From positions 620,001-684,000 of the forward strand of contig NZ_CP145606.1 of the NCBI RefSeq assembly GCF_028776105.2: a stretch of DNA of 64,000 nucleotides, read 5' to 3'. Positions within the stretch are counted from its first letter, which is position 1. Every line of letters starts with the position of its first letter. The notes under the pieces were generated by a model. The model was not told where the DNA came from, did not search any database, and worked only from the letters and a program-made list of their open reading frames with translations. The translations under genes and the position numbers were made by a program. Shown here one piece after another: positions 1-64,000 of this stretch. The stretch comes from Neisseria leonii. GTDB lineage: Bacteria; Pseudomonadota; Gammaproteobacteria; Burkholderiales; Neisseriaceae.

Positions 1-2
1 CC

Positions 3-374
3 ACTTTTAAAGGCTCGCTGCCCACGCTGGACGAAGCCAAAATTGCCAAAAACTATCTGACCGAAGACGAACTCTTCCGCCTGAACCGGCTGGTATCCGC
101 CTTCTTCGATCTTGCCGAAATCAAGGCACAAGAGAAAACCCCCATGTATATGCGCGACTGGCTGGCAGAATTGGACAAATTTGCAGGCATCTACGGCAAA
201 GGCGTATTACAGGGCGCAGGCAGCATCAGACGTGAACAGGCAGATCAAAAAGCCGAACGCGAATACCGTGCCTATGAAGCGCGCACCTTGTCGCCAATAG
301 AGCACAGCTATTTGGACAGCATCAAGGCATTAGAAAAAACAGCAGTCAAACACAGTAAAGCACAGAAAAAATAG
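3..374 (+). CDS. RhuM family protein, C-terminal part (5' end outside window)
   Basis: An open frame enters from the left edge and ends at the TAG at 372-374, giving about 123 residues. It contains the typical RhuM tail: NYLTEDELFRLNRLVSAFFD, then a DWLAELDKF stretch, then an alanine- and glutamate-rich helix ending EARTLSPIEHSYLD. RhuM proteins (virulence RhuM family) are of unknown biochemical function and are often found inside type I restriction operons, which fits the hsdS that follows 61 bases later. hsdM is presumably further left. Recognition rests on remembered family motifs, not on a search. Confidence 0.7.
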   Translation, partial: TFKGSLPTLDEAKIAKNYLTEDELFRLNRLVSAFFDLAEIKAQEKTPMYMRDWLAELDKFAGIYGKGVLQGAGSIRREQADQKAEREYRAYEARTLSPIEHSYLDSIKALEKTAVKHSKAQKK

Positions 375-375
375 C

Positions 376-412
376 GTTCAGGCCGTCTGAAAACGGTTCA
401 GACGGCCTGAAC
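376..412. terminator. Inverted uptake-sequence hairpin after rhuM
   Basis: Two convergent copies of AGGCCGTCTGAA with extended arms (376-391 and 397-412) form a 16-bp perfect stem with a 5-base loop. There is no long T-run, so termination is likely but not certain. It is placed exactly between rhuM and hsdS. Confidence 0.5.
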
Positions 413-435
413 ACAAAACCGACAGGAAACAGACA

Positions 436-1050
436 ATGAAACCCAATCCGATTATGGAAAAACTCATCAATACAGGCGTACTTGCCCGTCATGCCGAAAC
501 GGTGAAATGGAAGACTTTGGGGGAAGTGGCGGATTATGAACAGCCAACAAAATATCTGGTCAGCTCAAACCATTATGATGATAAATATCCAATCCCAGTT
601 TTAACCGCAGGCAAAACCTTTATTTTGGGTTATACCGACGAAACCTACGGCGTTTATCCCGCTTCACACAGTCCCGTGATTATTTTTGATGATTTCACAA
701 CCGCGAATAAATGGGTGGATTTTGACTTTAAAGCCAAATCGTCAGCAATGAAGATGATCACAGCAAAAGATGAAAATGTCGCTTTATTGAAATATATTTA
801 TTACTGGCTCAATACACTACCTAACGAGCAGACAGATAATGATCACAAACGGCAATGGATTAGCAATTATGCCAAAAAATTAATCCCCATTCCCCCACTG
901 GAAGCGCAACGTGAAATTGTCCAAGTACTGGACAATTTCACGGAGCTTACAGCGGAGCTTACAGCGGAGCTTACAGCGCGTAAAAAACAATACGAATATT
1001 ACCGCAACCTTTTGTTAGATTTTGGCAATGGCATGGGGGGGGGGCAATAG
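436..1050 (+). CDS. hsdS: Type I restriction specificity subunit HsdS, first half (split by poly-G tract)
   Basis: This 204-residue protein is one target-recognition half of HsdS, the subunit that selects DNA sequence for the HsdM methyltransferase and HsdR nuclease. It opens with a conserved segment (WKTLGEVADYE near residue 25), has one recognition domain, and ends with the canonical IPIPPLEAQREIVQVLDNF motif, a TAEL repeat (residues 168-181) and KKQYEYYR. Translation starts at ATG 436 behind AGGAAA. It stops at 1048 just after a run of ten Gs. Removing one G, or adding two, would read through into the second half and give a two-domain protein of about 446 residues, the usual HsdS size. In the present state the half-subunit could act as a homodimer, as described for gonococcal NgoAV; that is inference here. 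Confidence 0.85.
   Translation: MKPNPIMEKLINTGVLARHAETVKWKTLGEVADYEQPTKYLVSSNHYDDKYPIPVLTAGKTFILGYTDETYGVYPASHSPVIIFDDFTTANKWVDFDFKAKSSAMKMITAKDENVALLKYIYYWLNTLPNEQTDNDHKRQWISNYAKKLIPIPPLEAQREIVQVLDNFTELTAELTAELTARKKQYEYYRNLLLDFGNGMGGGQ
941..976 (+). repeat. Three tandem 12-bp units encoding LTAE repeats in hsdS
   Basis: CGGAGCTTACAG is repeated three times without change and encodes repeated T-A-E-L in the central helical spacer of HsdS. In EcoR124I and EcoR124II, two versus three TAEL repeats change the gap between the two halves of the recognition site by one base pair. The same architecture here suggests a second way to vary specificity. Confidence 0.85.
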
Positions 1051-1777
1051 CCTTTTTCTTTCAGGCAGCCTGACAACAGGTAGGGTGGGCATCCCTCCCC
1101 ACCATCAAGCAGCAGAAGATATTGCCATGGAGGGCAAGCATGCCCGCCCTACCCGCAACCCGTTTTCAGACGGCATCGAAGTGGTTTGGAAGACGTTGGG
1201 GGAAGTGGGTAAACTTATTCGCGGAAACGGTATGCAGAAAAAAGACTTTACCGAAACAGGTGTTCCCGCCATTCATTACGGACAAATTTACACCTATTAC
1301 GGATTTGAAACCCATAAAACCCTTTCTTTTGTTTCGTCTGAATTGGCAAAGACCTTGAAAAAGGTCAATCACGGCGATGTTGTGATTACCAACACCAGCG
1401 AAAATCTTGAAGATGTGGGAAAAGCGGTACTCTATTTGGGAGAAAAACAAGCCGTAACAGGCGGTCATGCCACTATTTTCAAACCCAATCCTGAAATGAT
1501 TTTGGGCAAATATTTTGTTTACTGTACACAAAGTGCTTTTTTCGCAGCAGGAAAACGTAAATATGCCAAAGGGACAAAGGTGATTGATGTTTCTGCAACC
1601 GATATGGCGAAAATCAAAATCCCCATCCCCCCGCTCGAAACCCAAACCCGCATCGTCGCCATACTGGATAAATTCGACGCGCTTACCCATTCCATTTCAG
1701 ACGGCCTGCCACGCGAAATCGAATTGCGGCAAAAGCAGTATGAATACTACCGCGAGCGGCTGCTGACTTTTGCGTAA
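1028..1777 (+). CDS. hsdS: Type I specificity subunit HsdS, second half (out of frame with first half)
   Basis: This frame carries the second recognition domain. It begins with VVWKTLGEVGKLIRGNGM (near-copy of the first half's opening), has one TRD, and ends IPIPPLETQTRIVAILDKFD...QKQYEYYRERLLTFA. The frame is open from TTG 1022; ATG 1028 and ATG 1127 are possible starts, neither with a good ribosome binding site, so it may mainly be expressed as part of a fused HsdS. It overlaps the first half across the G10 tract in another frame. The first ~50 residues are a low-complexity linker made from uptake-sequence-like and palindromic DNA (1060-1170), not a conserved domain. Confidence 0.8.
   Translation: MAWGGGNSLFLSGSLTTGRVGIPPHHQAAEDIAMEGKHARPTRNPFSDGIEVVWKTLGEVGKLIRGNGMQKKDFTETGVPAIHYGQIYTYYGFETHKTLSFVSSELAKTLKKVNHGDVVITNTSENLEDVGKAVLYLGEKQAVTGGHATIFKPNPEMILGKYFVYCTQSAFFAAGKRKYAKGTKVIDVSATDMAKIKIPIPPLETQTRIVAILDKFDALTHSISDGLPREIELRQKQYEYYRERLLTFA
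1035..1044 (+). repeat. G10 homopolymer tract (contingency locus) in hsdS
   Basis: Ten consecutive Gs occur inside the 3' end of the first hsdS half. A tract of 9 or 12 Gs fuses both halves into one frame; 10 gives termination at 1050. Poly-G slippage is the classical phase-variation mechanism in Neisseria. Confidence 0.85.
1079..1153. repeat. 75-bp element with 14-bp inverted ends inside hsdS linker
   Basis: GGTAGGGTGGGCAT (1079-1092) is mirrored by ATGCCCGCCCTACC (1140-1153) with one mismatch. The element lies between the two recognition halves and is translated only in the fused frame. It looks like a small palindromic intergenic element fixed as a linker. Confidence 0.5.
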
Positions 1778-1805
1778 ATATGGGAATAGCGAATGAGGAA
1801 TAAAT

Positions 1806-2984
1806 ATGGGCAGCACGCTGACCGAAATTGCAGAACAACTTAAGGATGCAAACAAAAAAGTCCATTTGATTTATGCGTTCAACGGCACGGGCAAAACACG
1901 TCTGTCGCGTGAGTTCAAACGGCTGATTTCCCCTAAAACGGACGACAACACAGAAAATAAGGATGGGGAAGATGCAAGCACTTTGACCCGGAAGAAAATT
2001 CTTTATTACTCGTCTTTTACGGAAGATGTGTTTTATTGGGATAATGATTTGGCACATGATTCCGAAGTCAAATTGAAAATTCAAGACAATTCATTCACGC
2101 ATTGGGTGTTTGTCGAACAGGGTTTGGAAGAGAGGGTAACCAAAACATTCCAGAGCTATACGGATGAAAAACTTACCCCTGTTTTCAACGAGGATTTTTC
2201 GGAAGTCAGGTTCTCTTATGCCAGCGGCGATGATGCGGTGCTTGAAAACATCAAAATTTCCAAAGGAGAAGAAAGCAATTTTATTTGGAGCGTGTTTTAT
2301 TCGCTGCTGCAGCAAGTGATTTCCGAGTTGAACATTGCTGAAAAGGAAGAGCGTTCGACGGATAAATTTGACAATTTGGAATATATTTTCATTGATGATC
2401 CTGTGAGCTCTTTAGATGAAAATCACCTTATTGAACTGGCTATTGATGTTGCCCAATTAATAAAATCAAGCCAATCGGAATTGAAATTTATCGTTACAAC
2501 GCATAACCCGCTTTTTTATAATGTGCTGCATAATGAATTCAAATATGAAAAGAAACTCGGAAAGAAATATGTGATGGAAAAGCTGAATGACGGCAGCTTT
2601 CTGCTGAATCCCCAGAATACCGGTTCACCGTTTTCCTATCATCTCTATCTGAAAAAAGAAATCCATCGGGCTCTTATGGAAAATCAGGTACAGAAATACC
2701 ACTTCAACCTGCTGAGAAATCTGTTGGAAAAAACTGCAACTTTTCTCGGTTACGAACGTTGGGGGGAGTTGCTGCCGAAAGACCCCGACGGATCCAATGC
2801 TACGGAAAACAGGCTGGCCAGAATGATTAATTTCTACAGCCATTCTTCTCACTCCAATGAAGATGCCGCATTAATCAAGCCCGAAGAAAAACAGATTCTG
2901 AATCATATTTTAAAGATATTAGACAATGATTACAGGTTTTATCCGATTACCCCAGCGTCTGACAAGGTAGAAAAACATGACTGA
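1806..2984 (+). CDS. prrC: PrrC-type anticodon nuclease (ABC-ATPase plus HEPN-like RNase)
   Basis: This 392-residue protein matches the size and layout of E. coli PrrC, the latent tRNA-Lys anticodon nuclease carried in the type IC locus EcoprrI. Visible in order: Walker A FNGTGKT (25-31), ABC signature ISKGEES (151-157), Walker B YIFIDDP (193-199), H-loop His233, then a C-terminal segment with [12 protein letters not shown] (271-282) that resembles the tRNA-Lys recognition peptide of PrrC. The likely nuclease residues are R304 and E308 (RNLLE) with H346 in RMINFYSH, a HEPN-like R-X6-H motif; E. coli uses R320, E324 and H356. ATG 1806 follows a GAGGA site. The gene lies between hsdS and hsdR and overlaps hsdR by 8 bases, as expected for a toxin held silent by the restriction complex and released when phage disables it. 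No truncation is visible. Confidence 0.85.
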
Positions 2985-5900
2985 AGCCACCCTCCCCATC
3001 GCCGAAACCAACCATTTCATCGTTCTTGACACATACGAAAAAATCGATCAGTCCGGCGCGGTATATCAGACCGAATACGATTTGGAGAAAGAATTAATTA
3101 CCGATTTGCAGGCGCAGGGTTATGAATACCGACGCGATTTGAATACGCATGACAAGCTGCTGGCCAATGTGCGCGAGCAGTTGCAGAAGTTGAACGGCAC
3201 GGTGTTTTCAGACAGCGAGTGGGCGCGTTTTACGGCGGAATATCTCGACAGGCCGTCTGAAAATCTGATTGAGAAAACCCGCAAAATCCATGACGACTAC
3301 ATTTACGATTTTGTGTTTGACGACGGGCATATCCAAAACATTTACCTGCTGGATAAGAAAAATATTACCCGCAACCATGTACAGGTGATCAATCAGTTCG
3401 AACAGACAGGCAGTCATGCCAACCGTTATGATGTTACGGTGTTAATCAACGGCCTGCCGCTGGTGCAGATTGAATTGAAAAAACGCGGCGTGGCGATCCG
3501 TGAAGCGTTTAACCAAGTGCACCGCTATACCAAAGAAAGTTTCAATACAGAGCATTCACTATTCAAATACCTGCAAATCTTCGTGATTTCCAACGGCACG
3601 GACACGCGCTATTTTGCCAATACTACCCGCCGCGATAAAAACAGCTTCGATTTTACGATGAACTGGGCGCGAGCCGATAACGGGCCGATTAAAGATTTGA
3701 AAGACTTTACCGCCACTTTTTTCCAGAAAAATACGCTGCTGTCCGTACTGCTGCATTATTCGGTATTCGATACCAACGACACACTGCTGCTGATGCGCCC
3801 TTATCAAATTGCGGCAGCGGAACGGATTCTGTGGAAAATCACAAGTTCGGCTCAGACCAAAAACTGGAACAAACCCGAAAGCGGCGGCTATATCTGGCAC
3901 ACCACAGGCAGCGGTAAAACGCTTACCAGCTTCAAGGCCGCGCGCTTGGCCACCGAATTGGACTTTATCGACAAAGTGTTTTTTGTGGTGGACAGAAAAG
4001 ACTTGGATTATCAGACGATTAAGGAATACCAGCGTTTTTCGCCCGACAGTGTGAACGGTTCGGAAAGCACGGCAGGATTGAAACGCAATCTGAACAAAAA
4101 CGATAATAAAATCATTGTTACCACCATTCAGAAACTGAATAATCTGATGAAGTCGGAAGATAATCTGCCGGTGTATCAACAGCAGGTAGTATTTATTTTC
4201 GATGAGTGCCACCGCAGCCAGTTTGGCGAAGCACAGAAAAACTTAAAGAAAAAATTCAAAAAATTCTGCCAGTTCGGTTTTACAGGTACACCGATTTTTC
4301 CCGAAAACGCCTTGGGCGCGGACAATACGCAAAACGTGTTCGGCCGCCAGCTGCATACTTATGTGATTACCGATGCCATCCGCGATGAAAAAGTATTGAA
4401 ATTCAAAGTAGACTATAACAATGTGCGGCCGCGTTTCCAGTCTTTGGAAAGCGAGCAGGATTTGGAAAAATTATCCGCGTATGAGAACCGCCAAGCACTT
4501 TTGCATCCCGAGCGTATCCGCGAAATTACGCAATATATCCTGAACAGCTTCAAACACAAAACCCACCGTATGAACGCGGGCGGCAAGGGATTCAACGCCA
4601 TGTTTGCCGTCAGCAGTGTAGACGCGGCCAAAGCCTATTACGAAGCGTTCCGACAGTTGCAGCAGGAAGCGGAAAATCCGCTGAAAGTGGCAACCATTTT
4701 TTCTTTTGCAGCCAACGAAGCACAAGATGCGATCGGCGATATTGCCGACGAAGGTTTTGGGACGGATGCCATGGACAACAGCGCGAAAGCGTTTTTAAAT
4801 GCCGCTATTGCCGACTACAACGCACACTTCCGCACCAATTACAGCACTGACAGCCGCGAGTTTCAAAACTATTACCGCGATTTGGCACAAAGAGTGAGAA
4901 ACCGGGAAGTGGATTTGCTGATTGTAGTCGGCATGTTTTTAACCGGTTTTGATGCGCCCACGCTGAACACCTTGTTTGTCGATAAAAACCTGCGCTATCA
5001 CGGCCTGATGCAGGCGTTTTCCCGCACCAACCGCATTTATGATGCCACCAAACCTTTCGGCAATATCGTAACGTTCCGCGATTTGGAACAGGCGACGATA
5101 GATGCGGTTACCCTTTTCGGCAATAAAAATACCAAAAATGTGGTACTGGAAAAAAGTTATCGGGAATATATGGATGGTTACACCGACCAGCAGACCGGCG
5201 ACGTGCGGCGCGGCTATTTGGCAGTGGTCAAAGAATTGCAGGACCGTTTTCCCAATCCCGATCAGATCGCAACCGAACAGGATAAAAAAGACTTTGCCAA
5301 ACTCTTCGGCGAATACCTGCGCGTGGAAAATGCGCTGCAAAATTACGATGAATTTACCGCGCTGCAAGCCTTCCGCGATTTGAACCACACCAATGAAACA
5401 GCAGTCGAGGAATTTAAAGAAAAATTCAATCTCCAAGACCAAGATTTTGCCGCTATGCAGACGGTTCCGATGCCGTCTGAACGCACCGTGCAGGATTACC
5501 GCTCGGCCTACAACGACATCCGCGACTGGCTGCGTCAAGCCCATTCCGCAGAACAGCAGACGCAATCCAAGATTGATTGGGGCGATGTGGTATTTGAAGT
5601 GGATCTGCTCAAATCGCAGGAAATCAATCTGGATTACATTTTGGAATTGATTTTCGAACACAACCGGAAAATCAAGGATAAAGACGTATTGGTGGAAGAA
5701 ATCCGACGTACCATTCGCGCCAGCATCGGCAACCGCGCCAAAGAAAGTCTGGTGGTGGCATTTATCGAAACAACCGATCTGGATGCAATCACCGACAAAC
5801 CCGATATTCTCGACCACTTTTACCGTTTTGCTCAAAACGAAATGAAGCGCGAAGCAGCCGAATTAATCGAAACAGAGCAGCTCGACGGCCGGACGGCCAA

Positions 5901-6078
5901 ACGCTATATAGAAACTTCGCTCAAACGCGGTTTTGTCTCGGAAAACGGAACCGACCTGCACCAAATGCTGCCCAAAATAAGCCCGCTCAATCCGAAATAC
6001 CTCAAACGCAAACAGTCTGTTTTTGAAAAAATCAGCGCGTTTGTAAACAAATTCAAAGGCGTGGATAAAAAAATCTGA
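2977..6078 (+). CDS. hsdR: Type I restriction endonuclease subunit HsdR
   Basis: A 1033-residue motor and nuclease subunit of the type I enzyme. The N-terminal PD-(D/E)XK nuclease shows D152 (NRYDVTV) and E166-L-K168 (IELKK), one residue from the EcoR124I positions D151/E165/K167, which places it in the type IC family. The SF2 translocase follows with Walker A HTTGSGKT (about 308-315), the DECH box at 409-412 and FGFTGTP motif III. The C-terminal helical part ends at a TGA. ATG 2977 overlaps the 3' end of prrC, so the two are translationally coupled. The gene is intact and probably the last of the operon. Confidence 0.95.
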
Positions 6079-6226
6079 ACCTGACCGGTTCAAGGTTTGC
6101 AGCAGCTGCCTGATAGCCGGAAACATCAGGCCGTGAACAGGCCGTCTGTGAAATTCCGGCAGAACGCCCGATATCCGTATATCTGGATGCCGTCTGAAAA
6201 CCCATTTGAAAATTGAGGAGCAAACG

Positions 6227-7090
6227 ATGCCGTATGAACCTTTCACGTTTTCCTGTGCCGACGGTTATCCGTTGGCCGCATCTTGGCATATACCCGGACA
6301 ACCGCCACGCGCCACTGTGATGATCGCTCCCGCCACAGGCATTACCCAACGCTTTTACCGTCCGTTTGCCGAATATCTGGCGCAAAACGGTTTTGCCGTA
6401 CTCACGTTCGACAACCGCGGCATCGGGGAATCGCTGCACGGCCGTCTGAAAGGCCATACGGCATCACTGGTCGATTGGGGGCGGCTGGATATGGCTGCCG
6501 CACTGGATACGCTGATGAAGCGTTACCCCGCCCTGCCCTGCCACCTGATCGGCCACAGCGCAGGGGCGCAGCTTGTCGGACTGATGGACAATGCCCACCG
6601 TCTCGCTTCCCTGTTTGCTGTCGGCTGCTCATCGGGCTGTCTGGCCAATATGAAGGGCTGGTACGGCCTCAAAGCCCGTTTTTTTATGAATGTCTTTATC
6701 CCGTTGTCCAATGTGCTGTCGGGCTATGCGCAAACCGACAAACTCGGCATGGGCGGCCCTCTGCCCAAACAGGTGGCGGCGGACTGGCGGCATTGGTGCA
6801 ACGGGCGCGGTTATGCACAAACCGATTTCGGCAGCCGTATCCGGCAGCATCAATATGACACGCTCGCCGTTCCCGCCCTGTGGCTGACCGCCACCGACGA
6901 CGATATAGCCGTGGCCGCCAATGTATACGATATGGCTGCGGTATTTGCCCGCCTGTCGCCGGATCTGGTGTTTCTGAACCCGGCCGATTACGGCCTGGAA
7001 AGCATCGGCCACATGAAATTTTTCAGCCGCAGCAGCAGCGTGGCACTCTGGCCGCTGGCTTTGGAGTGGCTGAACCGCCACAGCGGGTAG
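6227..7090 (+). CDS. Alpha/beta-fold hydrolase, serine type
   Basis: A 287-residue hydrolase. The nucleophile elbow LIGHSAGAQL puts the catalytic serine at residue 111. FDNRGIGES follows strand 4, TATDDDI is a likely acid site and SIGHMKFF carries the likely histidine. The start is ATG 6227 behind GAGGAG (6215-6220); an upstream in-frame TTG lacks such a site. It resembles predicted hydrolases of the COG4757 type; the substrate is unknown. An ATGCCGTCTGAA uptake sequence lies just upstream at 6187. Confidence 0.8.
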   Translation: MPYEPFTFSCADGYPLAASWHIPGQPPRATVMIAPATGITQRFYRPFAEYLAQNGFAVLTFDNRGIGESLHGRLKGHTASLVDWGRLDMAAALDTLMKRYPALPCHLIGHSAGAQLVGLMDNAHRLASLFAVGCSSGCLANMKGWYGLKARFFMNVFIPLSNVLSGYAQTDKLGMGGPLPKQVAADWRHWCNGRGYAQTDFGSRIRQHQYDTLAVPALWLTATDDDIAVAANVYDMAAVFARLSPDLVFLNPADYGLESIGHMKFFSRSSSVALWPLALEWLNRHSG

Positions 7091-7117
7091 CAGACATACA
7101 GGCAGGCCGTCAAACGC

Positions 7118-7765
7118 TTATACCTGATACAGCGCATACACCGCCGCCACAGCAACGGCGGCGGCGGCCAGAAAAGCACCGGCACCGGCAAACCGCAGTT
7201 TCGGCGCAGCGGGCAGGAATTTATAGCCGCTGATCATCGGCGTTACCAGATTCTGCTTTTTCACCAAACGGTACACCGCCACCGCAGCGATATGCACGGC
7301 AACCAGTGTCAGCAGAACATTGAAAAACGCCATATGCAGCGAACGCATCGCACTGCCGGCGGTCTCGCTGACCAAGCCGTTGAGGTAGCCGTTGTGGATA
7401 AACGTATTTTCATCGGCGGCAAACAGCCCGCTGACCAGCTGGACAGCCAAAGCCGCCAGCAAAGCCAGCACCATCATCGCCCCCAGCGGATTGTGTCCCG
7501 GCTGTTCGCTTTCGCCGACTTGGCCGCGCAGATAAGCCGCAATACGGCCGGGACGGACAAATTGGCGGAAACGGGCGGTGTCGCTGCCCCAAATACCCCA
7601 GCAGATACGGAAAACCAGCAGCCCGAACAGCAGAGAACCGATGCGGATATGCCAAGCCAGCCAATTGCCGCCGGTTTCGGCACTGAACCACATAAAGGCA
7701 AATCCCGCCGCCAGCAGCCAGTGAAACAGGCGCGTGGGCAAATCCCAAATTTTAAAACGCTGCAT
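7118..7765 (-). CDS. Cytochrome b561 / Ni-hydrogenase b-type family membrane protein
   Basis: A 215-residue integral membrane di-heme cytochrome b. Opening KIWDLPTRLFHWLLAAGF is the family hallmark and supplies the first heme histidine. Further candidate ligands are in AWHIRIG, SLHMAFFN and AVHIAAV within successive hydrophobic segments (about residues 15-30, 40-60, 95-115, 145-165, 190-210). It probably passes electrons between quinol and a periplasmic partner, but no cytochrome c partner is adjacent. Start ATG 7765 follows a GGAAGGG-rich leader. Confidence 0.85.
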   Translation of the reverse strand: MQRFKIWDLPTRLFHWLLAAGFAFMWFSAETGGNWLAWHIRIGSLLFGLLVFRICWGIWGSDTARFRQFVRPGRIAAYLRGQVGESEQPGHNPLGAMMVLALLAALAVQLVSGLFAADENTFIHNGYLNGLVSETAGSAMRSLHMAFFNVLLTLVAVHIAAVAVYRLVKKQNLVTPMISGYKFLPAAPKLRFAGAGAFLAAAAVAVAAVYALYQV

Positions 7766-7811
7766 CTTCCATTCCCTTCCTCAATCCCATCGAATACCGA
7801 CGGCCGAATAT

Positions 7812-8480
7812 TCAGCGGCCGTTGATGCGGTCTGCCAAACCGAGCAGTGCCAGAGGCACGGCGGCGTAATCGTCAGCCGGCCAGCTGTCCGTATCGTCGC
7901 TATCGGCGATATAGCCCCAGCCGGCCAGAACCGTCCGCATACCGGCAGCGCGTCCGGCCTGCATATCGCGCTCGGCATCACCCACATACAGGCAGTACTG
8001 CGGCGCAATACCCAGTTGGGCGCAGGCATACAGCATGGGTTTGACCGAAGGCTTGGCTTCGCCGCAGGTATCACCGCTGACCACCACTTCTGGCGGCGGC
8101 TCAAACGCCAGATGCGGTACCAGACGGTCGGTAAACGCCGCGGGCTTATTCGTGATAATGCCCCAGCGGATACCGCGTGCCGCCAGCCCGGCCAATACTT
8201 CTGCCACGCCCTCGAACAATACCGTATCGCGGTCGAAGCATTGTCCGTATTCGGCCAGATACTCCGCCCGCCATGCCGCATAATCGGCATGGTCTTTGCC
8301 GATGCCTGCACCCAGCATAATCAGCCCCGCCGCGCCGTGGCTGGCCACCGGCCGTATGGCCGCCATGCTTTGCGGCGGCAGGCCTTTTTTGGCCAGCAGA
8401 CGGTTGAGCGCGCCGCCCAAATCCGGCGCGGTATCGGCCAGCGTGCCGTCCAAATCGAATAAAACTGCCTGTATTTCCAT
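7812..8480 (-). CDS. gph: Phosphoglycolate phosphatase, HAD family
   Basis: 222 residues with all HAD motifs: LFDLDGTLADTAPD (motif I nucleophile at residue 9-11), GIITNKPAAF (motif II/III region) and YVGDAERDM (motif IV). This enzyme removes phosphate from 2-phosphoglycolate formed by DNA repair. HAD specificity is hard to assign from motifs alone, but length, cap position and the opening match Gph. ATG 8480 follows AAAGGA. The gene ends about 46 bases before the cytochrome b561 start on the same strand, so they may be co-transcribed. Confidence 0.8.
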   Translation of the reverse strand: MEIQAVLFDLDGTLADTAPDLGGALNRLLAKKGLPPQSMAAIRPVASHGAAGLIMLGAGIGKDHADYAAWRAEYLAEYGQCFDRDTVLFEGVAEVLAGLAARGIRWGIITNKPAAFTDRLVPHLAFEPPPEVVVSGDTCGEAKPSVKPMLYACAQLGIAPQYCLYVGDAERDMQAGRAAGMRTVLAGWGYIADSDDTDSWPADDYAAVPLALLGLADRINGR

Positions 8481-8704
8481 TGTTTTCCTTTAAACGGCCG
8501 TCTGAAATCGTGATGCCGTCAAACGGTTGCCGCCGAATATTGGCCGTTGGACAGATTTTGCCGAAAGCCGGACCGTCGGGAAACGCTTCGGCACATTTCC
8601 CGCCAAGGCCAAACACGCGCAACGGCGGGATTCAGACGGCCTTTGGCGGCCATAAACGTTCTGCCGCAGCACGGTAAGCCCGCAACGGCAGGCGGGCTAT
8701 TTTA

Positions 8705-9541
8705 TCAGAAAGCGCTCCGCGCCGTTTTCCCGTGTTGCAGGCTCTGCTCAAAGTTCTCCAACACCGCCATTTCAAAACGGCTGAAACCCGCCCGCTCGCG
8801 CGCGTCCAGATTGACATAGCCGCGGAAAATAAACAGATCGTAGCGCGACAGCAGACGGCGGAACAGCGCCATCGGTTCCAGCCCGCGTTCGCGGCACAGA
8901 TATTGATACCAATGATTGCCGGTTTGGACATGGCCGACTTCGTCGCGGTAAATCATGTCCAGCACCCCGCAGGTGGCCGTGTCGCCCTTTTGCGCCACCT
9001 TGGCGCGGATGGCGGGGGTAACGTCCAACCCGCGCGCTTCCAGTACGCGCGGCACCAACGCCATACGCAGCAGCGGGTCGTAAGCGGTTTTGTAGGCCAT
9101 ATCCCACAAATGGCCGTGTGCCTCAAAATCGCCGTAGTCGAAGCCGTGTGCGCGCAGGCGGTCGCGCATCGCTGAAAAATGCCGCGCTTCTTCGGCGGCC
9201 ACCGTCAGCCAGTCGCGGGTAAACGCAACCGGCAGACGGCGGAAACGGTAGGCCGCGTCCAGCGCGAGATTGACTGCGTTAAATTCGATATGGCAGATGG
9301 CGTGCAGCATGGCGGCATAGCCTTCGGGCGTATTCATTTTGCGCGGGGTAACCGCCGAGGGCGGCACCAGCACCAAACCGTCGGGCAGCCCCGCATAGCG
9401 GAAATCGGCCGCCGCCGTCTCGGCATCGCGGCCTGAGCGGATCTCCGCCGCCAACGGCCGCAGCTGCCCGGCCAAACGGCATTTTTCATCGGCATCGCGG
9501 CAGAGCAATGCAGTCAGAATATCGGCATAAACAGCCTTCAT
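8705..9541 (-). CDS. DUF455 ferritin-like domain protein
   Basis: A 278-residue protein with the ferritin-like (DUF455) pattern of paired metal ligands: HAICHIEFNAVNLALDAAYR, then EEARHFSAMRDRLRAHGFDYGD, then YRDEVGHVQTGNHWYQ. The E..H and E..H pairs would form a di-iron site. The role is unknown; members resemble tRNA-modifying MiaE-like di-iron hydroxylases in fold only. ATG 9541 is preceded by GAAAGGAAAT; an upstream in-frame start at 9574 has no such site. Confidence 0.75.
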   Translation of the reverse strand: MKAVYADILTALLCRDADEKCRLAGQLRPLAAEIRSGRDAETAAADFRYAGLPDGLVLVPPSAVTPRKMNTPEGYAAMLHAICHIEFNAVNLALDAAYRFRRLPVAFTRDWLTVAAEEARHFSAMRDRLRAHGFDYGDFEAHGHLWDMAYKTAYDPLLRMALVPRVLEARGLDVTPAIRAKVAQKGDTATCGVLDMIYRDEVGHVQTGNHWYQYLCRERGLEPMALFRRLLSRYDLFIFRGYVNLDARERAGFSRFEMAVLENFEQSLQHGKTARSAF

Positions 9542-9576
9542 GGGGATTTCCTTTCGCCGCCAAGCATAGCACAAAG

Positions 9577-9620
9577 CCTTATATATTACAGGTCCGAAGG
9601 AACTTCACAAAACTTCACAG
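9577..9620 (+). repeat. 44-bp dispersed repeat, copy 1
   Basis: The stretch starting CCTTATATATTACAGG and ending AAAACTTCACAG recurs at 26997-27040 with 3 differences in 44 bases. Shorter, decayed relatives start at about 16160 and 31570. All follow gene ends or uptake-sequence hairpins. Confidence 0.65.
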
Positions 9621-9907
9621 TGCTTTTGAACCGCAGTCAGGATGACCGGTTCAGCCCGGTTCGAATTCCTTTATTTATTATCCGTTACAACCCAAAGAAC
9701 CCGACTCTGTCTGTGCCCAAGTCCTCGTCTTGACTGCCGTCAAAGGCGGTGCCGGTAAAACTTTCTGTCAAGAAAATGATAAAATCACGCTTTTCAGACG
9801 GCCTGCGGTTTAAATAAATGTCAATATTCCGGCGGTCCAAACGCAAAAGCCGCCACGTTTTCACGGACTTGATACAGTTTACACAAATTAGCTGCCGCCC
9901 CCGCCCC

Positions 9908-9935
9908 TTGCCGTATACGGCAAAATCCCTATACT
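9908..9935 (+). promoter_or_regulatory. Candidate sigma-70 promoter for lolA
   Basis: TTGCCG (9908-9913) and TATACT (9930-9935) are separated by 16 bases and lie about 30 bases upstream of the lolA start codon. Confidence 0.35.
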
Positions 9936-9964
9936 GCCGCCCATCGTCAGAAACGAAAGGAATC

Positions 9965-10588
9965 ATGATGCGACACCCTGCTTTTACCCAACTGCTGACC
10001 GCCGCCGCGCTGGCCGCCGCTTTCAGTACCGCGCAGGCCGGTGCCGTCGATGCACTGAAAACATTCAATGCCGATGCAGACGGCCTGAGTGGCAGTTTCA
10101 CGCAAACCGTCCAAAACAAAAAACGCACGCAGACTTCGTCCGGCACGTTTCAAATCCAACGCCCCGGCCTCTTCAAATGGGAATATACCCGCCCGGGCAG
10201 ACAGCTGATTATCGGCGACGGCAAAACGGTTTGGCACTATGATGCCGAACTGAAACAGGCCGTCAAATCCGACCAGAAACAGGCCATCGGCAGCAGCCCC
10301 GCCGCCATTCTGGCCGATAAATCCGCATTGGATACCGGCTACACCCTGAAAGAAGACGGCTCAACCGACGGTGTCGATTATGTGCTGGCCACGCCCAAAA
10401 GCAGCAATGCGGGCTATAAATCGATCCGCATCGGCTTCAAAGACGGCCAACTGGCCGCCATGCAGTTGCAGGACAGCTTCGGCAACCGCACACAAATCCG
10501 ATTTGCCAACCTGAACACGCAACCCAACCTGTCGGCCTCGCAATTCCGCTTTACCCCGCCCAAAGGCGTGGACGTGATGAGCCGCTGA
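9965..10588 (+). CDS. lolA: Outer-membrane lipoprotein carrier protein LolA
   Basis: A 207-residue periplasmic chaperone that ferries lipoproteins from LolCDE to LolB. An N-terminal signal peptide (about 24 residues, ending AQA) precedes the mature LolA fold, with GSFTQTVQNKK, FKWEYTRPGRQLIIGDGKTVWHYD and a QDSFGNRTQI segment near the end, all typical. ATG 9965 has GAAAGGA at 9954-9960; a second ATG at 9968 is equally placed. A longer open frame to 9818 lacks a ribosome site and would bury the signal peptide. An uptake-sequence hairpin terminator follows. Confidence 0.93.
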   Translation: MMRHPAFTQLLTAAALAAAFSTAQAGAVDALKTFNADADGLSGSFTQTVQNKKRTQTSSGTFQIQRPGLFKWEYTRPGRQLIIGDGKTVWHYDAELKQAVKSDQKQAIGSSPAAILADKSALDTGYTLKEDGSTDGVDYVLATPKSSNAGYKSIRIGFKDGQLAAMQLQDSFGNRTQIRFANLNTQPNLSASQFRFTPPKGVDVMSR

Positions 10589-10608
10589 ATTCCTTTGCCG
10601 TCAAAAAG

Positions 10609-10642
10609 GCCGTCTGAAAACACCGTATCGTTTTCAGACGGC
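10609..10642 (+). terminator. Uptake-sequence hairpin terminator after lolA
   Basis: GCCGTCTGAAAAC (10609-10621) pairs with GTTTTCAGACGGC (10630-10642), followed by TTTT. Confidence 0.7.
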
Positions 10643-10883
10643 TTTTAAGGTATTGCTCAAAAAATCTTATTTTTCGGAATCTGACCTCGGCTCTTATCAC
10701 CGTTTTTTTGTGCCGGTGTCCGATCGATACCTGTATGATAGTGATGGTCATGCCCGCCATCTTTCCGATTTTTTCCATAAGAAAAAGATTTTACCAAAGA
10801 GACTCATCTGATACCCCAATCGATTAAGAGTTAATCAAATATCCAATCAACCAGCTTAAAATCAGGTTTATGGATATGCCGAT

Positions 10884-11690
10884 TTAACGAAAACCAACAC
10901 GATGTGTGATTTTGCTTTTTATGTTCAATATCTGTTTCAGCACACGCATCAGTTCCCGCTTGATTTTGTAAATTAGAGTAGGTTTTGGCTTTGTGGATTG
11001 TTCCAAGGCTGCTTGCCGGTTAAATCTGACTCTTCGGTCTTGTTCCAGATTGCTGGTGTAGATTTGAAAATGTTGTTTGTTGGGCAGCAGATTGGTTCTG
11101 TCTGATTGTATACACAAAGCGGGCGTGAGTTGGTAGACATTGAGCTTATCTAGTGCAAATTCAAATAAGAAGTGATCAACGACTATCGGTTGCCGTGTTT
11201 TGGCAATTGCCAATAAATCACGACAAGCCTGCCGGCTTAAAATATAGCCGGCTGTCCCTGCATGGCACTGCTGCAGCTTTCGTAAAACTCTGCCATCATG
11301 AACGGGCAGCCGCTGTTTTTGCATCAGCACTTGGGGGTTAAAAAATTCAAGTTTGACAACATCAATGGCGGCATCAAGCCAGTTATCTTGGGCGAGGATT
11401 TGGGCAGCATTATCTCCAAGATAAATATCATCTTCAAAAATGGCGATATGCTCAAGATGAGTATCAATACAGTGCTGCCACAAACTTAAATGACTAAATA
11501 GACAAGCCAGCTCGCCTGCGGTCAGATTTGCACCTTGAATATCAAGACCGAATTGCTTGGCTAAAAGCGGTACTTGGCTGGGTGTGATGGCATCAAAAAA
11601 CTCAAATGCAATGCCTTGTTTGCCAAATTCATCACAAATGTGCTGACGGCGTTCGTGCGAGCTTGTCAGGCTGATGACGTAGTTTTTCAT
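10884..11690 (-). CDS. Glycosyltransferase family 25 (LgtB/LgtE-like)
   Basis: A 268-residue GT25 enzyme of the lipooligosaccharide galactosyltransferase type. Visible motifs are the opening YVISLTSSHERRQHI, GELACLFSHLSLW, the metal-binding IFEDDIYL and GTAGYILSRQA, and a basic C-terminal tail (KIKRELMRVLKQI) suited to membrane attachment. It is AT-richer than its surroundings and lacks internal uptake sequences. It stands alone next to gene remnants, suggesting transfer or a leftover of a larger glycan locus. The sugar acceptor cannot be told. ATG 11690 has only a weak GGA upstream. Confidence 0.85.
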   Translation of the reverse strand: MKNYVISLTSSHERRQHICDEFGKQGIAFEFFDAITPSQVPLLAKQFGLDIQGANLTAGELACLFSHLSLWQHCIDTHLEHIAIFEDDIYLGDNAAQILAQDNWLDAAIDVVKLEFFNPQVLMQKQRLPVHDGRVLRKLQQCHAGTAGYILSRQACRDLLAIAKTRQPIVVDHFLFEFALDKLNVYQLTPALCIQSDRTNLLPNKQHFQIYTSNLEQDRRVRFNRQAALEQSTKPKPTLIYKIKRELMRVLKQILNIKSKITHRVGFR

Positions 11691-11740
11691 AAAATTTATC
11701 CGCTTAATGATTTGATTTATTTATAAAATCATGCCATTTT

Positions 11741-11914
11741 GATGATTTTGTACCCATTTGTCAAACGTTGCCTACAAGGCGGCCCGATGCCATACACTTT
11801 GATGATTCAAAACCCATCGAGGCACAAGTTGATGGCTGGGCGGATATTGTGCATTTTCATTTTCTGTATCAAGGCGAGCTAAACACGCCGTTTGTCTGCA
11901 CAACGCATAATTAG
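11741..11914 (+). pseudogene. Glycosyltransferase (GT4-like) N-terminal fragment
   Basis: A 57-codon open stretch without a start reads VPICQTLPTRRPDAIHFDDS, then a segment ending ADIVHFHFLYQGELNTPFVC and TTHN, then a TAG. The pattern of a D.ADIVHFH strand followed by TPFVCTTHN resembles the acceptor-domain part of family 4 glycosyltransferases. There is no start codon, no ribosome site and no downstream catalytic half, so it is read as a remnant. Confidence 0.4.
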
Positions 11915-11988
11915 TTTTTCATGGTATGCTGGGAGGTGAGCCAAAAAATGAGCTGATTTGCGATTCTTCTGCGTTGTTATTTCCTTTG

Positions 11989-12110
11989 CTAAACTATGAG
12001 GTATTTAGTATGTACCATAAGCGGCGCAGCAGCTGTAATGGCAATACCAGCAGCCATACCGCCACCCTACCTGAAATAGCTCCTGCTTTTTGCGCATCAT
12101 CTTCCAGCAT
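11989..12110 (-). pseudogene. Frameshifted Gly/Ala-rich bacteriocin-like peptide gene
   Basis: On the minus strand ATG 12110 follows GAAAGGGGAATT and reads MLEDDAQKAGAISG. One base out of register the message continues GGGMAAGIAITAAAPLMV and HTKYLIV to a TAG at 11989-11991. The combined peptide has the glycine/alanine-rich helical look of class II bacteriocins. A one-base deletion near 12070 would explain the break. Recognition is tentative because the peptide is short. Confidence 0.3.
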
Positions 12111-12174
12111 AATTCCCCTTTCTATTTGATATCCCGATTGATGAAAATATTACCGCCTGATTTTTGCCCAAAAT

Positions 12175-12354
12175 ATGCGCCAGCTGAGACAGCTTAAAAA
12201 AATGTCGCAGGAAGAATCGGCCTTTGAAACAGATGTCAGTAAAACCTATATCAATGAAATGGAAAAAGGCAGCCGCGCGGTTTCCATTGATGTGATGGGA
12301 AAAATTTCCGAAGCATGACAAGTGTCCTTGAATCAGTTAGTCAAAAAAGATTGA
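12175..12354 (+). pseudogene. XRE-family helix-turn-helix regulator, truncated by a stop
   Basis: From ATG 12175 the frame reads MRQLRQLKKMSQEESAFETD, then VSKTYINEMEKGSRAVSIDV and MGKISEA, stops at TGA 12316-12318, and continues in frame QVSLNQLVKKD to 12352-12354. The first part is a clear HTH_3 domain (K.MSQEE...VSKTYI.E.EKG.R). The internal stop falls where homologues continue (EAL.VSLNQL), so a nonsense change has shortened it. Confidence 0.55.
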
Positions 12355-12465
12355 ATCAAAATAGCGGAATAGATTGAGCCGTCCGAAACCAGTTTCCGGA
12401 CGGCTCGATTGATGAAGTCTGCTTTTTTTCAAACTGTCATACTGAATAGAACTCAGCAATCTGTA

Positions 12466-13845
12466 TTACGCCAATAATTTGCGCCAGCGTTGCACTTGAA
12501 AGCGCACCTGCTCGGGGGCGGTGCCGCCCAAATGGTTGCGGGCGTTGAGACTGCCTTCCGGTGTCAGTACGCCATAAACGTCTTCAGTAATCAAATCCGA
12601 AAAACCGCGCAGTACCTCAATCGGCAGATCGCTCAAATCCACTCCCTCCTGATCGGCATGGCGTACAGCCAAAGCGACAACTTCGTGCGAATCGCGGAAG
12701 GGCATGCCTTTTTTCACCAGATAGTCGGCCAAATCGGTGGCGGTGGCAAAACCCTGCATCACGGCTGCACGCATATTTTCAGGTTTGACGGTTACGCCGC
12801 GCATCATATCGGCATAAATGCGCAGGGTGTCGATCAGCGTATCCACGGTGTCGAACAGCGGTTCTTTGTCTTCCTGATTGTCTTTGTTGTACGCCAGAGG
12901 CTGTGCCTTCATCAGCATCAGAAGCGCGGTCAGATGGCCGATGACGCGCCCGCTTTTGCCGCGCACCAATTCCGGCACATCGGGGTTTTTCTTTTGCGGC
13001 ATAATCGAAGAGCCGGTACAGAAGCGGTCGGCAATATCGATAAAGCCAAAGCGCGGGCTCATCCATACAATCAGCTCTTCGCTCAAACGGCTCAAATGCA
13101 CCATTACCAAAGAGGCGGCAGCGGTAAATTCCACGGCAAAATCGCGGTCGGACACAGCATCGAGCGAGTTCTGGCAGATTTGCTCGAAACCGAGCAGGTC
13201 GGCGGTAATTTCACGGCGGATCGGATACGTGGTGCCCGCCAGCGCGGCCGCACCCAAAGGCATACGGTTTACCCGTTTGCGGCAGTCGGCCATGCGCTCG
13301 AAATCGCGGCCGAGCATTTCCACATAAGCCAGCATATGATGGCCGAAACTCACCGGCTGCGCCACTTGCAGATGGGTAAATCCCGGCATGACGACTTCGG
13401 CATTTTGGTCGGCCAAATCCACCAATGCACTTTGCAGGTCGCGGATTAAGTGCTGAATACCGCTGATTTGGTCGCGCAGCCACAGACGGATATCGGTGGC
13501 GACTTGGTCGTTGCGGCTGCGGCCGGTGTGCAGGCGTTTGCCCGCGTCGCCGATTTTGTCGGTCAGACGGCGTTCGATATTCATATGCACATCTTCCAAA
13601 TCCAGCGACCACGGCATATGGCCGGCTTCAATGTCTGCCAGAATCTCGGCCATGCCGTTCTGAATTGCCGCCAAATCCTGCGCACTCAATACGCCCGCCT
13701 GATGCAGCATGCCGGCGTGTGCCAGCGAGCCTTGAATATCCCATTTGGCCAAGCGTTGATCGAAATCGACCGAACCGGTGTATTTTTTGACCAATTCGCT
13801 CACCGGCTCGTTAAAACGGCCGGACCAAGTTTTCTGTCCGCTCAT
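12466..13845 (-). CDS. argH: Argininosuccinate lyase
   Basis: A 459-residue cytosolic enzyme that splits argininosuccinate into arginine and fumarate, the last step of arginine synthesis. The superfamily signature [12 protein letters not shown] (around residue 280) is intact, with [13 protein letters not shown] at the start, [13 protein letters not shown] and [13 protein letters not shown] typical of ArgH. Two adjacent ATGs (13848, 13845) follow AAGGA; the second has better spacing. An uptake-sequence hairpin separates it from trpS upstream. Confidence 0.95.
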
Positions 13846-13869
13846 CATCTGTTCCTTATATTGATCGGG

Positions 13870-13911
13870 AGGCCGTCTGAAAACGGCGTTTATCGGATTT
13901 TCAGACGGCCT
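13870..13911 (-). terminator. Uptake-sequence hairpin between trpS and argH
   Basis: AGGCCGTCTGAAAA (13870-13883) pairs with TTTTCAGACGGCCT (13898-13911) directly at the end of trpS. Confidence 0.6.
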
Positions 13912-14931
13912 TTAAGCCGTTTTCAGGCTGCGTATGCCCACGGCATCGCGTACTTCGTCCAACAATCCGCGTGCCTGCGCACGGGCTTTCTGTGCACCCG
14001 CCTGTAAAATATCTTCGATTCGGCCGGGGTTGTCCATCAATTGCCGGTAAATTTCGCGCTTGGGTGCCAATTCCGCGTCCAACTTCGCGCCCAGCAGTTT
14101 TTTCGCCTCGCCCCATGCCAGACCGTCGGCCAACATCCGGGTAAATTCGGCGGTTTCTTCCGGCGTGGCAAAGGCTTTGTAAATCTCGAACAGCGGGCTT
14201 TCATCGGGCTGCTTCGGCTCGCCCGGCTCTTTCAGGTTGGTCACGATTTTGTTTACCGATTTTTGCAGCTTCTTGCTGTCTTCAAACAGCGGAATCGTGT
14301 TGCCGTAGCTTTTCGACATTTTGCGCCCGTCCAAGCCCACCAGCAGTTCCACGCCTTCGTCAATCTTGGCTTCGGGCAGCACGAACAGCTCGCGGCCGAA
14401 GCGGTGGTTGAAGCGGGCGGCAATATCGCGCGCCATCTCCACGTGCTGAATCTGGTCGCGCCCCACCGGCACATCGTTGGCCCGGAACATCAGAATATCG
14501 GCCGTCATCAGCACGGGATAGCTGTACAGACCCATTTCGATTTGATGGTCCTGATCGTCCTGCCCGTTGTCCAAATTGGCCTGCACGGCGGCTTTATACG
14601 CATGGGCGCGGTTCATCAGGCCTTTGGCCGTGATACAGGTCAGAATCCAGTTCAATTCCAAAATTTCGGGAATATCGCTTTGGCGGTAAAACGTGGTTCG
14701 CTCGGGATTGAGGCCGCAGGCCAGCCAAGTGGCGGCCACGGCACGGGTCGATTCGTGAATCATCTGCGGATCGTGGCATTTGATGATGCCGTGGTAGTCG
14801 GCCAAAAACAGAAACGATTCGGTATCGGCCGCCTGTGTGGCACGGATGGCGGGACGGATGGCACCGGCATAATTGCCCAAATGCGGAATGCCGGTGGTGG
14901 TAACACCGGTCAGGACACGTTTTTTGCTCAT
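13912..14931 (-). CDS. trpS: Tryptophan--tRNA ligase
   Basis: A 339-residue class I aminoacyl-tRNA synthetase. The HIGH-equivalent is [12 protein letters not shown] near residue 15 and the KMSKS loop is [10 protein letters not shown] near residue 205. The start [20 protein letters not shown] at 14931 is preceded by AAGGAATT; an upstream start at 14961 is less likely. It is divergent from ruvB, with about 140 bases between them. Confidence 0.95.
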
Positions 14932-15072
14932 CGCAGAATTCCTTTTCATGCGCGGCGGCAAAACAGCGTTTTCAGACGGCCTGCCGGACGCGGGTTTCGG
15001 TTAGGCGGCGATTGTAGCAGAAGCGGCACAAGATTTCAGGTATCATAACGCTTTGCCTTTGATTTTTCCGCC

Positions 15073-16104
<1,032 letters not shown>

Positions 16105-16121
16105 AACGCATACCTGCACCA

Positions 16122-16163
16122 AAGGCCGTCTGAAAATGCCGATAGCGGTTTTCAGACGGCCTT
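16122..16163 (+). terminator. Uptake-sequence hairpin terminator after ruvB
   Basis: AAGGCCGTCTGAAAA (16122-16136) pairs with TTTTCAGACGGCCTT (16149-16163). Confidence 0.65.
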
Positions 16164-16406
16164 ATCTATTACAGGCTCTTATGCCGAATGCGCCCAAATA
16201 GTCCGGATACAGAAAGCATAACAAGCATAAATTGTTAGGGGAATAGCCGACACAGCTGATCCAACCTGCCGATTTTCCCGCTTGCCCGACACCTCCTTTG
16301 TTTACCCCGCCGCAACCCGTCAATCAACAGGCCGAAAACCCGACAAAGGTCCATTTTAATTTTCATTGAACAATTTGACCAGCTGATAATTTGATAAGGA
16401 TTTTCC

Positions 16407-16598
16407 ATGAACATGAAAACATTATGGGCAGGCATTTTCACCCTTGCCGCACTCTCTTTAACCGGCTGTGCCAATCCGGTAACCGAATTGCGCGGCATCG
16501 GCACGGCCGCCAAAAATTCGGCCGTTACCCGGGCCAAAATGGAAGCAGGCATGAGAGCTTCCGAAGCCACAGGTAAAATTTTAGGATCAAAATACTGA
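16407..16598 (+). CDS. Small putative lipoprotein
   Basis: A 63-residue protein with a lipoprotein signal: a short basic start, hydrophobic core and the lipobox LTGC with Cys22. The mature part of about 42 residues is Ala/Thr/Lys-rich (TAAKNSAVTRAKMEAGMRAS) and probably helical. AAGGA lies 6 bases upstream and a strong terminator follows, so it is a single-gene unit. The function is unknown. Confidence 0.7.
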   Translation: MNMKTLWAGIFTLAALSLTGCANPVTELRGIGTAAKNSAVTRAKMEAGMRASEATGKILGSKY

Positions 16599-16610
16599 TT
16601 GACTGTTTCA

Positions 16611-16633
16611 GGCGGCCTAAGGCCGCCTTTTTT
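16611..16633 (+). terminator. Rho-independent terminator of the lipoprotein gene
   Basis: GGCGGCC-TAA-GGCCGCC (16611-16627) is followed by six Ts. Confidence 0.85.
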
Positions 16634-16713
16634 GCTTTCACCGCGGTCCGTAAAACCGGCGTCCGCAGTCCTATATGCCAAATTCCCGGGTGCATTATAT
16701 CTACCTGATAAAT

Positions 16714-16740
16714 AAAAAAAGGAAACCGCCAAGGGTTTCC
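16714..16740 (-). terminator. Rho-independent terminator of infC-rpmI-rplT
   Basis: Read on the minus strand, GGAAACC and GGTTTCC form a 7-bp stem followed by seven Ts (plus-strand A-run 16714-16720), 36 bases past rplT. Confidence 0.8.
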
Positions 16741-16775
16741 TTCCATGTATTTCAAACTGTCTGCCTGATATTGAA

Positions 16776-17132
16776 TCAAGCCAAAGCAGTTTTGGCTTTT
16801 TCAACCAATTGGGCAAAAGCGGCTTTGTCGAAAACAGCCAGATCAGCCAATACTTTGCGGTCGATTTCAATGGCGGCGCGTTTCAGGCCGTTCATGAATT
16901 TGCTGTAAGACAAACCGTTTTCGCGTGCACCGGCATTGATACGCACAATCCACAATTGGCGGAACTGGCGTTTGCGCTGACGGCGGTCGCGGTAGGCATA
17001 TTGACCGGCCTTCATCACCGCCTGTTTGGCAACACGGTAAACGTTTTTACGACGACCGCGGTAGCCTTTGGCTAACGCTAATACTTTTTTATGACGGGCA
17101 CGTGCGGTTACACCGCGTTTTACGCGTGGCAT
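16776..17132 (-). CDS. rplT: 50S ribosomal protein L20
   Basis: 118 residues, highly basic, opening [20 protein letters not shown] and ending [14 protein letters not shown], the normal bL20 sequence and length. AAAGGAG precedes ATG 17132. It follows rpmI by 13 bases in the conserved infC-rpmI-rplT order. Confidence 0.98.
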
Positions 17133-17145
17133 ATTCTAAACTCCT

Positions 17146-17343
17146 TTAAGCGTAGGGCAACATTTTGGCAACAGCAGCCAAATCGCGCTCGTGAACCATA
17201 GCGGTACCGCGCAGCTGGCGTTTGTTTTTGGTGGTTTTCTTGGTCAGAATATGGCGTTTAAACGCATGGGCGCGTTTGACACCACCGTTACCCAGTACTT
17301 TAAAGCGTTTTTTCGCGCTCGACTTGGTTTTCATTTTCGGCAT
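17146..17343 (-). CDS. rpmI: 50S ribosomal protein L35
   Basis: 65 residues, [20 protein letters not shown] opening and typical bL35 length and composition. GGAG precedes ATG 17343. It sits between infC and rplT. Confidence 0.98.
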
Positions 17344-17478
17344 GGAAAAACTCCGTTATTTATTAGATAAGGCATAAGGGGACTGTTGAACAGTGCTTGA
17401 AACCCGAATGCCACGATTTTCTGCCGCTGAAATCACATTCCGCCGCGCGGCAAAACGGCGAAATACGGGATTATACGC

Positions 17479-18000
17479 CTACTTCTTTTTCGGCGCAATC
17501 ATCATCACCATCTGGCGGCCTTCCATTTTCGGAAACGACTCCACCACAGCCACTTCGGCCAACTCTTCTTTGATGCGCTCCAACAATTGTGCGCCCAACT
17601 GCTGATGTGCCATCTCGCGGCCGCGGAAACGCAGGGTAACTTTCACTTTGTCGCCGTCTGCCAAAAAACGGTTGATGTTGCGCATCTTGATCTGATAATC
17701 GCCCTCGTCCGTACCCGGACGGAATTTGATTTCTTTAATCTGCACCTGCTTCTGCTTTTTCTTGGCTTCGTCGCGCTTTTTCGCCTGCTCGTATTTGAAC
17801 TTGCCGAAATCCATCAATTTACAGACCGGCGGTTTGGCAGTCGGCGAAATCTCCACCAGATCCACATCCTGCTCTTCAGCCAAGCCCAAGGCCTCTTTGA
17901 GCGGTACCACACCGAGCTGCTCGCCGGCTCCACTGATTAAACGCACTTCTTTGGCCGTAATTTCGCCGTTGATGCGTGCTTCGCGTTCTTGTGCGATGAT
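17479..18000 (-). CDS. infC: Translation initiation factor IF-3 (non-ATG start)
   Basis: IF-3 prevents premature 30S-50S joining and proofreads start codons. The conserved N-terminus [20 protein letters not shown] can only be obtained from an ATC (18000 or 17997) or the ATT just before it, placed behind GGGAG; there is no ATG. With ATC 18000 the protein has 173 residues, the normal length, through [31 protein letters not shown] and [13 protein letters not shown] to the end IAPKKK. infC of E. coli starts with AUU, which lets IF-3 repress its own synthesis; the same logic likely applies here. The first ATG-like codon (17946) would cut off the N-terminal domain. Confidence 0.93.
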
Positions 18001-18209
18001 AATTCTCCCGTATCGGATTGCTTTATTTAGAGGCCGTCTGAATCATCTGGCAACAGCCCCGCTGAAAAATTCCGCTATTGTAAACGGTTTTTAAGAAACT
18101 TGAAATGCCTTATCCGATTCAGGCGGCCTCGGGTTCGCCCTGTCTGTCGGATACAGACAGCCTGAAAGACTCGACAAGCACTCAGGCCGGATCGGATGCG
18201 GCCGGGCGT

Positions 18210-20819
18210 TCAGATTTCGGACAGTTTGCCGACCACTTTGTAACCGATTCCGTCCAGTACGGCAAAGTGTTTTTCCGCACAGGCAATTTTCTGCTGTTCG
18301 CTTTCACGCAATTTGCCCAAATCCACCCCGTCTTGAATGCCTTTGCCTGTGTTTTTGGTTTCGGCGACAAAATACACTTTTTCCCGGTTTTCCAACACCA
18401 AAGCCCAGTCGGGATTGTAGTTGCCGATGGGTGTGGGGATTGTGAACCATGAAGGCAGCTTGAAATACAGCAGCACATCATCACGGCTTTCGCAGGCGGC
18501 GGCGAAGGTTTTTTCGGTTTGCGAATCCAGCGCGATATAGTCGGCAAAAATGGTTTTGGCTTTTTTCCCTCCGTTTTCCTGATTGATTGCAAATGTATAT
18601 TCGTTCAAGAAAAACTCGGTACCGTTTCGCTCCAATTCCTGCCAACGTGCGAGACTTTGCGCGTAGCCGTTTTCCGCTTCGGACCGTTTGAAATATTCGA
18701 TGCCTTCAATCATCAAACCATGCAGAGCCGTCTGAATTTTTTCGGCCGCCAAATCGATAAAACGCTGCGGGTTGTTGCCAATCTCGCCGATGCGGCCCGA
18801 TTGCTGCAAAATCTCGAAGACGGTTTGGCGGGTTAAGCGGGTTTTCTTTTGGATTTCATGCAGCACATCGGGAATCTCCCACGCCATATCGGCCTGTACG
18901 GCGCGGCTGCTTTTTTCTTCGCCCCAAATGCCGTCGGTTCGGTTTTGGTGAATCGCCGCTTTTTTCACTATGATTTGCGGTTTTTCTACAGCCGGCATAT
19001 TTTTAAGCGATTGAGAGGCCGTCTGAATCAGCTTTCTGCGTTCGAAGTTCACTTGATAGCGGGTGTTGTGCTGCAATTTCTGCCAGATTTCCAAAAACAG
19101 CGGATCCAGCGTAAAACCTTTCCGGTAGGTTTGATGCTTGCGTTTGGCTGCATTTTTCGCCCCGCCGTTGCCGAATGTGATGCCGCATTCGTCTTGGTAT
19201 TCTTGTTGCAGGTTGGCGGCGAAACTTTCGTAGCTTTCATTGGCAATCACGGTCAAAATATTCACGCCTTCATCGCGCACGCGTTCGCCGCGCTGATTGA
19301 CACACAAACGCAAACCGCGTCCGATTTCCTGGCGTTTTTTGATGGGCGACTGGGTTTCGTTGAGCGTGCAGATTTGGAATACGTTCGGATTGTCCCAACC
19401 CTCTTTCAACGCGGAGTGGGAAAAAATAAAGCGCAGCGGCGAATCGAAGGACAAGAGTTTTTCCTTGTCGCGCATAATCAGGTCATAGGTGTCTTCATCG
19501 GCCTTGCTGTTGCCTTTGGTATCTTTGTCCTGCGAAAAATAGCCGTCGTGCACACCGGCCGCGCTTTCGCCCGTTTCGCGCTCGTAAATTTCTTCAAACC
19601 AGCGGGCGAACTTGCCGCCGTTGCGGTAGTGAGCGACCTTGTCGATAAAGAACAGCGATAAAACCTTGATGTCCTTCGGTTTCAGCTTGCGTTCTTTTTT
19701 CAGATGTTCTTTGACCGTTTCTTCAATCTGTTTTTTCATCACTTCGTCGCGCAGCTCATCACCGTTGCCGTCCAAACCGATAATCTGCCCGCCCGACAAC
19801 ACCATTTCGCCGTTTTGTGCATCTAATCCGTTGATGACAAAACCGTGGCGGTAACTTTCATTGCCGCCTGATTTTTCAAACAAATCATCGCCCGACTGCA
19901 CCGTTACGGTTTTCTTTTTGGTTTCTTTTTTACCCTGATGATGGATTTCCACTTTGGCTTTCAGACGGCCTTTGCCCGGCACAAATTCTTTTAAGGCCGC
20001 ATACGCGCCGTTCACATCATTTTTCGCCAACACGGGCATGACTTCAATCTGTTTGACCAGTTTTTGGTTGTAGGCCTCAATCGGGTTCAGGCTGTAAATT
20101 TTGTGGTAGGCGTGTTTGTGGGTGGCCGAGTAGCGCAGCACAAACAGCGGATTGAGGGTTTCAATCGCCTTATGCGCCAAAGCCGTTTCCATATTTTGCG
20201 GCTCATCGATGATGACAATCGGATTCGTGCCGCTGACCCACTCAATCGGTGCCGCACCGCTTTCGTTAATGCGGTTAATCACATTGCCGTCTTTTTTGAA
20301 CGCATCAATATTCATCAGCAAAATTTCGATGTGCGAACCGGTTGCAAAACTGCGCAAATCGTTGAGGCGGTCGCTGCGGTAAACGCGGGCTTGATAAACC
20401 GGCCGGTGAAATTCCACGCCAAAATGCGCTTGGGTAGCGCGGATACTCTGCACCACACCCTCGCGAATCGCCACACTGGGCACCACAATCACAAATTTTT
20501 TCCAGCCGTAGCGCAGGTTCAGCTCAAAAATGGTACGCAAATAAACATAGGTTTTGCCCGTACCCGTTTCCATTTCCACCGAAAAATTCAAGCCGTGTTC
20601 GCCCAATTCGGTTTCAGGCTGCCTGAAATCACGCTGCACCGCATGCAGATTGCGTGCCATATCCGTGTGTGAAAGAAAAAGGCGGTTCGCTGCCACCGTG
20701 CCGCCACCTGCCGCATTCAGTTCAAACACAGTGCCGTGATTCGGCTCACCTTCAAACAACCTTACCACCGCATCGACGGCATCGTGCTGGTATGCCAGCA
20801 TTTCAAATTTCAACTGCAT
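18210..20819 (-). CDS. res: Type III restriction enzyme, Res subunit
   Basis: 869 residues. Helicase motifs come first: Walker A METGTGKTYVYL (K89), motif II IIDEPQ (D205-Q208), then KEGWDNPNVFQIC and the motif VI QEIGRGLRLCVNQ. The C-terminus holds a PD-(D/E)XK nuclease, D804 (NYNPDWAL) and E820-T-K822 (VAETKN). Res cuts DNA at unmethylated inverted sites together with Mod. The start at 20819 (MQLKFEMLAYQHDAV) has AAGGATGG upstream; the open frame runs further but into repeat DNA. It lies 361 bases downstream of mod on the same strand, with two palindromic repeat elements in between, an unusually long gap for this pair. It is intact. Confidence 0.92.
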   Translation of the reverse strand: MQLKFEMLAYQHDAVDAVVRLFEGEPNHGTVFELNAAGGGTVAANRLFLSHTDMARNLHAVQRDFRQPETELGEHGLNFSVEMETGTGKTYVYLRTIFELNLRYGWKKFVIVVPSVAIREGVVQSIRATQAHFGVEFHRPVYQARVYRSDRLNDLRSFATGSHIEILLMNIDAFKKDGNVINRINESGAAPIEWVSGTNPIVIIDEPQNMETALAHKAIETLNPLFVLRYSATHKHAYHKIYSLNPIEAYNQKLVKQIEVMPVLAKNDVNGAYAALKEFVPGKGRLKAKVEIHHQGKKETKKKTVTVQSGDDLFEKSGGNESYRHGFVINGLDAQNGEMVLSGGQIIGLDGNGDELRDEVMKKQIEETVKEHLKKERKLKPKDIKVLSLFFIDKVAHYRNGGKFARWFEEIYERETGESAAGVHDGYFSQDKDTKGNSKADEDTYDLIMRDKEKLLSFDSPLRFIFSHSALKEGWDNPNVFQICTLNETQSPIKKRQEIGRGLRLCVNQRGERVRDEGVNILTVIANESYESFAANLQQEYQDECGITFGNGGAKNAAKRKHQTYRKGFTLDPLFLEIWQKLQHNTRYQVNFERRKLIQTASQSLKNMPAVEKPQIIVKKAAIHQNRTDGIWGEEKSSRAVQADMAWEIPDVLHEIQKKTRLTRQTVFEILQQSGRIGEIGNNPQRFIDLAAEKIQTALHGLMIEGIEYFKRSEAENGYAQSLARWQELERNGTEFFLNEYTFAINQENGGKKAKTIFADYIALDSQTEKTFAAACESRDDVLLYFKLPSWFTIPTPIGNYNPDWALVLENREKVYFVAETKNTGKGIQDGVDLGKLRESEQQKIACAEKHFAVLDGIGYKVVGKLSEI

Positions 20820-20902
20820 ATTTCCATCCTTATGTTGCGGATACACCCATCCGGCACCATACCAATTTTTGTCGGATATGAATCCTACTGTACCCACACC
20901 CC

Positions 20903-21002
20903 GTAGGTCGGATTCTTGAATCCGACAAACACGCAAACACCGTATTTCGAATCAACACTGTGCAAGGTATTCTTTTTTGTCGGATATGAATATCCGACCT
21001 AC
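20903..21002. repeat. Palindromic-ended intergenic element, copy A
   Basis: A 100-bp unit starting GTAGGTCGGAT and ending ATCCGACCTAC. Each end is itself a small hairpin (GTCGGATTC-TT-GAATCCGAC on the left, GTCGGATAT-GA-ATATCCGAC on the right). It lies between res and mod. Confidence 0.75.
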
Positions 21003-21042
21003 ATTGATTCCGCCTTGTTCAGACGGCCTGTAACGCTGCACC

Positions 21043-21165
21043 GTAGGTCGGATTCTCGAATCCGACAAACACGCAAATTCCGACATTCCGCATCCGACAG
21101 TCATGCAAAATCCGGTATGACAAATCCGATACCCTGCCAATGTCGGATTCAAGAATCCGACCTAC
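21043..21165. repeat. Palindromic-ended intergenic element, copy B
   Basis: A 123-bp unit with the same 11-bp terminal inverted repeats and end hairpins as copy A, placed just downstream of the mod stop codon. Confidence 0.75.
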
Positions 21166-21180
21166 TTTTTTCAGACGGCC

Positions 21181-23130
21181 TTAAAGTGTTTCAAACCTGA
21201 CCCCTGCATCTTGGCATTGCAAGGCGGCGTTGGTTTTTGCGGCATCGTCTCCGCCGAATATGCGGTCCAGGGCAAAAACGGTTTCGGGCGATGCTGCTAA
21301 ACAGCGGTTCAGCAGGTTTTCATTGAAATGTTCCAACAAAAGCGCGGTTTTGCGTGTGCCTGCCGCATTGTCCAGCCATACGATGCCGTCTGAAAACGCC
21401 ATCGGATCGGTCAATTGAAAGCCCAAGCGCAAAGCCAGTTCACAGGCCAGATGTCCGGCGGGGACATTTTCATCGACAATATTTTGAAAGATTGCCAGCT
21501 GCGCCGTTAAGCCTGCTTCATCACGGGTTTCGGGATTTTGCCATTGCCTGAAATGGCTCTTATGAAGTTTGAACACTTTAAAACCCGTATCCACGCTTTG
21601 ACCGTCTTTCAGGCCGTCTGAAATCTGCTTGCCTGCACGGCGGATGCGTTCTTTGGCGATGTCGGCGATGGTGGCGAAACCTGCTTTGTGGGCTTCGGAT
21701 TTTTCATCGGTTTCTTCGGGCAACTGCACGCAGATGAAACGGCGGTTGCCGCCGTCTTCGGCGTTTAACTGCATAACGGCGTGGGCGGTTGTGCCGCTAC
21801 CTGAAAAGAAATCCATAATCAACGAATTTTTATCATTTATTGTTGAAATTAAAGTAGAAATAAATTTTACGGATTTAGGATAGTTGAAATATTTAGCATC
21901 AAATAAATCCTGTAAATCACTATTTCCGTCTGTTGTTCCGCCGAAATCCATTGTAAAACTTCTTGGCGTTTTACCTTTGTTATTCAAGTACTGCTTAAAT
22001 TGAATACTCCATTCATCTGAATTATTTTTGCGAGTAATACGGACTAATCCTGTTGCGTATTCCTGTTCAAATCTTTCTTTTGAATGTATCCAACGCTTGG
22101 TTAAAATCGTTCCGTCTGGGCATTCAATACCATAAACAAGACTTTCTTCGCTTTTTAATTGCAAACCTGGTCTTGCAAAAGTATCCCAAAAATATTTACC
22201 GTTTTCGTCCTCTTCTTTATAGCGTTTAAGATAATCTTGGCTGTGTTGAATATACATTTCTTGTAAATATTCAATATTTTTTGCATAACAAAAACAAAAC
22301 TCGTGTTCTTTCACGATAAATTTTGTATCGTTTCCACCGCCGACTTTTGATTGTTTTAAATATTCGCCGACAAAATTCTCCGCCCCAAAAATTTCATCAC
22401 ACAACAATTTCAGTTGTGCCTGTTCATTGTCGTCAATGCTGATAAAAATCACGCCGTCATCGCGCAGCAGCGTTTTCGCCAAATGCAAGCGCGGCAACAT
22501 CATGGAAAGCCAATTGCTGTGATAGTGCCCACTTTCTTTGCTGTTTTTGCGCCACGCACCTTGAAATACGCCGTCCCTTATTAAGTAGCCGTCTGTATCT
22601 TTATCGCTCACGCGGCGGGCATATGCATCGCGGGTTTCGCTGAATTTATCGGGATAGATAAAGCTGTCGTTACCCGTATTGTAGGGCGGGTCGATATAGA
22701 TCATTTTCACGCTGCCCGCATAGGATCTTTGCAGGATTTTCAGCGCGTCCAGATTTTCCGCTTCGATAAAGATGTTTTGCGTGGTGTCGAAATTGACGCT
22801 TTCATCTTGGCAGGGAATCAGGGTATTGAAGGTGGGCGACTGTAAGGCGCGGTAGGCTTGGGATTTGCCCGCCCAGTTGAGTTGGTAGCGTTCGCCGTTT
22901 TGGCAGAGATGGTCTTCGCCGAGAATGAGTTTGAGTTTTTCCCAGTCGATTTGGTTTTCGCAGAAGATTTCGGGGAAAAGTTGCTTGAGCTGTAATAATC
23001 TGTTTTGTTGGAAATTATTTTCTAAATCATGTATAATTTCGGTTCGGTTCGGTTCGGTTCGGTTCGGTTCGGTTCGGTTGCCATACTTGTCCCCTCTGTT
23101 TCTGAATCGGTTTAATCGGATAGGATTCAA
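21181..23130 (-). CDS. mod: Type III DNA methyltransferase Mod, phase-variable
   Basis: A beta-class N6-adenine methyltransferase with DPPY first (MIYIDPPYNTGN, about 144-154) and the SAM site later (FFSGSGTTAHAV, about 438-449). The central recognition region (about 21815-22420) is far more AT-rich than the flanks. Eight ACCGA repeats lie at the 5' end. The long frame opens only at a TTG (23130) without a ribosome site. The best start is ATG 23084, 6 bases after AGAGGGG. From this ATG, with eight repeats, translation ends after 20 codons; 7 or 10 repeats would give the full protein. The gene is therefore probably OFF in this DNA. ACCGA is the repeat described for meningococcal modD; orthology is inferred from the repeat only. 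Confidence 0.9.
   Translation of the reverse strand: MNPIRLNRFRNRGDKYGNRTEPNRTEPNRTEIIHDLENNFQQNRLLQLKQLFPEIFCENQIDWEKLKLILGEDHLCQNGERYQLNWAGKSQAYRALQSPTFNTLIPCQDESVNFDTTQNIFIEAENLDALKILQRSYAGSVKMIYIDPPYNTGNDSFIYPDKFSETRDAYARRVSDKDTDGYLIRDGVFQGAWRKNSKESGHYHSNWLSMMLPRLHLAKTLLRDDGVIFISIDDNEQAQLKLLCDEIFGAENFVGEYLKQSKVGGGNDTKFIVKEHEFCFCYAKNIEYLQEMYIQHSQDYLKRYKEEDENGKYFWDTFARPGLQLKSEESLVYGIECPDGTILTKRWIHSKERFEQEYATGLVRITRKNNSDEWSIQFKQYLNNKGKTPRSFTMDFGGTTDGNSDLQDLFDAKYFNYPKSVKFISTLISTINDKNSLIMDFFSGSGTTAHAVMQLNAEDGGNRRFICVQLPEETDEKSEAHKAGFATIADIAKERIRRAGKQISDGLKDGQSVDTGFKVFKLHKSHFRQWQNPETRDEAGLTAQLAIFQNIVDENVPAGHLACELALRLGFQLTDPMAFSDGIVWLDNAAGTRKTALLLEHFNENLLNRCLAASPETVFALDRIFGGDDAAKTNAALQCQDAGVRFETL
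23039..23078 (-). repeat. Eight ACCGA pentanucleotide repeats in mod
   Basis: On the minus strand ACCGA occurs eight times in a row just inside the mod start (plus strand GGTTC). Five is not a multiple of three, so each gain or loss changes the reading frame. Confidence 0.9.
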
Positions 23131-23172
23131 GGCCGTCTGAAATCTGAATTTATCAGGTTTTCAGACGGCCTT
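23129..23172 (-). terminator. Uptake-sequence hairpin between thrS and mod
   Basis: AAGGCCGTCTGAAA (23129-23142) pairs with TTTCAGACGGCCTT (23158-23171). It would terminate thrS transcripts ahead of mod. Confidence 0.6.
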
Positions 23173-23191
23173 TTATGCTGCTGCGGCCGCT

Positions 23192-25096
23192 TTACGCTGT
23201 CTGCAATTCCTGCTGCAACTGTGCAATAAAATCGGCCACGTTCAGGCTGCCCAAGTCTTCGCCTTTGCGGCGGACGGCCACTTGGCCGTTTTCCATTTCT
23301 TTATCGCCGACGACGATTTGGTAGGGGTAGCGGTATTGGCTGTTGTCGCGGATTTTGTAGCCGATTTTTTCGTTGCGCAAATCCAGCTCGGCGCGCAGGC
23401 CGGCGGCTTTGAGTTTTGCGGCCACTTCGCGGCAGTAGTCGGCCTGTTTTTCGGTAATGTTCATGACCACCATCTGCACGGGCGCGAGCCACAGGGGGAA
23501 GGAACCGGCGTGTTCTTCAATCAGAATGCCGATAAAGCGTTCCAGCGAACCCAAGATGGCGCGATGCAGCATCACTGGGCGGGCGCGGCCGTTGTCTTCG
23601 GTAACATATTCGGCATCGAGACGTTCGGGCAGGACGAAGTCCAGCTGAATGGTGCCGCACTGCCATGAGCGGCCGATGGCGTCTTTGATGTGGTATTCGA
23701 CTTTGGGACCGTAAAACGCGCCCTCGCCCGGCAACTCTTCCCACTCCACACCGCAGGCGGTAAGCGCGTCGCGCAGACCCTGCTCGGCTTTATCCCAAAT
23801 CTCGTCGCTGCCCGCACGCTGTTCTGGGCGCAGGGAGAGTTTGATGCTGACGTTTTCAAAGCCGAACTGTTTGTAGATTTTCATCACCAGTTCGTTGAAA
23901 GCACGGGCTTCTTGGGTTATCTGCTCTTCGGTACAGAAAATATGCGCATCGTCCTGCACAAAGCCGCGCACACGCATCAGGCCGTGCAATGCGCCGGAAG
24001 GTTCGTTGCGGTGGCAGGAGCCGAATTCGGCCAGGCGCATGGGCAAATCGCGGTAGGAGCGCAGCGCGTGGTTGAATACCTGCACGTGGCCGGGGCAGTT
24101 CATCGGTTTGACGGCATAGGTGCGTTTTTCCGACTCGGTAACAAACATATTTTCCTGATAATTTTCCCAGTGGCCGGATTGTTCCCAGAAGGCTTTGTCC
24201 ATCATCAGCGGGGTTTTGATTTCGCGGTAGCCCGCCGCTTCCAGTTCGCGGCGCATATGCTGTTCGATAATCTGCCATAAGGTCCAGCCGCGCGGGTGCC
24301 AGAACACCATGCCGGGGGCTTCGTCCTGCAAATGGAATAAATCCAACTGTCTGCCCAGCTTGCGGTGGTCGCGTTTTTCGGCTTCTTCGATACGCTGGAT
24401 ATAAGCTTTCAGGTCTTCTTTGCTCGCCCATGCCGTGCCGTAGATGCGCTGCAATTGTTCGTTGTTGCTGTCGCCGCGCCAATACGCACCGGCCAGTTTG
24501 GTCAGTTTGAAATGTTTCAGGAAACGGGTATTGGGCACATGCGGACCGCGACACATATCGACATATTCCTGATGGTGGTACATGCCCATTTCGGTAACTT
24601 CCGCGCCCATGTCTTCAATCAGGCGCAGTTTGTAGTCTTCACCGCGTTCGGCAAACTGTTTCACTACTTCGGCGCGCGGTGTCATGATTTTGACAACATC
24701 GTAATCTTGGGCAATCAGCTCTTTCATGCGCGCTTCGATGGCGGCGACATCATCGGGGGTAAACGGTTTGTCGGTAGCGATGTCGTAATAAAAGCCGTCT
24801 TCAATCACGGGGCCGATTACCATTTTGGCCTGCGGATAAAGCTGTTTGACGGCGTGGCCGATCAAATGGGCACAGGAGTGGCGGATAATTTCCACGCCCT
24901 CGGGGTCTTTCGGAGTGATGATTTGCACGGCGGCATTTTCGGTAATCGGATCACACGCATCGCGCAATACGCCGTTTACTCTGCCCGCCACAGTGGCTTT
25001 CGCCAAACCCGAGCCGATGGAGGCGGCAATCTGCGCCACAGTAACCGGCGATTCGTATTGGCGGACGGAGCCGTCGGGCAAGGTAATATCAATCAT
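23192..25096 (-). CDS. thrS: Threonine--tRNA ligase
   Basis: 634 residues, class II synthetase. The N-terminal TGS domain begins [20 protein letters not shown], followed by the editing domain ([25 protein letters not shown]) and the catalytic core ([24 protein letters not shown] supplying the zinc cysteine, [10 protein letters not shown]) and C-terminal anticodon domain. AGGA precedes tandem ATGs at 25099 and 25096; the second is better spaced. In many bacteria thrS leads directly into infC; here a type III restriction system separates them. Confidence 0.96.
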
Positions 25097-25505
25097 CATA
25101 AAATCCTGATTTTTATATAAAATATTAGAAAACAGCAGCCTGAAACGCGGCATCTGCATCAAGGAGCCTTAACGTTGGGGCCGTCTGAAACACGGTTTCT
25201 TCGGAATGAATATTCGGATAAAACAAAACGCCGAATTATAGGGAAATCAAGGCTTTTTTTCAAGAACGGCCGTTTGGTGAAAACCGTCGGCCGTGTCGGT
25301 CGGATACCGATGTTCCGGCCAATCGGTTTAGCCGTAGCCGTAGGTCGGATTCTCGAATCCGACATCAGCCGTTGGTAACAGATTTTAAATTTATGTCGGA
25401 TACAAGTATCCGACCTACCGCATTTCGGGCATTCAATCCGCTGTTTTCAGACGGCCACCGTCAAACAAAAATAAAAAAGGCAGCCGGAAAGCTGCCCTTA
25501 AAAAA
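25097..25505. other. Intergenic region between thrS and tRNA-Val
   Basis: It contains one uptake sequence, repeat element C (25340-25418) and a G/C-rich hairpin near 25480. No gene is evident. The thrS promoter should lie here but I could not identify it. Confidence 0.5.
25340..25418. repeat. Palindromic-ended intergenic element, copy C
   Basis: A 79-bp unit with GTAGGTCGGAT and ATCCGACCTAC ends and the same end hairpins as copies A and B; the shortest internal sequence of the family. Confidence 0.7.
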
Positions 25506-25582
25506 TGGTAGGCACGATTGGAATCGAACCAACGACCCCCACCATGTCAAGGTGGTGCTCTAACCAACTGAGCTACGTGCCT
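25506..25582 (-). tRNA. tRNA-Val (anticodon GAC)
   Basis: A full cloverleaf reads on the minus strand: acceptor AGGCACG/CGTGCCT, D arm GCTC...GAGC, anticodon stem CCACC/GGTGG with loop TTGACAT, T arm GTTGG TTCGATT CCAAT, and an encoded ACCA end. Confidence 0.97.
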
Positions 25583-25693
25583 GTGAAGCGGTGCATTATA
25601 CCAAAGGCAGAACATTTGGCAAGCCCCGCATCCGCTTGCGGAGCACAATCGTTTTCCCGCGCAAAAAACGCTATAATTTCCGCCGACAAATGA

Positions 25694-26936
<1,243 letters not shown>

Positions 26937-26958
26937 CCTGGCAACAGCGGTACGGCAA

Positions 26959-27000
26959 AAGGCCGTCTGAATCTGCACTCAGCAGGATTCAGACGGCCTT
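26959..27000 (+). terminator. Uptake-sequence hairpin terminator after tgt
   Basis: AAGGCCGTCTGAATC (26959-26973) pairs with GATTCAGACGGCCTT (26986-27000). It lies between the convergent tgt and mqo genes. Confidence 0.65.
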
Positions 27001-27040
27001 ATATATTACAGGCTCGAAGGAACTTAACAAAACTTCACAG
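26997..27040 (+). repeat. 44-bp dispersed repeat, copy 2
   Basis: 41 of 44 bases match the copy at 9577-9620. It begins at the last bases of the preceding uptake-sequence hairpin. Confidence 0.65.
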
Positions 27041-27090
27041 CATCTTTTATCGCAGGGAGCAGCCCTCGGGCTGCCCGTTGCAACGGAGGC

Positions 27091-28770
27091 TCAGAGTGCC
27101 TGTTCTTCCTTATTGAGGTTTTTTCCCTCAGGCTTCGCAGGCTGTGCCTGAGGTTCCGCCTGCCGTACAGACGACGGCACTTCGATATACGGCAGTTGCA
27201 GCGTTTGGCTGGTGGCACGGCGGATTTCGTTGGTCAATTCGGCACTGTCGTTGATTTTGCGGCCGTAAGACGGGACGATGGTTTTCACCCGTTCTGCCCA
27301 CCCCTGCGCCATCTGCTCGGGGAAAGCCTTTTCGAGCAGGCCGATCATAATCGAGGGCGAAGTCGATGCACCGGGCGATGCACCAAGCAAGGCGGCAATG
27401 GTGCGGTTTTGGTCGGTAACCACTTCCGTTCCGAACTGCAAAACCGGCCCCTTTTCAGGGTCTTTCTTAATAATCTGCACACGCTGGCCGGCCGTAATCA
27501 GCTTCCACGAATCGGGCGAAGCGGAAGGATAGTATTTCAGCAGTTCGGCCTGGCGGTCGCTGTCTTTCAGCATGGCCTGCTGTACCAGGTAGCGCACCAG
27601 ATCCAAATTGTCCGCACCCACTTTCAACATCGCACCGGCATTATTCATATTGACCGAGCTGAGCAGGTCGAACCACGAACCGTTTTTCAGGAACTTGGTG
27701 CTGTACAGGGCAAACGGGCCGAACAGCATGGATTTCTGACCGTCCAGATAACGGGTATCCAGATGTGGCACCGACATGGGCGGCGCACCCGTTTCGGCCT
27801 GACCGTATACCTTGGCATTGTGCCGTGCCGCCAGTTGCGGATCTTGGAACGACAGGAATTGGCCGCCGACCGGGAAGCCGGCATAGTTTTTCGATTCGGG
27901 AATGCCCGACAGTTGGAGCAGTTTCAATGCCGCACCGCCCGCGCCGATAAAGACAAATTTCGCTTTTACGGTTTTTTCGCTGTTATCGGCGTAATTGTAG
28001 AACGTTACATTCCAGGTTTTATCGCTGTTTTGACGCAGATCGCGCACTTCATGCTGCAAATTCAGCGTAAAGTTGGGCTGTTTTTGCAGCGCGGCAGTCA
28101 ATTGTCTGGTAATCGCACCGAAGTTCACATCGGTACCCAAAGGCATATAGGTGGCCGCCACCTTCTGCTGCGGGTCGCGTCCTTCAATCAGCAGCGGCGC
28201 CCATTCGCGGATTTTGTCCTGATCGGTAGAAAACTCCATGCCGTAGAACATGGGCTGCTGCACCAGCGTCTGATGACGTTTGCGCAGAAACTCAATATTT
28301 TTATCGCCCCAAACAAAGCTCATATGCGGCGCGGCATTGATAAATTCTTTCGGATTGCTGCTCAGACGGCCTTGACGGACCTGGTGTGCCCAAAACTGGC
28401 GCGACACCTCAAACTGTTCGGTAATACGCAAAGCTCGGTCCACTTCAATCACGCCGTTCTTCTCCGGCGTGTAGTTCAATTCGGCAAACGCTGCATGGCC
28501 GGTACCGGCATTATTCCAGCCGTTGGAACTTTCCAGGCCGACCGCATCCAAACGCTCGTAGGCGGCAATCGTCCAGTCGGGCTGCAATTCCTGCAACAGC
28601 GTCGAGAGCGTCATGCTCATAATGCCGCCGCCGATCACCACAACATCAACCGGTTTTTCGTTTTCCGCCGCAGGCACACTGCGCTGATACAGCGGCCAGT
28701 TCAGGAAAACCAACGCGGCAATCAGCAATACCGCCGCAGCGGCAAGGAAAAGTTTGATAATCTTTTTCAT
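27091..28770 (-). CDS. mqo: Malate:quinone oxidoreductase with N-terminal membrane anchor
   Basis: 559 residues. Mqo oxidises malate to oxaloacetate and feeds electrons to the quinone pool. The FAD-binding fold shows [19 protein letters not shown] (about 41-59), then [20 protein letters not shown] and [10 protein letters not shown]. Before it lies a hydrophobic segment, residues 4-25 ([20 protein letters not shown]), which looks like an uncleaved signal anchor; many Mqo proteins are peripheral and begin directly at the FAD motif. The start is taken at MKKIIKLF (28770); a GTG at 28809 is less likely. The C-terminus ends in a charged tail. Confidence 0.9.
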
Positions 28771-29013
28771 ATCGGCATCAAATGGTTTCAAAACACCCGA
28801 GTGTACCACAAACCATTTTGACTTAAATCAAATTACAGAAATTTGCCATGCCAGTTTGAAATTTAAGTACAGCCAATCCGTTTCAGACGGCCTGCCGTCC
28901 TGCTCAGGCCGTCTGAAACGGCTGCCCCGGCATCATCGGCCTACACGGCTCAATTTCTTTCCGCTACAATCCTGCGGTACCGTTGCCGGAAATAACAAAC
29001 AACAGGAGAAACC

Positions 29014-30180
29014 ATGCAGATGACCATTCCCGCCGTCTATTATCGGGGCGGCACATCCAAAGGCATTTTTTTCAAACAAAGCGACCTGCCCGCCGCCGCA
29101 CAGCAACCGGGCGAAGCACGCGACCGCATCCTGCTGCGCGTATTGGGCAGCCCCGACCCCTACGGCAAACAGATAGACGGTCTGGGCAATGCTTCTTCTT
29201 CCACCAGCAAAGCCGTCATCGTCGATAAAAGCAGCCGCCCCGGCCACGATGTCGATTACCTGTTCGGCCAAGTCGCCATCGACAAACCCTTTGTCGATTG
29301 GAGCGGCAACTGCGGCAACCTGACCGCCGCCGTCGGCGCATTCGCCGTCAGCCAAGGCCTCATCGACCCGTCCGCCGTACCGCAAAACGGTCTCTGCACC
29401 GTGCGCATCTGGCAGCAGAACATCGGCAAAACCATTATCGCCCATATCCCGATCTGCAACGGGCGGGTACAGGAAACCGGAGATTTCGAGCTGGACGGCG
29501 TTACCTTCCCTGCCGCCGAAATCCGAATCGACTTTCTCGATCCCGCCGACGGCGAAGGCGATATGTTCCCCACCGGCAACCTGACCGACGAATTGGACAT
29601 ACCCGGTATAGGCCGCCTGAAAGCCACACTCATCAATTCCGGCATTCCCACCATTTTCGTGAACGCCGCCGACATCGGCTGCACCGGCACCGAAGCGCAG
29701 GAAGACATCAACAACAATGCCGCCATGCTGGCCAAGCTGGAAACCCTGCGCGCCCACGGCGCCGTCAAAATGGGACTCATCCGGGACATTTCGGAAGCCG
29801 CCGCACGCCAGCACACGCCGAAAATCGCCTGGGTGGCACCGCCCCGCAGCTATCAGGCGGCGGGCGGCAAAACCGTAGCGGCGGAAGACATCGATATTTT
29901 GGTGCGCGCCATGAGCATGGGCAAACTGCACCACGCCATGATGGGTACGGCCTCGGTCGCCATCGCCACGGCCGCCGCCGTACCCGGCACTTTGGTTAAT
30001 CTGGCGGCGGGCGGCGGGGATCGGAACGAAATCCGCTTCGGTCACCCTTCCGGCACCCTGCGCGTAGGTGCGGCGGCACAGCTGCACAACGGCAAATGGA
30101 CAGTAGCCCAAGCCTCCATGAGCCGCAGTGCGCGCGTCATCATGAGCGGACAAGTCCACCTGCCCGAGTCCGCCTTTTAA
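29014..30180 (+). CDS. prpF: PrpF-like 2-methylaconitate isomerase
   Basis: 388 residues. PrpF isomerises trans-2-methylaconitate to the cis form so that methylcitrate can be recycled when AcnD is used for propionate breakdown. Family signs are the opening PAVYYRGGTSKGIFF, WSGNCGNLTAAVGAFAV with the catalytic cysteine, and the late GHPSGTLRV. AGGAGAAACC precedes ATG 29014. It lies 121 bases upstream of ackA on the same strand, as in the meningococcal propionate island, but prpB, prpC and acnD are not next to it here. Confidence 0.9.
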   Translation: MQMTIPAVYYRGGTSKGIFFKQSDLPAAAQQPGEARDRILLRVLGSPDPYGKQIDGLGNASSSTSKAVIVDKSSRPGHDVDYLFGQVAIDKPFVDWSGNCGNLTAAVGAFAVSQGLIDPSAVPQNGLCTVRIWQQNIGKTIIAHIPICNGRVQETGDFELDGVTFPAAEIRIDFLDPADGEGDMFPTGNLTDELDIPGIGRLKATLINSGIPTIFVNAADIGCTGTEAQEDINNNAAMLAKLETLRAHGAVKMGLIRDISEAAARQHTPKIAWVAPPRSYQAAGGKTVAAEDIDILVRAMSMGKLHHAMMGTASVAIATAAAVPGTLVNLAAGGGDRNEIRFGHPSGTLRVGAAAQLHNGKWTVAQASMSRSARVIMSGQVHLPESAF

Positions 30181-30301
30181 GCGCCTGTCCGCTGCCGCGC
30201 ATACCCAAGCATTCAGACGGCCTGTATAATTACGTGCCGTCATGTGCGCGCCGCAGCCCGAAACGCTGCGGCATCATATATTGAAAAACGAAGGAAAAAC
30301 T

Positions 30302-31504
30302 ATGTCCCAACAATTGATTCTGGTTTTGAACTGCGGCAGCTCGTCGCTCAAAGGCGCGCTGCTGGACAACCGAAGCGGCGATGTCCTGTTGAGCTGTCTG
30401 GGCGAAAAACTGACGACTGACGATGCCTACATCACATTCAAGCAGAACGGCGAAAAACAGCAGGTTTCACTGGCCGGACGCACCGACCATACCGGCGCAG
30501 TCGCCGCCCTGCTGGAAAAACTGCAAGAGCTGGGTCTGCAAAACCAAGTCAGAGCCATCGGCCACCGCGTGGTACACGGCGGCGAAAAATACAGCGCGTC
30601 CGTTTTGATTGACGAAACCGTGATTGCCGAACTGGAAGCCTGCATTCCGCTGGCTCCCCTGCACAATCCGGCCAACCTCACCGGTATCCGCGCCGCACAG
30701 AACATCTTCCCCGGCCTGCCCAATGTGGCCGTTTTCGATACCGCCTTCCACCAAACCCTGCCCGCCCACGCCTACACCTACGCCGTGCCGAACAAGCTCT
30801 ACCGCGAACACGGCCTGCGCCGCTACGGTTTCCACGGCACCAGCTACCGCTTTGTCGCACCCGAAGCCGCCCGCATCATCGGCAAAAACATCGATGACAG
30901 CCGTCTGGTGATTGCCCACTTGGGCAACGGTGCGTCCATTGCCGCCGTGAAAAACGGCCGCTCCATGGACACCAGCATGGGGCTGACCCCGCTGGAAGGC
31001 CTGGTCATGGGCACACGTGCCGGCGACATCGATGCCAGCGTATTTGCATTCCTGGCTGCAAACGCGGGCATGAATGCCGAAGCGGTAAACGATATGCTGA
31101 ACAAACAGTCCGGCCTGCTGGGCATTTCCGAGCTGTCCAACGACTGCCGCGAAATTGAAGAAGCCGCCGCGAAAGGCCATGAAGGCGCGAAACTCGCCAT
31201 GGAAGTGATGACCTACCGTCTGGCCAAATACATTGCCGCCATGGCCGTGGCCGCAGGCGGCATCGATGCACTGGTCTTTACCGGCGGCATCGGCGAAAAC
31301 TCCGATACTGTACGCAGCAAAACCGTCGGCTATCTGGCTTTCCTCTGCCTGAACATCGACGAAGCCGCCAATACGGCCGTACGCTTCGGCAAAGCCGGCA
31401 TCATCAGCCCCGACGGCCAAACACCCGCCGTGGTGGTGGTACCGACCAACGAAGAGCTGATGATTGCCAACGATACCGCCGATCTCGCCGGCCTGTCCGC
31501 CTGA
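30302..31504 (+). CDS. ackA: Acetate/propionate kinase
   Basis: 400 residues, ASKHA fold. Visible are LVLNCGSSSLKGALL (phosphate 1), the AIGHRVVHGGEKY segment, VFDTAFHQTLP, RYGFHGTSYRFV, HLGNGASIAAVKNGRSMDTSMG and VFTGGIGENS. It makes acyl phosphate from acetate or propionate, so with prpF it may feed propionate metabolism. ATG 30302 follows GAAGGAAAAACT. Upstream in-frame sequence is not conserved. Confidence 0.95.
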   Translation: MSQQLILVLNCGSSSLKGALLDNRSGDVLLSCLGEKLTTDDAYITFKQNGEKQQVSLAGRTDHTGAVAALLEKLQELGLQNQVRAIGHRVVHGGEKYSASVLIDETVIAELEACIPLAPLHNPANLTGIRAAQNIFPGLPNVAVFDTAFHQTLPAHAYTYAVPNKLYREHGLRRYGFHGTSYRFVAPEAARIIGKNIDDSRLVIAHLGNGASIAAVKNGRSMDTSMGLTPLEGLVMGTRAGDIDASVFAFLAANAGMNAEAVNDMLNKQSGLLGISELSNDCREIEEAAAKGHEGAKLAMEVMTYRLAKYIAAMAVAAGGIDALVFTGGIGENSDTVRSKTVGYLAFLCLNIDEAANTAVRFGKAGIISPDGQTPAVVVVPTNEELMIANDTADLAGLSA

Positions 31505-31530
31505 TCCGATTCGTCGTTCCCCTCATAATC

Positions 31531-31572
31531 CAGGCCGTCTGAAATACGGAAAACCCGTTTTCAGACGGCCTG
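31531..31572 (+). terminator. Uptake-sequence hairpin terminator after ackA
   Basis: CAGGCCGTCTGAAA (31531-31544) pairs with TTTCAGACGGCCTG (31559-31572). Confidence 0.6.
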
Positions 31573-31875
31573 ATATATTGCAAGTTCAAAGCAGTTCAAT
31601 AAAAATCCACATGATTTGCCGGCCGTTCCGCCATTCCGGCAGATTCAGCCTTTCCGTTCAGAAACACAGAAAACGGCATACTGCCAAAATGATGCCTGTC
31701 CATGGCCGCTTCCATACCGATTTGCGGCAGCCTTGGTTGGCGCAGAACATCAAAGAAGGAAAACATGCCAAACGGATTGGTGTCCTGACAACGTGCAGGA
31801 TGTTGCAATCTGCCTGCACCTGCATACAGTCCGACACACTGTTCCCTCGAACGGCACCGCGGCATAAAACAACAA

Positions 31876-31897
31876 GCGGCAGACTTTCGCCTGCCGC
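31876..31897 (-). terminator. Candidate terminator of putP
   Basis: GCGGCAG and CTGCCGC form a stem; on the minus strand it is followed by a T-rich tail (TTGTTGTTTTAT). It lies about 110 bases past putP. Confidence 0.5.
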
Positions 31898-32008
31898 CCG
31901 AATGAATCAACTATACCCCTGCCAACGCTGTTGCCTGTCAGTATACGGGGCGATTGATATTTGTAGGTTTGACGGATGGTACAGCGCCTTTCCACTCAGA
32001 CGGCAGCA

Positions 32009-33502
32009 TCATTTCAAGCTGCGGTATGCGCGGTCGGCCTCGTCAAAACGCGCTTCCACACCGGCCGCAGGTTTGCCCAGCAGCGATACCGCTACCACAG
32101 CCAGTGTACAGGCGATAAAGCCCGGTACAATTTCATACAGGCTGCTGCCGGTGGCTTTCCATGCCACTACGGTAACCGCACCGGTCACCATGCCCGCCAG
32201 CGCACCGGCAGCCGTCATGCGTTTCCACCATACCGACAGAATCACGACCGGGCCGAATGCGGCACCGAAACCCGCCCAAGCATAAGATACCAAGCCCAAT
32301 ACTTTGCTTTCGGGGTCGGCGGCAATGATGATGGCAATCACAGCCACTGCCAGCACCATAAAGCGGCCGATCCAAACCAGCTCGCCCTGCGCGGCGGTCG
32401 GACACAGGAAGCCTTTATAGAAGTCTTCGGTAATCGCGCTGGAACAAACCAGCAGCTGACAGGACAAGGTGGACATCACGGCGGCGAGAATGGCCGACAG
32501 AATCACACCGGCCACCCACGGGTTGAACAGCAGCGTGGTCAAGGCAATAAAAATGCGCTCATTATTGCCGCCCAAAGCATCGATTTTATCGGGGTGGCCG
32601 CCGAAATAGGCAATACCGAAATAACCCACGGCACAGGCACCGGCCAGACACAGAATCATCCATGTCATACCGATACGGCGGGCGGAAACCAGCGATTTGA
32701 CGTTTTCGGCCGCCATAAAGCGCGCCAGAATATGCGGTTGGCCGAAATAGCCCAAGCCCCAAGCCGCAGTGGAAATAATGCCCATCAGAGTCGTACCGGC
32801 CAACAGGCTGCCGTACTGTTTGCCGCTGCCCTCAGCCACCAGCTGAATGGCCGCACGCATTTCATCGGCTCCGCCCAAGGCCAGATACACCATGACGGGC
32901 GTTAAAATCAGAGCGAAAATCATCAGCGTGGCCTGAATAGTATCCGTCCAGCTGACCGCCAGGAATCCGCCGATAAAGGTGTAGGCAATGGTGGCACCCG
33001 CCCCCAACCACATGGCTTGTGTGTAGCTGACATCAAACAGGCTCTGGAACAGGCGCGCGCCGGCGACAATGCCCGATGCGCAGTAAATCGTGAAGAAAAA
33101 CAGGATAATCGCCGCCGAAATCACTTTCATCGCTTTACCCTGCGCACCGAAGCGGTGGAAAAAGTAATCCGGCAGAGTCAAGGCATTGTTGTTGAATTCG
33201 GTATGCACGCGCAGACGGCCGGAAACCAGCAGCCAGTTGAGATACGCACCGACAGTCAGGCCGATGGCAATCCAAGCCTCGCTCAGTCCGGTGGCATAAA
33301 TCGCACCGGGCAGGCCCATCAGCAGCCAGCCCGACATATCCGAAGCACCGGCCGACATGGCAGTTACAAAACTGCCCATTTTGCGGCCGCCCAGAATGTA
33401 GTCGTCAAAATTGCGGGTGGAAAAATACGCCGCCAAACCGATCAGCAACACCGCAACGATGTAGATCGCAAAGGTAACGTACATGGGATTAAACGTATTC
33501 AT
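32009..33502 (-). CDS. putP: Sodium/proline symporter PutP
   Basis: 497 residues with about 13 membrane segments of the SSS family. Typical stretches are GGRKMGSFVTAMSAGASDMS, SGWLLMGLPGAIYATGL, GYFGQPHILARFMAA and SAILAAVMSTLSCQLLV. It brings in proline with sodium. ATG 33502 follows GGAGTTTTACC; an upstream in-frame start at 33541 has no site. No putA is nearby, so uptake may serve nutrition or osmoprotection. Confidence 0.93.
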   Translation of the reverse strand: MNTFNPMYVTFAIYIVAVLLIGLAAYFSTRNFDDYILGGRKMGSFVTAMSAGASDMSGWLLMGLPGAIYATGLSEAWIAIGLTVGAYLNWLLVSGRLRVHTEFNNNALTLPDYFFHRFGAQGKAMKVISAAIILFFFTIYCASGIVAGARLFQSLFDVSYTQAMWLGAGATIAYTFIGGFLAVSWTDTIQATLMIFALILTPVMVYLALGGADEMRAAIQLVAEGSGKQYGSLLAGTTLMGIISTAAWGLGYFGQPHILARFMAAENVKSLVSARRIGMTWMILCLAGACAVGYFGIAYFGGHPDKIDALGGNNERIFIALTTLLFNPWVAGVILSAILAAVMSTLSCQLLVCSSAITEDFYKGFLCPTAAQGELVWIGRFMVLAVAVIAIIIAADPESKVLGLVSYAWAGFGAAFGPVVILSVWWKRMTAAGALAGMVTGAVTVVAWKATGSSLYEIVPGFIACTLAVVAVSLLGKPAAGVEARFDEADRAYRSLK

Positions 33503-33582
33503 GGTAAAACTCCAAAACAGCGGCTGCGGATTGGCGGACACAGGCCGGACCGCAGCAGCAGGCGGTTTTCAGACGGCCTGCC

Positions 33583-33611
33583 ATTTAACCCGAAATGTTT
33601 CCTGCCGTCAA
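33583..33611 (-). promoter_or_regulatory. Candidate putP promoter
   Basis: On the minus strand TTGACG (33611-33606), a 17-base spacer and TTAAAT (33588-33583). A TGTCAA-N6-TTGACA inverted repeat at 33616-33633 just upstream could be an operator. Confidence 0.3.
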
Positions 33612-33715
33612 TATATGTCAATTTATGTTGACAAAGCATCAAAACCTGCCGTCCGAATACTGTTTTTTCCGTTATAATCAGCGCCCTTCCCTTTATCCGC
33701 TGTGTGGTATCTTCC

Positions 33716-34546
33716 ATGTCGAACGTTTTGGTTTTACAGCATCCCGATATTCAGCAATGCCGTCTGAACGGTCTGCCCGATACGGCAGCAAACGTGCAGG
33801 ACGGACGGATTCTGCGCATCCCCGTCGATGACGGATTTGCCCTTTCCGAAACGCAGCGCATAGAGCTGGCCGCGCAACAGATTGATGCGGCGGTTCTGCC
33901 CGATACCGCCTTTGCCGATTTGGGGCTGCTGGTCAGCGATATGGATTCCACACTGATTACGATTGAGTGTATCGATGAAATTGCTGCCGGTGTCGGCTTG
34001 AAAGACCAAGTGGCCGAAATTACCGAACAGTCCATGCGCGGCGAATTGGATTTCGAGCAGTCGCTGCGCCGCCGTGTCGCCCTGCTCAAAGGCTTGCGCG
34101 AAGGCGTATTGCAGGAAGTGTATGACTCGGTTTTACAATTATCGCCCGGTGCGGAATACCTGATGGAAGAATGCCGCCGCCATGCGGTGAAATTCATGCT
34201 GGTATCGGGCGGATTCACCTTCTTTACCGACCGTCTCCGAACACGCTTGGGATTGGATTACGCCTATGCCAATACGCTGGAAAGTACAAACAGCATACTG
34301 ACCGGCAGGCTGACCGGCCGCATCATCGACGCACAGGCCAAAGCCGATTTGCTGTGCCTGCACCGCGACCGGCTGGGGCTGCGCCCCGAACAGGTTCTGG
34401 CCATGGGCGACGGCGCCAACGACATTCCCATGCTTCAAGCCGCCGGCTTCGGCATTGCCTACCGTGCCAAACCCAAAGCCGAAGCGGCTGCCGATGCCGC
34501 TGTCCGCTACGGCGGACTGGAAGCCGTGCGCGGCTGGTTCCGCTGA
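33716..34546 (+). CDS. serB: Phosphoserine phosphatase
   Basis: 276 residues. It makes serine from phosphoserine. The HAD core has LLVSDMDSTLI (D75, D77), FMLVSGGFTFFTDRL (motif II serine), KADLLC (motif III lysine) and AMGDGANDIPML (motif IV). The first ~65 residues form a short N-terminal domain. ATG 33716 is chosen over a GTG at 33704. A TATAAT at 33673-33678 is a likely -10, with no clear -35. An uptake-sequence hairpin follows. Confidence 0.93.
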   Translation: MSNVLVLQHPDIQQCRLNGLPDTAANVQDGRILRIPVDDGFALSETQRIELAAQQIDAAVLPDTAFADLGLLVSDMDSTLITIECIDEIAAGVGLKDQVAEITEQSMRGELDFEQSLRRRVALLKGLREGVLQEVYDSVLQLSPGAEYLMEECRRHAVKFMLVSGGFTFFTDRLRTRLGLDYAYANTLESTNSILTGRLTGRIIDAQAKADLLCLHRDRLGLRPEQVLAMGDGANDIPMLQAAGFGIAYRAKPKAEAAADAAVRYGGLEAVRGWFR

Positions 34547-34560
34547 CGGCCGGAGCATTT

Positions 34561-34597
34561 TTTCAGACGGCCTAAACAGCCGTCAGGCCGTCTGAAA
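34561..34597 (+). terminator. Uptake-sequence hairpin after serB
   Basis: TTTCAGACGGCCT (34561-34573) pairs with AGGCCGTCTGAAA (34585-34597); no T-run follows. Confidence 0.45.
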
Positions 34598-34606
34598 CCG
34601 ACAAAA

Positions 34607-34636
34607 TTGAAAAAACACCCGACCATTCAGTATAAT
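34607..34636 (+). promoter_or_regulatory. Sigma-70 promoter upstream of rpoD
   Basis: TTGAAA (34607-34612), an 18-base spacer and a perfect TATAAT (34631-34636). It implies a leader of about 190 bases before rpoD. Confidence 0.6.
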
Positions 34637-34834
34637 CTTTCCCTTTTAACCATACGTATCTTGCATTAAAACCGTTCCGCCCTTATTTTTGGGCTGACTC
34701 CTTTTTCCCGCCTGAAAGCCGTCCGTGCTATTGCAGGCCGTTTTCCGAATCAGGCCGAGCCAGCCGCGCTGCCGCAAAACGGCAGAATCTTTCTTCCCGC
34801 TCAGCCGATTCCACCGACAGCCGAGAAACCTTAC

Positions 34835-36760
34835 ATGAATACAAACGACTACGACGAGCAAGACGACAACCGCCCGCTGACACCCGAAGAACAGCGTGCC
34901 CGCCTGCGCCAGCTGATTATCCAGGGTAAAGAGCGCGGCTACATCACTTATGCCGAAATCAACGATGCTCTGCCCGACGATATGTCCGATGCCGAACAGA
35001 TCGACAACATCGTCAATATGATTCAGGGCTTGGGCATTCAGGTTACCGAAGAAACACCCGATGCCGAAACCCTGCTGATGAGCGACAGCGGCACAGGCAT
35101 GACCGATGACGACGCAGTGGAAGAAGCCGAAGCCGCCCTCTCCAATGCCGACTCCGAATTCGGCCGCACCACCGATCCTGTGCGCATGTATATGCGCGAG
35201 ATGGGTCAAGTCGATCTGCTGACCCGCGACGACGAAATCATCATTGCCAAAAAAATCGAAAATGCCCTAAAAAACATGGTTCAGGCCATTTCCGCCTGCC
35301 CCGGGTCGATTGCCGAAATTCTCGCGCTGATCGAGCAGGTACGCAACGATGAAATCAAAGTCGATGAAGTAGTCGAAGCCATCATCGATCCCAACGAGCT
35401 GCTGCTCAACGAATTGGGATTGGGACATCTCGAAAGCAGCAGCGACACCCCGGGCGAAGCAGATAATACCGACGACGATGATGCAGAAGCCGACGATGAC
35501 GACGGCAGCGGCGACATCGAAAGCACCAATCTGGAAGAGCTGAAAGCCAATGTGCTGGCACACTTTTCCGGCGTGCAGGCCGAATACGATCTGATGGTGG
35601 CCGCCCTGACCGAACACGACAGCCGCCATCCGTCCTACCTGCAACACCGCGACACCATCGCAGGCAAACTGCTGGAAGTACGCTTTGCCACCCGCCAGAT
35701 CGAAAGCCTGAGCAACAATCTGCGCCGGCGTGTCGACCATATCCGCAAGCTCGAGCGCGAAATCCGCGACATTTGTCTGGAACGCGTCCAAATGGACCGG
35801 GAATACTTTCTGTCCCAATTCCTGCCCAATATCACCGACATGACGTGGGTGCCGCAGGAAATCGGCAAAAACCGCATCTGGGGCAATGCCTTGGAGCGTT
35901 TCCAATACGCCATTATCGAAAAACAGGCCGCATTGGCAGAAATGGAAGCCTCGTCGCAGATTTCGATTGACGAACTCAAAGACATCAACAAAAACATGGT
36001 CGTCAGCGAAAAAGAAACCGCTGCCGCCAAACAGGAAATGATTCAGGCCAACCTTCGTCTGGTCATTTCCATCGCCAAAAAATACACCAACCGCGGCCTG
36101 CAATTTCTCGATCTGATTCAGGAGGGCAACATCGGCCTGATGAAAGCGGTGGACAAATTCGAATACCGGCGCGGCTATAAATTCTCCACCTACGCCACTT
36201 GGTGGATCCGTCAGGCCATTACCCGATCGATTGCCGATCAGGCGCGCACCATCCGCATTCCGGTACACATGATTGAAACCATCAACAAAATGAACCGCAT
36301 TTCACGCCAGGAATTGCAGAAAACCGGCGAAGAGCCTGATTCTGCCAGACTGGCCGAACTGATGGAAATTCCGGAAGACAAAATCCGCAAAATCATGAAA
36401 ATCGCCAAAGAACCGATTTCGATGGAAACCCCGATCGGCGACGACGACGATTCTCATCTGGGCGACTTTATCGAAGACATCAACAACATCGCACCGGCCG
36501 ATGCCGCCATGTATTCCAGCCTGCGCGAAGTGACCAAAGACGTGCTCGAAAGCCTGACCCCGCGCGAAGCCAAAGTATTGCGCATGCGTTTCGGTATCGA
36601 TATGAACACCGATCATACGCTGGAAGAAGTCGGCAAACAGTTTGACGTTACCCGCGAACGGATCCGCCAAATCGAAGCCAAAGCCTTGCGCAAACTGCGC
36701 CACCCCACCCGCAGCGACCGCTTGAAGAGCTTTCTCGACAGCGACGACCATAAGCAGTAA
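34835..36760 (+). CDS. rpoD: RNA polymerase primary sigma factor RpoD (sigma-70)
   Basis: 641 residues. Region 1.1 begins [20 protein letters not shown]. Region 1.2 is [22 protein letters not shown] nonconserved insert carries a very acidic run ([17 protein letters not shown], about residues 211-227). Region 2 has [20 protein letters not shown] and [20 protein letters not shown]. Region 4.2 helix-turn-helix is [20 protein letters not shown]. It directs housekeeping transcription. dnaG, a frequent neighbour, is not adjacent. No clear ribosome site is seen before ATG 34835. Confidence 0.97.
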
Positions 36761-36778
36761 AACAGCATAGAGGCAAAA

Positions 36779-36820
36779 AGGCCGTCTGAAATATGCCTGA
36801 CACGCATTTTCAGACGGCCT
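36779..36820 (+). terminator. Uptake-sequence hairpin terminator after rpoD
   Basis: AGGCCGTCTGAAA (36779-36791) pairs with TTTCAGACGGCCT (36808-36820). Confidence 0.6.
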
Positions 36821-36826
36821 GTATCC

Positions 36827-36940
36827 GTAGGTCGGATTCTCGAATCCGACAAAACCATGCCAAAGCAGGCAGATTTGATGCTTGAATCGGAAGATCATCT
36901 CCGCCGCATAAACAAGTCGGATAACGAGTATCCGACCTAC
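36827..36940. repeat. Palindromic-ended intergenic element, copy D
   Basis: A 114-bp unit with GTAGGTCGGAT and ATCCGACCTAC ends. Its right end lies one base from the glnS stop codon. Confidence 0.75.
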
Positions 36941-36941
36941 T

Positions 36942-38630
36942 TTAATCGGTTTTCTGCCAAGTATCTTTCAGGCCTACCGTACGGTTGAATACCGGTGCAT
37001 CGGCACGGTGGTCGTAACGGTCGGTAACGAAATAGCCCAAACGCTCGAACTGCCATCGGCTTTCGGGCGGCAGGTTGTTCACGGCCGCTTCGGCGTAAGC
37101 AGTGGTTTCTTTCACGGATTCGGGGTTGAGAAAATCGGTAAACGGCAGATAGCCGCCGTTTTCGCCGCGTACCGCATCAGGCCGCTCGGCCGTAAACAGG
37201 CGGTCATACAGGCGCACTTTGATTTCGGCGGCATGTTCGGCAGACACCCAGTGAATCACGCCTTTGACTTTGCGCCCTTCGGGTTTCTTGCCCAAAGTAT
37301 CGTGGTCGATGCTGCATTTGAGTTCGACAATATCCCCGTTTCCGTTTTTCACCACTTCGTCGCATTTGATGACATAGCTGTAACGCAGGCGCACTTCGCC
37401 GCCCAAGGTTAAACGCTGCCAGCCGGCAGGCGGGTTTTCGCTGAAATCGTCGGCTTCGATATAGATGGTTCGGGCAATCGGCACTTCGCGTTCGCCCATT
37501 TCTTCATGATGGGGGTGGAACGGCGCGCTGCGGCTTTGGGTGAGGCCGTCTGAAAAATTGGTAAGCGTAACTTTGACCGGATTCAGCACAGCCATCAGGC
37601 GCGGCGCGGAATGTTCCAATTCTTCGCGTACCGCGCCTTCCAATACGCTCATATCGACCACGTTTTCCGATTTGGAAATGCCTGCGCGCTTGGCAAACAG
37701 GCGCAGGCCTTCGGGCGTGTAGCCTCGGCGGCGCATACCGGAAATGGTGGGCATACGCGGATCGTCCCAGCCGGACACATGGCCGTCTGAAACCAATTGG
37801 TTCAGCTTGCGTTTGGACGTTATCGAGTACAGCAGCTCCAAGCGCGAAAATTCGTATTGGCGCGGGCGGGTGGTGTGCGGTGCGGGAATATTGTCGAGCA
37901 CCCAGTCATACAGCGGGCGGTGGGCTTCGAATTCGAGCGTGCACAGCGAATGGGTGATGCCTTCGATGGCGTCGGAAATGGCGTGGGTGTAGTCGTACAT
38001 CGGATAGATGCACCATTTGTCGCCGGTGTTGTGGTGGTGCGCGCGGCGGATGCGGTAAATCACGGGATCGCGCAGATTCACATTGCCCGACGCCATGTCG
38101 ATTTTCAGGCGCAGGGTTTTGCTGCCGTCGGCAAATTTGCCGTTTTTCATGCGCATAAACAAATCGAGGTTTTCTTCGATGCTGCGCTCGCGATAAGGGC
38201 TGTTTTTGCCCGGCTCGGTGAGCGTGCCGCGGTATGCGCGCATTTCTTCGGCGGTCAAATCGTCGACATAGGCTTTGCCGTCCCGAATCAGGCCGACGGC
38301 ATAATCAAACAGTTGGTCGAAATAGTCGGAAGCGTAACGCGGTTCGCCGTTCCACTCGAAACCCAACCAGCGCACATCTTCTTTAATCGAATCGACGTAT
38401 TCCTGATTTTCCTTTTCGGGATTGGTATCGTCGAAGCGCAGGTTGCATAAGCCGTCGAAAATATAAGCCAAGCCGAAGTTCAAACAGATGGATTTGGCAT
38501 GGCCGATATGCAGGTAGCCGTTGGGTTCGGGCGGGAAACGGGTGTGGACGGCGGAGTGTTTGCCGCTGTTCAAATCTTCTTCGATGACGGTACGGATAAA
38601 ATGATTGTCGGCAAATTGGTCTTTGTTCAT
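36942..38630 (-). CDS. glnS: Glutamine--tRNA ligase
   Basis: 562 residues, class I synthetase. HIGH motif: [20 protein letters not shown] (about 33-52). The KMSKS equivalent is [10 protein letters not shown]. The [13 protein letters not shown] region and the two C-terminal beta-barrels are typical GlnRS. ATG 38630 follows GAGAACATC. Downstream on its coding strand lies repeat element D. Confidence 0.96.
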
Positions 38631-38700
38631 GATGTTCTCGAAAAATAGGGAAAGCCGCCTGCACGGTTTTCAGACGGCCGGTCAGCACTTTCGGCAGATT

Positions 38701-39648
38701 TTACCTGATTTCGGCGGCGTCTGCCCGTGCGGCAAATTCATCGGCCGCGCGGGTCAGTGCATCGCACAGCGGGGCCTCCAACGCAGCATGGCCGCCCTGA
38801 ACAATGCGCAACTCGGCTTCGGGAAAGGCTTGGTGCAGTGCCCACGCGCTGTGCATCGGCGTACAGATGTCGTACCGCCCCTGCACGATTACGGTGGGAA
38901 TATGGCGGATACGGTCGATGTTTTCCAGCAGCGCGCGTTCGTTGTCCAGCCAACAGCGGTGGGTGAAATAATGGTTTTCGATACGGGCGATGGCCAGCGA
39001 TGCTTCGCCGTCCCCGTCTACCGGCTGCGGCTCGAAACGCACCAGATAAGCTTCCCAGTCCGCCCACGCTTTCGCGGCAGCCGAAGCCGTCGCGCGGCAG
39101 TCGGAAAACAGCAGCTCGCGATAAGCCTGCACCAGCGCGCCGCGTTTTTCGGGTGCGATGTGGTTTTGATAATGCTGCCACTGTTCGGGATAAATCAGGC
39201 CGGCACCGCCCGCTTCGTTCAGCCAGTCGATTTCGCTTTGGCGGCCGAGAAAAATACCGCGCAGAATCAAGCCCGCCACGCGTTCCGGGTGGCTTTGGGC
39301 ATAAGCCAGCGACAAGGTACTGCCCCACGAACCGCCGAATACCAGCCAGCGGCCGATACCCAGCATTTCGCGCAGTTTTTCCATATCGGCCACCAAATCC
39401 CAAGTGGTATTTTCTGCTGTTTCCGCATACGGCTCCGAACGGCCGCAACCGCGCTGGTCGAACAGCACGATGCGGTAAACTTCGGGATTAAAAAAGCCGC
39501 GGCAGGCGGCAGATGTGCCAGCCCCCGGACCGCCGTGGACAAATACCACCGGCAAGCCCTGCGGATTGCCGCTTTCTTCCCAATAAATGCGGTGTAAATC
39601 GGAAACCGGCAGATGGCCGTGCCGGTGCGGCTCGCGGATCGGATACAT
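38701..39648 (-). CDS. pip: Proline iminopeptidase
   Basis: 315 residues, alpha/beta hydrolase of peptidase family S33 that removes N-terminal proline. VVFVHGGPGAGTS is the oxyanion-hole loop and VFGGSWGSTLSLAYAQSHPE holds the nucleophile serine. VQGRYDICTPMHSAW and VQGGHAA carry the acid and histidine. It is very close to gonococcal Pip in the central part. The start MYPIREPHRHGHL (39648) matches known proteins and has AAGG upstream; an earlier start at 39681 is unlikely. Confidence 0.95.
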   Translation of the reverse strand: MYPIREPHRHGHLPVSDLHRIYWEESGNPQGLPVVFVHGGPGAGTSAACRGFFNPEVYRIVLFDQRGCGRSEPYAETAENTTWDLVADMEKLREMLGIGRWLVFGGSWGSTLSLAYAQSHPERVAGLILRGIFLGRQSEIDWLNEAGGAGLIYPEQWQHYQNHIAPEKRGALVQAYRELLFSDCRATASAAAKAWADWEAYLVRFEPQPVDGDGEASLAIARIENHYFTHRCWLDNERALLENIDRIRHIPTVIVQGRYDICTPMHSAWALHQAFPEAELRIVQGGHAALEAPLCDALTRAADEFAARADAAEIR

Positions 39649-39721
39649 ACGCCTTACCTGTTCAGCGGGAAACATAATCAAGCGGCAATTTTAGCATTTT
39701 CAGACAGCACAACCAAACACG

Positions 39722-39752
39722 AGGCCGTCTGAAAAAACGTTTCAGACGGCCT
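39722..39752. terminator. Uptake-sequence hairpin upstream of pip
   Basis: AGGCCGTCTGAAA (39722-39734) pairs with TTTCAGACGGCCT (39740-39752). Degenerate copies of the GTCGGATTC hairpin follow at about 39799-39890. Confidence 0.45.
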
Positions 39753-39991
39753 ACTCTGCCTGGCAGCAACCCGAACCGGTTTATTCAACCGCCTCTTGGG
39801 CCGGATACCCGTATCCGGTATGACCCCATGCTGCAGCAATTCCGATTATTTTTCCCGCAAGATTTCCGTCGGATTCCTGAATCCGACCGCCGGCCGCCAC
39901 TTCCTTGCCCATGCCGCCCGAAAGCGCAGCCAGCCCTGTATCATCGATGAAACGGTGTTAAAATACACCGTTTCCGCAAGCACAGCCGCTC

Positions 39992-40564
39992 ATGACTTTC
40001 GACACTCTGATCAGCATCGCCTTAGGCATAGGCTTGGCCGCCGCCTCGGGTTTCCGCGTTTTTCTGCCTCTGTTCGCGCTCAGCCTGTCCGCCTACTTCG
40101 GCCTGTGGCCGCTCAATGACAACTGGGTTTGGCTGGGCAGCATCAGTGCATTGCTGATTCTGGGCACGGCATCGGCAGCCGAGGCATTGAGCTATCTGGT
40201 GCCGCTGGTGGACAATCTGCTCGACACTTTGGCCGTACCGCTGGCGGCGGTGGCGGGAACGGCCGTGATAGCTTCCACCGCAGCCGATTTAAGCCCCGCC
40301 GTAACATGGGCGTTGGCCATTATTGCGGGCGGCGGCGCGGCAGCGGCGGTAAAAGGCGCCAATGCCGCTACCCGTGCCGCCGGTACGGTTGCCACAGGCG
40401 GCCTGGCCAATCCGCTGTTTTCCCTGTTTGAAACCGCTGCCGCCGTTTTCATGAGCCTGCTCAGCCTGTTTCTGCCTGCCTTGGCCGCACTGGCCGTACT
40501 GCTCGTCGGCTTCCTGCTCTACCGCCGTCTGCGCCGCCACACTCTTCGGAACGCAAACCCATGA
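39992..40564 (+). CDS. DUF4126 integral membrane protein
   Basis: 190 residues, strongly hydrophobic, with ALGIGLAAASGFRVFLPLFA at the start, several Gly/Ala-rich segments and LAALAVLLVGFLLYRRLRR at the end. This is the DUF4126 pattern, of unknown function. It overlaps ybeY by 4 bases (ATGA), so the two are translationally coupled. No clear ribosome site precedes ATG 39992. Confidence 0.75.
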   Translation: MTFDTLISIALGIGLAAASGFRVFLPLFALSLSAYFGLWPLNDNWVWLGSISALLILGTASAAEALSYLVPLVDNLLDTLAVPLAAVAGTAVIASTAADLSPAVTWALAIIAGGGAAAAVKGANAATRAAGTVATGGLANPLFSLFETAAAVFMSLLSLFLPALAALAVLLVGFLLYRRLRRHTLRNANP

Positions 40565-41079
40565 AAACCGCCAAACGCTATCCTTTTCTGACCATCCAGC
40601 AACGCCGTCTGAAACTGTTTTTCGACAACCAAAGCAGTTTTGCCCCCCTGCCCGGCGAACGCGATTTCTACCGTTGGGTCTGGCAAGCCGTGAAAAACAG
40701 CTACCGCCGTGCCGAAATCGGTCTGCTGCTGCTGGATGAAGCCGAAGCCCGCCGCTATAACCGCGACTACCGGAACAAAGACTACGCCACCAATGTATTG
40801 AGTTTTGCCCTGAACGAAGGCGACAACACCGCCCTTACCCCTTTTTCAGACGGCCTCAGAGGCGACTTGATTATCTGCCCGCAAGTCGTAGCCAAAGAAG
40901 CGGCCGAACAGGGCAAAAGCCCGGAAGCCCATTTCGCCCATCTGACCCTGCACGGCACGCTGCACCTGATGGGCTACGACCATGTCGAAGAAGCCGAAGC
41001 CGAAGCCATGGAAACACTTGAAACCCGCCTGCTGAATCAGTTAGGATACCCCAACCCTTACCAACACGACGAAACCTGA
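40561..41079 (+). CDS. ybeY: Endoribonuclease YbeY, 16S rRNA maturation
   Basis: 172 residues. The metal-binding H-X3-H-X5-H site is HGTLHLMGYDH, preceded by NKDYATNVLSF and GDLIICPQVV as in the family. It takes part in rRNA 3'-end processing and ribosome quality control. An uptake sequence is embedded in the coding region (SDGLRGDL). It is coupled to the upstream DUF4126 gene, and corC starts 1 base after its stop. Confidence 0.95.
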   Translation: MKTAKRYPFLTIQQRRLKLFFDNQSSFAPLPGERDFYRWVWQAVKNSYRRAEIGLLLLDEAEARRYNRDYRNKDYATNVLSFALNEGDNTALTPFSDGLRGDLIICPQVVAKEAAEQGKSPEAHFAHLTLHGTLHLMGYDHVEEAEAEAMETLETRLLNQLGYPNPYQHDET

Positions 41080-41080
41080 T

Positions 41081-41911
<831 letters not shown>

Positions 41912-42237
41912 CCCCTCCCGAACCATCATTTAGCCGCTTCCAAGATCGGGTTGATTTCATCAAGCGGCTACCAGAACCGGATTCTGTTATACCCAACAGG
42001 CCGGTTTTTTATTTCCTGATTATTCATCCGGAATACCGAATCCGGCTTTGGAAACCATATCCGTACATGCCAACAAACCATTATTCAGTTCAGCGCATCA
42101 CTTCTCTGCGGCATATTTGAGATAACGAAAAAAATCAACGGCCGTCTGAATCCTTACCATAAAAAAACCGCACGCCGAAGTTGGATTTATCTCCCAACTC
42201 CGGCATGCGGTTCAATCTGCCGTTTCAGTGTCTGCGA
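41912..42237. other. Intergenic region between corC and ccoP
   Basis: It lies between convergent genes. TAGCCGCTT (41931-41939) and AAGCGGCTA (41962-41970) could form a long-loop hairpin at the corC side. One uptake sequence is at about 42140, and the cco terminator is at 42168-42210. No gene is evident. Confidence 0.55.
42168..42210 (-). terminator. Rho-independent terminator of ccoNOQP
   Basis: On the minus strand a stem of about 16 bp (CCGCATGCCGGAGTTGG pairing with CCAACTTCGGCGTGCGG, one G-T pair) is followed by seven Ts. Confidence 0.85.
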
Positions 42238-43554
42238 TTAAGAACCGATGACCACTTCCACCCGGCGGCCTTCGACATCATTGCCTTTCGCACCGGTCGT
42301 ATTTTCAGGTTTGCGCAATTCAATATTGGCAGCAGGTACCCCTTGCGCCTCTAAGAATGCCTGCACAGCTTGCGCACGCTCTTTGGACAGCACCTCATTG
42401 GCCGCCGCGTCGCCCGTACTGTCGGCAAAACCGCTGACAATCAGCTTCTTGCCGTCCTTACCGGCTGCGACGACATCGGCAGCCACGGTTGCAGCATCGG
42501 CAGCAAGCTCATTGGAAGCGGTAGCAAAATAGAATTTGACTACACCGTTTTCCACGCTGACGCGCGCAGTATCCGCTGCAGGTGCGGAAGCCTGTCCCGA
42601 GGCGGGTGCTTCCTGCTTCGCGGCAGCCCCACCGTCTCGGTTGGACAAACCCCAGACATAAGCGGTCATCAGGTGCAGCTTGTCCGAATCCAAGAAGCTA
42701 TTCCACGCGGGCATTTGATTGTGGCGACCGTTGGTAATGGTTTCGATAATGGCTTTCTGCGAACCGCCCCACAGCCAGATGTCGTCGGTCAGATTCGGTC
42801 CCAGACCCTGAATACCCTGCCCCTTATCACCGTGGCAGGTGAAGCAGTTGGCCGGTGCACCGTTGAAGACTGCGGCACCGCGTGCGGCACGGTCGGCATC
42901 ATAGGCTTCTTTGGGTTTGGACAAAGACATCACATAATGCGCTACATCACGCACACGCTCTTCACCCAATACCGGACCCCAGGCAGCCATCACACCCACA
43001 CGGCCTTTTTCGATGGTTTCACGGATTTTTTCCGGCGAACCGCCCCACAGCCAATCGTTGTCGGTCAGATTCGGAAAGCCGCGGTTACCTTTGCCGTCTG
43101 AAGCGTGGCATTGGATACAGTAGGTATCGAACAGGTTTTTACCGATGCGCAATGCCTGCGGATCTCTGGCTACTTCTTCAACGGGCATACCGGCGAATTT
43201 GGCATACAGCGGACCGTAAGTATCGTTGGCCTCGGCAACTTCTTTTTCATACTGGTTGGCACTGGTCCAGTTCAGGAAACCTTTATAGTCGCCCAAACCG
43301 GGATAGGCAGCCAAGTAGCCGATGGCAAACAGCATGGTCAAAATAAACAGATAAAACCACCACTTAGGCAGCGGATTGTTATATTCCTCAATGCCGTCCC
43401 AAGCATGACCCATGGTTTCGACTTCTTCGCCTTTTTTGGGCTGTTTCACTTTGTTTTGGGAAAACAGAAGCCAAAACAGACCGATAAAGCTCAACACCAC
43501 AATGGCGATAATGTAATAGCTCCAAAAGCTACTGGTAAATTGCGTTGTGTTCAT
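42238..43554 (-). CDS. ccoP: cbb3 oxidase subunit III CcoP with C-terminal OmpA-like domain
   Basis: 438 residues. Two membrane helices (about 12-32 and 65-84) precede two cytochrome c domains with heme sites CIQCH (146-150) and CFTCH (237-241) and methionine ligands near M189 and M281. CcoP passes electrons from soluble or tethered cytochromes to CcoO/CcoN. After a 20-residue Ala/Pro linker (about 309-329) comes an OmpA/MotB-like domain (330-438): FADSTGDAAANEVLSKERAQ fits the peptidoglycan-binding consensus, with D378 and R393 conserved, and it ends GRRVEVVIGS. Gonococcal CcoP instead has a third heme domain at this place. The gene overlaps ccoQ by 4 bases. Confidence 0.93.
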   Translation of the reverse strand: MNTTQFTSSFWSYYIIAIVVLSFIGLFWLLFSQNKVKQPKKGEEVETMGHAWDGIEEYNNPLPKWWFYLFILTMLFAIGYLAAYPGLGDYKGFLNWTSANQYEKEVAEANDTYGPLYAKFAGMPVEEVARDPQALRIGKNLFDTYCIQCHASDGKGNRGFPNLTDNDWLWGGSPEKIRETIEKGRVGVMAAWGPVLGEERVRDVAHYVMSLSKPKEAYDADRAARGAAVFNGAPANCFTCHGDKGQGIQGLGPNLTDDIWLWGGSQKAIIETITNGRHNQMPAWNSFLDSDKLHLMTAYVWGLSNRDGGAAAKQEAPASGQASAPAADTARVSVENGVVKFYFATASNELAADAATVAADVVAAGKDGKKLIVSGFADSTGDAAANEVLSKERAQAVQAFLEAQGVPAANIELRKPENTTGAKGNDVEGRRVEVVIGS

Positions 43555-43742
43555 TCTTTTGCTCCGTTATCACGGTTTGGTCGGGCGGCATCCTCATGCA
43601 GCGTATCTTCATCGTCTATGATGCTGCGCGATGCTTCTTCGTAATTGGCCTTATTGCGCTTACTGAAAACAATCAGCAGCACCAAGAGAAAGCCGATAAA
43701 TACCGACACAGTAAACAGGCTGCGCGCCCAATTGACATCCAT
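43551..43742 (-). CDS. ccoQ: cbb3 oxidase small subunit CcoQ
   Basis: 63 residues with one membrane helix (about 8-27, TVSVFIGFLLVLLIVFS) and an acidic tail, the usual CcoQ/FixQ form. It lies 4 bases after ccoO and overlaps ccoP by 4. Confidence 0.85.
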   Translation of the reverse strand: MDVNWARSLFTVSVFIGFLLVLLIVFSKRNKANYEEASRSIIDDEDTLHEDAARPNRDNGAKE

Positions 43743-43746
43743 AACG

Positions 43747-44358
43747 TTACCTTACGTTTTTCAGTGCCAGACCCAAGCCTTGCAGATAAGCCACAACGGC
43801 ATCCAGCTCGGATTTGTCTTTCAGCTCTTCGGGGGCTTTGGCGTAGTCTTCTTCGGTGTAAGGCGCACCCAGAGTCTGCAAACCCTTCATGTTACGGATA
43901 ACGGTATCGGGATTGACTTTATTGCGTGCCAGCCAAGGGAAGGCAGGCATATTGGATTCGGGAACGACATCGCGCGGATTCAGCAGGTGGATACGGTGCC
44001 ATTCGTCCGAATAGCGGCCGCCGACACGGGCCAGATCCGGGCCGGTCCGTTTGGAACCCCATTGGAACGGACGGTCATAAACCGATTCGCCCGCTACCGA
44101 ATAATGGCCGTAACGCTCGGTTTCCGCACGGAACGGGCGGATCATCTGAGAGTGGCAGTTGTAGCAGCCTTCGCGGATATAGACATCGCGTCCTGCCACT
44201 TGCAGAGCAGAATACGGCTTCACTCCCTCGATCGGTTTGGTTACCGTCGGCGAGAAAAACAGCGGCACAATTTCAATCAGCAGACCCACACTGATGACCA
44301 AGAGAGTGGCCACAATCAGGAAGCCGACTTTTTCCTCAGCTAATTTTTGCAATTTCAT
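43747..44358 (-). CDS. ccoO: cbb3 oxidase mono-heme subunit CcoO
   Basis: 203 residues with an N-terminal anchor (about 10-33) and one heme site, [11 protein letters not shown] (C65-H69), plus a methionine ligand in [10 protein letters not shown]. It receives electrons from CcoP for CcoN. The gene starts 25 bases after ccoN. Confidence 0.96.
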
Positions 44359-44383
44359 TTTGGTAGCCTATTCTTTCTTTGTT

Positions 44384-45817
44384 TTAATGCTGGGTGTGGG
44401 CGACAGCCGGAATCTCCGCATCCACAGGCTTACCGCCGATAACGGTACGGTACACATTGTAAGCCATCAGAATCATACCGCTCAGGTACAGCAGGCCGCC
44501 TGCAAAACGGATGGCATAGAAAGGCATACTTTGTTTGACAGACTCGACAAAAGAGTAAGTCAGCGTACCGTCTTCATTCAATGCACCCCACATCAAGCCC
44601 TGCATCACACCGGAAATCCACATGGAAGCGATATAGAGTACGACACCGATGGTCGCAATCCAGAAATGCGCTTCAATCAGCTTGATGCTGTACATTTCTT
44701 TTTTACCGAACAGGCGCGGAATCAGGTAATAGATAGAACCGATAGTGATGAAGCCGACCCAGCCCAATGCGCCGGCATGTACGTGGCCGACTGTCCAATC
44801 AGTATAGTGGCTCAGGGCATTGACCGTTTTGATGGACATCATCGGGCCTTCAAACGTGGACATGCCGTAGAACGACAGAGAAACCACCAGGAATTTGAGA
44901 ATCGGATCGGTACGCAGTTTGTGCCATGCACCGGAAAGCGTCATGATGCCGTTAATCATACCGCCCCAAGACGGTGCAAACAGAATCAGCGACAAGACCA
45001 TGCCGAGCGACTGCGTCCAGTCGGGCAGAGCGGTGTAATGCAGATGGTGCGGACCCGCCCACATATAGGTGAAAATCAGTGCCCAGAAGTGCACGACGGA
45101 AAGACGGTACGAATACACCGGACGACCGGCCTGTTTCGGCACAAAGTAATACATCATACCCAGGAAGGCGGCCGTCAGGAAAAAGCCCACGGCATTATGC
45201 CCATACCACCACTGCACCATCGCATCGATGGCACCCGAATAGGCGGAATAAGATTTCATGGCACCGACAGGCAGCGAAATGCTATTGACGATGTGCAGCA
45301 GTGCCACCGCCAGAATGAAAGCACCGTAAAACCAGTTGGCCACATAAATATGCTTGATTTTGCGCGTGGCAATCGTGCCGAAGAAGATAATGGCATACAC
45401 CACCCAAACCACAGCAATCAGAATATCGATCGGCCACTCCAACTCGGCGTATTCTTTACCCTGAGTGTAACCCAGCGGCAGTGTGATGGCAGCCAGCACA
45501 ATAACCAGCTGCCAACCCCAGAAGGTAATGGCCGGCAGGATATTGCCGCCGAACAGGCGCACGTTACAGGTACGCTGGACGACATAATAGGAAGTGGCGA
45601 ACAGACCGCAGCCGCCGAATGCGAAAATCACCGCATTGGTATGCAGCGGACGCAGACGGCCGAAGTGGAACCACGGGCCGATTTCCGACAGGTTGAGTGC
45701 GGGCAAAAAGAGCTGGGCGGCAACAATCACGCCGACCAGCATACCCACAATCCCCCAAACTACGGTCATGATGGCGAACTGGCGCACCACTTTGTAGTTA
45801 TAAGTTTGCGTTTCCAT
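44384..45817 (-). CDS. ccoN: cbb3 oxidase catalytic subunit CcoN
   Basis: 477 residues and 12 or more membrane helices of the heme-copper family. Landmarks: [18 protein letters not shown] (heme b histidine), [23 protein letters not shown] and [10 protein letters not shown]. This high-affinity oxygen reductase allows growth at low oxygen. The start [16 protein letters not shown] (45817) has GGAGACTTTC upstream and matches neisserial CcoN; a longer frame to 45853 is not supported. It heads the ccoNOQP operon. A perfect FNR box lies 335 bases upstream. Confidence 0.96.
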
Positions 45818-46204
45818 GAAAGTCTCCATAAACATGGCAATAAACATCGGCATTTACCGGCAGGCCGTCTGAAAACGCCCAAACGGCGGCATTCAGCTTT
45901 TCTTTCGGGTATTTACCGTTTTTCTTAATAACTTAACAGCGCCTACCGTGCAGCAACCAAAGTAAGCGGAATTTAACTTTGGCATTTTAAATCAAATCCG
46001 GCATCAAACCAAGCCAAAACCGCCAATACGGCCGGAAGGTGTTGTATTGCCCGACAGAACCGCCGGCCGAAATGCGCCGCCGGGAAAAAGCGCGCGGGAA
46101 GACGCCTGTCTGTTTTGTTTGTAAGCGTATCGGCTTTACCTGTATGATGACTTGATTAAAATCAACATACGGCAAATCCGTAAGCAATTCTTAACACTAT
46201 ATCG
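45818..46204. other. Divergent regulatory region, ccoN and M61 peptidase
   Basis: 387 bases with one uptake sequence (about 45863) and an FNR box (46152-46165). No gene is seen. A -10-like TACGCT at 46129-46124 on the minus strand is placed as expected for a class II FNR promoter reading toward ccoN. Confidence 0.5.
46152..46165. promoter_or_regulatory. Perfect FNR-binding site
   Basis: TTGAT-TAAA-ATCAA matches the FNR/ANR consensus with no mismatch. Its centre is 41.5 bases from the transcription start predicted by the -10-like TACGCT toward ccoN. It could also affect the M61 gene, whose start is 40 bases away. Confidence 0.6.
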
Positions 46205-48001
46205 ATGATGCATTACATTCTGACTCCCCACCCTCACAGCCACACTTGGCATATCCGCCTGACCCTGAACCAAACCGAAAACGTGCCGCTGAAACTCTCG
46301 CTGGCCAACTGGGTACCCGGCAGCTATATGATCCGCGATTTTTCCCGCCACATTATCCGCATCGGCGCACAGTGTAACGGCCGTCCCGCCGAACTGCTTC
46401 AAACCGCCAAAAACCGCTGGCAGAGCGAGGCAGCAGCGGGCGAATGGCAGATTGACTACACCGTCTACGCCCACGATTTGTCCGTCCGGGCCTCGTTTCT
46501 CAACCAAGAACGCGGCTTTTTCGACGGTGCCTGCCTGCTGCTGAGTGCCGAAGGCCGGGAACACGGGCCGCACCGGCTGGAATTCTCCGGTCTGCCCGAC
46601 CATTGGCAGATTGCCACCACCCTGCCCGCGCCGGCGGAAAACGGCGGCAATGTTCCGTCATTCGGCACGGAACAACCCCTCCGAACCGTTTTTCAGGCGG
46701 CCTCTTATGCCGAAATCATCGACCACCCCGTAGAAATGGGCCATATCGAATATTTGGATTTCACCGCCTGCGGCATTCCCCACCGCATCGCCCTGAGCGG
46801 CGACTATCCCGATTTCGACCGCGAACGCCTGCGCTTCGACGTGCAGAAAATCTGCGAAGCCGAGCTGAAAATGTTCGACTCGCCCGCACCGTTCAAACAT
46901 TATCTGTTCCTGCTCTATCTGGGCGACCATATTTACGGCGGCCTGGAACACCTCGACAGTACCGCCCTGCACGCCGACCGCCTCAGTCTGCCCCGTATCG
47001 GCCTGAACGCGCCCGATGATGCCTATATCCAACTGCTCGGCCTGATTGCTCACGAGTATTTCCACGCATGGAATGTCAAATCCATCAAACCGGCCGCATT
47101 CATGCCCTACCGGCTCGATGAAGAAAGCCATACCGAACAATTGTGGGCATTTGAAGGCATCACATCTTATTACGACGACCTGATGCTGGTGCGCAGCGGC
47201 GTCATCAGCCAAACCGATTATCTCAACCTGTTGGCCAAAAATCTGACCCGTGTGCAGCAGGGCGGAGGGCGTTTGCAGCAAACCTTGGCCGAATCCAGCT
47301 TTGCCGCCTGGCACAAATACTACAAACAGGACGAAAACAGCCCCAATGCGATTGTCAGCTACTACCAGAAAGGCGCGCTGGCGGCCTTGTGCCTCGACCT
47401 GTTCATCCGCGAACGCAGCGGCGGCCGTCAAAGTCTCGACGACGTGATGCGCACGCTCTACCGCGACTACCTGGCCGACGGTAAAGGCATTGAAGAACGG
47501 GCGTGGCAACGCCGCTGTCAGGAAATCACCGGTTTGGATTTAACCGCCTTTTTTCAGACGGCCTTATATTCCACCGACGACCTGCCGCTGGAAAACTGCC
47601 TGTCCGCTGCCGGTATCGCTCTGCAATGGCACGCCCTGCCGCGCAGCCACGGCGGCGGCTTGTGCAGCCAATGGCCCGAGCCGCAGCCCGCAACCGATTT
47701 CGGCGCGCGCTACACACAAACCGGCAACGGCATCACGCTCAGCCACATTGCCAACGGCAGCAGCGCGGAAACGGCCGGTTTGAGTCCGGGCGATACCGTT
47801 ATCGCCGCCGACGGCTACGCCTGTACCGACTTTGCCGCCATCTGGCAGAACGTCCGCCCAGGCCACCGCCTGACGCTGCACTATTTCCGCCAAGGCGTAT
47901 TGAAACAGACCGTCCTCACCGCCCTGCCCGCTGCCGCCGACACCGCGCTTTTGCGCATCGAAAACGAAAGCAAACTGCACGCATGGCTGCACACCGTCTA
48001 A
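46205..48001 (+). CDS. Peptidase family M61 (glycyl aminopeptidase-like) with PDZ domain
   Basis: 598 residues. An N-terminal beta domain is followed by the zinc site HEYFH (283-287) with the third ligand in WAFEGITSYYDD (about 317). The C-terminal PDZ-like domain (about 490-575) has ITLSHIANGSSAETAGLSPG and DTVIAADGYA. There is no signal peptide, so it is probably cytoplasmic. Start ATG 46205 or 46208; no ribosome site is obvious. Confidence 0.88.
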   Translation: MMHYILTPHPHSHTWHIRLTLNQTENVPLKLSLANWVPGSYMIRDFSRHIIRIGAQCNGRPAELLQTAKNRWQSEAAAGEWQIDYTVYAHDLSVRASFLNQERGFFDGACLLLSAEGREHGPHRLEFSGLPDHWQIATTLPAPAENGGNVPSFGTEQPLRTVFQAASYAEIIDHPVEMGHIEYLDFTACGIPHRIALSGDYPDFDRERLRFDVQKICEAELKMFDSPAPFKHYLFLLYLGDHIYGGLEHLDSTALHADRLSLPRIGLNAPDDAYIQLLGLIAHEYFHAWNVKSIKPAAFMPYRLDEESHTEQLWAFEGITSYYDDLMLVRSGVISQTDYLNLLAKNLTRVQQGGGRLQQTLAESSFAAWHKYYKQDENSPNAIVSYYQKGALAALCLDLFIRERSGGRQSLDDVMRTLYRDYLADGKGIEERAWQRRCQEITGLDLTAFFQTALYSTDDLPLENCLSAAGIALQWHALPRSHGGGLCSQWPEPQPATDFGARYTQTGNGITLSHIANGSSAETAGLSPGDTVIAADGYACTDFAAIWQNVRPGHRLTLHYFRQGVLKQTVLTALPAAADTALLRIENESKLHAWLHTV

Positions 48002-48317
48002 ACTGCCTGCCAAACGCATTATTCTCATATTCAGACGGCCTTCACCCGCCCCAAGCCGTCTGAATATCGGATTGCGGGCAGATTTTCATAACGCGGCCAC
48101 GCCACCCGAAAACCGGCAGCACGCCAAACCTTTCGAGCCGGTGTCCAAGCGGTAACCGTTTCACGGTTTACAAAACCGCGACCGATACCGTTCCGTTTCC
48201 GCACCTGCCGTGGTTGGTGTCCGGCAGAAAAATCCGTATGTCGGACAGATGGTTGCCGACGTGCAAACGCCGTTTTTACTGTTTTCCTGTTTGAATAAAC
48301 ACCCGAAAGGACAGACC
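48002..48317. other. Intergenic region after the M61 gene
   Basis: It holds an uptake-sequence inverted pair at about 48031-48066. The remainder shows no gene I can support. Confidence 0.5.
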
Positions 48318-48752
48318 ATGCCTGTTTACCGTTTAAGCGACGCCCTCTATACCGCACCCCAATTAGATGCCGAAACCGTCCGCACCGCGGCAGATTTGGG
48401 TATCCGCAGCGTTGTCTGCCACCGCCCCGACGGCGAAGAACCCGACCAGCCCTCTTTTGCCGACATACAGCGGCTGCTCGCCGCACACGGCATTATCCAC
48501 AGCCGCCACCAGCCCACCGCCGCTCCGCACATCAGCGCAGCCGATGCCGCCGCGTTCCAAGCCCTGCTTGACGAACTGCCCGCCCCGACGCTGGCCTACT
48601 GCCGCACCGGCACCCGCTCTTCTTTACTGTGGGCGATGACCGAAGCGGCCAAAGGCCGCCCTGCCGAAGCACTGACAGCACATATTGCCGCGCAGAGCGG
48701 CTTGAACTTGCAGCCGTTCGCCGACCGCATAACCGCCGTACAGAAAGGGTAA
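48318..48752 (+). CDS. TIGR01244-family sulfur transferase / DSP-like protein
   Basis: 144 residues. The active-site loop is YCRTGTRSSLLW, with the cysteine in a CRxGxR loop of rhodanese size. The opening YRLSDALYTAPQLDAETVR and the segment SVVCHRPDGEEPDQP are typical of the Blh-like/TIGR01244 group. Some members are fused to metallo-beta-lactamase persulfide dioxygenases, so a role in sulfide handling is possible. ATG 48318 follows AAAGGACAG; the longer frame to 48210 is not supported. Confidence 0.8.
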   Translation: MPVYRLSDALYTAPQLDAETVRTAADLGIRSVVCHRPDGEEPDQPSFADIQRLLAAHGIIHSRHQPTAAPHISAADAAAFQALLDELPAPTLAYCRTGTRSSLLWAMTEAAKGRPAEALTAHIAAQSGLNLQPFADRITAVQKG

Positions 48753-48992
48753 AAAAAACCGAAAACCGCCTGCCCGTTTTTTCAGCAGGCCGTTTTTCAG
48801 ACGGCCTTTCAGCCGCTTAACCGCTTTATCCACAAACTGCCCACATCTTTGCCCCGCCGCCGTGCGGATAATCCGGCTGCCGCCATCTGGCAGCCCTGAA
48901 TGCTTTCGCGTATTATCGCGGCAGGTTTCTTTTGCCGTACCGCTTGATCTCAGGCCGTACCGCAAAATATCCCGCTTTTTTGAAAGACAACC

Positions 48993-50486
48993 ATGCTGCC
49001 CAGCATTCCCTTACCCAAAGACATCGTCCGCCCTCCCGAAACCGTTCTGGTCAATATCACGCCTCAGGAAACCCGCGTTGCCGTTTTAGAAGCCAATAAA
49101 ATCTGCGAACTGCACATCGAGCGCAACAGCGGGCAGGGATTGGTCGGCAATATTTATCTGGGCGTGGTCCGGCGCGTGCTGCCCGGAATGCAGAGTGCGT
49201 TTATCGACATCGGCTTGGAACGCGCCGCTTTCCTGCACATTGTCGATGTGCTGGAACAGCGGCAAAACCCCGATGCCGCCCAACGCATCGAACATATGCT
49301 GTTTGAAGGGCAGACGGTTTTGGTGCAAGTCATCAAGGATCCCATCAACTCCAAAGGCGCGCGCCTTTCCACCCAGATTTCACTGGCCGGCCGCTTCCTG
49401 GTCCACCTGCCGCAAGACCGGCACATCGGTGTTTCCCAGCGCATCGAAGACGAAGAAGAGCGCAACAGCCTGCGCGAACGCCTGAACAACCTGCTGCCGC
49501 CCGAAGCCGGACGCGGCTATATTATCCGTACCAGCGCAGAAACCGCTACCGATGCCGAGCTGCAAGCCGACATCGACTATCTCACCAAAGTCTGGGCCGA
49601 CATCCAACATCAGGCCAAAACCCGCCCGCCCGAAACCCTGCTCTACCAAGACCTGCCGCTGGCTTTGCGCGTCCTGCGCGATATGTTCAGTGGAAACACG
49701 CGCGAAATTCTGGTCGATTCCACCGAAAACTTCCATAAAATGCAGGCCTTCGCCACACAATATGTCCAAGGTGCCGTCAACCGGCTGAGCCTGTTCCAAG
49801 GCGAACGCCCGCTGTTTGAAACCCACAACGTCGAAGCCGAAATCAACCGCGCCCTCCAACCGCGCGTCAATCTCAACTTCGGCAGCTACCTGATTATCGA
49901 AGCCACCGAAGCCATGACCACCATCGATGTCAATACCGGCGGCTTCGTCGGCGCGCGCAACTTCGACGAAACCGTCTTCAAAACCAATCTGGAAGCCTGC
50001 CACGCCATTGCCCGCGAACTGCGCCTGCGCAATCTGGGCGGCATCATCATCATCGACTTTATCGACATGGCTTCCGATGCCCACCGCGAAACCGTTTTAC
50101 AGGAACTGGCCAAAGCCTTGGGATTCGACCGCACCCGCGTTACGCTCAACGGTTTTACCAGTCTCGGACTGGTCGAACTGACCCGCAAGCGCACCCGGGA
50201 AAACCTCAGCCATGCCCTGTGCGAAGCCTGTCCGACCTGTCAGGGCAGAGGCCGTCTGAAAACCCCGCAGACCGTCTGCTATGAAATCCAGCGCGAAATC
50301 GTACGCGAAAGCCGCCGTTTCGATGTCAAACAATTCCGCATCCTGGCCTCGCCCGAAGTCATCGACCTGTTTCTCGACGAAGAATCACAATCACTGGCCA
50401 TGCTGATCGACTTTATCGGCAAACCGATTTCCCTGGCCGTCGAAAACAGCTACACGCAGGAACAATACGACGTTGTATTACTGTAA
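48993..50486 (+). CDS. rng: Ribonuclease G
   Basis: 497 residues, RNase E/G family. The S1 domain appears as NIYLGVVRRVLPGMQSAFID and GLERAAFLHI. The catalytic DNase I-like part has TTIDVNTGGFVGARNFDETV (the magnesium-binding aspartate) and GGIIIIDFIDM. The zinc-link cysteines are in CEACPTCQGRGR. Its length fits RNase G, not RNase E, which has a long C-terminal scaffold. It processes 16S rRNA 5' ends and some mRNAs. cysE follows 21 bases after its stop, so they may be co-transcribed. Confidence 0.95.
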   Translation: MLPSIPLPKDIVRPPETVLVNITPQETRVAVLEANKICELHIERNSGQGLVGNIYLGVVRRVLPGMQSAFIDIGLERAAFLHIVDVLEQRQNPDAAQRIEHMLFEGQTVLVQVIKDPINSKGARLSTQISLAGRFLVHLPQDRHIGVSQRIEDEEERNSLRERLNNLLPPEAGRGYIIRTSAETATDAELQADIDYLTKVWADIQHQAKTRPPETLLYQDLPLALRVLRDMFSGNTREILVDSTENFHKMQAFATQYVQGAVNRLSLFQGERPLFETHNVEAEINRALQPRVNLNFGSYLIIEATEAMTTIDVNTGGFVGARNFDETVFKTNLEACHAIARELRLRNLGGIIIIDFIDMASDAHRETVLQELAKALGFDRTRVTLNGFTSLGLVELTRKRTRENLSHALCEACPTCQGRGRLKTPQTVCYEIQREIVRESRRFDVKQFRILASPEVIDLFLDEESQSLAMLIDFIGKPISLAVENSYTQEQYDVVLL

Positions 50487-50507
50487 CCACGCCCCGAAGG
50501 AACCATC

Positions 50508-51293
50508 ATGAATCACGGCAACGAAACCGTTTGGCAGACCATCCGCAATGAAACCCAACAGGCCGCCGCCGAAGAGCCTGCACTGGCCAGCTTCCTGCAC
50601 ATGACCGTATTGCGCCACAACGCACTGCTGCGCGTACTGGCCTTCCACCTGTCCAGTAAATTGGCCAACCCCACTATGGACGCGCGCACCCTCTACGAAC
50701 TCTTTCTCGGCGCGCTGCAAAACCACCCCGAAATCGAAAATGCCGTTGTCGCCGACATCCGCGCCTGCTACGAGCGCGACCCCGCCTGCGACCAATACAG
50801 CCTGCCCCTGCTCTATTTCAAAGGCTTCCATGCCATTCAGGCACACCGCATCAACCACTGCCTGTGGCAGCAGGGGCGGAAAACTTTGGCCTATTTTCTG
50901 CAAAACCGCGCATCCGAAGTGTTCGGCGTCGATATCCACCCCGCCGCCCGCTTCGGCAGCGGCATCATGTTCGACCACGGCACCGGCATCGTCATCGGCG
51001 AAACCGCCGTATTGGGCAACGATATTTCCATTCTGCACGGCGTTACCCTCGGCGGTTCGGGCAAAGAGTCTGGTGACCGCCACCCCAAAATCGGCGACGG
51101 CGTGATGATTGGTGCCAATGCCTCCGTGTTGGGCAATATCCGCGTCGGCAGCTGCGCCAAAATCGGCGCGGGCAGCGTCGTTGTTGCCGATGTCCCGGCC
51201 AATACCACCGTCGTCGGCGTACCCGCCCGCGCCGTAGGCAACAAACGCCTTACCCGACCTGCCGAAGAAATGGATCAAAACTTCTACATCTGA
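50508..51293 (+). CDS. cysE: Serine O-acetyltransferase
   Basis: 261 residues. The N-terminal helical domain is followed by left-handed beta-helix hexapeptides (EVFGVDIHPAARFGSGIMFD, HGTGIVIGETAVLGNDISIL, HGVTLGGSGKESGDRHPKIG). It acetylates serine, the first step of cysteine synthesis. AAGGAACC precedes ATG 50508. The C-terminal tail ends NFYI; an isoleucine end is used to bind cysteine synthase in other species. Confidence 0.95.
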   Translation: MNHGNETVWQTIRNETQQAAAEEPALASFLHMTVLRHNALLRVLAFHLSSKLANPTMDARTLYELFLGALQNHPEIENAVVADIRACYERDPACDQYSLPLLYFKGFHAIQAHRINHCLWQQGRKTLAYFLQNRASEVFGVDIHPAARFGSGIMFDHGTGIVIGETAVLGNDISILHGVTLGGSGKESGDRHPKIGDGVMIGANASVLGNIRVGSCAKIGAGSVVVADVPANTTVVGVPARAVGNKRLTRPAEEMDQNFYI

Positions 51294-51411
51294 GTTGTTT
51301 TAAATTATCTTTTAAAACCGAAATTTAAATTAAAACCACACAAAACGGCCCGCAAAACACTTGCCGCCCGATATTTTTTTTGATTTAATCGCGTCTTCGC
51401 TTCAAGCAAAC

Positions 51412-51487
51412 GGGTGATTAGCTCAGTTGGTAGAGCGTCTGCCTTACAAGCAGAATGTCGGCGGTTCGACTCCGTCATCACCCACCA
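51412..51487 (+). tRNA. tRNA-Val (anticodon TAC), copy 1
   Basis: Cloverleaf with acceptor GGGTGAT/ATCACCC, anticodon stem TCTGC/GCAGA, loop CTTACAA and an encoded ACCA end. Confidence 0.97.
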
Positions 51488-51518
51488 AGTTTCCTTTGCC
51501 GCATTGAAACGGCAATGC

Positions 51519-51595
51519 GCGGCGGTAGCTCAGTTGGTTAGAGTATCGGCCTGTCACGCCGAGGGTCGCGGGTTCGAGCCCCGTCCGCCGCGCCA
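51519..51595 (+). tRNA. tRNA-Asp (anticodon GTC), copy 1
   Basis: Cloverleaf with acceptor GCGGCGG/CCGCCGC, anticodon stem TCGGC/GCCGA, loop CTGTCAC and an encoded GCCA end. A small hairpin (TTGCCG...CGGCAA) lies between it and tRNA-Val. Confidence 0.97.
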
Positions 51596-51604
51596 CCATA
51601 TTCA

Positions 51605-51680
51605 GGGTGATTAGCTCAGTTGGTAGAGCGTCTGCCTTACAAGCAGAATGTCGGCGGTTCGACTCCGTCATCACCCACCA
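51605..51680 (+). tRNA. tRNA-Val (anticodon TAC), copy 2
   Basis: Identical to the copy 193 bases upstream. Confidence 0.97.
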
Positions 51681-51711
51681 AGTTTCCTTTGCCGCCTCAA
51701 AACGGCAATGC

Positions 51712-51788
51712 GCGGCGGTAGCTCAGTTGGTTAGAGTATCGGCCTGTCACGCCGAGGGTCGCGGGTTCGAGCCCCGTCCGCCGCGCCA
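51712..51788 (+). tRNA. tRNA-Asp (anticodon GTC), copy 2
   Basis: Identical to the copy 193 bases upstream; the spacer before it differs at a few bases. Confidence 0.97.
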
Positions 51789-51996
51789 CATCATGCACCG
51801 TTCGGGTGCTTTTTTTCTGCCCCACGAAAACACCCAAACCGTACCTGACAAAAATACAGCAGATGCCAAACAGAATGCCCGTCTCTTTCAGACGGCCTTC
51901 TATATCGCATATCGCACCAAATCATTCGATATTCTGTTGTTCCCCATCCCGTACGGCATTTTGACTGACTCAATTCAACCACTCGGATACAAAAAA

Positions 51997-52018
51997 AGCA
52001 GATTCCCGGGAATCTGCT
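51997..52018 (-). terminator. Palindromic terminator of ihfA
   Basis: A perfect 22-bp palindrome centred on ATTCCCGGGAAT; on the minus strand it is followed by a run of Ts. It is 15 bases past the ihfA stop. Confidence 0.75.
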
Positions 52019-52032
52019 TATCCGATGTAGCT

Positions 52033-52329
52033 TTACTTGCTGCAATAATGCTCTACCATACCTTTCAGCTTCTGGCTGGCATGAAACGTTACCACGCGGC
52101 GGGCAGTAATCGGCACTTCTTCGCCGGTTTTCGGATTGCGGCCGGGCCGCTGCGGTTTGTCGCGCAATTGGAAGTTGCCGAAACCGGAAATTTTGATTTC
52201 TTCGCCGCGCTCCAAGGTCGCACGGATTTCTTCAAAAAAAAGCTCAACGATTTCTTTGGCATCGTTTTTGGTTACATTGCTGACTTTTTCCACCAAAATA
52301 TCGGCCAATTCTGCTTTTGTTAAGGTCAT
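52033..52329 (-). CDS. ihfA: Integration host factor alpha subunit
   Basis: 98 residues of the HU/IHF family: [15 protein letters not shown] opening, [20 protein letters not shown] in the DNA-contacting arm and [15 protein letters not shown]. With IhfB it bends DNA. It lies directly downstream of pheT, the same order as in many proteobacteria. Confidence 0.97.
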
Positions 52330-52403
52330 TTTTTGTCCTTCTATTTTATTAAGGGCGGGATTCTACCCGTTTTTACATAAAATTCAAGAAAATATCGAAA
52401 ATT

Positions 52404-54767
52404 TTATCCGCGCAGGCGTGCACCGGCCGCCTCCGCCGCCGCAATCATTTGCGCCATCAGCGGTTCGACTGTTTCGTCAGTCAGCGTGGCTTCGCCATCT
52501 TGAAGCAGAATTTTCACCGCCATGCTCTTCATACCTTCCGGCAGCCCCGTGCCGCGATAAACATCGAAAACGGCAATATCCTGCACCAACTTGTTGTCTA
52601 CGCGTTTGAGCGCGGCCAATAAATCGTCATGGCTGACCGCTTCCGCCATCACAAACGCCAAGTCGCGGCGTACGGGTTGAAATTTGGATACGGGGCGGTA
52701 TGCCGTTTTTTGCGTGGCCAATACCGCAGTCATATCGATTTCGAATACCAAAGGTGCTTGCGGCAAACCGTATTTTTGCAACCATTGCGGATGCAGTTCG
52801 CCGATAAAGCCGATGACCCGGCCGTCTGAAACTATTTCCGCCGTACGCCCCGGATGCAGCGCGGGGTGTTCTGCCTTCACAAATGATACTGCCCGGTTGC
52901 CGAGCAAATCTTCGGCATCGCCTTTGACATCGTAGAAATCGGCCGCGCGGTCGGCCGCGTCCCACTGTTCGGGATAAGCCGCACCGTAAACCAAACCGCC
53001 CAAACGCTCGTTCTGCACAAAACGGCCGTCTGAATCTTTGCCGAACACGCGGGCAATTTCAAAGACCCGCACCCGGTTTTGTTTGCGGTTGAGATTATTT
53101 TGCAGAATTTCCACCAAACCGCCGATCAGGGTCGAACGCATCACGCTGTATTGCGCCGCCAGCGGGTTTTGCAGGCGGATAGGGTTTTCGTTGGCGGCAA
53201 AATCGCGCTCCCATGCTTCGTCTACAAAAGCGTAACTGACCACTTCCTGATAGCCGCGCGCGGCCATCTGGCGGTAAACGGCAAAACGGCTGCGGCGGGT
53301 TTCCGGCAGCACCGGCATTTTCAGACGGCCCGAAGTCGCATCGTCGGGAATGTTTTCATAGCCGTAAACTCGGGCGATTTCTTCGATTAAGTCGGCTTCG
53401 ATTTCAATATCGTAACGGAAGCTCGGCGATATGGCTTGCAGGCCGTCTGAAATTTTTTCCGGCTGCAAACCGAGCGCGGCCAAAATGGTTTCCATCCGCG
53501 CTCCATCAATCGCCACGCCCAGCATTCTTTCCACCCGTGCGGTACGTACGGCCACGGTTTTGCGTTCAGGCAGACTGCCCACTGCTTCGACTATTTCGCC
53601 TGCCGCGCCGCCGCAAATCTGCAACACCAGCTCCGTTGCCCGCTCGACGGCATCGCGTTGCAGTTCAAAATCCACGCCGCGCTCGAAACGGAACGACGAA
53701 TCCGAACCGAAACCGTATTGGCGGGATTTGCCGGCGATGGTTTCGGGCGTGAACCATGCTGCTTCCAGCACGATATTTTGAGTGCCGTCTGAAACCGCGC
53801 TCGCTTCACCGCCCATCAGACCGGCCATACTCAATGCGCCCCGCTCATCGGCCACCACCAGCGTATTTTCCGCCAGGGTAACCGTTTTTTCGTTCAGACA
53901 GGCCAGCGTTTCGCCTGCCTGTGCACGGCGCACCACCAGACTGCCCGTCAATTTGTCGGCATCGAAAACGTGCATCGGCTGGCCGAGTTCCAACATCACA
54001 TAATTACCGATGTCCACCAGCGCACAAATGCTGCGGATACCGCTGCGCGCCAAACGCTGTTTCATCCATTCCGGCGTCGGCGCGGCCGCATCGACATTTT
54101 CCACCACACGGCTCAAAAAACGGCCGCAGTCTTCCGGCGCATCAATGCGCACCGCCTGCGTTTTCGCACTCTGCACGGAAGCCGTCTGAATTTCAGGCGG
54201 CGTAAAAGGACAGCCCGTCAGCGCGGCCACTTCGCGCGCCAAGCCTTTGATGCTCAAACAGTCTGCGCGGTTGGGCGTGATTTTCAGCGTCAAAACCGTG
54301 TCGTCCAAATCCAAATATTCGCGGATATTGAGGCCGACGGGCGCATCGGCAGGCAGAATATGCAGGCCGTCCACACCGTCATCAGGCAAACCCAATTCAT
54401 CGGTGGAACACAGCATACCGTTGGAAACCTGCCCGCGCATCTTGGTGGGCTTAATTTTGAAATTGCCCGGCAAAACCGCGCCCGGCAAGGCACACGGTAC
54501 TTTAACGCCCGCTTTCACATTCGGCGCGCCGCACACGATTTGAATCAGCTCACCCGTCCCCGCATCGACTCGGGTAATATTCAGGCGGTCGGCATCAGGG
54601 TGTTTTTCCACCGATTTCACTTCGGCCACAACCACGCCGTGAAACGCCGGCGCAGCCGATTCGGTTTCCTCCACTTCCAAACCGGCCATCGTCAAAAGAT
54701 GCGCCAGCTTATCGGCAGAAAGATGGGTATGGGCTTGGGTTTTGAGCCACGAGTAGGAAAATTGCAT
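52404..54767 (-). CDS. pheT: Phenylalanine--tRNA ligase beta subunit
   Basis: 787 residues, the normal length. The N-terminal tRNA-binding (EMAP-like) domain has VVVAEVKSVEKHPDADRLNI. The B3/B4 editing region and B5 follow, and the C-terminal ferredoxin-fold anticodon domain (PVSKFQPVRRDLAFVMAEAV) ends the protein. It forms an alpha2-beta2 enzyme with PheS. pheS lies about 1.7 kb upstream, with three unrelated genes between. Confidence 0.96.
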   Translation of the reverse strand: MQFSYSWLKTQAHTHLSADKLAHLLTMAGLEVEETESAAPAFHGVVVAEVKSVEKHPDADRLNITRVDAGTGELIQIVCGAPNVKAGVKVPCALPGAVLPGNFKIKPTKMRGQVSNGMLCSTDELGLPDDGVDGLHILPADAPVGLNIREYLDLDDTVLTLKITPNRADCLSIKGLAREVAALTGCPFTPPEIQTASVQSAKTQAVRIDAPEDCGRFLSRVVENVDAAAPTPEWMKQRLARSGIRSICALVDIGNYVMLELGQPMHVFDADKLTGSLVVRRAQAGETLACLNEKTVTLAENTLVVADERGALSMAGLMGGEASAVSDGTQNIVLEAAWFTPETIAGKSRQYGFGSDSSFRFERGVDFELQRDAVERATELVLQICGGAAGEIVEAVGSLPERKTVAVRTARVERMLGVAIDGARMETILAALGLQPEKISDGLQAISPSFRYDIEIEADLIEEIARVYGYENIPDDATSGRLKMPVLPETRRSRFAVYRQMAARGYQEVVSYAFVDEAWERDFAANENPIRLQNPLAAQYSVMRSTLIGGLVEILQNNLNRKQNRVRVFEIARVFGKDSDGRFVQNERLGGLVYGAAYPEQWDAADRAADFYDVKGDAEDLLGNRAVSFVKAEHPALHPGRTAEIVSDGRVIGFIGELHPQWLQKYGLPQAPLVFEIDMTAVLATQKTAYRPVSKFQPVRRDLAFVMAEAVSHDDLLAALKRVDNKLVQDIAVFDVYRGTGLPEGMKSMAVKILLQDGEATLTDETVEPLMAQMIAAAEAAGARLRG

Positions 54768-54835
54768 GGTTAATCTCTATAAAATCTTATTTTTAAATCA
54801 ACGATAAAATGAATCATCTACATCACAGGCAGATT

Positions 54836-55144
54836 TCAGACGGCCTCTTGAAGCACCCGATACTGTCTGAGAATAATATTCCGAAATTCCGGGCCGATAA
54901 CACCCCAATCGACAATATCCACCTTCCAAGGCAAATCGGATTGGGAAAAATCGTCTTTTAATGCGGCATGAACCGCCAAAGGCAACGGCCGGTTGCCGAT
55001 CACGGCCAAATCCAAATCAGAATACATTCTGGCCGTACCGTTCACACGGGAACCGAATGCCCAAACAGCGTGTTGCGGCACATTTTTCCGCAAAATCCGA
55101 CACACAATCTCGCGCTCTTGAGGTGTAATATCCAGTTTATTCAT
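54836..55144 (-). CDS. mntA: MntA-like minimal nucleotidyltransferase (antitoxin)
   Basis: 102 residues. The nucleotidyltransferase motif GS-X10-D-X-D is G31-S32 and D43-L-D45 (AFGSRVNGTARMYSDLDLAV). In type VII toxin-antitoxin pairs such proteins add AMP to a tyrosine of the HEPN toxin. The start at 55144 overlaps the upstream HEPN gene by 8 bases. It is also close to the HI0073 family; antitoxin activity is inferred. Confidence 0.8.
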   Translation of the reverse strand: MNKLDITPQEREIVCRILRKNVPQHAVWAFGSRVNGTARMYSDLDLAVIGNRPLPLAVHAALKDDFSQSDLPWKVDIVDWGVIGPEFRNIILRQYRVLQEAV

Positions 55145-55556
55145 GATGTTGAGACAATCTGCGTTGCAGTTGGCCCAGCAGGAAAGCCGCTTCCTGCAAA
55201 AACTGCTCGATACCGGCAACCACAGCCAATGCCACAGCTTCATCATACGTATGACTCGTACGGCTGCGCATATCGCGGTACTGCCGCCAATCCGCCCAAT
55301 TGCCGAGCAGCAAGTCCTGCTCATTGGCGGTGCGGATCAAATCCTGAAAAGCCATTTGGTCGAACTGTACCGGATTGGCCGATGTTTCCGCCAAATAACG
55401 CTTCAAGATTTTATGGCTGATTTCATATGTAAACTCAAACCGCTGAATCAGACCGTCGCGGATTTGATCGTCACCGACATCTTGCAGGTAACGCTGCCAA
55501 CCTTCCTCCAACCGCTTCACTGCATTCGCCAGTGGTGTCAAACTGAGTACACTCAT
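55137..55556 (-). CDS. hepT: HepT-like HEPN protein (HI0074 family, putative toxin)
   Basis: 139 residues, all-helical. The HEPN RNase motif R-X4-H-X-Y is exact: R97, H102, Y104 (RSRTSHTYDEA). Y104 is the residue that MntA modifies in characterised pairs. The opening LANAVKRLEEGWQRYLQ and EFTYEISHKILKRYL match the HI0074 nucleotidyltransferase substrate-binding family. ATG 55556 is chosen (MSVLSLTPL); an upstream start at 55574 is possible. It forms a two-gene unit with the following nucleotidyltransferase. Confidence 0.8.
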   Translation of the reverse strand: MSVLSLTPLANAVKRLEEGWQRYLQDVGDDQIRDGLIQRFEFTYEISHKILKRYLAETSANPVQFDQMAFQDLIRTANEQDLLLGNWADWRQYRDMRSRTSHTYDEAVALAVVAGIEQFLQEAAFLLGQLQRRLSQHHE

Positions 55557-55594
55557 GGTTTTATCCCCCAACATCGGATTTCAGACGGCCCAGA

Positions 55595-56398
55595 TCAATC
55601 GGCCACGCTAATCCGCCCTTCCAGATAAGGCACACAATAGCCACCGACGGTTACGCCGTCTTCATCAACGCTGCAATAAAGACGGCCGCCGCGTGCGGAA
55701 GCCTGAAAAGCGTATAAAGTCCTCCTGCCCAGCGCGGCAGCCCAATAAGGCGCAAGGCCGGCATGAATCGAGCCGGTTACTGCATCTTCGCTGCCGCCGT
55801 TGGCCGGCCAGAAATAGCGTGAAACAAAATCATATCCGCCGCCTTCGGCCGCAGCGGTCGCCACCACATCGTAAGGTGCCAGCTGTTTTAAATACGCATC
55901 ATCGGTTTGCAGCGCGCGGACATCGGATTCGCGGCCATACACGGCAAAATAAGCCTGTGGGTTGCGCAACACTTTTTCCGGCCGGACACTCAAACCTTGC
56001 AGCAAGGCATCGGGAACGGTATCGAGCGGTTCGGGCGCACGGTTGGGGAAACGCATTTCGATGCGCCCGCCTGCCTGCTCAATCCGCATTTCGCCCACAG
56101 CGGGCGCGTAAACCGACAGACTCTGCCACGCGGTATGACGCTGGAACAGCACCCAAGAAGCCGCCAGCGTGGCATGGCCGCAAAAATCCACTTCCAGCAA
56201 AGGCGAAAACCAGCGAATATCGAAACACGCATCGCCTTTTTGCACGACAAACGCCGTTTCGGCCAGATTGTTTTCGGCGGCAATCTGCTGCATCACGCCC
56301 TCGGGCAGCCATGCGTCCAGCAACACTACCGCCGCCTGATTGCCGCGAAACGGCACATCGCTAAACGCATCAACAATATAAATCGGATATTGCGCCAT
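55595..56398 (-). CDS. PhzF family isomerase-like protein
   Basis: 267 residues. The family pattern is clear: YIVDAFSDVPFRGNQAAVVL at the start, AAENNLAETAFV with the catalytic glutamate, WFSPLLEVDFCGHATLAASW, and the late GSEDAVTGSIHAGLAPYW. These are diaminopimelate epimerase-fold enzymes. The substrate is unknown and no phenazine genes are present. ATG 56398 follows GGGGAGA. It lies between pheS and the HepT/MntA pair on the same strand. Confidence 0.88.
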   Translation of the reverse strand: MAQYPIYIVDAFSDVPFRGNQAAVVLLDAWLPEGVMQQIAAENNLAETAFVVQKGDACFDIRWFSPLLEVDFCGHATLAASWVLFQRHTAWQSLSVYAPAVGEMRIEQAGGRIEMRFPNRAPEPLDTVPDALLQGLSVRPEKVLRNPQAYFAVYGRESDVRALQTDDAYLKQLAPYDVVATAAAEGGGYDFVSRYFWPANGGSEDAVTGSIHAGLAPYWAAALGRRTLYAFQASARGGRLYCSVDEDGVTVGGYCVPYLEGRISVAD

Positions 56399-56489
56399 CA
56401 CACTCTCCCCAAATCCGCCCCTGCGGCCGTTTTTTCGGATATTCAGACGGCCGAAGCCGTCAACGGGGTATTTCAGGCCGTCTGAATAT

Positions 56490-57503
<1,014 letters not shown>

Positions 57504-57715
57504 TTACTCGGCCGCCTGCCGGACTGCTGCGGACGGCGGGTTTTCAGACGGCCTGATGAAGCTCGGATTTTAACGTATTTCGGCGGCAATTTAAATTGCG
57601 GCGGCAAAAAACCGTCCCTGTCCGATGCGGATTTATTTTCCGCTTCCCGCCTTTTCGGCAGAAATTTACCGTAAAATAGCAGCCTTGTTTATCTTTCTTG
57701 TATCCGGGACTCAAA

Positions 57716-58582
57716 ATGAACGGCATCAGTTTGCAAAAAATCTATTCGGGCAAAGTGCGCGATCTGTATGAAATCGACGATAAACGTATGTTGATGGTGG
57801 CCTCCGACCGTTTATCCGCGTTTGATGTGATTCTGGACGACCCGATTCCGGGCAAAGGCGAAATTCTGACCCAGATTTCCAATTTCTGGTTCGACAAACT
57901 CGCCCACATCATGCCCAACCACTTTACCGGCGATTCTGTTTACGATGTGCTGCCGAAAGCGGAAGCCGATTTGCTGGCCAAACGCGCGGTCGTAGCGAAA
58001 AAACTCGAACCGGTCAAAGTAGAAGCGATTGTGCGCGGCTATCTGGCGGGCAGCGGCTGGAAAGACTATCAGAAAACCGGTGCAGTATGCGGCATTGCCT
58101 TGCCCGAAGGCCTGCGCGAAGCGGAAAAACTGCCCGAAGTGATTTTCACGCCGTCGACCAAAGCCGCCGTGGGCGATCACGACGAAAACATCAGCTATGA
58201 AGCGTGCGAAGCGGTTATCGGTAAAGAGTTGGCCGCACAAGTGCGCAACAAAGCCATTGCGCTCTACACCGAAGCGGCCGCCTACGCCGAAACGCGCGGG
58301 ATTATTATCTGTGATACCAAATTCGAGTTCGGTCTCGACGAAAACGGCACGCTGACTTTGATGGACGAAGTGCTGACCCCCGATTCCAGCCGTTTCTGGC
58401 CGGCCGGTCAGTACCGCGTCGGCAGCAATCCGCCCTCGTTCGACAAACAGTTTATCCGCGACTGGCTGGAAGCGGCAGGCTGGAACAAACAGGCTCCCGC
58501 ACCGCGCGTGCCTGCCGATGTGATTGCTCAAACCATGGAAAAATACCGCGAAGCCCTGCAGCTGCTCAGCGGCAGCTGCTGA
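57716..58582 (+). CDS. purC: SAICAR synthase (phosphoribosylaminoimidazole-succinocarboxamide synthase)
   Basis: 288 residues. The substrate and ATP-binding opening is [20 protein letters not shown], followed by [38 protein letters not shown] and the C-terminal [16 protein letters not shown]. It joins CAIR and aspartate in purine synthesis. Start ATG 57716 is preceded by GGGA; an in-frame upstream TTG at 57698 is not conserved. Confidence 0.96.
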
Positions 58583-58594
58583 TAACAGGTTATC

Positions 58595-58641
58595 AAAAGG
58601 CCGTCTGAAAAACAGTTATCTGCGTTTTCAGACGGCCTTTT
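58595..58641 (+). terminator. Uptake-sequence hairpin terminator after purC
   Basis: AAAAGGCCGTCTGAAAA (58595-58611) pairs with TTTTCAGACGGCCTTTT (58625-58641), a 17-bp stem. Confidence 0.7.
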
Positions 58642-58714
58642 GGACGGTTTCCGTGTCGGTGAGCGTGCGCGTTTTTTACCCGTTTCCTCTCTGGATTTAT
58701 CTGTTGAAAATCAT

Positions 58715-58863
58715 GTCGGATTCAAGAATCCGACCTACCAAATTCAGGCGGGCGGGTGCGTTTTTACACGTTGCACCTTCGGATTTGCCTGTTGCGAATC
58801 ATGTCTGTCGGATTCGAGAATCCGACCTACCGAATCAACGTAGGTCGGATACTTGTATCCGAC
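58715..58863. repeat. Cluster of three palindromic repeat ends, copy E
   Basis: Two right-type ends (GTCGGATTC hairpin plus CCTAC, 58715-58738 and 58807-58830) and one left-type end (GTAGGTCGGATAC hairpin, 58840-58863) lie together, suggesting nested or rearranged copies of the family. The wider gap 58583-58947 holds nothing else but uptake sequences. Confidence 0.65.
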
Positions 58864-58947
58864 ACCATTCAACCACACCATTCAACCACAACCTGAACAA
58901 TGCCGTCTGAAAAGCGCAACCTGCTGTTTTCAGACGGCCTCTGCCTC

Positions 58948-59568
58948 CTATACTTTTCGTGCCTGCAAGGCCAGGAACATCATGGCCACATTGATGGAAT
59001 CGTTCAGCGCATCATGGCGCGGCAAGTCGGGAATGGCGAGTTTGCGTATCATGCTGGCCATACGCAGATCGACATAGCTGTCATAATATTTGTTTTTGGT
59101 TTCCTGACGGTGATAAAGCGCGGATACTTCTATCCGGCGGTTGGGCAGGCGTATGCCCAGCATCGGGCGCAGGAATTTATTGACCATCGCCACATCGTAA
59201 TCCAAAAAATAACCCACCACCGGCCGGCCGCCGACAAAATCGAGAAACTGCCGCAACGCGGTTTCAATATCGAGGCCGTTGCGCAAGTCTTTCGGCCGCA
59301 GTCCGTGAATCGTTACATTGGCGGCTTCCATCATACCTTCGGGCTTGACCAGTACATAAAACGGTTCGCTGGTCAGCACGGCATTGTCTTTGATTTTGAC
59401 CGCGCCGATGGAAATAATTTCTCCTTCTTTCACGTTCAGGCTGGTGGTTTCGCAATCGAAACTGACGTATTCACCGTGATACGGACGCTCGTCGAACAGA
59501 TAAGCGTATTGCGGGTGTTTCAGCATCAGGCGGTCGCGGCGGCGCTGTATGGCGCGGATCAGATTCAT
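58948..59568 (-). CDS. DnaQ-like 3'-5' exonuclease
   Basis: 206 residues of the DEDD fold. Exo I is VSFDCETTSLNVKEGEI (D38, E40). Exo II is around VGYFLDYDVAMVNKF. Exo III is RHDALNDSINVAMMF, the DEDDh type. It is not the polymerase III epsilon subunit by context, since it is paired with a CBS/DUF294 protein whose stop codon lies 10 bases before its start; a GAGGAGG ribosome site spans the junction. This pair recurs in many proteobacteria; the nucleic-acid substrate is unknown. Confidence 0.88.
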   Translation of the reverse strand: MNLIRAIQRRRDRLMLKHPQYAYLFDERPYHGEYVSFDCETTSLNVKEGEIISIGAVKIKDNAVLTSEPFYVLVKPEGMMEAANVTIHGLRPKDLRNGLDIETALRQFLDFVGGRPVVGYFLDYDVAMVNKFLRPMLGIRLPNRRIEVSALYHRQETKNKYYDSYVDLRMASMIRKLAIPDLPRHDALNDSINVAMMFLALQARKV

Positions 59569-59577
59569 ACGGCCTCC

Positions 59578-61383
59578 TCAGGCGTTCAAATGGAAATGTT
59601 GACGCACAAAGCCTTTGAAGCGTTTCACCACCTGTAAAGATTCTTTGAGCAGGTCGCGTTCCAAAGTCGAGAGGCTGTGAATATCCAACTGGTTCGGCTG
59701 CGTCACACGTCCCTCGTGCAGCGTTGCCAGCCCCGCTTTCAGGCGCATTTCCATTAAAAACCGGTAGGCCTCCGCCACGTCCTGCGCCAGCTGCTCCTCC
59801 ATCACGCCTAACTGGGCCAGCCGTTTGAGCCGTTCGAATGTATTGGTTTCCGCCAGGCGCGCTTCCAACGCCAACGCACGCACGCCGTGTACCACCGGAA
59901 ACAGTCCCATTTTTTTCACGTCCATACGCTCTTCGCGGCCGCGGTGCAGCAGTTGGGCGAAAAATCCCCTGCTGTGGCTGTCGAACTGCTCGACCGCGCG
60001 GGCAAACGTCATCAGCATACCGGCATCCTTGCTCATCACGCTGCGCAGATGTGCTTTTACTTCGTCCAGCAGAGTGCTGTCCCCCGCCACCGGTTTGGCA
60101 TCGATAAAAATCGCCAGATTCATCATCGCTTCGGGCGACGCAGCGCGCAGCCAGCCCGATACGGTCTGTTTAAATTCGCCTGCCGGTTTGCGCCACTGCG
60201 GGTTGTTTACCATAATTCTGCCCGCACAGGGCGGGTAGCCGAACCGTTCGAGCGTGGCGGAAAACTGCGCGGCCGCCGCTTCGGCCGTCTGAATATCTGC
60301 ACCTTCGCGGATAATCAGCGCATTGTCCTGATCGGTTTTCAGAATCTGCTCGCCGCGCCCTTCCGACCCCATCACTATCAGGCAGGATTGCGCATAAAGG
60401 CTTTCGGGCGCAATCAGCCGCCACGCTTTTTCAAACAGGCTGCTGTTGAGTACCTGCATCAATTGTGCCAGCTGCGGCGCGCCCAAGCCGTTCTTGCGCA
60501 GCACGCGCACCGATTCGTTCATCTGTGCGGCAATCGCCGCCAAATCGTCCAGCGTGTCTGCCCTTTCCAGCCGCTGTGCTACCAGATGGCTGTGGTTGGA
60601 CAGATAGGCCAACACATCAATCTGCTCCAATGCCCCCACCGGTTCGCCGTTTTCGGTAACCACCACGCGCTGGATTTTGTGCTGCGTCATGCGCAGTAAG
60701 GCGTGGAAGACAAAATCGTCAATGTCGATACTGATCAGGTCGAATGTCGCCCAACGGTGGGCCGCATCGCTGCCGGACACCCCCTCAATGACAATATTGC
60801 GGAAGGCCGATTCGGTAAACAGCCCCACACGTTTGCCGTGGCGCACCAGCAGAGATTTGGTTTTGGCCGTTTTCATCATTTGTGCCGCAGCCAAAACCGT
60901 CGCCCCCTCTTCCAGCCATACCGCTCCGTGGCGGTAGGCATCGCGCACCTTGGCCGTAAACAGTCCCGCCATCTGTTCTTCGTCCCGCCCCGCCGACAGG
61001 CTGGACAGTTTTTCCGCCGCCGAGGCGTAGCAATATGCGCCGAAACGGCTGTTGGAGTGAATCAGCGTCTGCACGGCCGCTTTCGGAATGCGGTACAGCA
61101 GCGTGTCTTCGGCGGCGGTAAACAGATTGGGCGTACTGCCCTGCATCAGTGCGCGCGCGTCAAACGTGTCCCACACATGATAGAGCGCGGCCACTTCGCC
61201 GTCTTCACCGCTTTCTTTGACCACACCCTTAATCACTACATACAGATGTTCGATCGCCGCCTGCGGCCGGATAATCGGCTCTTCTTCGGCAAAAAACACA
61301 ATATCCACCGCTTTTTGCAGCAACTGCCGCTCACCCGCGTCCAAACTGTCGAACGGGGCATGACTGAAATCGAAACGCTCCAT
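59578..61383 (-). CDS. cNMP-binding / CBS / DUF294 nucleotidyltransferase-like protein
   Basis: 601 residues with a cyclic-nucleotide-binding-like domain (about 1-130), paired CBS domains (about 155-280), then a DUF294 nucleotidyltransferase domain with LIVMGSEGRGEQILKTDQDN (about 345-365) and a helical DUF294_C tail. It resembles GlnD-type regulators in layout. No DNA-binding domain is seen. GGGAGAAAAA precedes ATG 61383. It is cotranscribed with the exonuclease gene. The target is unknown. Confidence 0.85.
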   Translation of the reverse strand: MERFDFSHAPFDSLDAGERQLLQKAVDIVFFAEEEPIIRPQAAIEHLYVVIKGVVKESGEDGEVAALYHVWDTFDARALMQGSTPNLFTAAEDTLLYRIPKAAVQTLIHSNSRFGAYCYASAAEKLSSLSAGRDEEQMAGLFTAKVRDAYRHGAVWLEEGATVLAAAQMMKTAKTKSLLVRHGKRVGLFTESAFRNIVIEGVSGSDAAHRWATFDLISIDIDDFVFHALLRMTQHKIQRVVVTENGEPVGALEQIDVLAYLSNHSHLVAQRLERADTLDDLAAIAAQMNESVRVLRKNGLGAPQLAQLMQVLNSSLFEKAWRLIAPESLYAQSCLIVMGSEGRGEQILKTDQDNALIIREGADIQTAEAAAAQFSATLERFGYPPCAGRIMVNNPQWRKPAGEFKQTVSGWLRAASPEAMMNLAIFIDAKPVAGDSTLLDEVKAHLRSVMSKDAGMLMTFARAVEQFDSHSRGFFAQLLHRGREERMDVKKMGLFPVVHGVRALALEARLAETNTFERLKRLAQLGVMEEQLAQDVAEAYRFLMEMRLKAGLATLHEGRVTQPNQLDIHSLSTLERDLLKESLQVVKRFKGFVRQHFHLNA

Positions 61384-61431
61384 TTTTTCTCCCTTTGCCC
61401 GTGTTTGTCATAAACGGCATTATGTATCCGC

Positions 61432-61471
61432 GGCCGTCTGAAAATCAATCGGCAGCGGTTTTCAGACGGCC
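61432..61471. terminator. Uptake-sequence hairpin between divergent genes
   Basis: GGCCGTCTGAAAA (61432-61444) pairs with TTTTCAGACGGCC (61459-61471). It lies upstream of both genes, so it may serve DNA uptake more than termination. Confidence 0.4.
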
Positions 61472-61602
61472 TATACACCCGCTGCTCCGCACCCGGCAGG
61501 CACCCTGAAACCCTTCCGTTTTTTGCCGAAAATACAGACCGTTCTGTGCTATAATTTGTCGACTTTTTTATCAATATCCGCTTTATCGTTCAAGGAATGT
61601 CC

Positions 61603-63345
61603 ATGGACGGCATCAATGCCCTCTTTCTGATTATCGCTTCACTGCTGTTTGTCAGCGTCATCGCATCGCGCGTTTCCACCCGCCTCGGGATGCCGCTGCT
61701 GCTGGTTTTCCTCGGCGTGGGTATGCTGGCAGGGGAAGAAGGCATCGGCGGCATCAAATTCGACAACTTCATGGGTGCCACCATGATCGGCCAGCTTGCA
61801 CTGGCGATTATCCTGCTCGACGGCGGCCTGCGCACCAAGCTGGAAAGTTTCCGCATCGCGCTCAAACCGGCCGCCGTTTTGGCCAGCTGGGGCGTATTGG
61901 CCACGGTGGCGCTGCTGGGCGTATTTGCCACCTTCTATCTCGGCATCGACTGGCGGCTCGGCCTGCTGATGGCCGCAATTGTCGGCTCCACCGATGCGGC
62001 GGCGGTATTTTCGCTGATGCGCAGCAGCGGCGTACGCCTCAACTCGCGGATTCTCGCCACGCTCGAGCTGGAAAGCGGCCTGAACGACCCGATGGCGATT
62101 CTGCTGGTAACCGCCTTAATCGGCCTGATTATGAGTCCGGCCGACATGGGGGCGGGGGCGATGTTGTGGATGCTGGCCAACCAGCTCCTGCTCGGCCTGC
62201 TGTTCGGTTACGGCGCGGGTAAATTTCTGGCACGGCTCTTGGCGCGTATCCATTTGGCCGAAGGGCTGTACGCCATTCTGATTGCCTCCGGCGGTCTCTT
62301 GCTGTTTGCCGTGACCAATCTGCTGGGCGGCAGCGGCTTTCTGGCGGTATACTTAGCCGGGGTATTCATCGGCAATTCGCGCAACCACTCTACCGAACAC
62401 GTACTCAATGTGATGGACGGCTTGGCATGGCTGGCGCAGGCATCGATGTTCCTGGTGCTGGGTCTGCTCGTTACACCCAGCCGCCTGCTGGAACACGGTT
62501 TCAATTCGCTGGTTATCGCCGCTTTTCTGATTTTGGTCGCCCGCCCGCTGGCCGTCTGGTCGTCGCTGAAATGGTTCCGCTATGCCAAACGCGAGGTGGC
62601 CTATATCAGCTGGGTGGGGCTGCGCGGCGCAGTGCCGATTACGCTGGCGATTATGCCGCTGATCGAAGGCGTACCCGGATCGTATCTGCTGTTTAACGTA
62701 GCCTTTGCCGTGGTCATCTTGTCGCTGATGATTCAGGGCACGACCATTCCGCTTTTGGCCGGCAAGCTCAAAGTCGTTCTGCCGCCCACGCCCGAACCGC
62801 TGGCCTCGCGCGAAGTGTGGCTGGCCGACACGCTGCCCGTTACCCTGCAATCGTTCAAAGTGGAAGCCGATTCCGATGCCGAAAACAGCCATCCCTCGGC
62901 CATGACCCGTCAGGAAGAGTTTAGCGAGGGACATCTGTTTGCCTTGGTGCGCAAAGGCGGTACGGTCAATATCCACCCTAGCACCAAAATGCAGGCAGGC
63001 GATGTGGCCTGGTATGTTTTGAAAGACGGCTTGGGCTGTGATTTTGCCAAACAGTTTGCCGACCGCAAGCTCAGTCAGGACCAGCAGCAGTTCTACGGCG
63101 AATTTATCCTCAACCCCGAAACCAAAGTCGGTGATCTGGCCATGGCCTACGGTTTGAACATCGAGCAGGCGCAACAATCCCTGACACTGGTCGATCTTTT
63201 CCGCGAACACTTCGGCGAAATGCCCGTAGCCGGCGACCGCATTGCGCTGAACGGCTTTGAAATCACAGTCAAAGAGCTGGACGGGCGCAGCTATATCCAA
63301 TCGTTCGGCCTGAAAATGCCCAAGCCGCACGCCGAGGCCGTCTGA
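61603..63345 (+). CDS. nhaP2: Potassium/proton antiporter, CPA1 family (NhaP2/CvrA-like)
   Basis: 580 residues. About 12 membrane helices form the CPA domain, with LLVFLGVGMLAGEEGIGG, AIVGSTDAAAVFSLMRSSGV and ELESGLNDPMAI (the ion-binding ND). After residue 400 comes a cytoplasmic TrkA-C-like domain (EEFSEGHLFALVRKGGTVNI) and a CorC_HlyC-like end (EMPVAGDRIALNGFEITV). It exports K+ or Na+ in exchange for H+. ATG 61603 is 6 bases after AAGGA; ATG 61597 is too close. A perfect TATAAT lies at 61550-61555. Confidence 0.9.
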   Translation: MDGINALFLIIASLLFVSVIASRVSTRLGMPLLLVFLGVGMLAGEEGIGGIKFDNFMGATMIGQLALAIILLDGGLRTKLESFRIALKPAAVLASWGVLATVALLGVFATFYLGIDWRLGLLMAAIVGSTDAAAVFSLMRSSGVRLNSRILATLELESGLNDPMAILLVTALIGLIMSPADMGAGAMLWMLANQLLLGLLFGYGAGKFLARLLARIHLAEGLYAILIASGGLLLFAVTNLLGGSGFLAVYLAGVFIGNSRNHSTEHVLNVMDGLAWLAQASMFLVLGLLVTPSRLLEHGFNSLVIAAFLILVARPLAVWSSLKWFRYAKREVAYISWVGLRGAVPITLAIMPLIEGVPGSYLLFNVAFAVVILSLMIQGTTIPLLAGKLKVVLPPTPEPLASREVWLADTLPVTLQSFKVEADSDAENSHPSAMTRQEEFSEGHLFALVRKGGTVNIHPSTKMQAGDVAWYVLKDGLGCDFAKQFADRKLSQDQQQFYGEFILNPETKVGDLAMAYGLNIEQAQQSLTLVDLFREHFGEMPVAGDRIALNGFEITVKELDGRSYIQSFGLKMPKPHAEAV

Positions 63346-63392
63346 AACCGCCCAACTGCCGCCCTGCCGATAAAGTCTTAAAGGAGCCGCTG

Positions 63393-63803
63393 ATGTACTG
63401 GTTTGCCGCCGCCGTTACCGTTTTCATTATCGAAATGTTTCTCGGTACCGCTTATCTGCTGATTCTCGGTGCCGCCCTGACCGGCGGCGCCATCGTATCC
63501 CTGTTTTCAGACGGCCTGACACTGCCCGTTCTGACAACCGCAGTGCTCAGTGCCGCAGGCCTGATTTGGTTCTACCTGCCGCAAAACAGGCGCAGCCGCC
63601 GGCCGGATAGAGAAGATACCGGCGATTTGGACATCGGCCAAACCGTCCAAGTCGTCCGTCATCTGCACACCGACCACTACGAAGTGGCCTACCGGGGCAC
63701 ATTCTGGCAGGCACGCGCCCTCAACCATATGCCCGATTCCGCTGCCACCACCGCCGTCATCAACGGCAAAGAGGGCAACACCCTGCTGGTCCGCCTGCAT
63801 TAA
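63393..63803 (+). CDS. NfeD family protein (short form)
   Basis: 136 residues. Two or three N-terminal membrane segments (about 4-30, 43-62) precede a small OB-fold (IGQTVQVVRHLHTDHYEVAY and RGTFWQARA). The short NfeD type is nearly always next to a stomatin/SPFH gene, as here. AAAGGAG precedes ATG 63393. Confidence 0.88.
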   Translation: MYWFAAAVTVFIIEMFLGTAYLLILGAALTGGAIVSLFSDGLTLPVLTTAVLSAAGLIWFYLPQNRRSRRPDREDTGDLDIGQTVQVVRHLHTDHYEVAYRGTFWQARALNHMPDSAATTAVINGKEGNTLLVRLH

Positions 63804-63830
63804 TCCGCTTCCCACCCCAAGGAGACTATG

Positions 63831-64000
63831 ATGGATTTCACTGCCTTTATCAACCTGCCGCTGTTTATTCTGATTGCCGTCATCATTTTCGGCTTCAAGG
63901 CCGTCTGTATCGTGCCACAGCAGGAAGCCTATATCGTCGAACGTTTCGGCAAATTCCATAATGTGCTGACCCCCGGCCTGAAATTCGTGGTTCCGATTAT
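63831..64000 (+). CDS. SPFH/stomatin family protein, N-terminal part (cut by window end)
   Basis: 56 residues are visible: a membrane helix (LFILIAVIIFGFKAVCIVPQ) followed by EAYIVERFGKFHNVLTPGLK, the standard start of an SPFH domain. AAGGAG lies before tandem ATGs at 63828 and 63831; the second is better spaced. It forms a pair with nfeD, probably a membrane-microdomain scaffold like QmcA. Confidence 0.88.
   Translation, partial: MDFTAFINLPLFILIAVIIFGFKAVCIVPQQEAYIVERFGKFHNVLTPGLKFVVPI

Follow-up and report, generated by a model that had tools for sequence, protein, structure and literature searches.

We propose, at a probability of about 85%, that the window, a 64,000-nt stretch of Neisseria leonii DNA, begins within a phase-variable type IC restriction-modification operon of the NgoAV kind, the specificity of which is predicted to be switched by slippage in a G tract. 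The sequence, reading frames, homologies, recurrence of the tract with both states in relatives, and substitution pattern of the second hsdS half were computed here; slippage, the activity of both HsdS forms, and the resulting change in specificity have been shown by others for related systems and are extended to this locus by analogy. An initial annotation had already read the locus as a specificity switch, which accords with the anatomy, with the differences in tract length among relatives, and with a second half that is open. To it we add a TAEL-coding repeat, a prrC gene, a hairpin repeat in the linker, and the possible separate synthesis of both HsdS halves in the split state.

The operon has the order hsdM-rhuM-hsdS1/hsdS2-prrC-hsdR. 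The hsdM gene lies upstream of the window in the same genome (L108; 512 aa, with an NPPY motif and N6_Mtase and HsdM_N domains), and the window opens inside a RhuM-family gene, which starts before it and has its 3' end at 3..374 (+), between hsdM and hsdS. The hsdS1 gene (436..1050, +) encodes a 204-aa half-subunit comprising TRD1 and the central conserved helix (Pfam Methylase_S, E 1.4e-10), and hsdS2 (1051..1777, +), in the frame of position 1022, encodes the second HsdS half with TRD2 and the distal conserved helix (Methylase_S, E 1.3e-16). Downstream are prrC (1806..2984, +; 392 aa), a gene of the anticodon-nuclease type (PADLOC PrrC, E 8.8e-139 over residues 3-385; Pfam AAA_13), and a type IC, EcoR124-like hsdR (2977..6078, +; 1033 aa; Pfam EcoR124_C, E 8.5e-69, and HSDR_N), which overlaps prrC by 8 nt and retains the D..ExK and DECH motifs. 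An EcoR124-type HsdR, an HsdM, and Methylase_S matches in both HsdS halves are therefore present in one operon, as in type IC systems; an NCBIfam search found no family for HsdS1 or PrrC. A scan of 300-3100 gave 5 promoter-like signals, compared with 5.6 in shuffles, and 2 terminator-like signals, compared with 3.5. Between rhuM and hsdS1, an inverted pair of uptake sequences (374-414) is terminator-like on the minus strand only.

The predicted slippage site, a G10 homopolymer (1035..1044, +) at the end of hsdS1, is the only run of seven or more Gs on either strand of the window. The hsdS1 stop codon (1048-1050) starts three bases past the tract, and the hsdS2 half is open in the next frame through 1777. 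The initial annotation had placed ten Gs exactly at the junction of two HsdS halves in different frames; the count, position, and frames are borne out, but the tract marks the end of the HsdS1 helix, and frame reading puts a 136-nt linker (1045..1180, +), open in the hsdS2 frame only, between it and the second HsdS domain, which starts with VVWKTLG at 1181. The state read was rightly called split, with G10 leaving HsdS1 and HsdS2 in different frames. By frame arithmetic, nine Gs fuse the halves into the 446-residue subunit that had been foreseen, and twelve Gs also fuse them, into 447 residues rather than the 446 given earlier. The third frame past the tract meets a stop at 1071, so that only one tract phase in three gives fusion. 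A search for G8 in the window returned three overlapping matches against a mean of 2.49 in shuffled windows, 46 of 100 of which reached three, so that this comparison does not discriminate; the genome as a whole contains 19 distinct tracts of at least G9 (counted from 42 overlapping matches). This genome tract count, together with the presence of G7-G10 at the same junction in six of ten Neisseria loci, indicates that G10 is not a chance run.

We searched 46 Neisseria genomes, one per species and including that of our strain, and read the junction in all ten that carry an HsdS1 homologue. Uninterrupted tracts occupy it in six, four of them split (G10 at our own locus, G8 in both G015 and G019, G7 in G022) and two fused (G10 in G011, G9 in G040). 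Interrupted runs are found in a split locus of G009 (GGGGGGTGGG; L110, junction about 4400) and a fused locus of G037 (GGAGGGGGG; L115, junction about 5375), and these are apparently locked remnants of the switch; G029 and G044 are fused and have no G run at the junction. The HsdS junction is a recurrent tract site, with both frame outcomes among Neisseria relatives. As expected of an NgoAV-type locus, hsdS1 has at its 3' end a G tract that parts two out-of-frame HsdS halves, and tract length and frame state both vary, here between species. Because four of the ten loci lack a run of at least seven Gs at the junction, systems of this kind do not depend on the switch. G011 also contains a weak extra HsdS match (L024, E 6.6e-5).

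The G10 length comes from one assembly, and homopolymer counts may be off by one. Homopolymers are typical error sites and the tract-bearing loci of G011 and G040 are fused, so the ten Gs might be an assembly error or a minor variant in a culture consisting mainly of the fused G9 form. We consider this improbable, given that the split state prevails among the tract-bearing loci (four of six) and that gonococci most often carry the split 7G form (60/92, in passages of PMC9577141); moreover, an error of this kind would alter the state read, not the mechanism.

Beyond these genomes, we inspected 80 HsdR relatives among the matches listed (at least 550 in all), one of which is from N. polysaccharea. 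Among the matches listed, a G run at the HsdS junction occurred in one of the 80, the G13 of Haemophilus quentini K068 (L099:6291-6303), Haemophilus being covered by the genome of that locus. HsdS was located in 86 of the 91 loci scanned (the 80 HsdR relatives and 11 Neisseria stretches), so that a handful of loci could not have shown a tract. Two other homopolymers, a G7 at an hsdM/hsdS boundary (L035) and a C8 inside the gene (L034), were left out of the junction count.

As expected if fused variants recur, hsdS2 is open and its substitutions follow a purifying-selection pattern. Between the window and the fused gene of G011 (L109), hsdS2 gave dN 0.33 and dS 1.60 over 196 codons, with dS near saturation, and the split-state pair L111 and L113 gave dN 0.012 and dS 0.146 over 186 codons; past fused phases may account for the signal in these comparisons. 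The hsdR comparison gave dN 0.16 and dS 1.46, and that for prrC was dropped for an unusable dS (-1). This pattern, along with the fused relatives and the uninterrupted tract, speaks against hsdS2 being a decaying remnant in a permanently split gene, an explanation for which the interrupted tract of the split L110 locus can be cited and which we regard as very improbable. In L112 (G019), the longest hsdR frame listed, on the reverse strand (about 5800-8900), is 623 aa, and this hsdR may be broken.

The predicted target of the split state follows from the resemblance of TRD1 and the spacer helix to those of EcoR124. HsdS1 matches residues 15-199 of the EcoR124 HsdS (7bst) at E 6.5e-90 for the whole sequence, with 303 bits in all and 271 for the best stretch, and its alignment with an HsdS from an E. 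coli plasmid shows 69% identity across 181 positions. A 12-bp tandem repeat (941..978, +; 3.2 copies by TRF), in-frame and potentially variable, encodes the TEL-TAEL-TAEL-TA part of the spacer helix. This helix contains two complete TAEL units and aligns without gaps to the TAELTAEL helix of 7bst. Passages of PMC3874165 and PMC2877798 associate two TAEL units with N6 spacing (EcoR124I) and three with N7 (EcoR124II), and report that EcoR124I-delta50 and EcoR124I-NT target GAAN7TTC and that the three-TAEL EcoDXXI half-subunit targets TCAN8TGA. With this EcoR124-like TRD1 and helix, GAAN7TTC is predicted as the split-state target, and we consider it fairly probable. The runner-up is GAAN8TTC: the 7bst structure is named EcoR124II, yet its helix has two TAEL units, the number given for EcoR124I in a passage of PMC3874165, and if the effective number were three, N8 spacing would follow. 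The genome contains 476 GAAN7TTC sites, compared with 210 for a reversed control pattern; the motif is thus not avoided, which is neutral for a variable system.

Alternatively, the half-subunit could be inactive, so that the split state would only turn the system off. Passages of PMC9577141 presume that 43 of 92 gonococcal loci yield no active enzyme, owing to extra hsdS1 mutations together with the 7G frameshift. We think a plain ON/OFF role improbable here, as HsdS1 is complete through the conserved helix, like the active half-subunits of EcoR124I, EcoDXXI, and NgoAV. Passages of PMC3874165 describe palindromic targets for the EcoR124I and EcoDXXI halves.

The hsdS2 half matches residues 199-396 of the EcoR124 HsdS (E 9.4e-33) and is 62% identical over 199 positions to the second half of L109 and 70% identical to that of an E. 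coli plasmid HsdS. We tried to assign a TRD2 target from these homologues; no record for them states one, and none is claimed. An E. coli plasmid locus with an anticodon nuclease gene (L152) has TRD1 in common with ours but not TRD2.

The linker is lengthened by a hairpin repeat, a 75-nt inverted-repeat element (1079..1153, +) with 14-bp arms (1079-1092 and 1140-1153); the segment 1070-1165 folds at -39.4 kcal/mol. The arm GTAGGGTGGGC occurs once in the genome. The element, which may have been imported, is matched in five others of the 46 genomes: G027, G040, and G045, each matching more than once, have it near full length (70-76% identity), and the remaining matches are pieces of 26-33 bp. 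In the predicted fused form, the linker would exceed that of EcoR124 by tens of residues, which would count against our preferred explanation.

Eight in-frame start codons for hsdS2 (1022, 1028, 1085, 1127, 1181, 1196, 1205, and 1232) raise the alternative that the split state still yields HsdS1 and HsdS2 as separate proteins and that their heterodimer keeps the bipartite target, perhaps beside homodimer targets. Co-expressed EcoDXXI halves restored wild-type activity (PMC3874165, in part), and gonococcal strain NJ189125 is thought to be active through an hsdS2 lengthened at its 5' end, as a passage of PMC9577141 has it; the same source reports that hsdS2 of FA1090 has no active protein product. 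At our locus, anti-SD pairing is weak at 1022 (-0.4 kcal/mol), 1028 (-2.0), and 1127 (-2.2) compared with the starts of hsdM, rhuM, hsdS1, prrC, and hsdR (-5.1 to -7.4) and with random 20-mers (median -2.5). The nearest candidate, GTG 1085, reaches -5.9, but its G-rich stretch abuts the start codon, and both 1085 and 1127 lie inside the predicted hairpin. Starting at TTG 1196 (-4.9), GTG 1205 (-8.4), or ATG 1232 (-4.6) would truncate or eliminate the conserved WKTLGE stretch. None of the in-frame hsdS2 starts checked had a neighbour-like ribosome site that also keeps the start of the conserved domain, and we judge the heterodimer quite unlikely.

Our preferred reading is thus a slippage switch between a self-pairing half-subunit and a fused subunit. 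Replication slippage in the G tract would toggle HsdS between the half-subunit (G10 or the third frame) and a two-domain subunit (G9 or G12). When split, HsdS1 would pair with itself through the conserved helix and, with two HsdM subunits, mark a palindrome, most likely GAAN7TTC; when fused, TRD1 and TRD2 together would recognize GAA and the TRD2 half-site, separated by a spacer of 6 or 7. Each unit gained or lost in the 12-bp TAEL repeat could in addition alter the spacing by roughly one base. We infer both the switching in our strain and the motif. GAAN7TTC is a concrete prediction, and if correct it would be another natural palindromic type I specificity, checkable by an ordinary methylome.

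With a full-length prrC between hsdS and hsdR, the switch lies inside a guarded type IC operon. PrrC combines an ATPase domain with a predicted C-terminal nuclease part that carries R-x3-E and H. All four sequences aligned, including an E. coli plasmid protein with the annotation anticodon nuclease, have R304, E308, and H346, which we take to be the catalytic triad. A PDB search with PrrC gave two matches only, at E 0.34 and 0.93, and neither was used. Among the 46 Neisseria genomes, three have PrrC homologues, two of which (in our strain and G011) lie in operons with a poly-G hsdS; another Neisseria carries a divergent homologue (L118:6006-7148, 34% identity) beside a different type I system. 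At least 31 HsdR relatives (31 of the 80 among the matches listed) were accompanied by a PrrC match above 150 bits. The poly-G switch can therefore share an operon with PrrC, and E. coli PrrC, in the excerpts of the literature available, cleaves tRNA and is silenced by an Hsd complex, the same kind of complex that is being switched here.

A further possibility, which we hold to be unlikely, is that the tract sets both the DNA mark and the dose of PrrC and HsdR. In the split state, translation would end at 1050, leaving 755 untranslated nt and the hairpin (1079-1153) before prrC and hsdR; polarity would then lower PrrC and HsdR together, with HsdS1 homodimers marking GAAN7TTC. In the fused state, translation would run to 1777, 28 nt before prrC, giving a bipartite complex and more PrrC and HsdR. 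If this were true, cells would vary randomly in their DNA mark and in the arming of a tRNA-cutting suicide response. Few C-rich stretches that might serve as Rho sites are present, the clearest at 1597-1674 (28 C, 11 G), and these are suggestive only. Earlier publications, as excerpts show, already place PrrC in a type IC operon and describe restriction loci that combine PrrC-like genes with RhuM; a literature search, covering abstract openings and passages, found no publication that joins a poly-G hsdS switch with PrrC.

Other repeats occur elsewhere in the window. A type III Mod-like methyltransferase ORF (21181-23130, -), which presumably resembles the neisserial modD, carries, close to its 5' end (23038-23079), a run of about eight CCGAA units that read as TEPNR repeats, so that the window may hold a second phase-variable methyltransferase. 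A tgt-like ORF (25733-26869) has at its 3' end 7.1 copies of the 11-bp unit CACGGATTGAA (26860-26937), and a 193-bp tandem duplication (51412-51789; 98% matches) contains tRNA-Val(TAC) and tRNA-Asp(GTC) twice. Uptake sequences in the window number 53 of the AG type and 6 of the AT type, and those in an N. polysaccharea contig (L028) 12 of the AT type and 2 of the AG type; gonococci and meningococci use the AT type.

The initial annotation had pointed out that gonococcal NgoAV switches between a truncated and a full HsdS and so changes specificity, and this is documented in passages of PMC9577141, where the loss of one G joins hsdS1 to hsdS2 and the target shifts from GCAN8TGC to GCAN7STCA. The fused form is quoted as GCAN7STGC in an excerpt of PMC6789123, which gives GACN6TGC and GACN7TGC for strains with other repeat numbers. 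In an NgoAV-type hsdS of N. lactamica, the change from (G)9 to 10 was seen under both in vitro and in vivo conditions, whereas the change to 11, like changes in its 12-bp repeat, was confined to in vivo conditions (PMC6232127, in part). Simple repeats are reported in almost 10% of type I systems (PMC7394358, in excerpt), a gonococcal repeat survey includes a poly-G hsdS in the part available, and excerpts of PMC5953494, PMC5320596, PMC3710099, and PMC12707154 provide further background.

Like NgoAV of Neisseria gonorrhoeae FA1090, in which slippage alters specificity, and the N. lactamica locus, ours is a type I operon with poly-G at the end of hsdS1, a half-subunit of about 200 aa, and an in-frame 12-bp helix repeat. 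It differs in its EcoR124-like TRD1, with GAA predicted where NgoAV has GCA, in having TAEL rather than LEAT repeats, in the extra hairpin repeat in the linker, and in its prrC, the gene list given for NgoAV in the excerpts being hsdM, hsdS1, hsdS2, and hsdR. TRD1, the spacer helix, and the HsdR type are shared with EcoR124I, whose half-subunit, reading GAAN7TTC in the passages cited above, is however a deletion mutant or engineered, and whose TRD2 differs from ours. The placement of prrC inside a type IC operon and the retained R, E, and H residues recall EcoprrI-PrrC of E. coli, for which the excerpts mention no homopolymer switch in hsdS. The Haemophilus quentini locus has its G13 at the same HsdS junction and repeats of the TSEL type, but belongs to another genus, has its frames fused as assembled, and contains no PrrC match. 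The switch mechanism itself has already been published for NgoAV; what this locus would add, as predicted from its sequence, is a specific motif and the link to PrrC.
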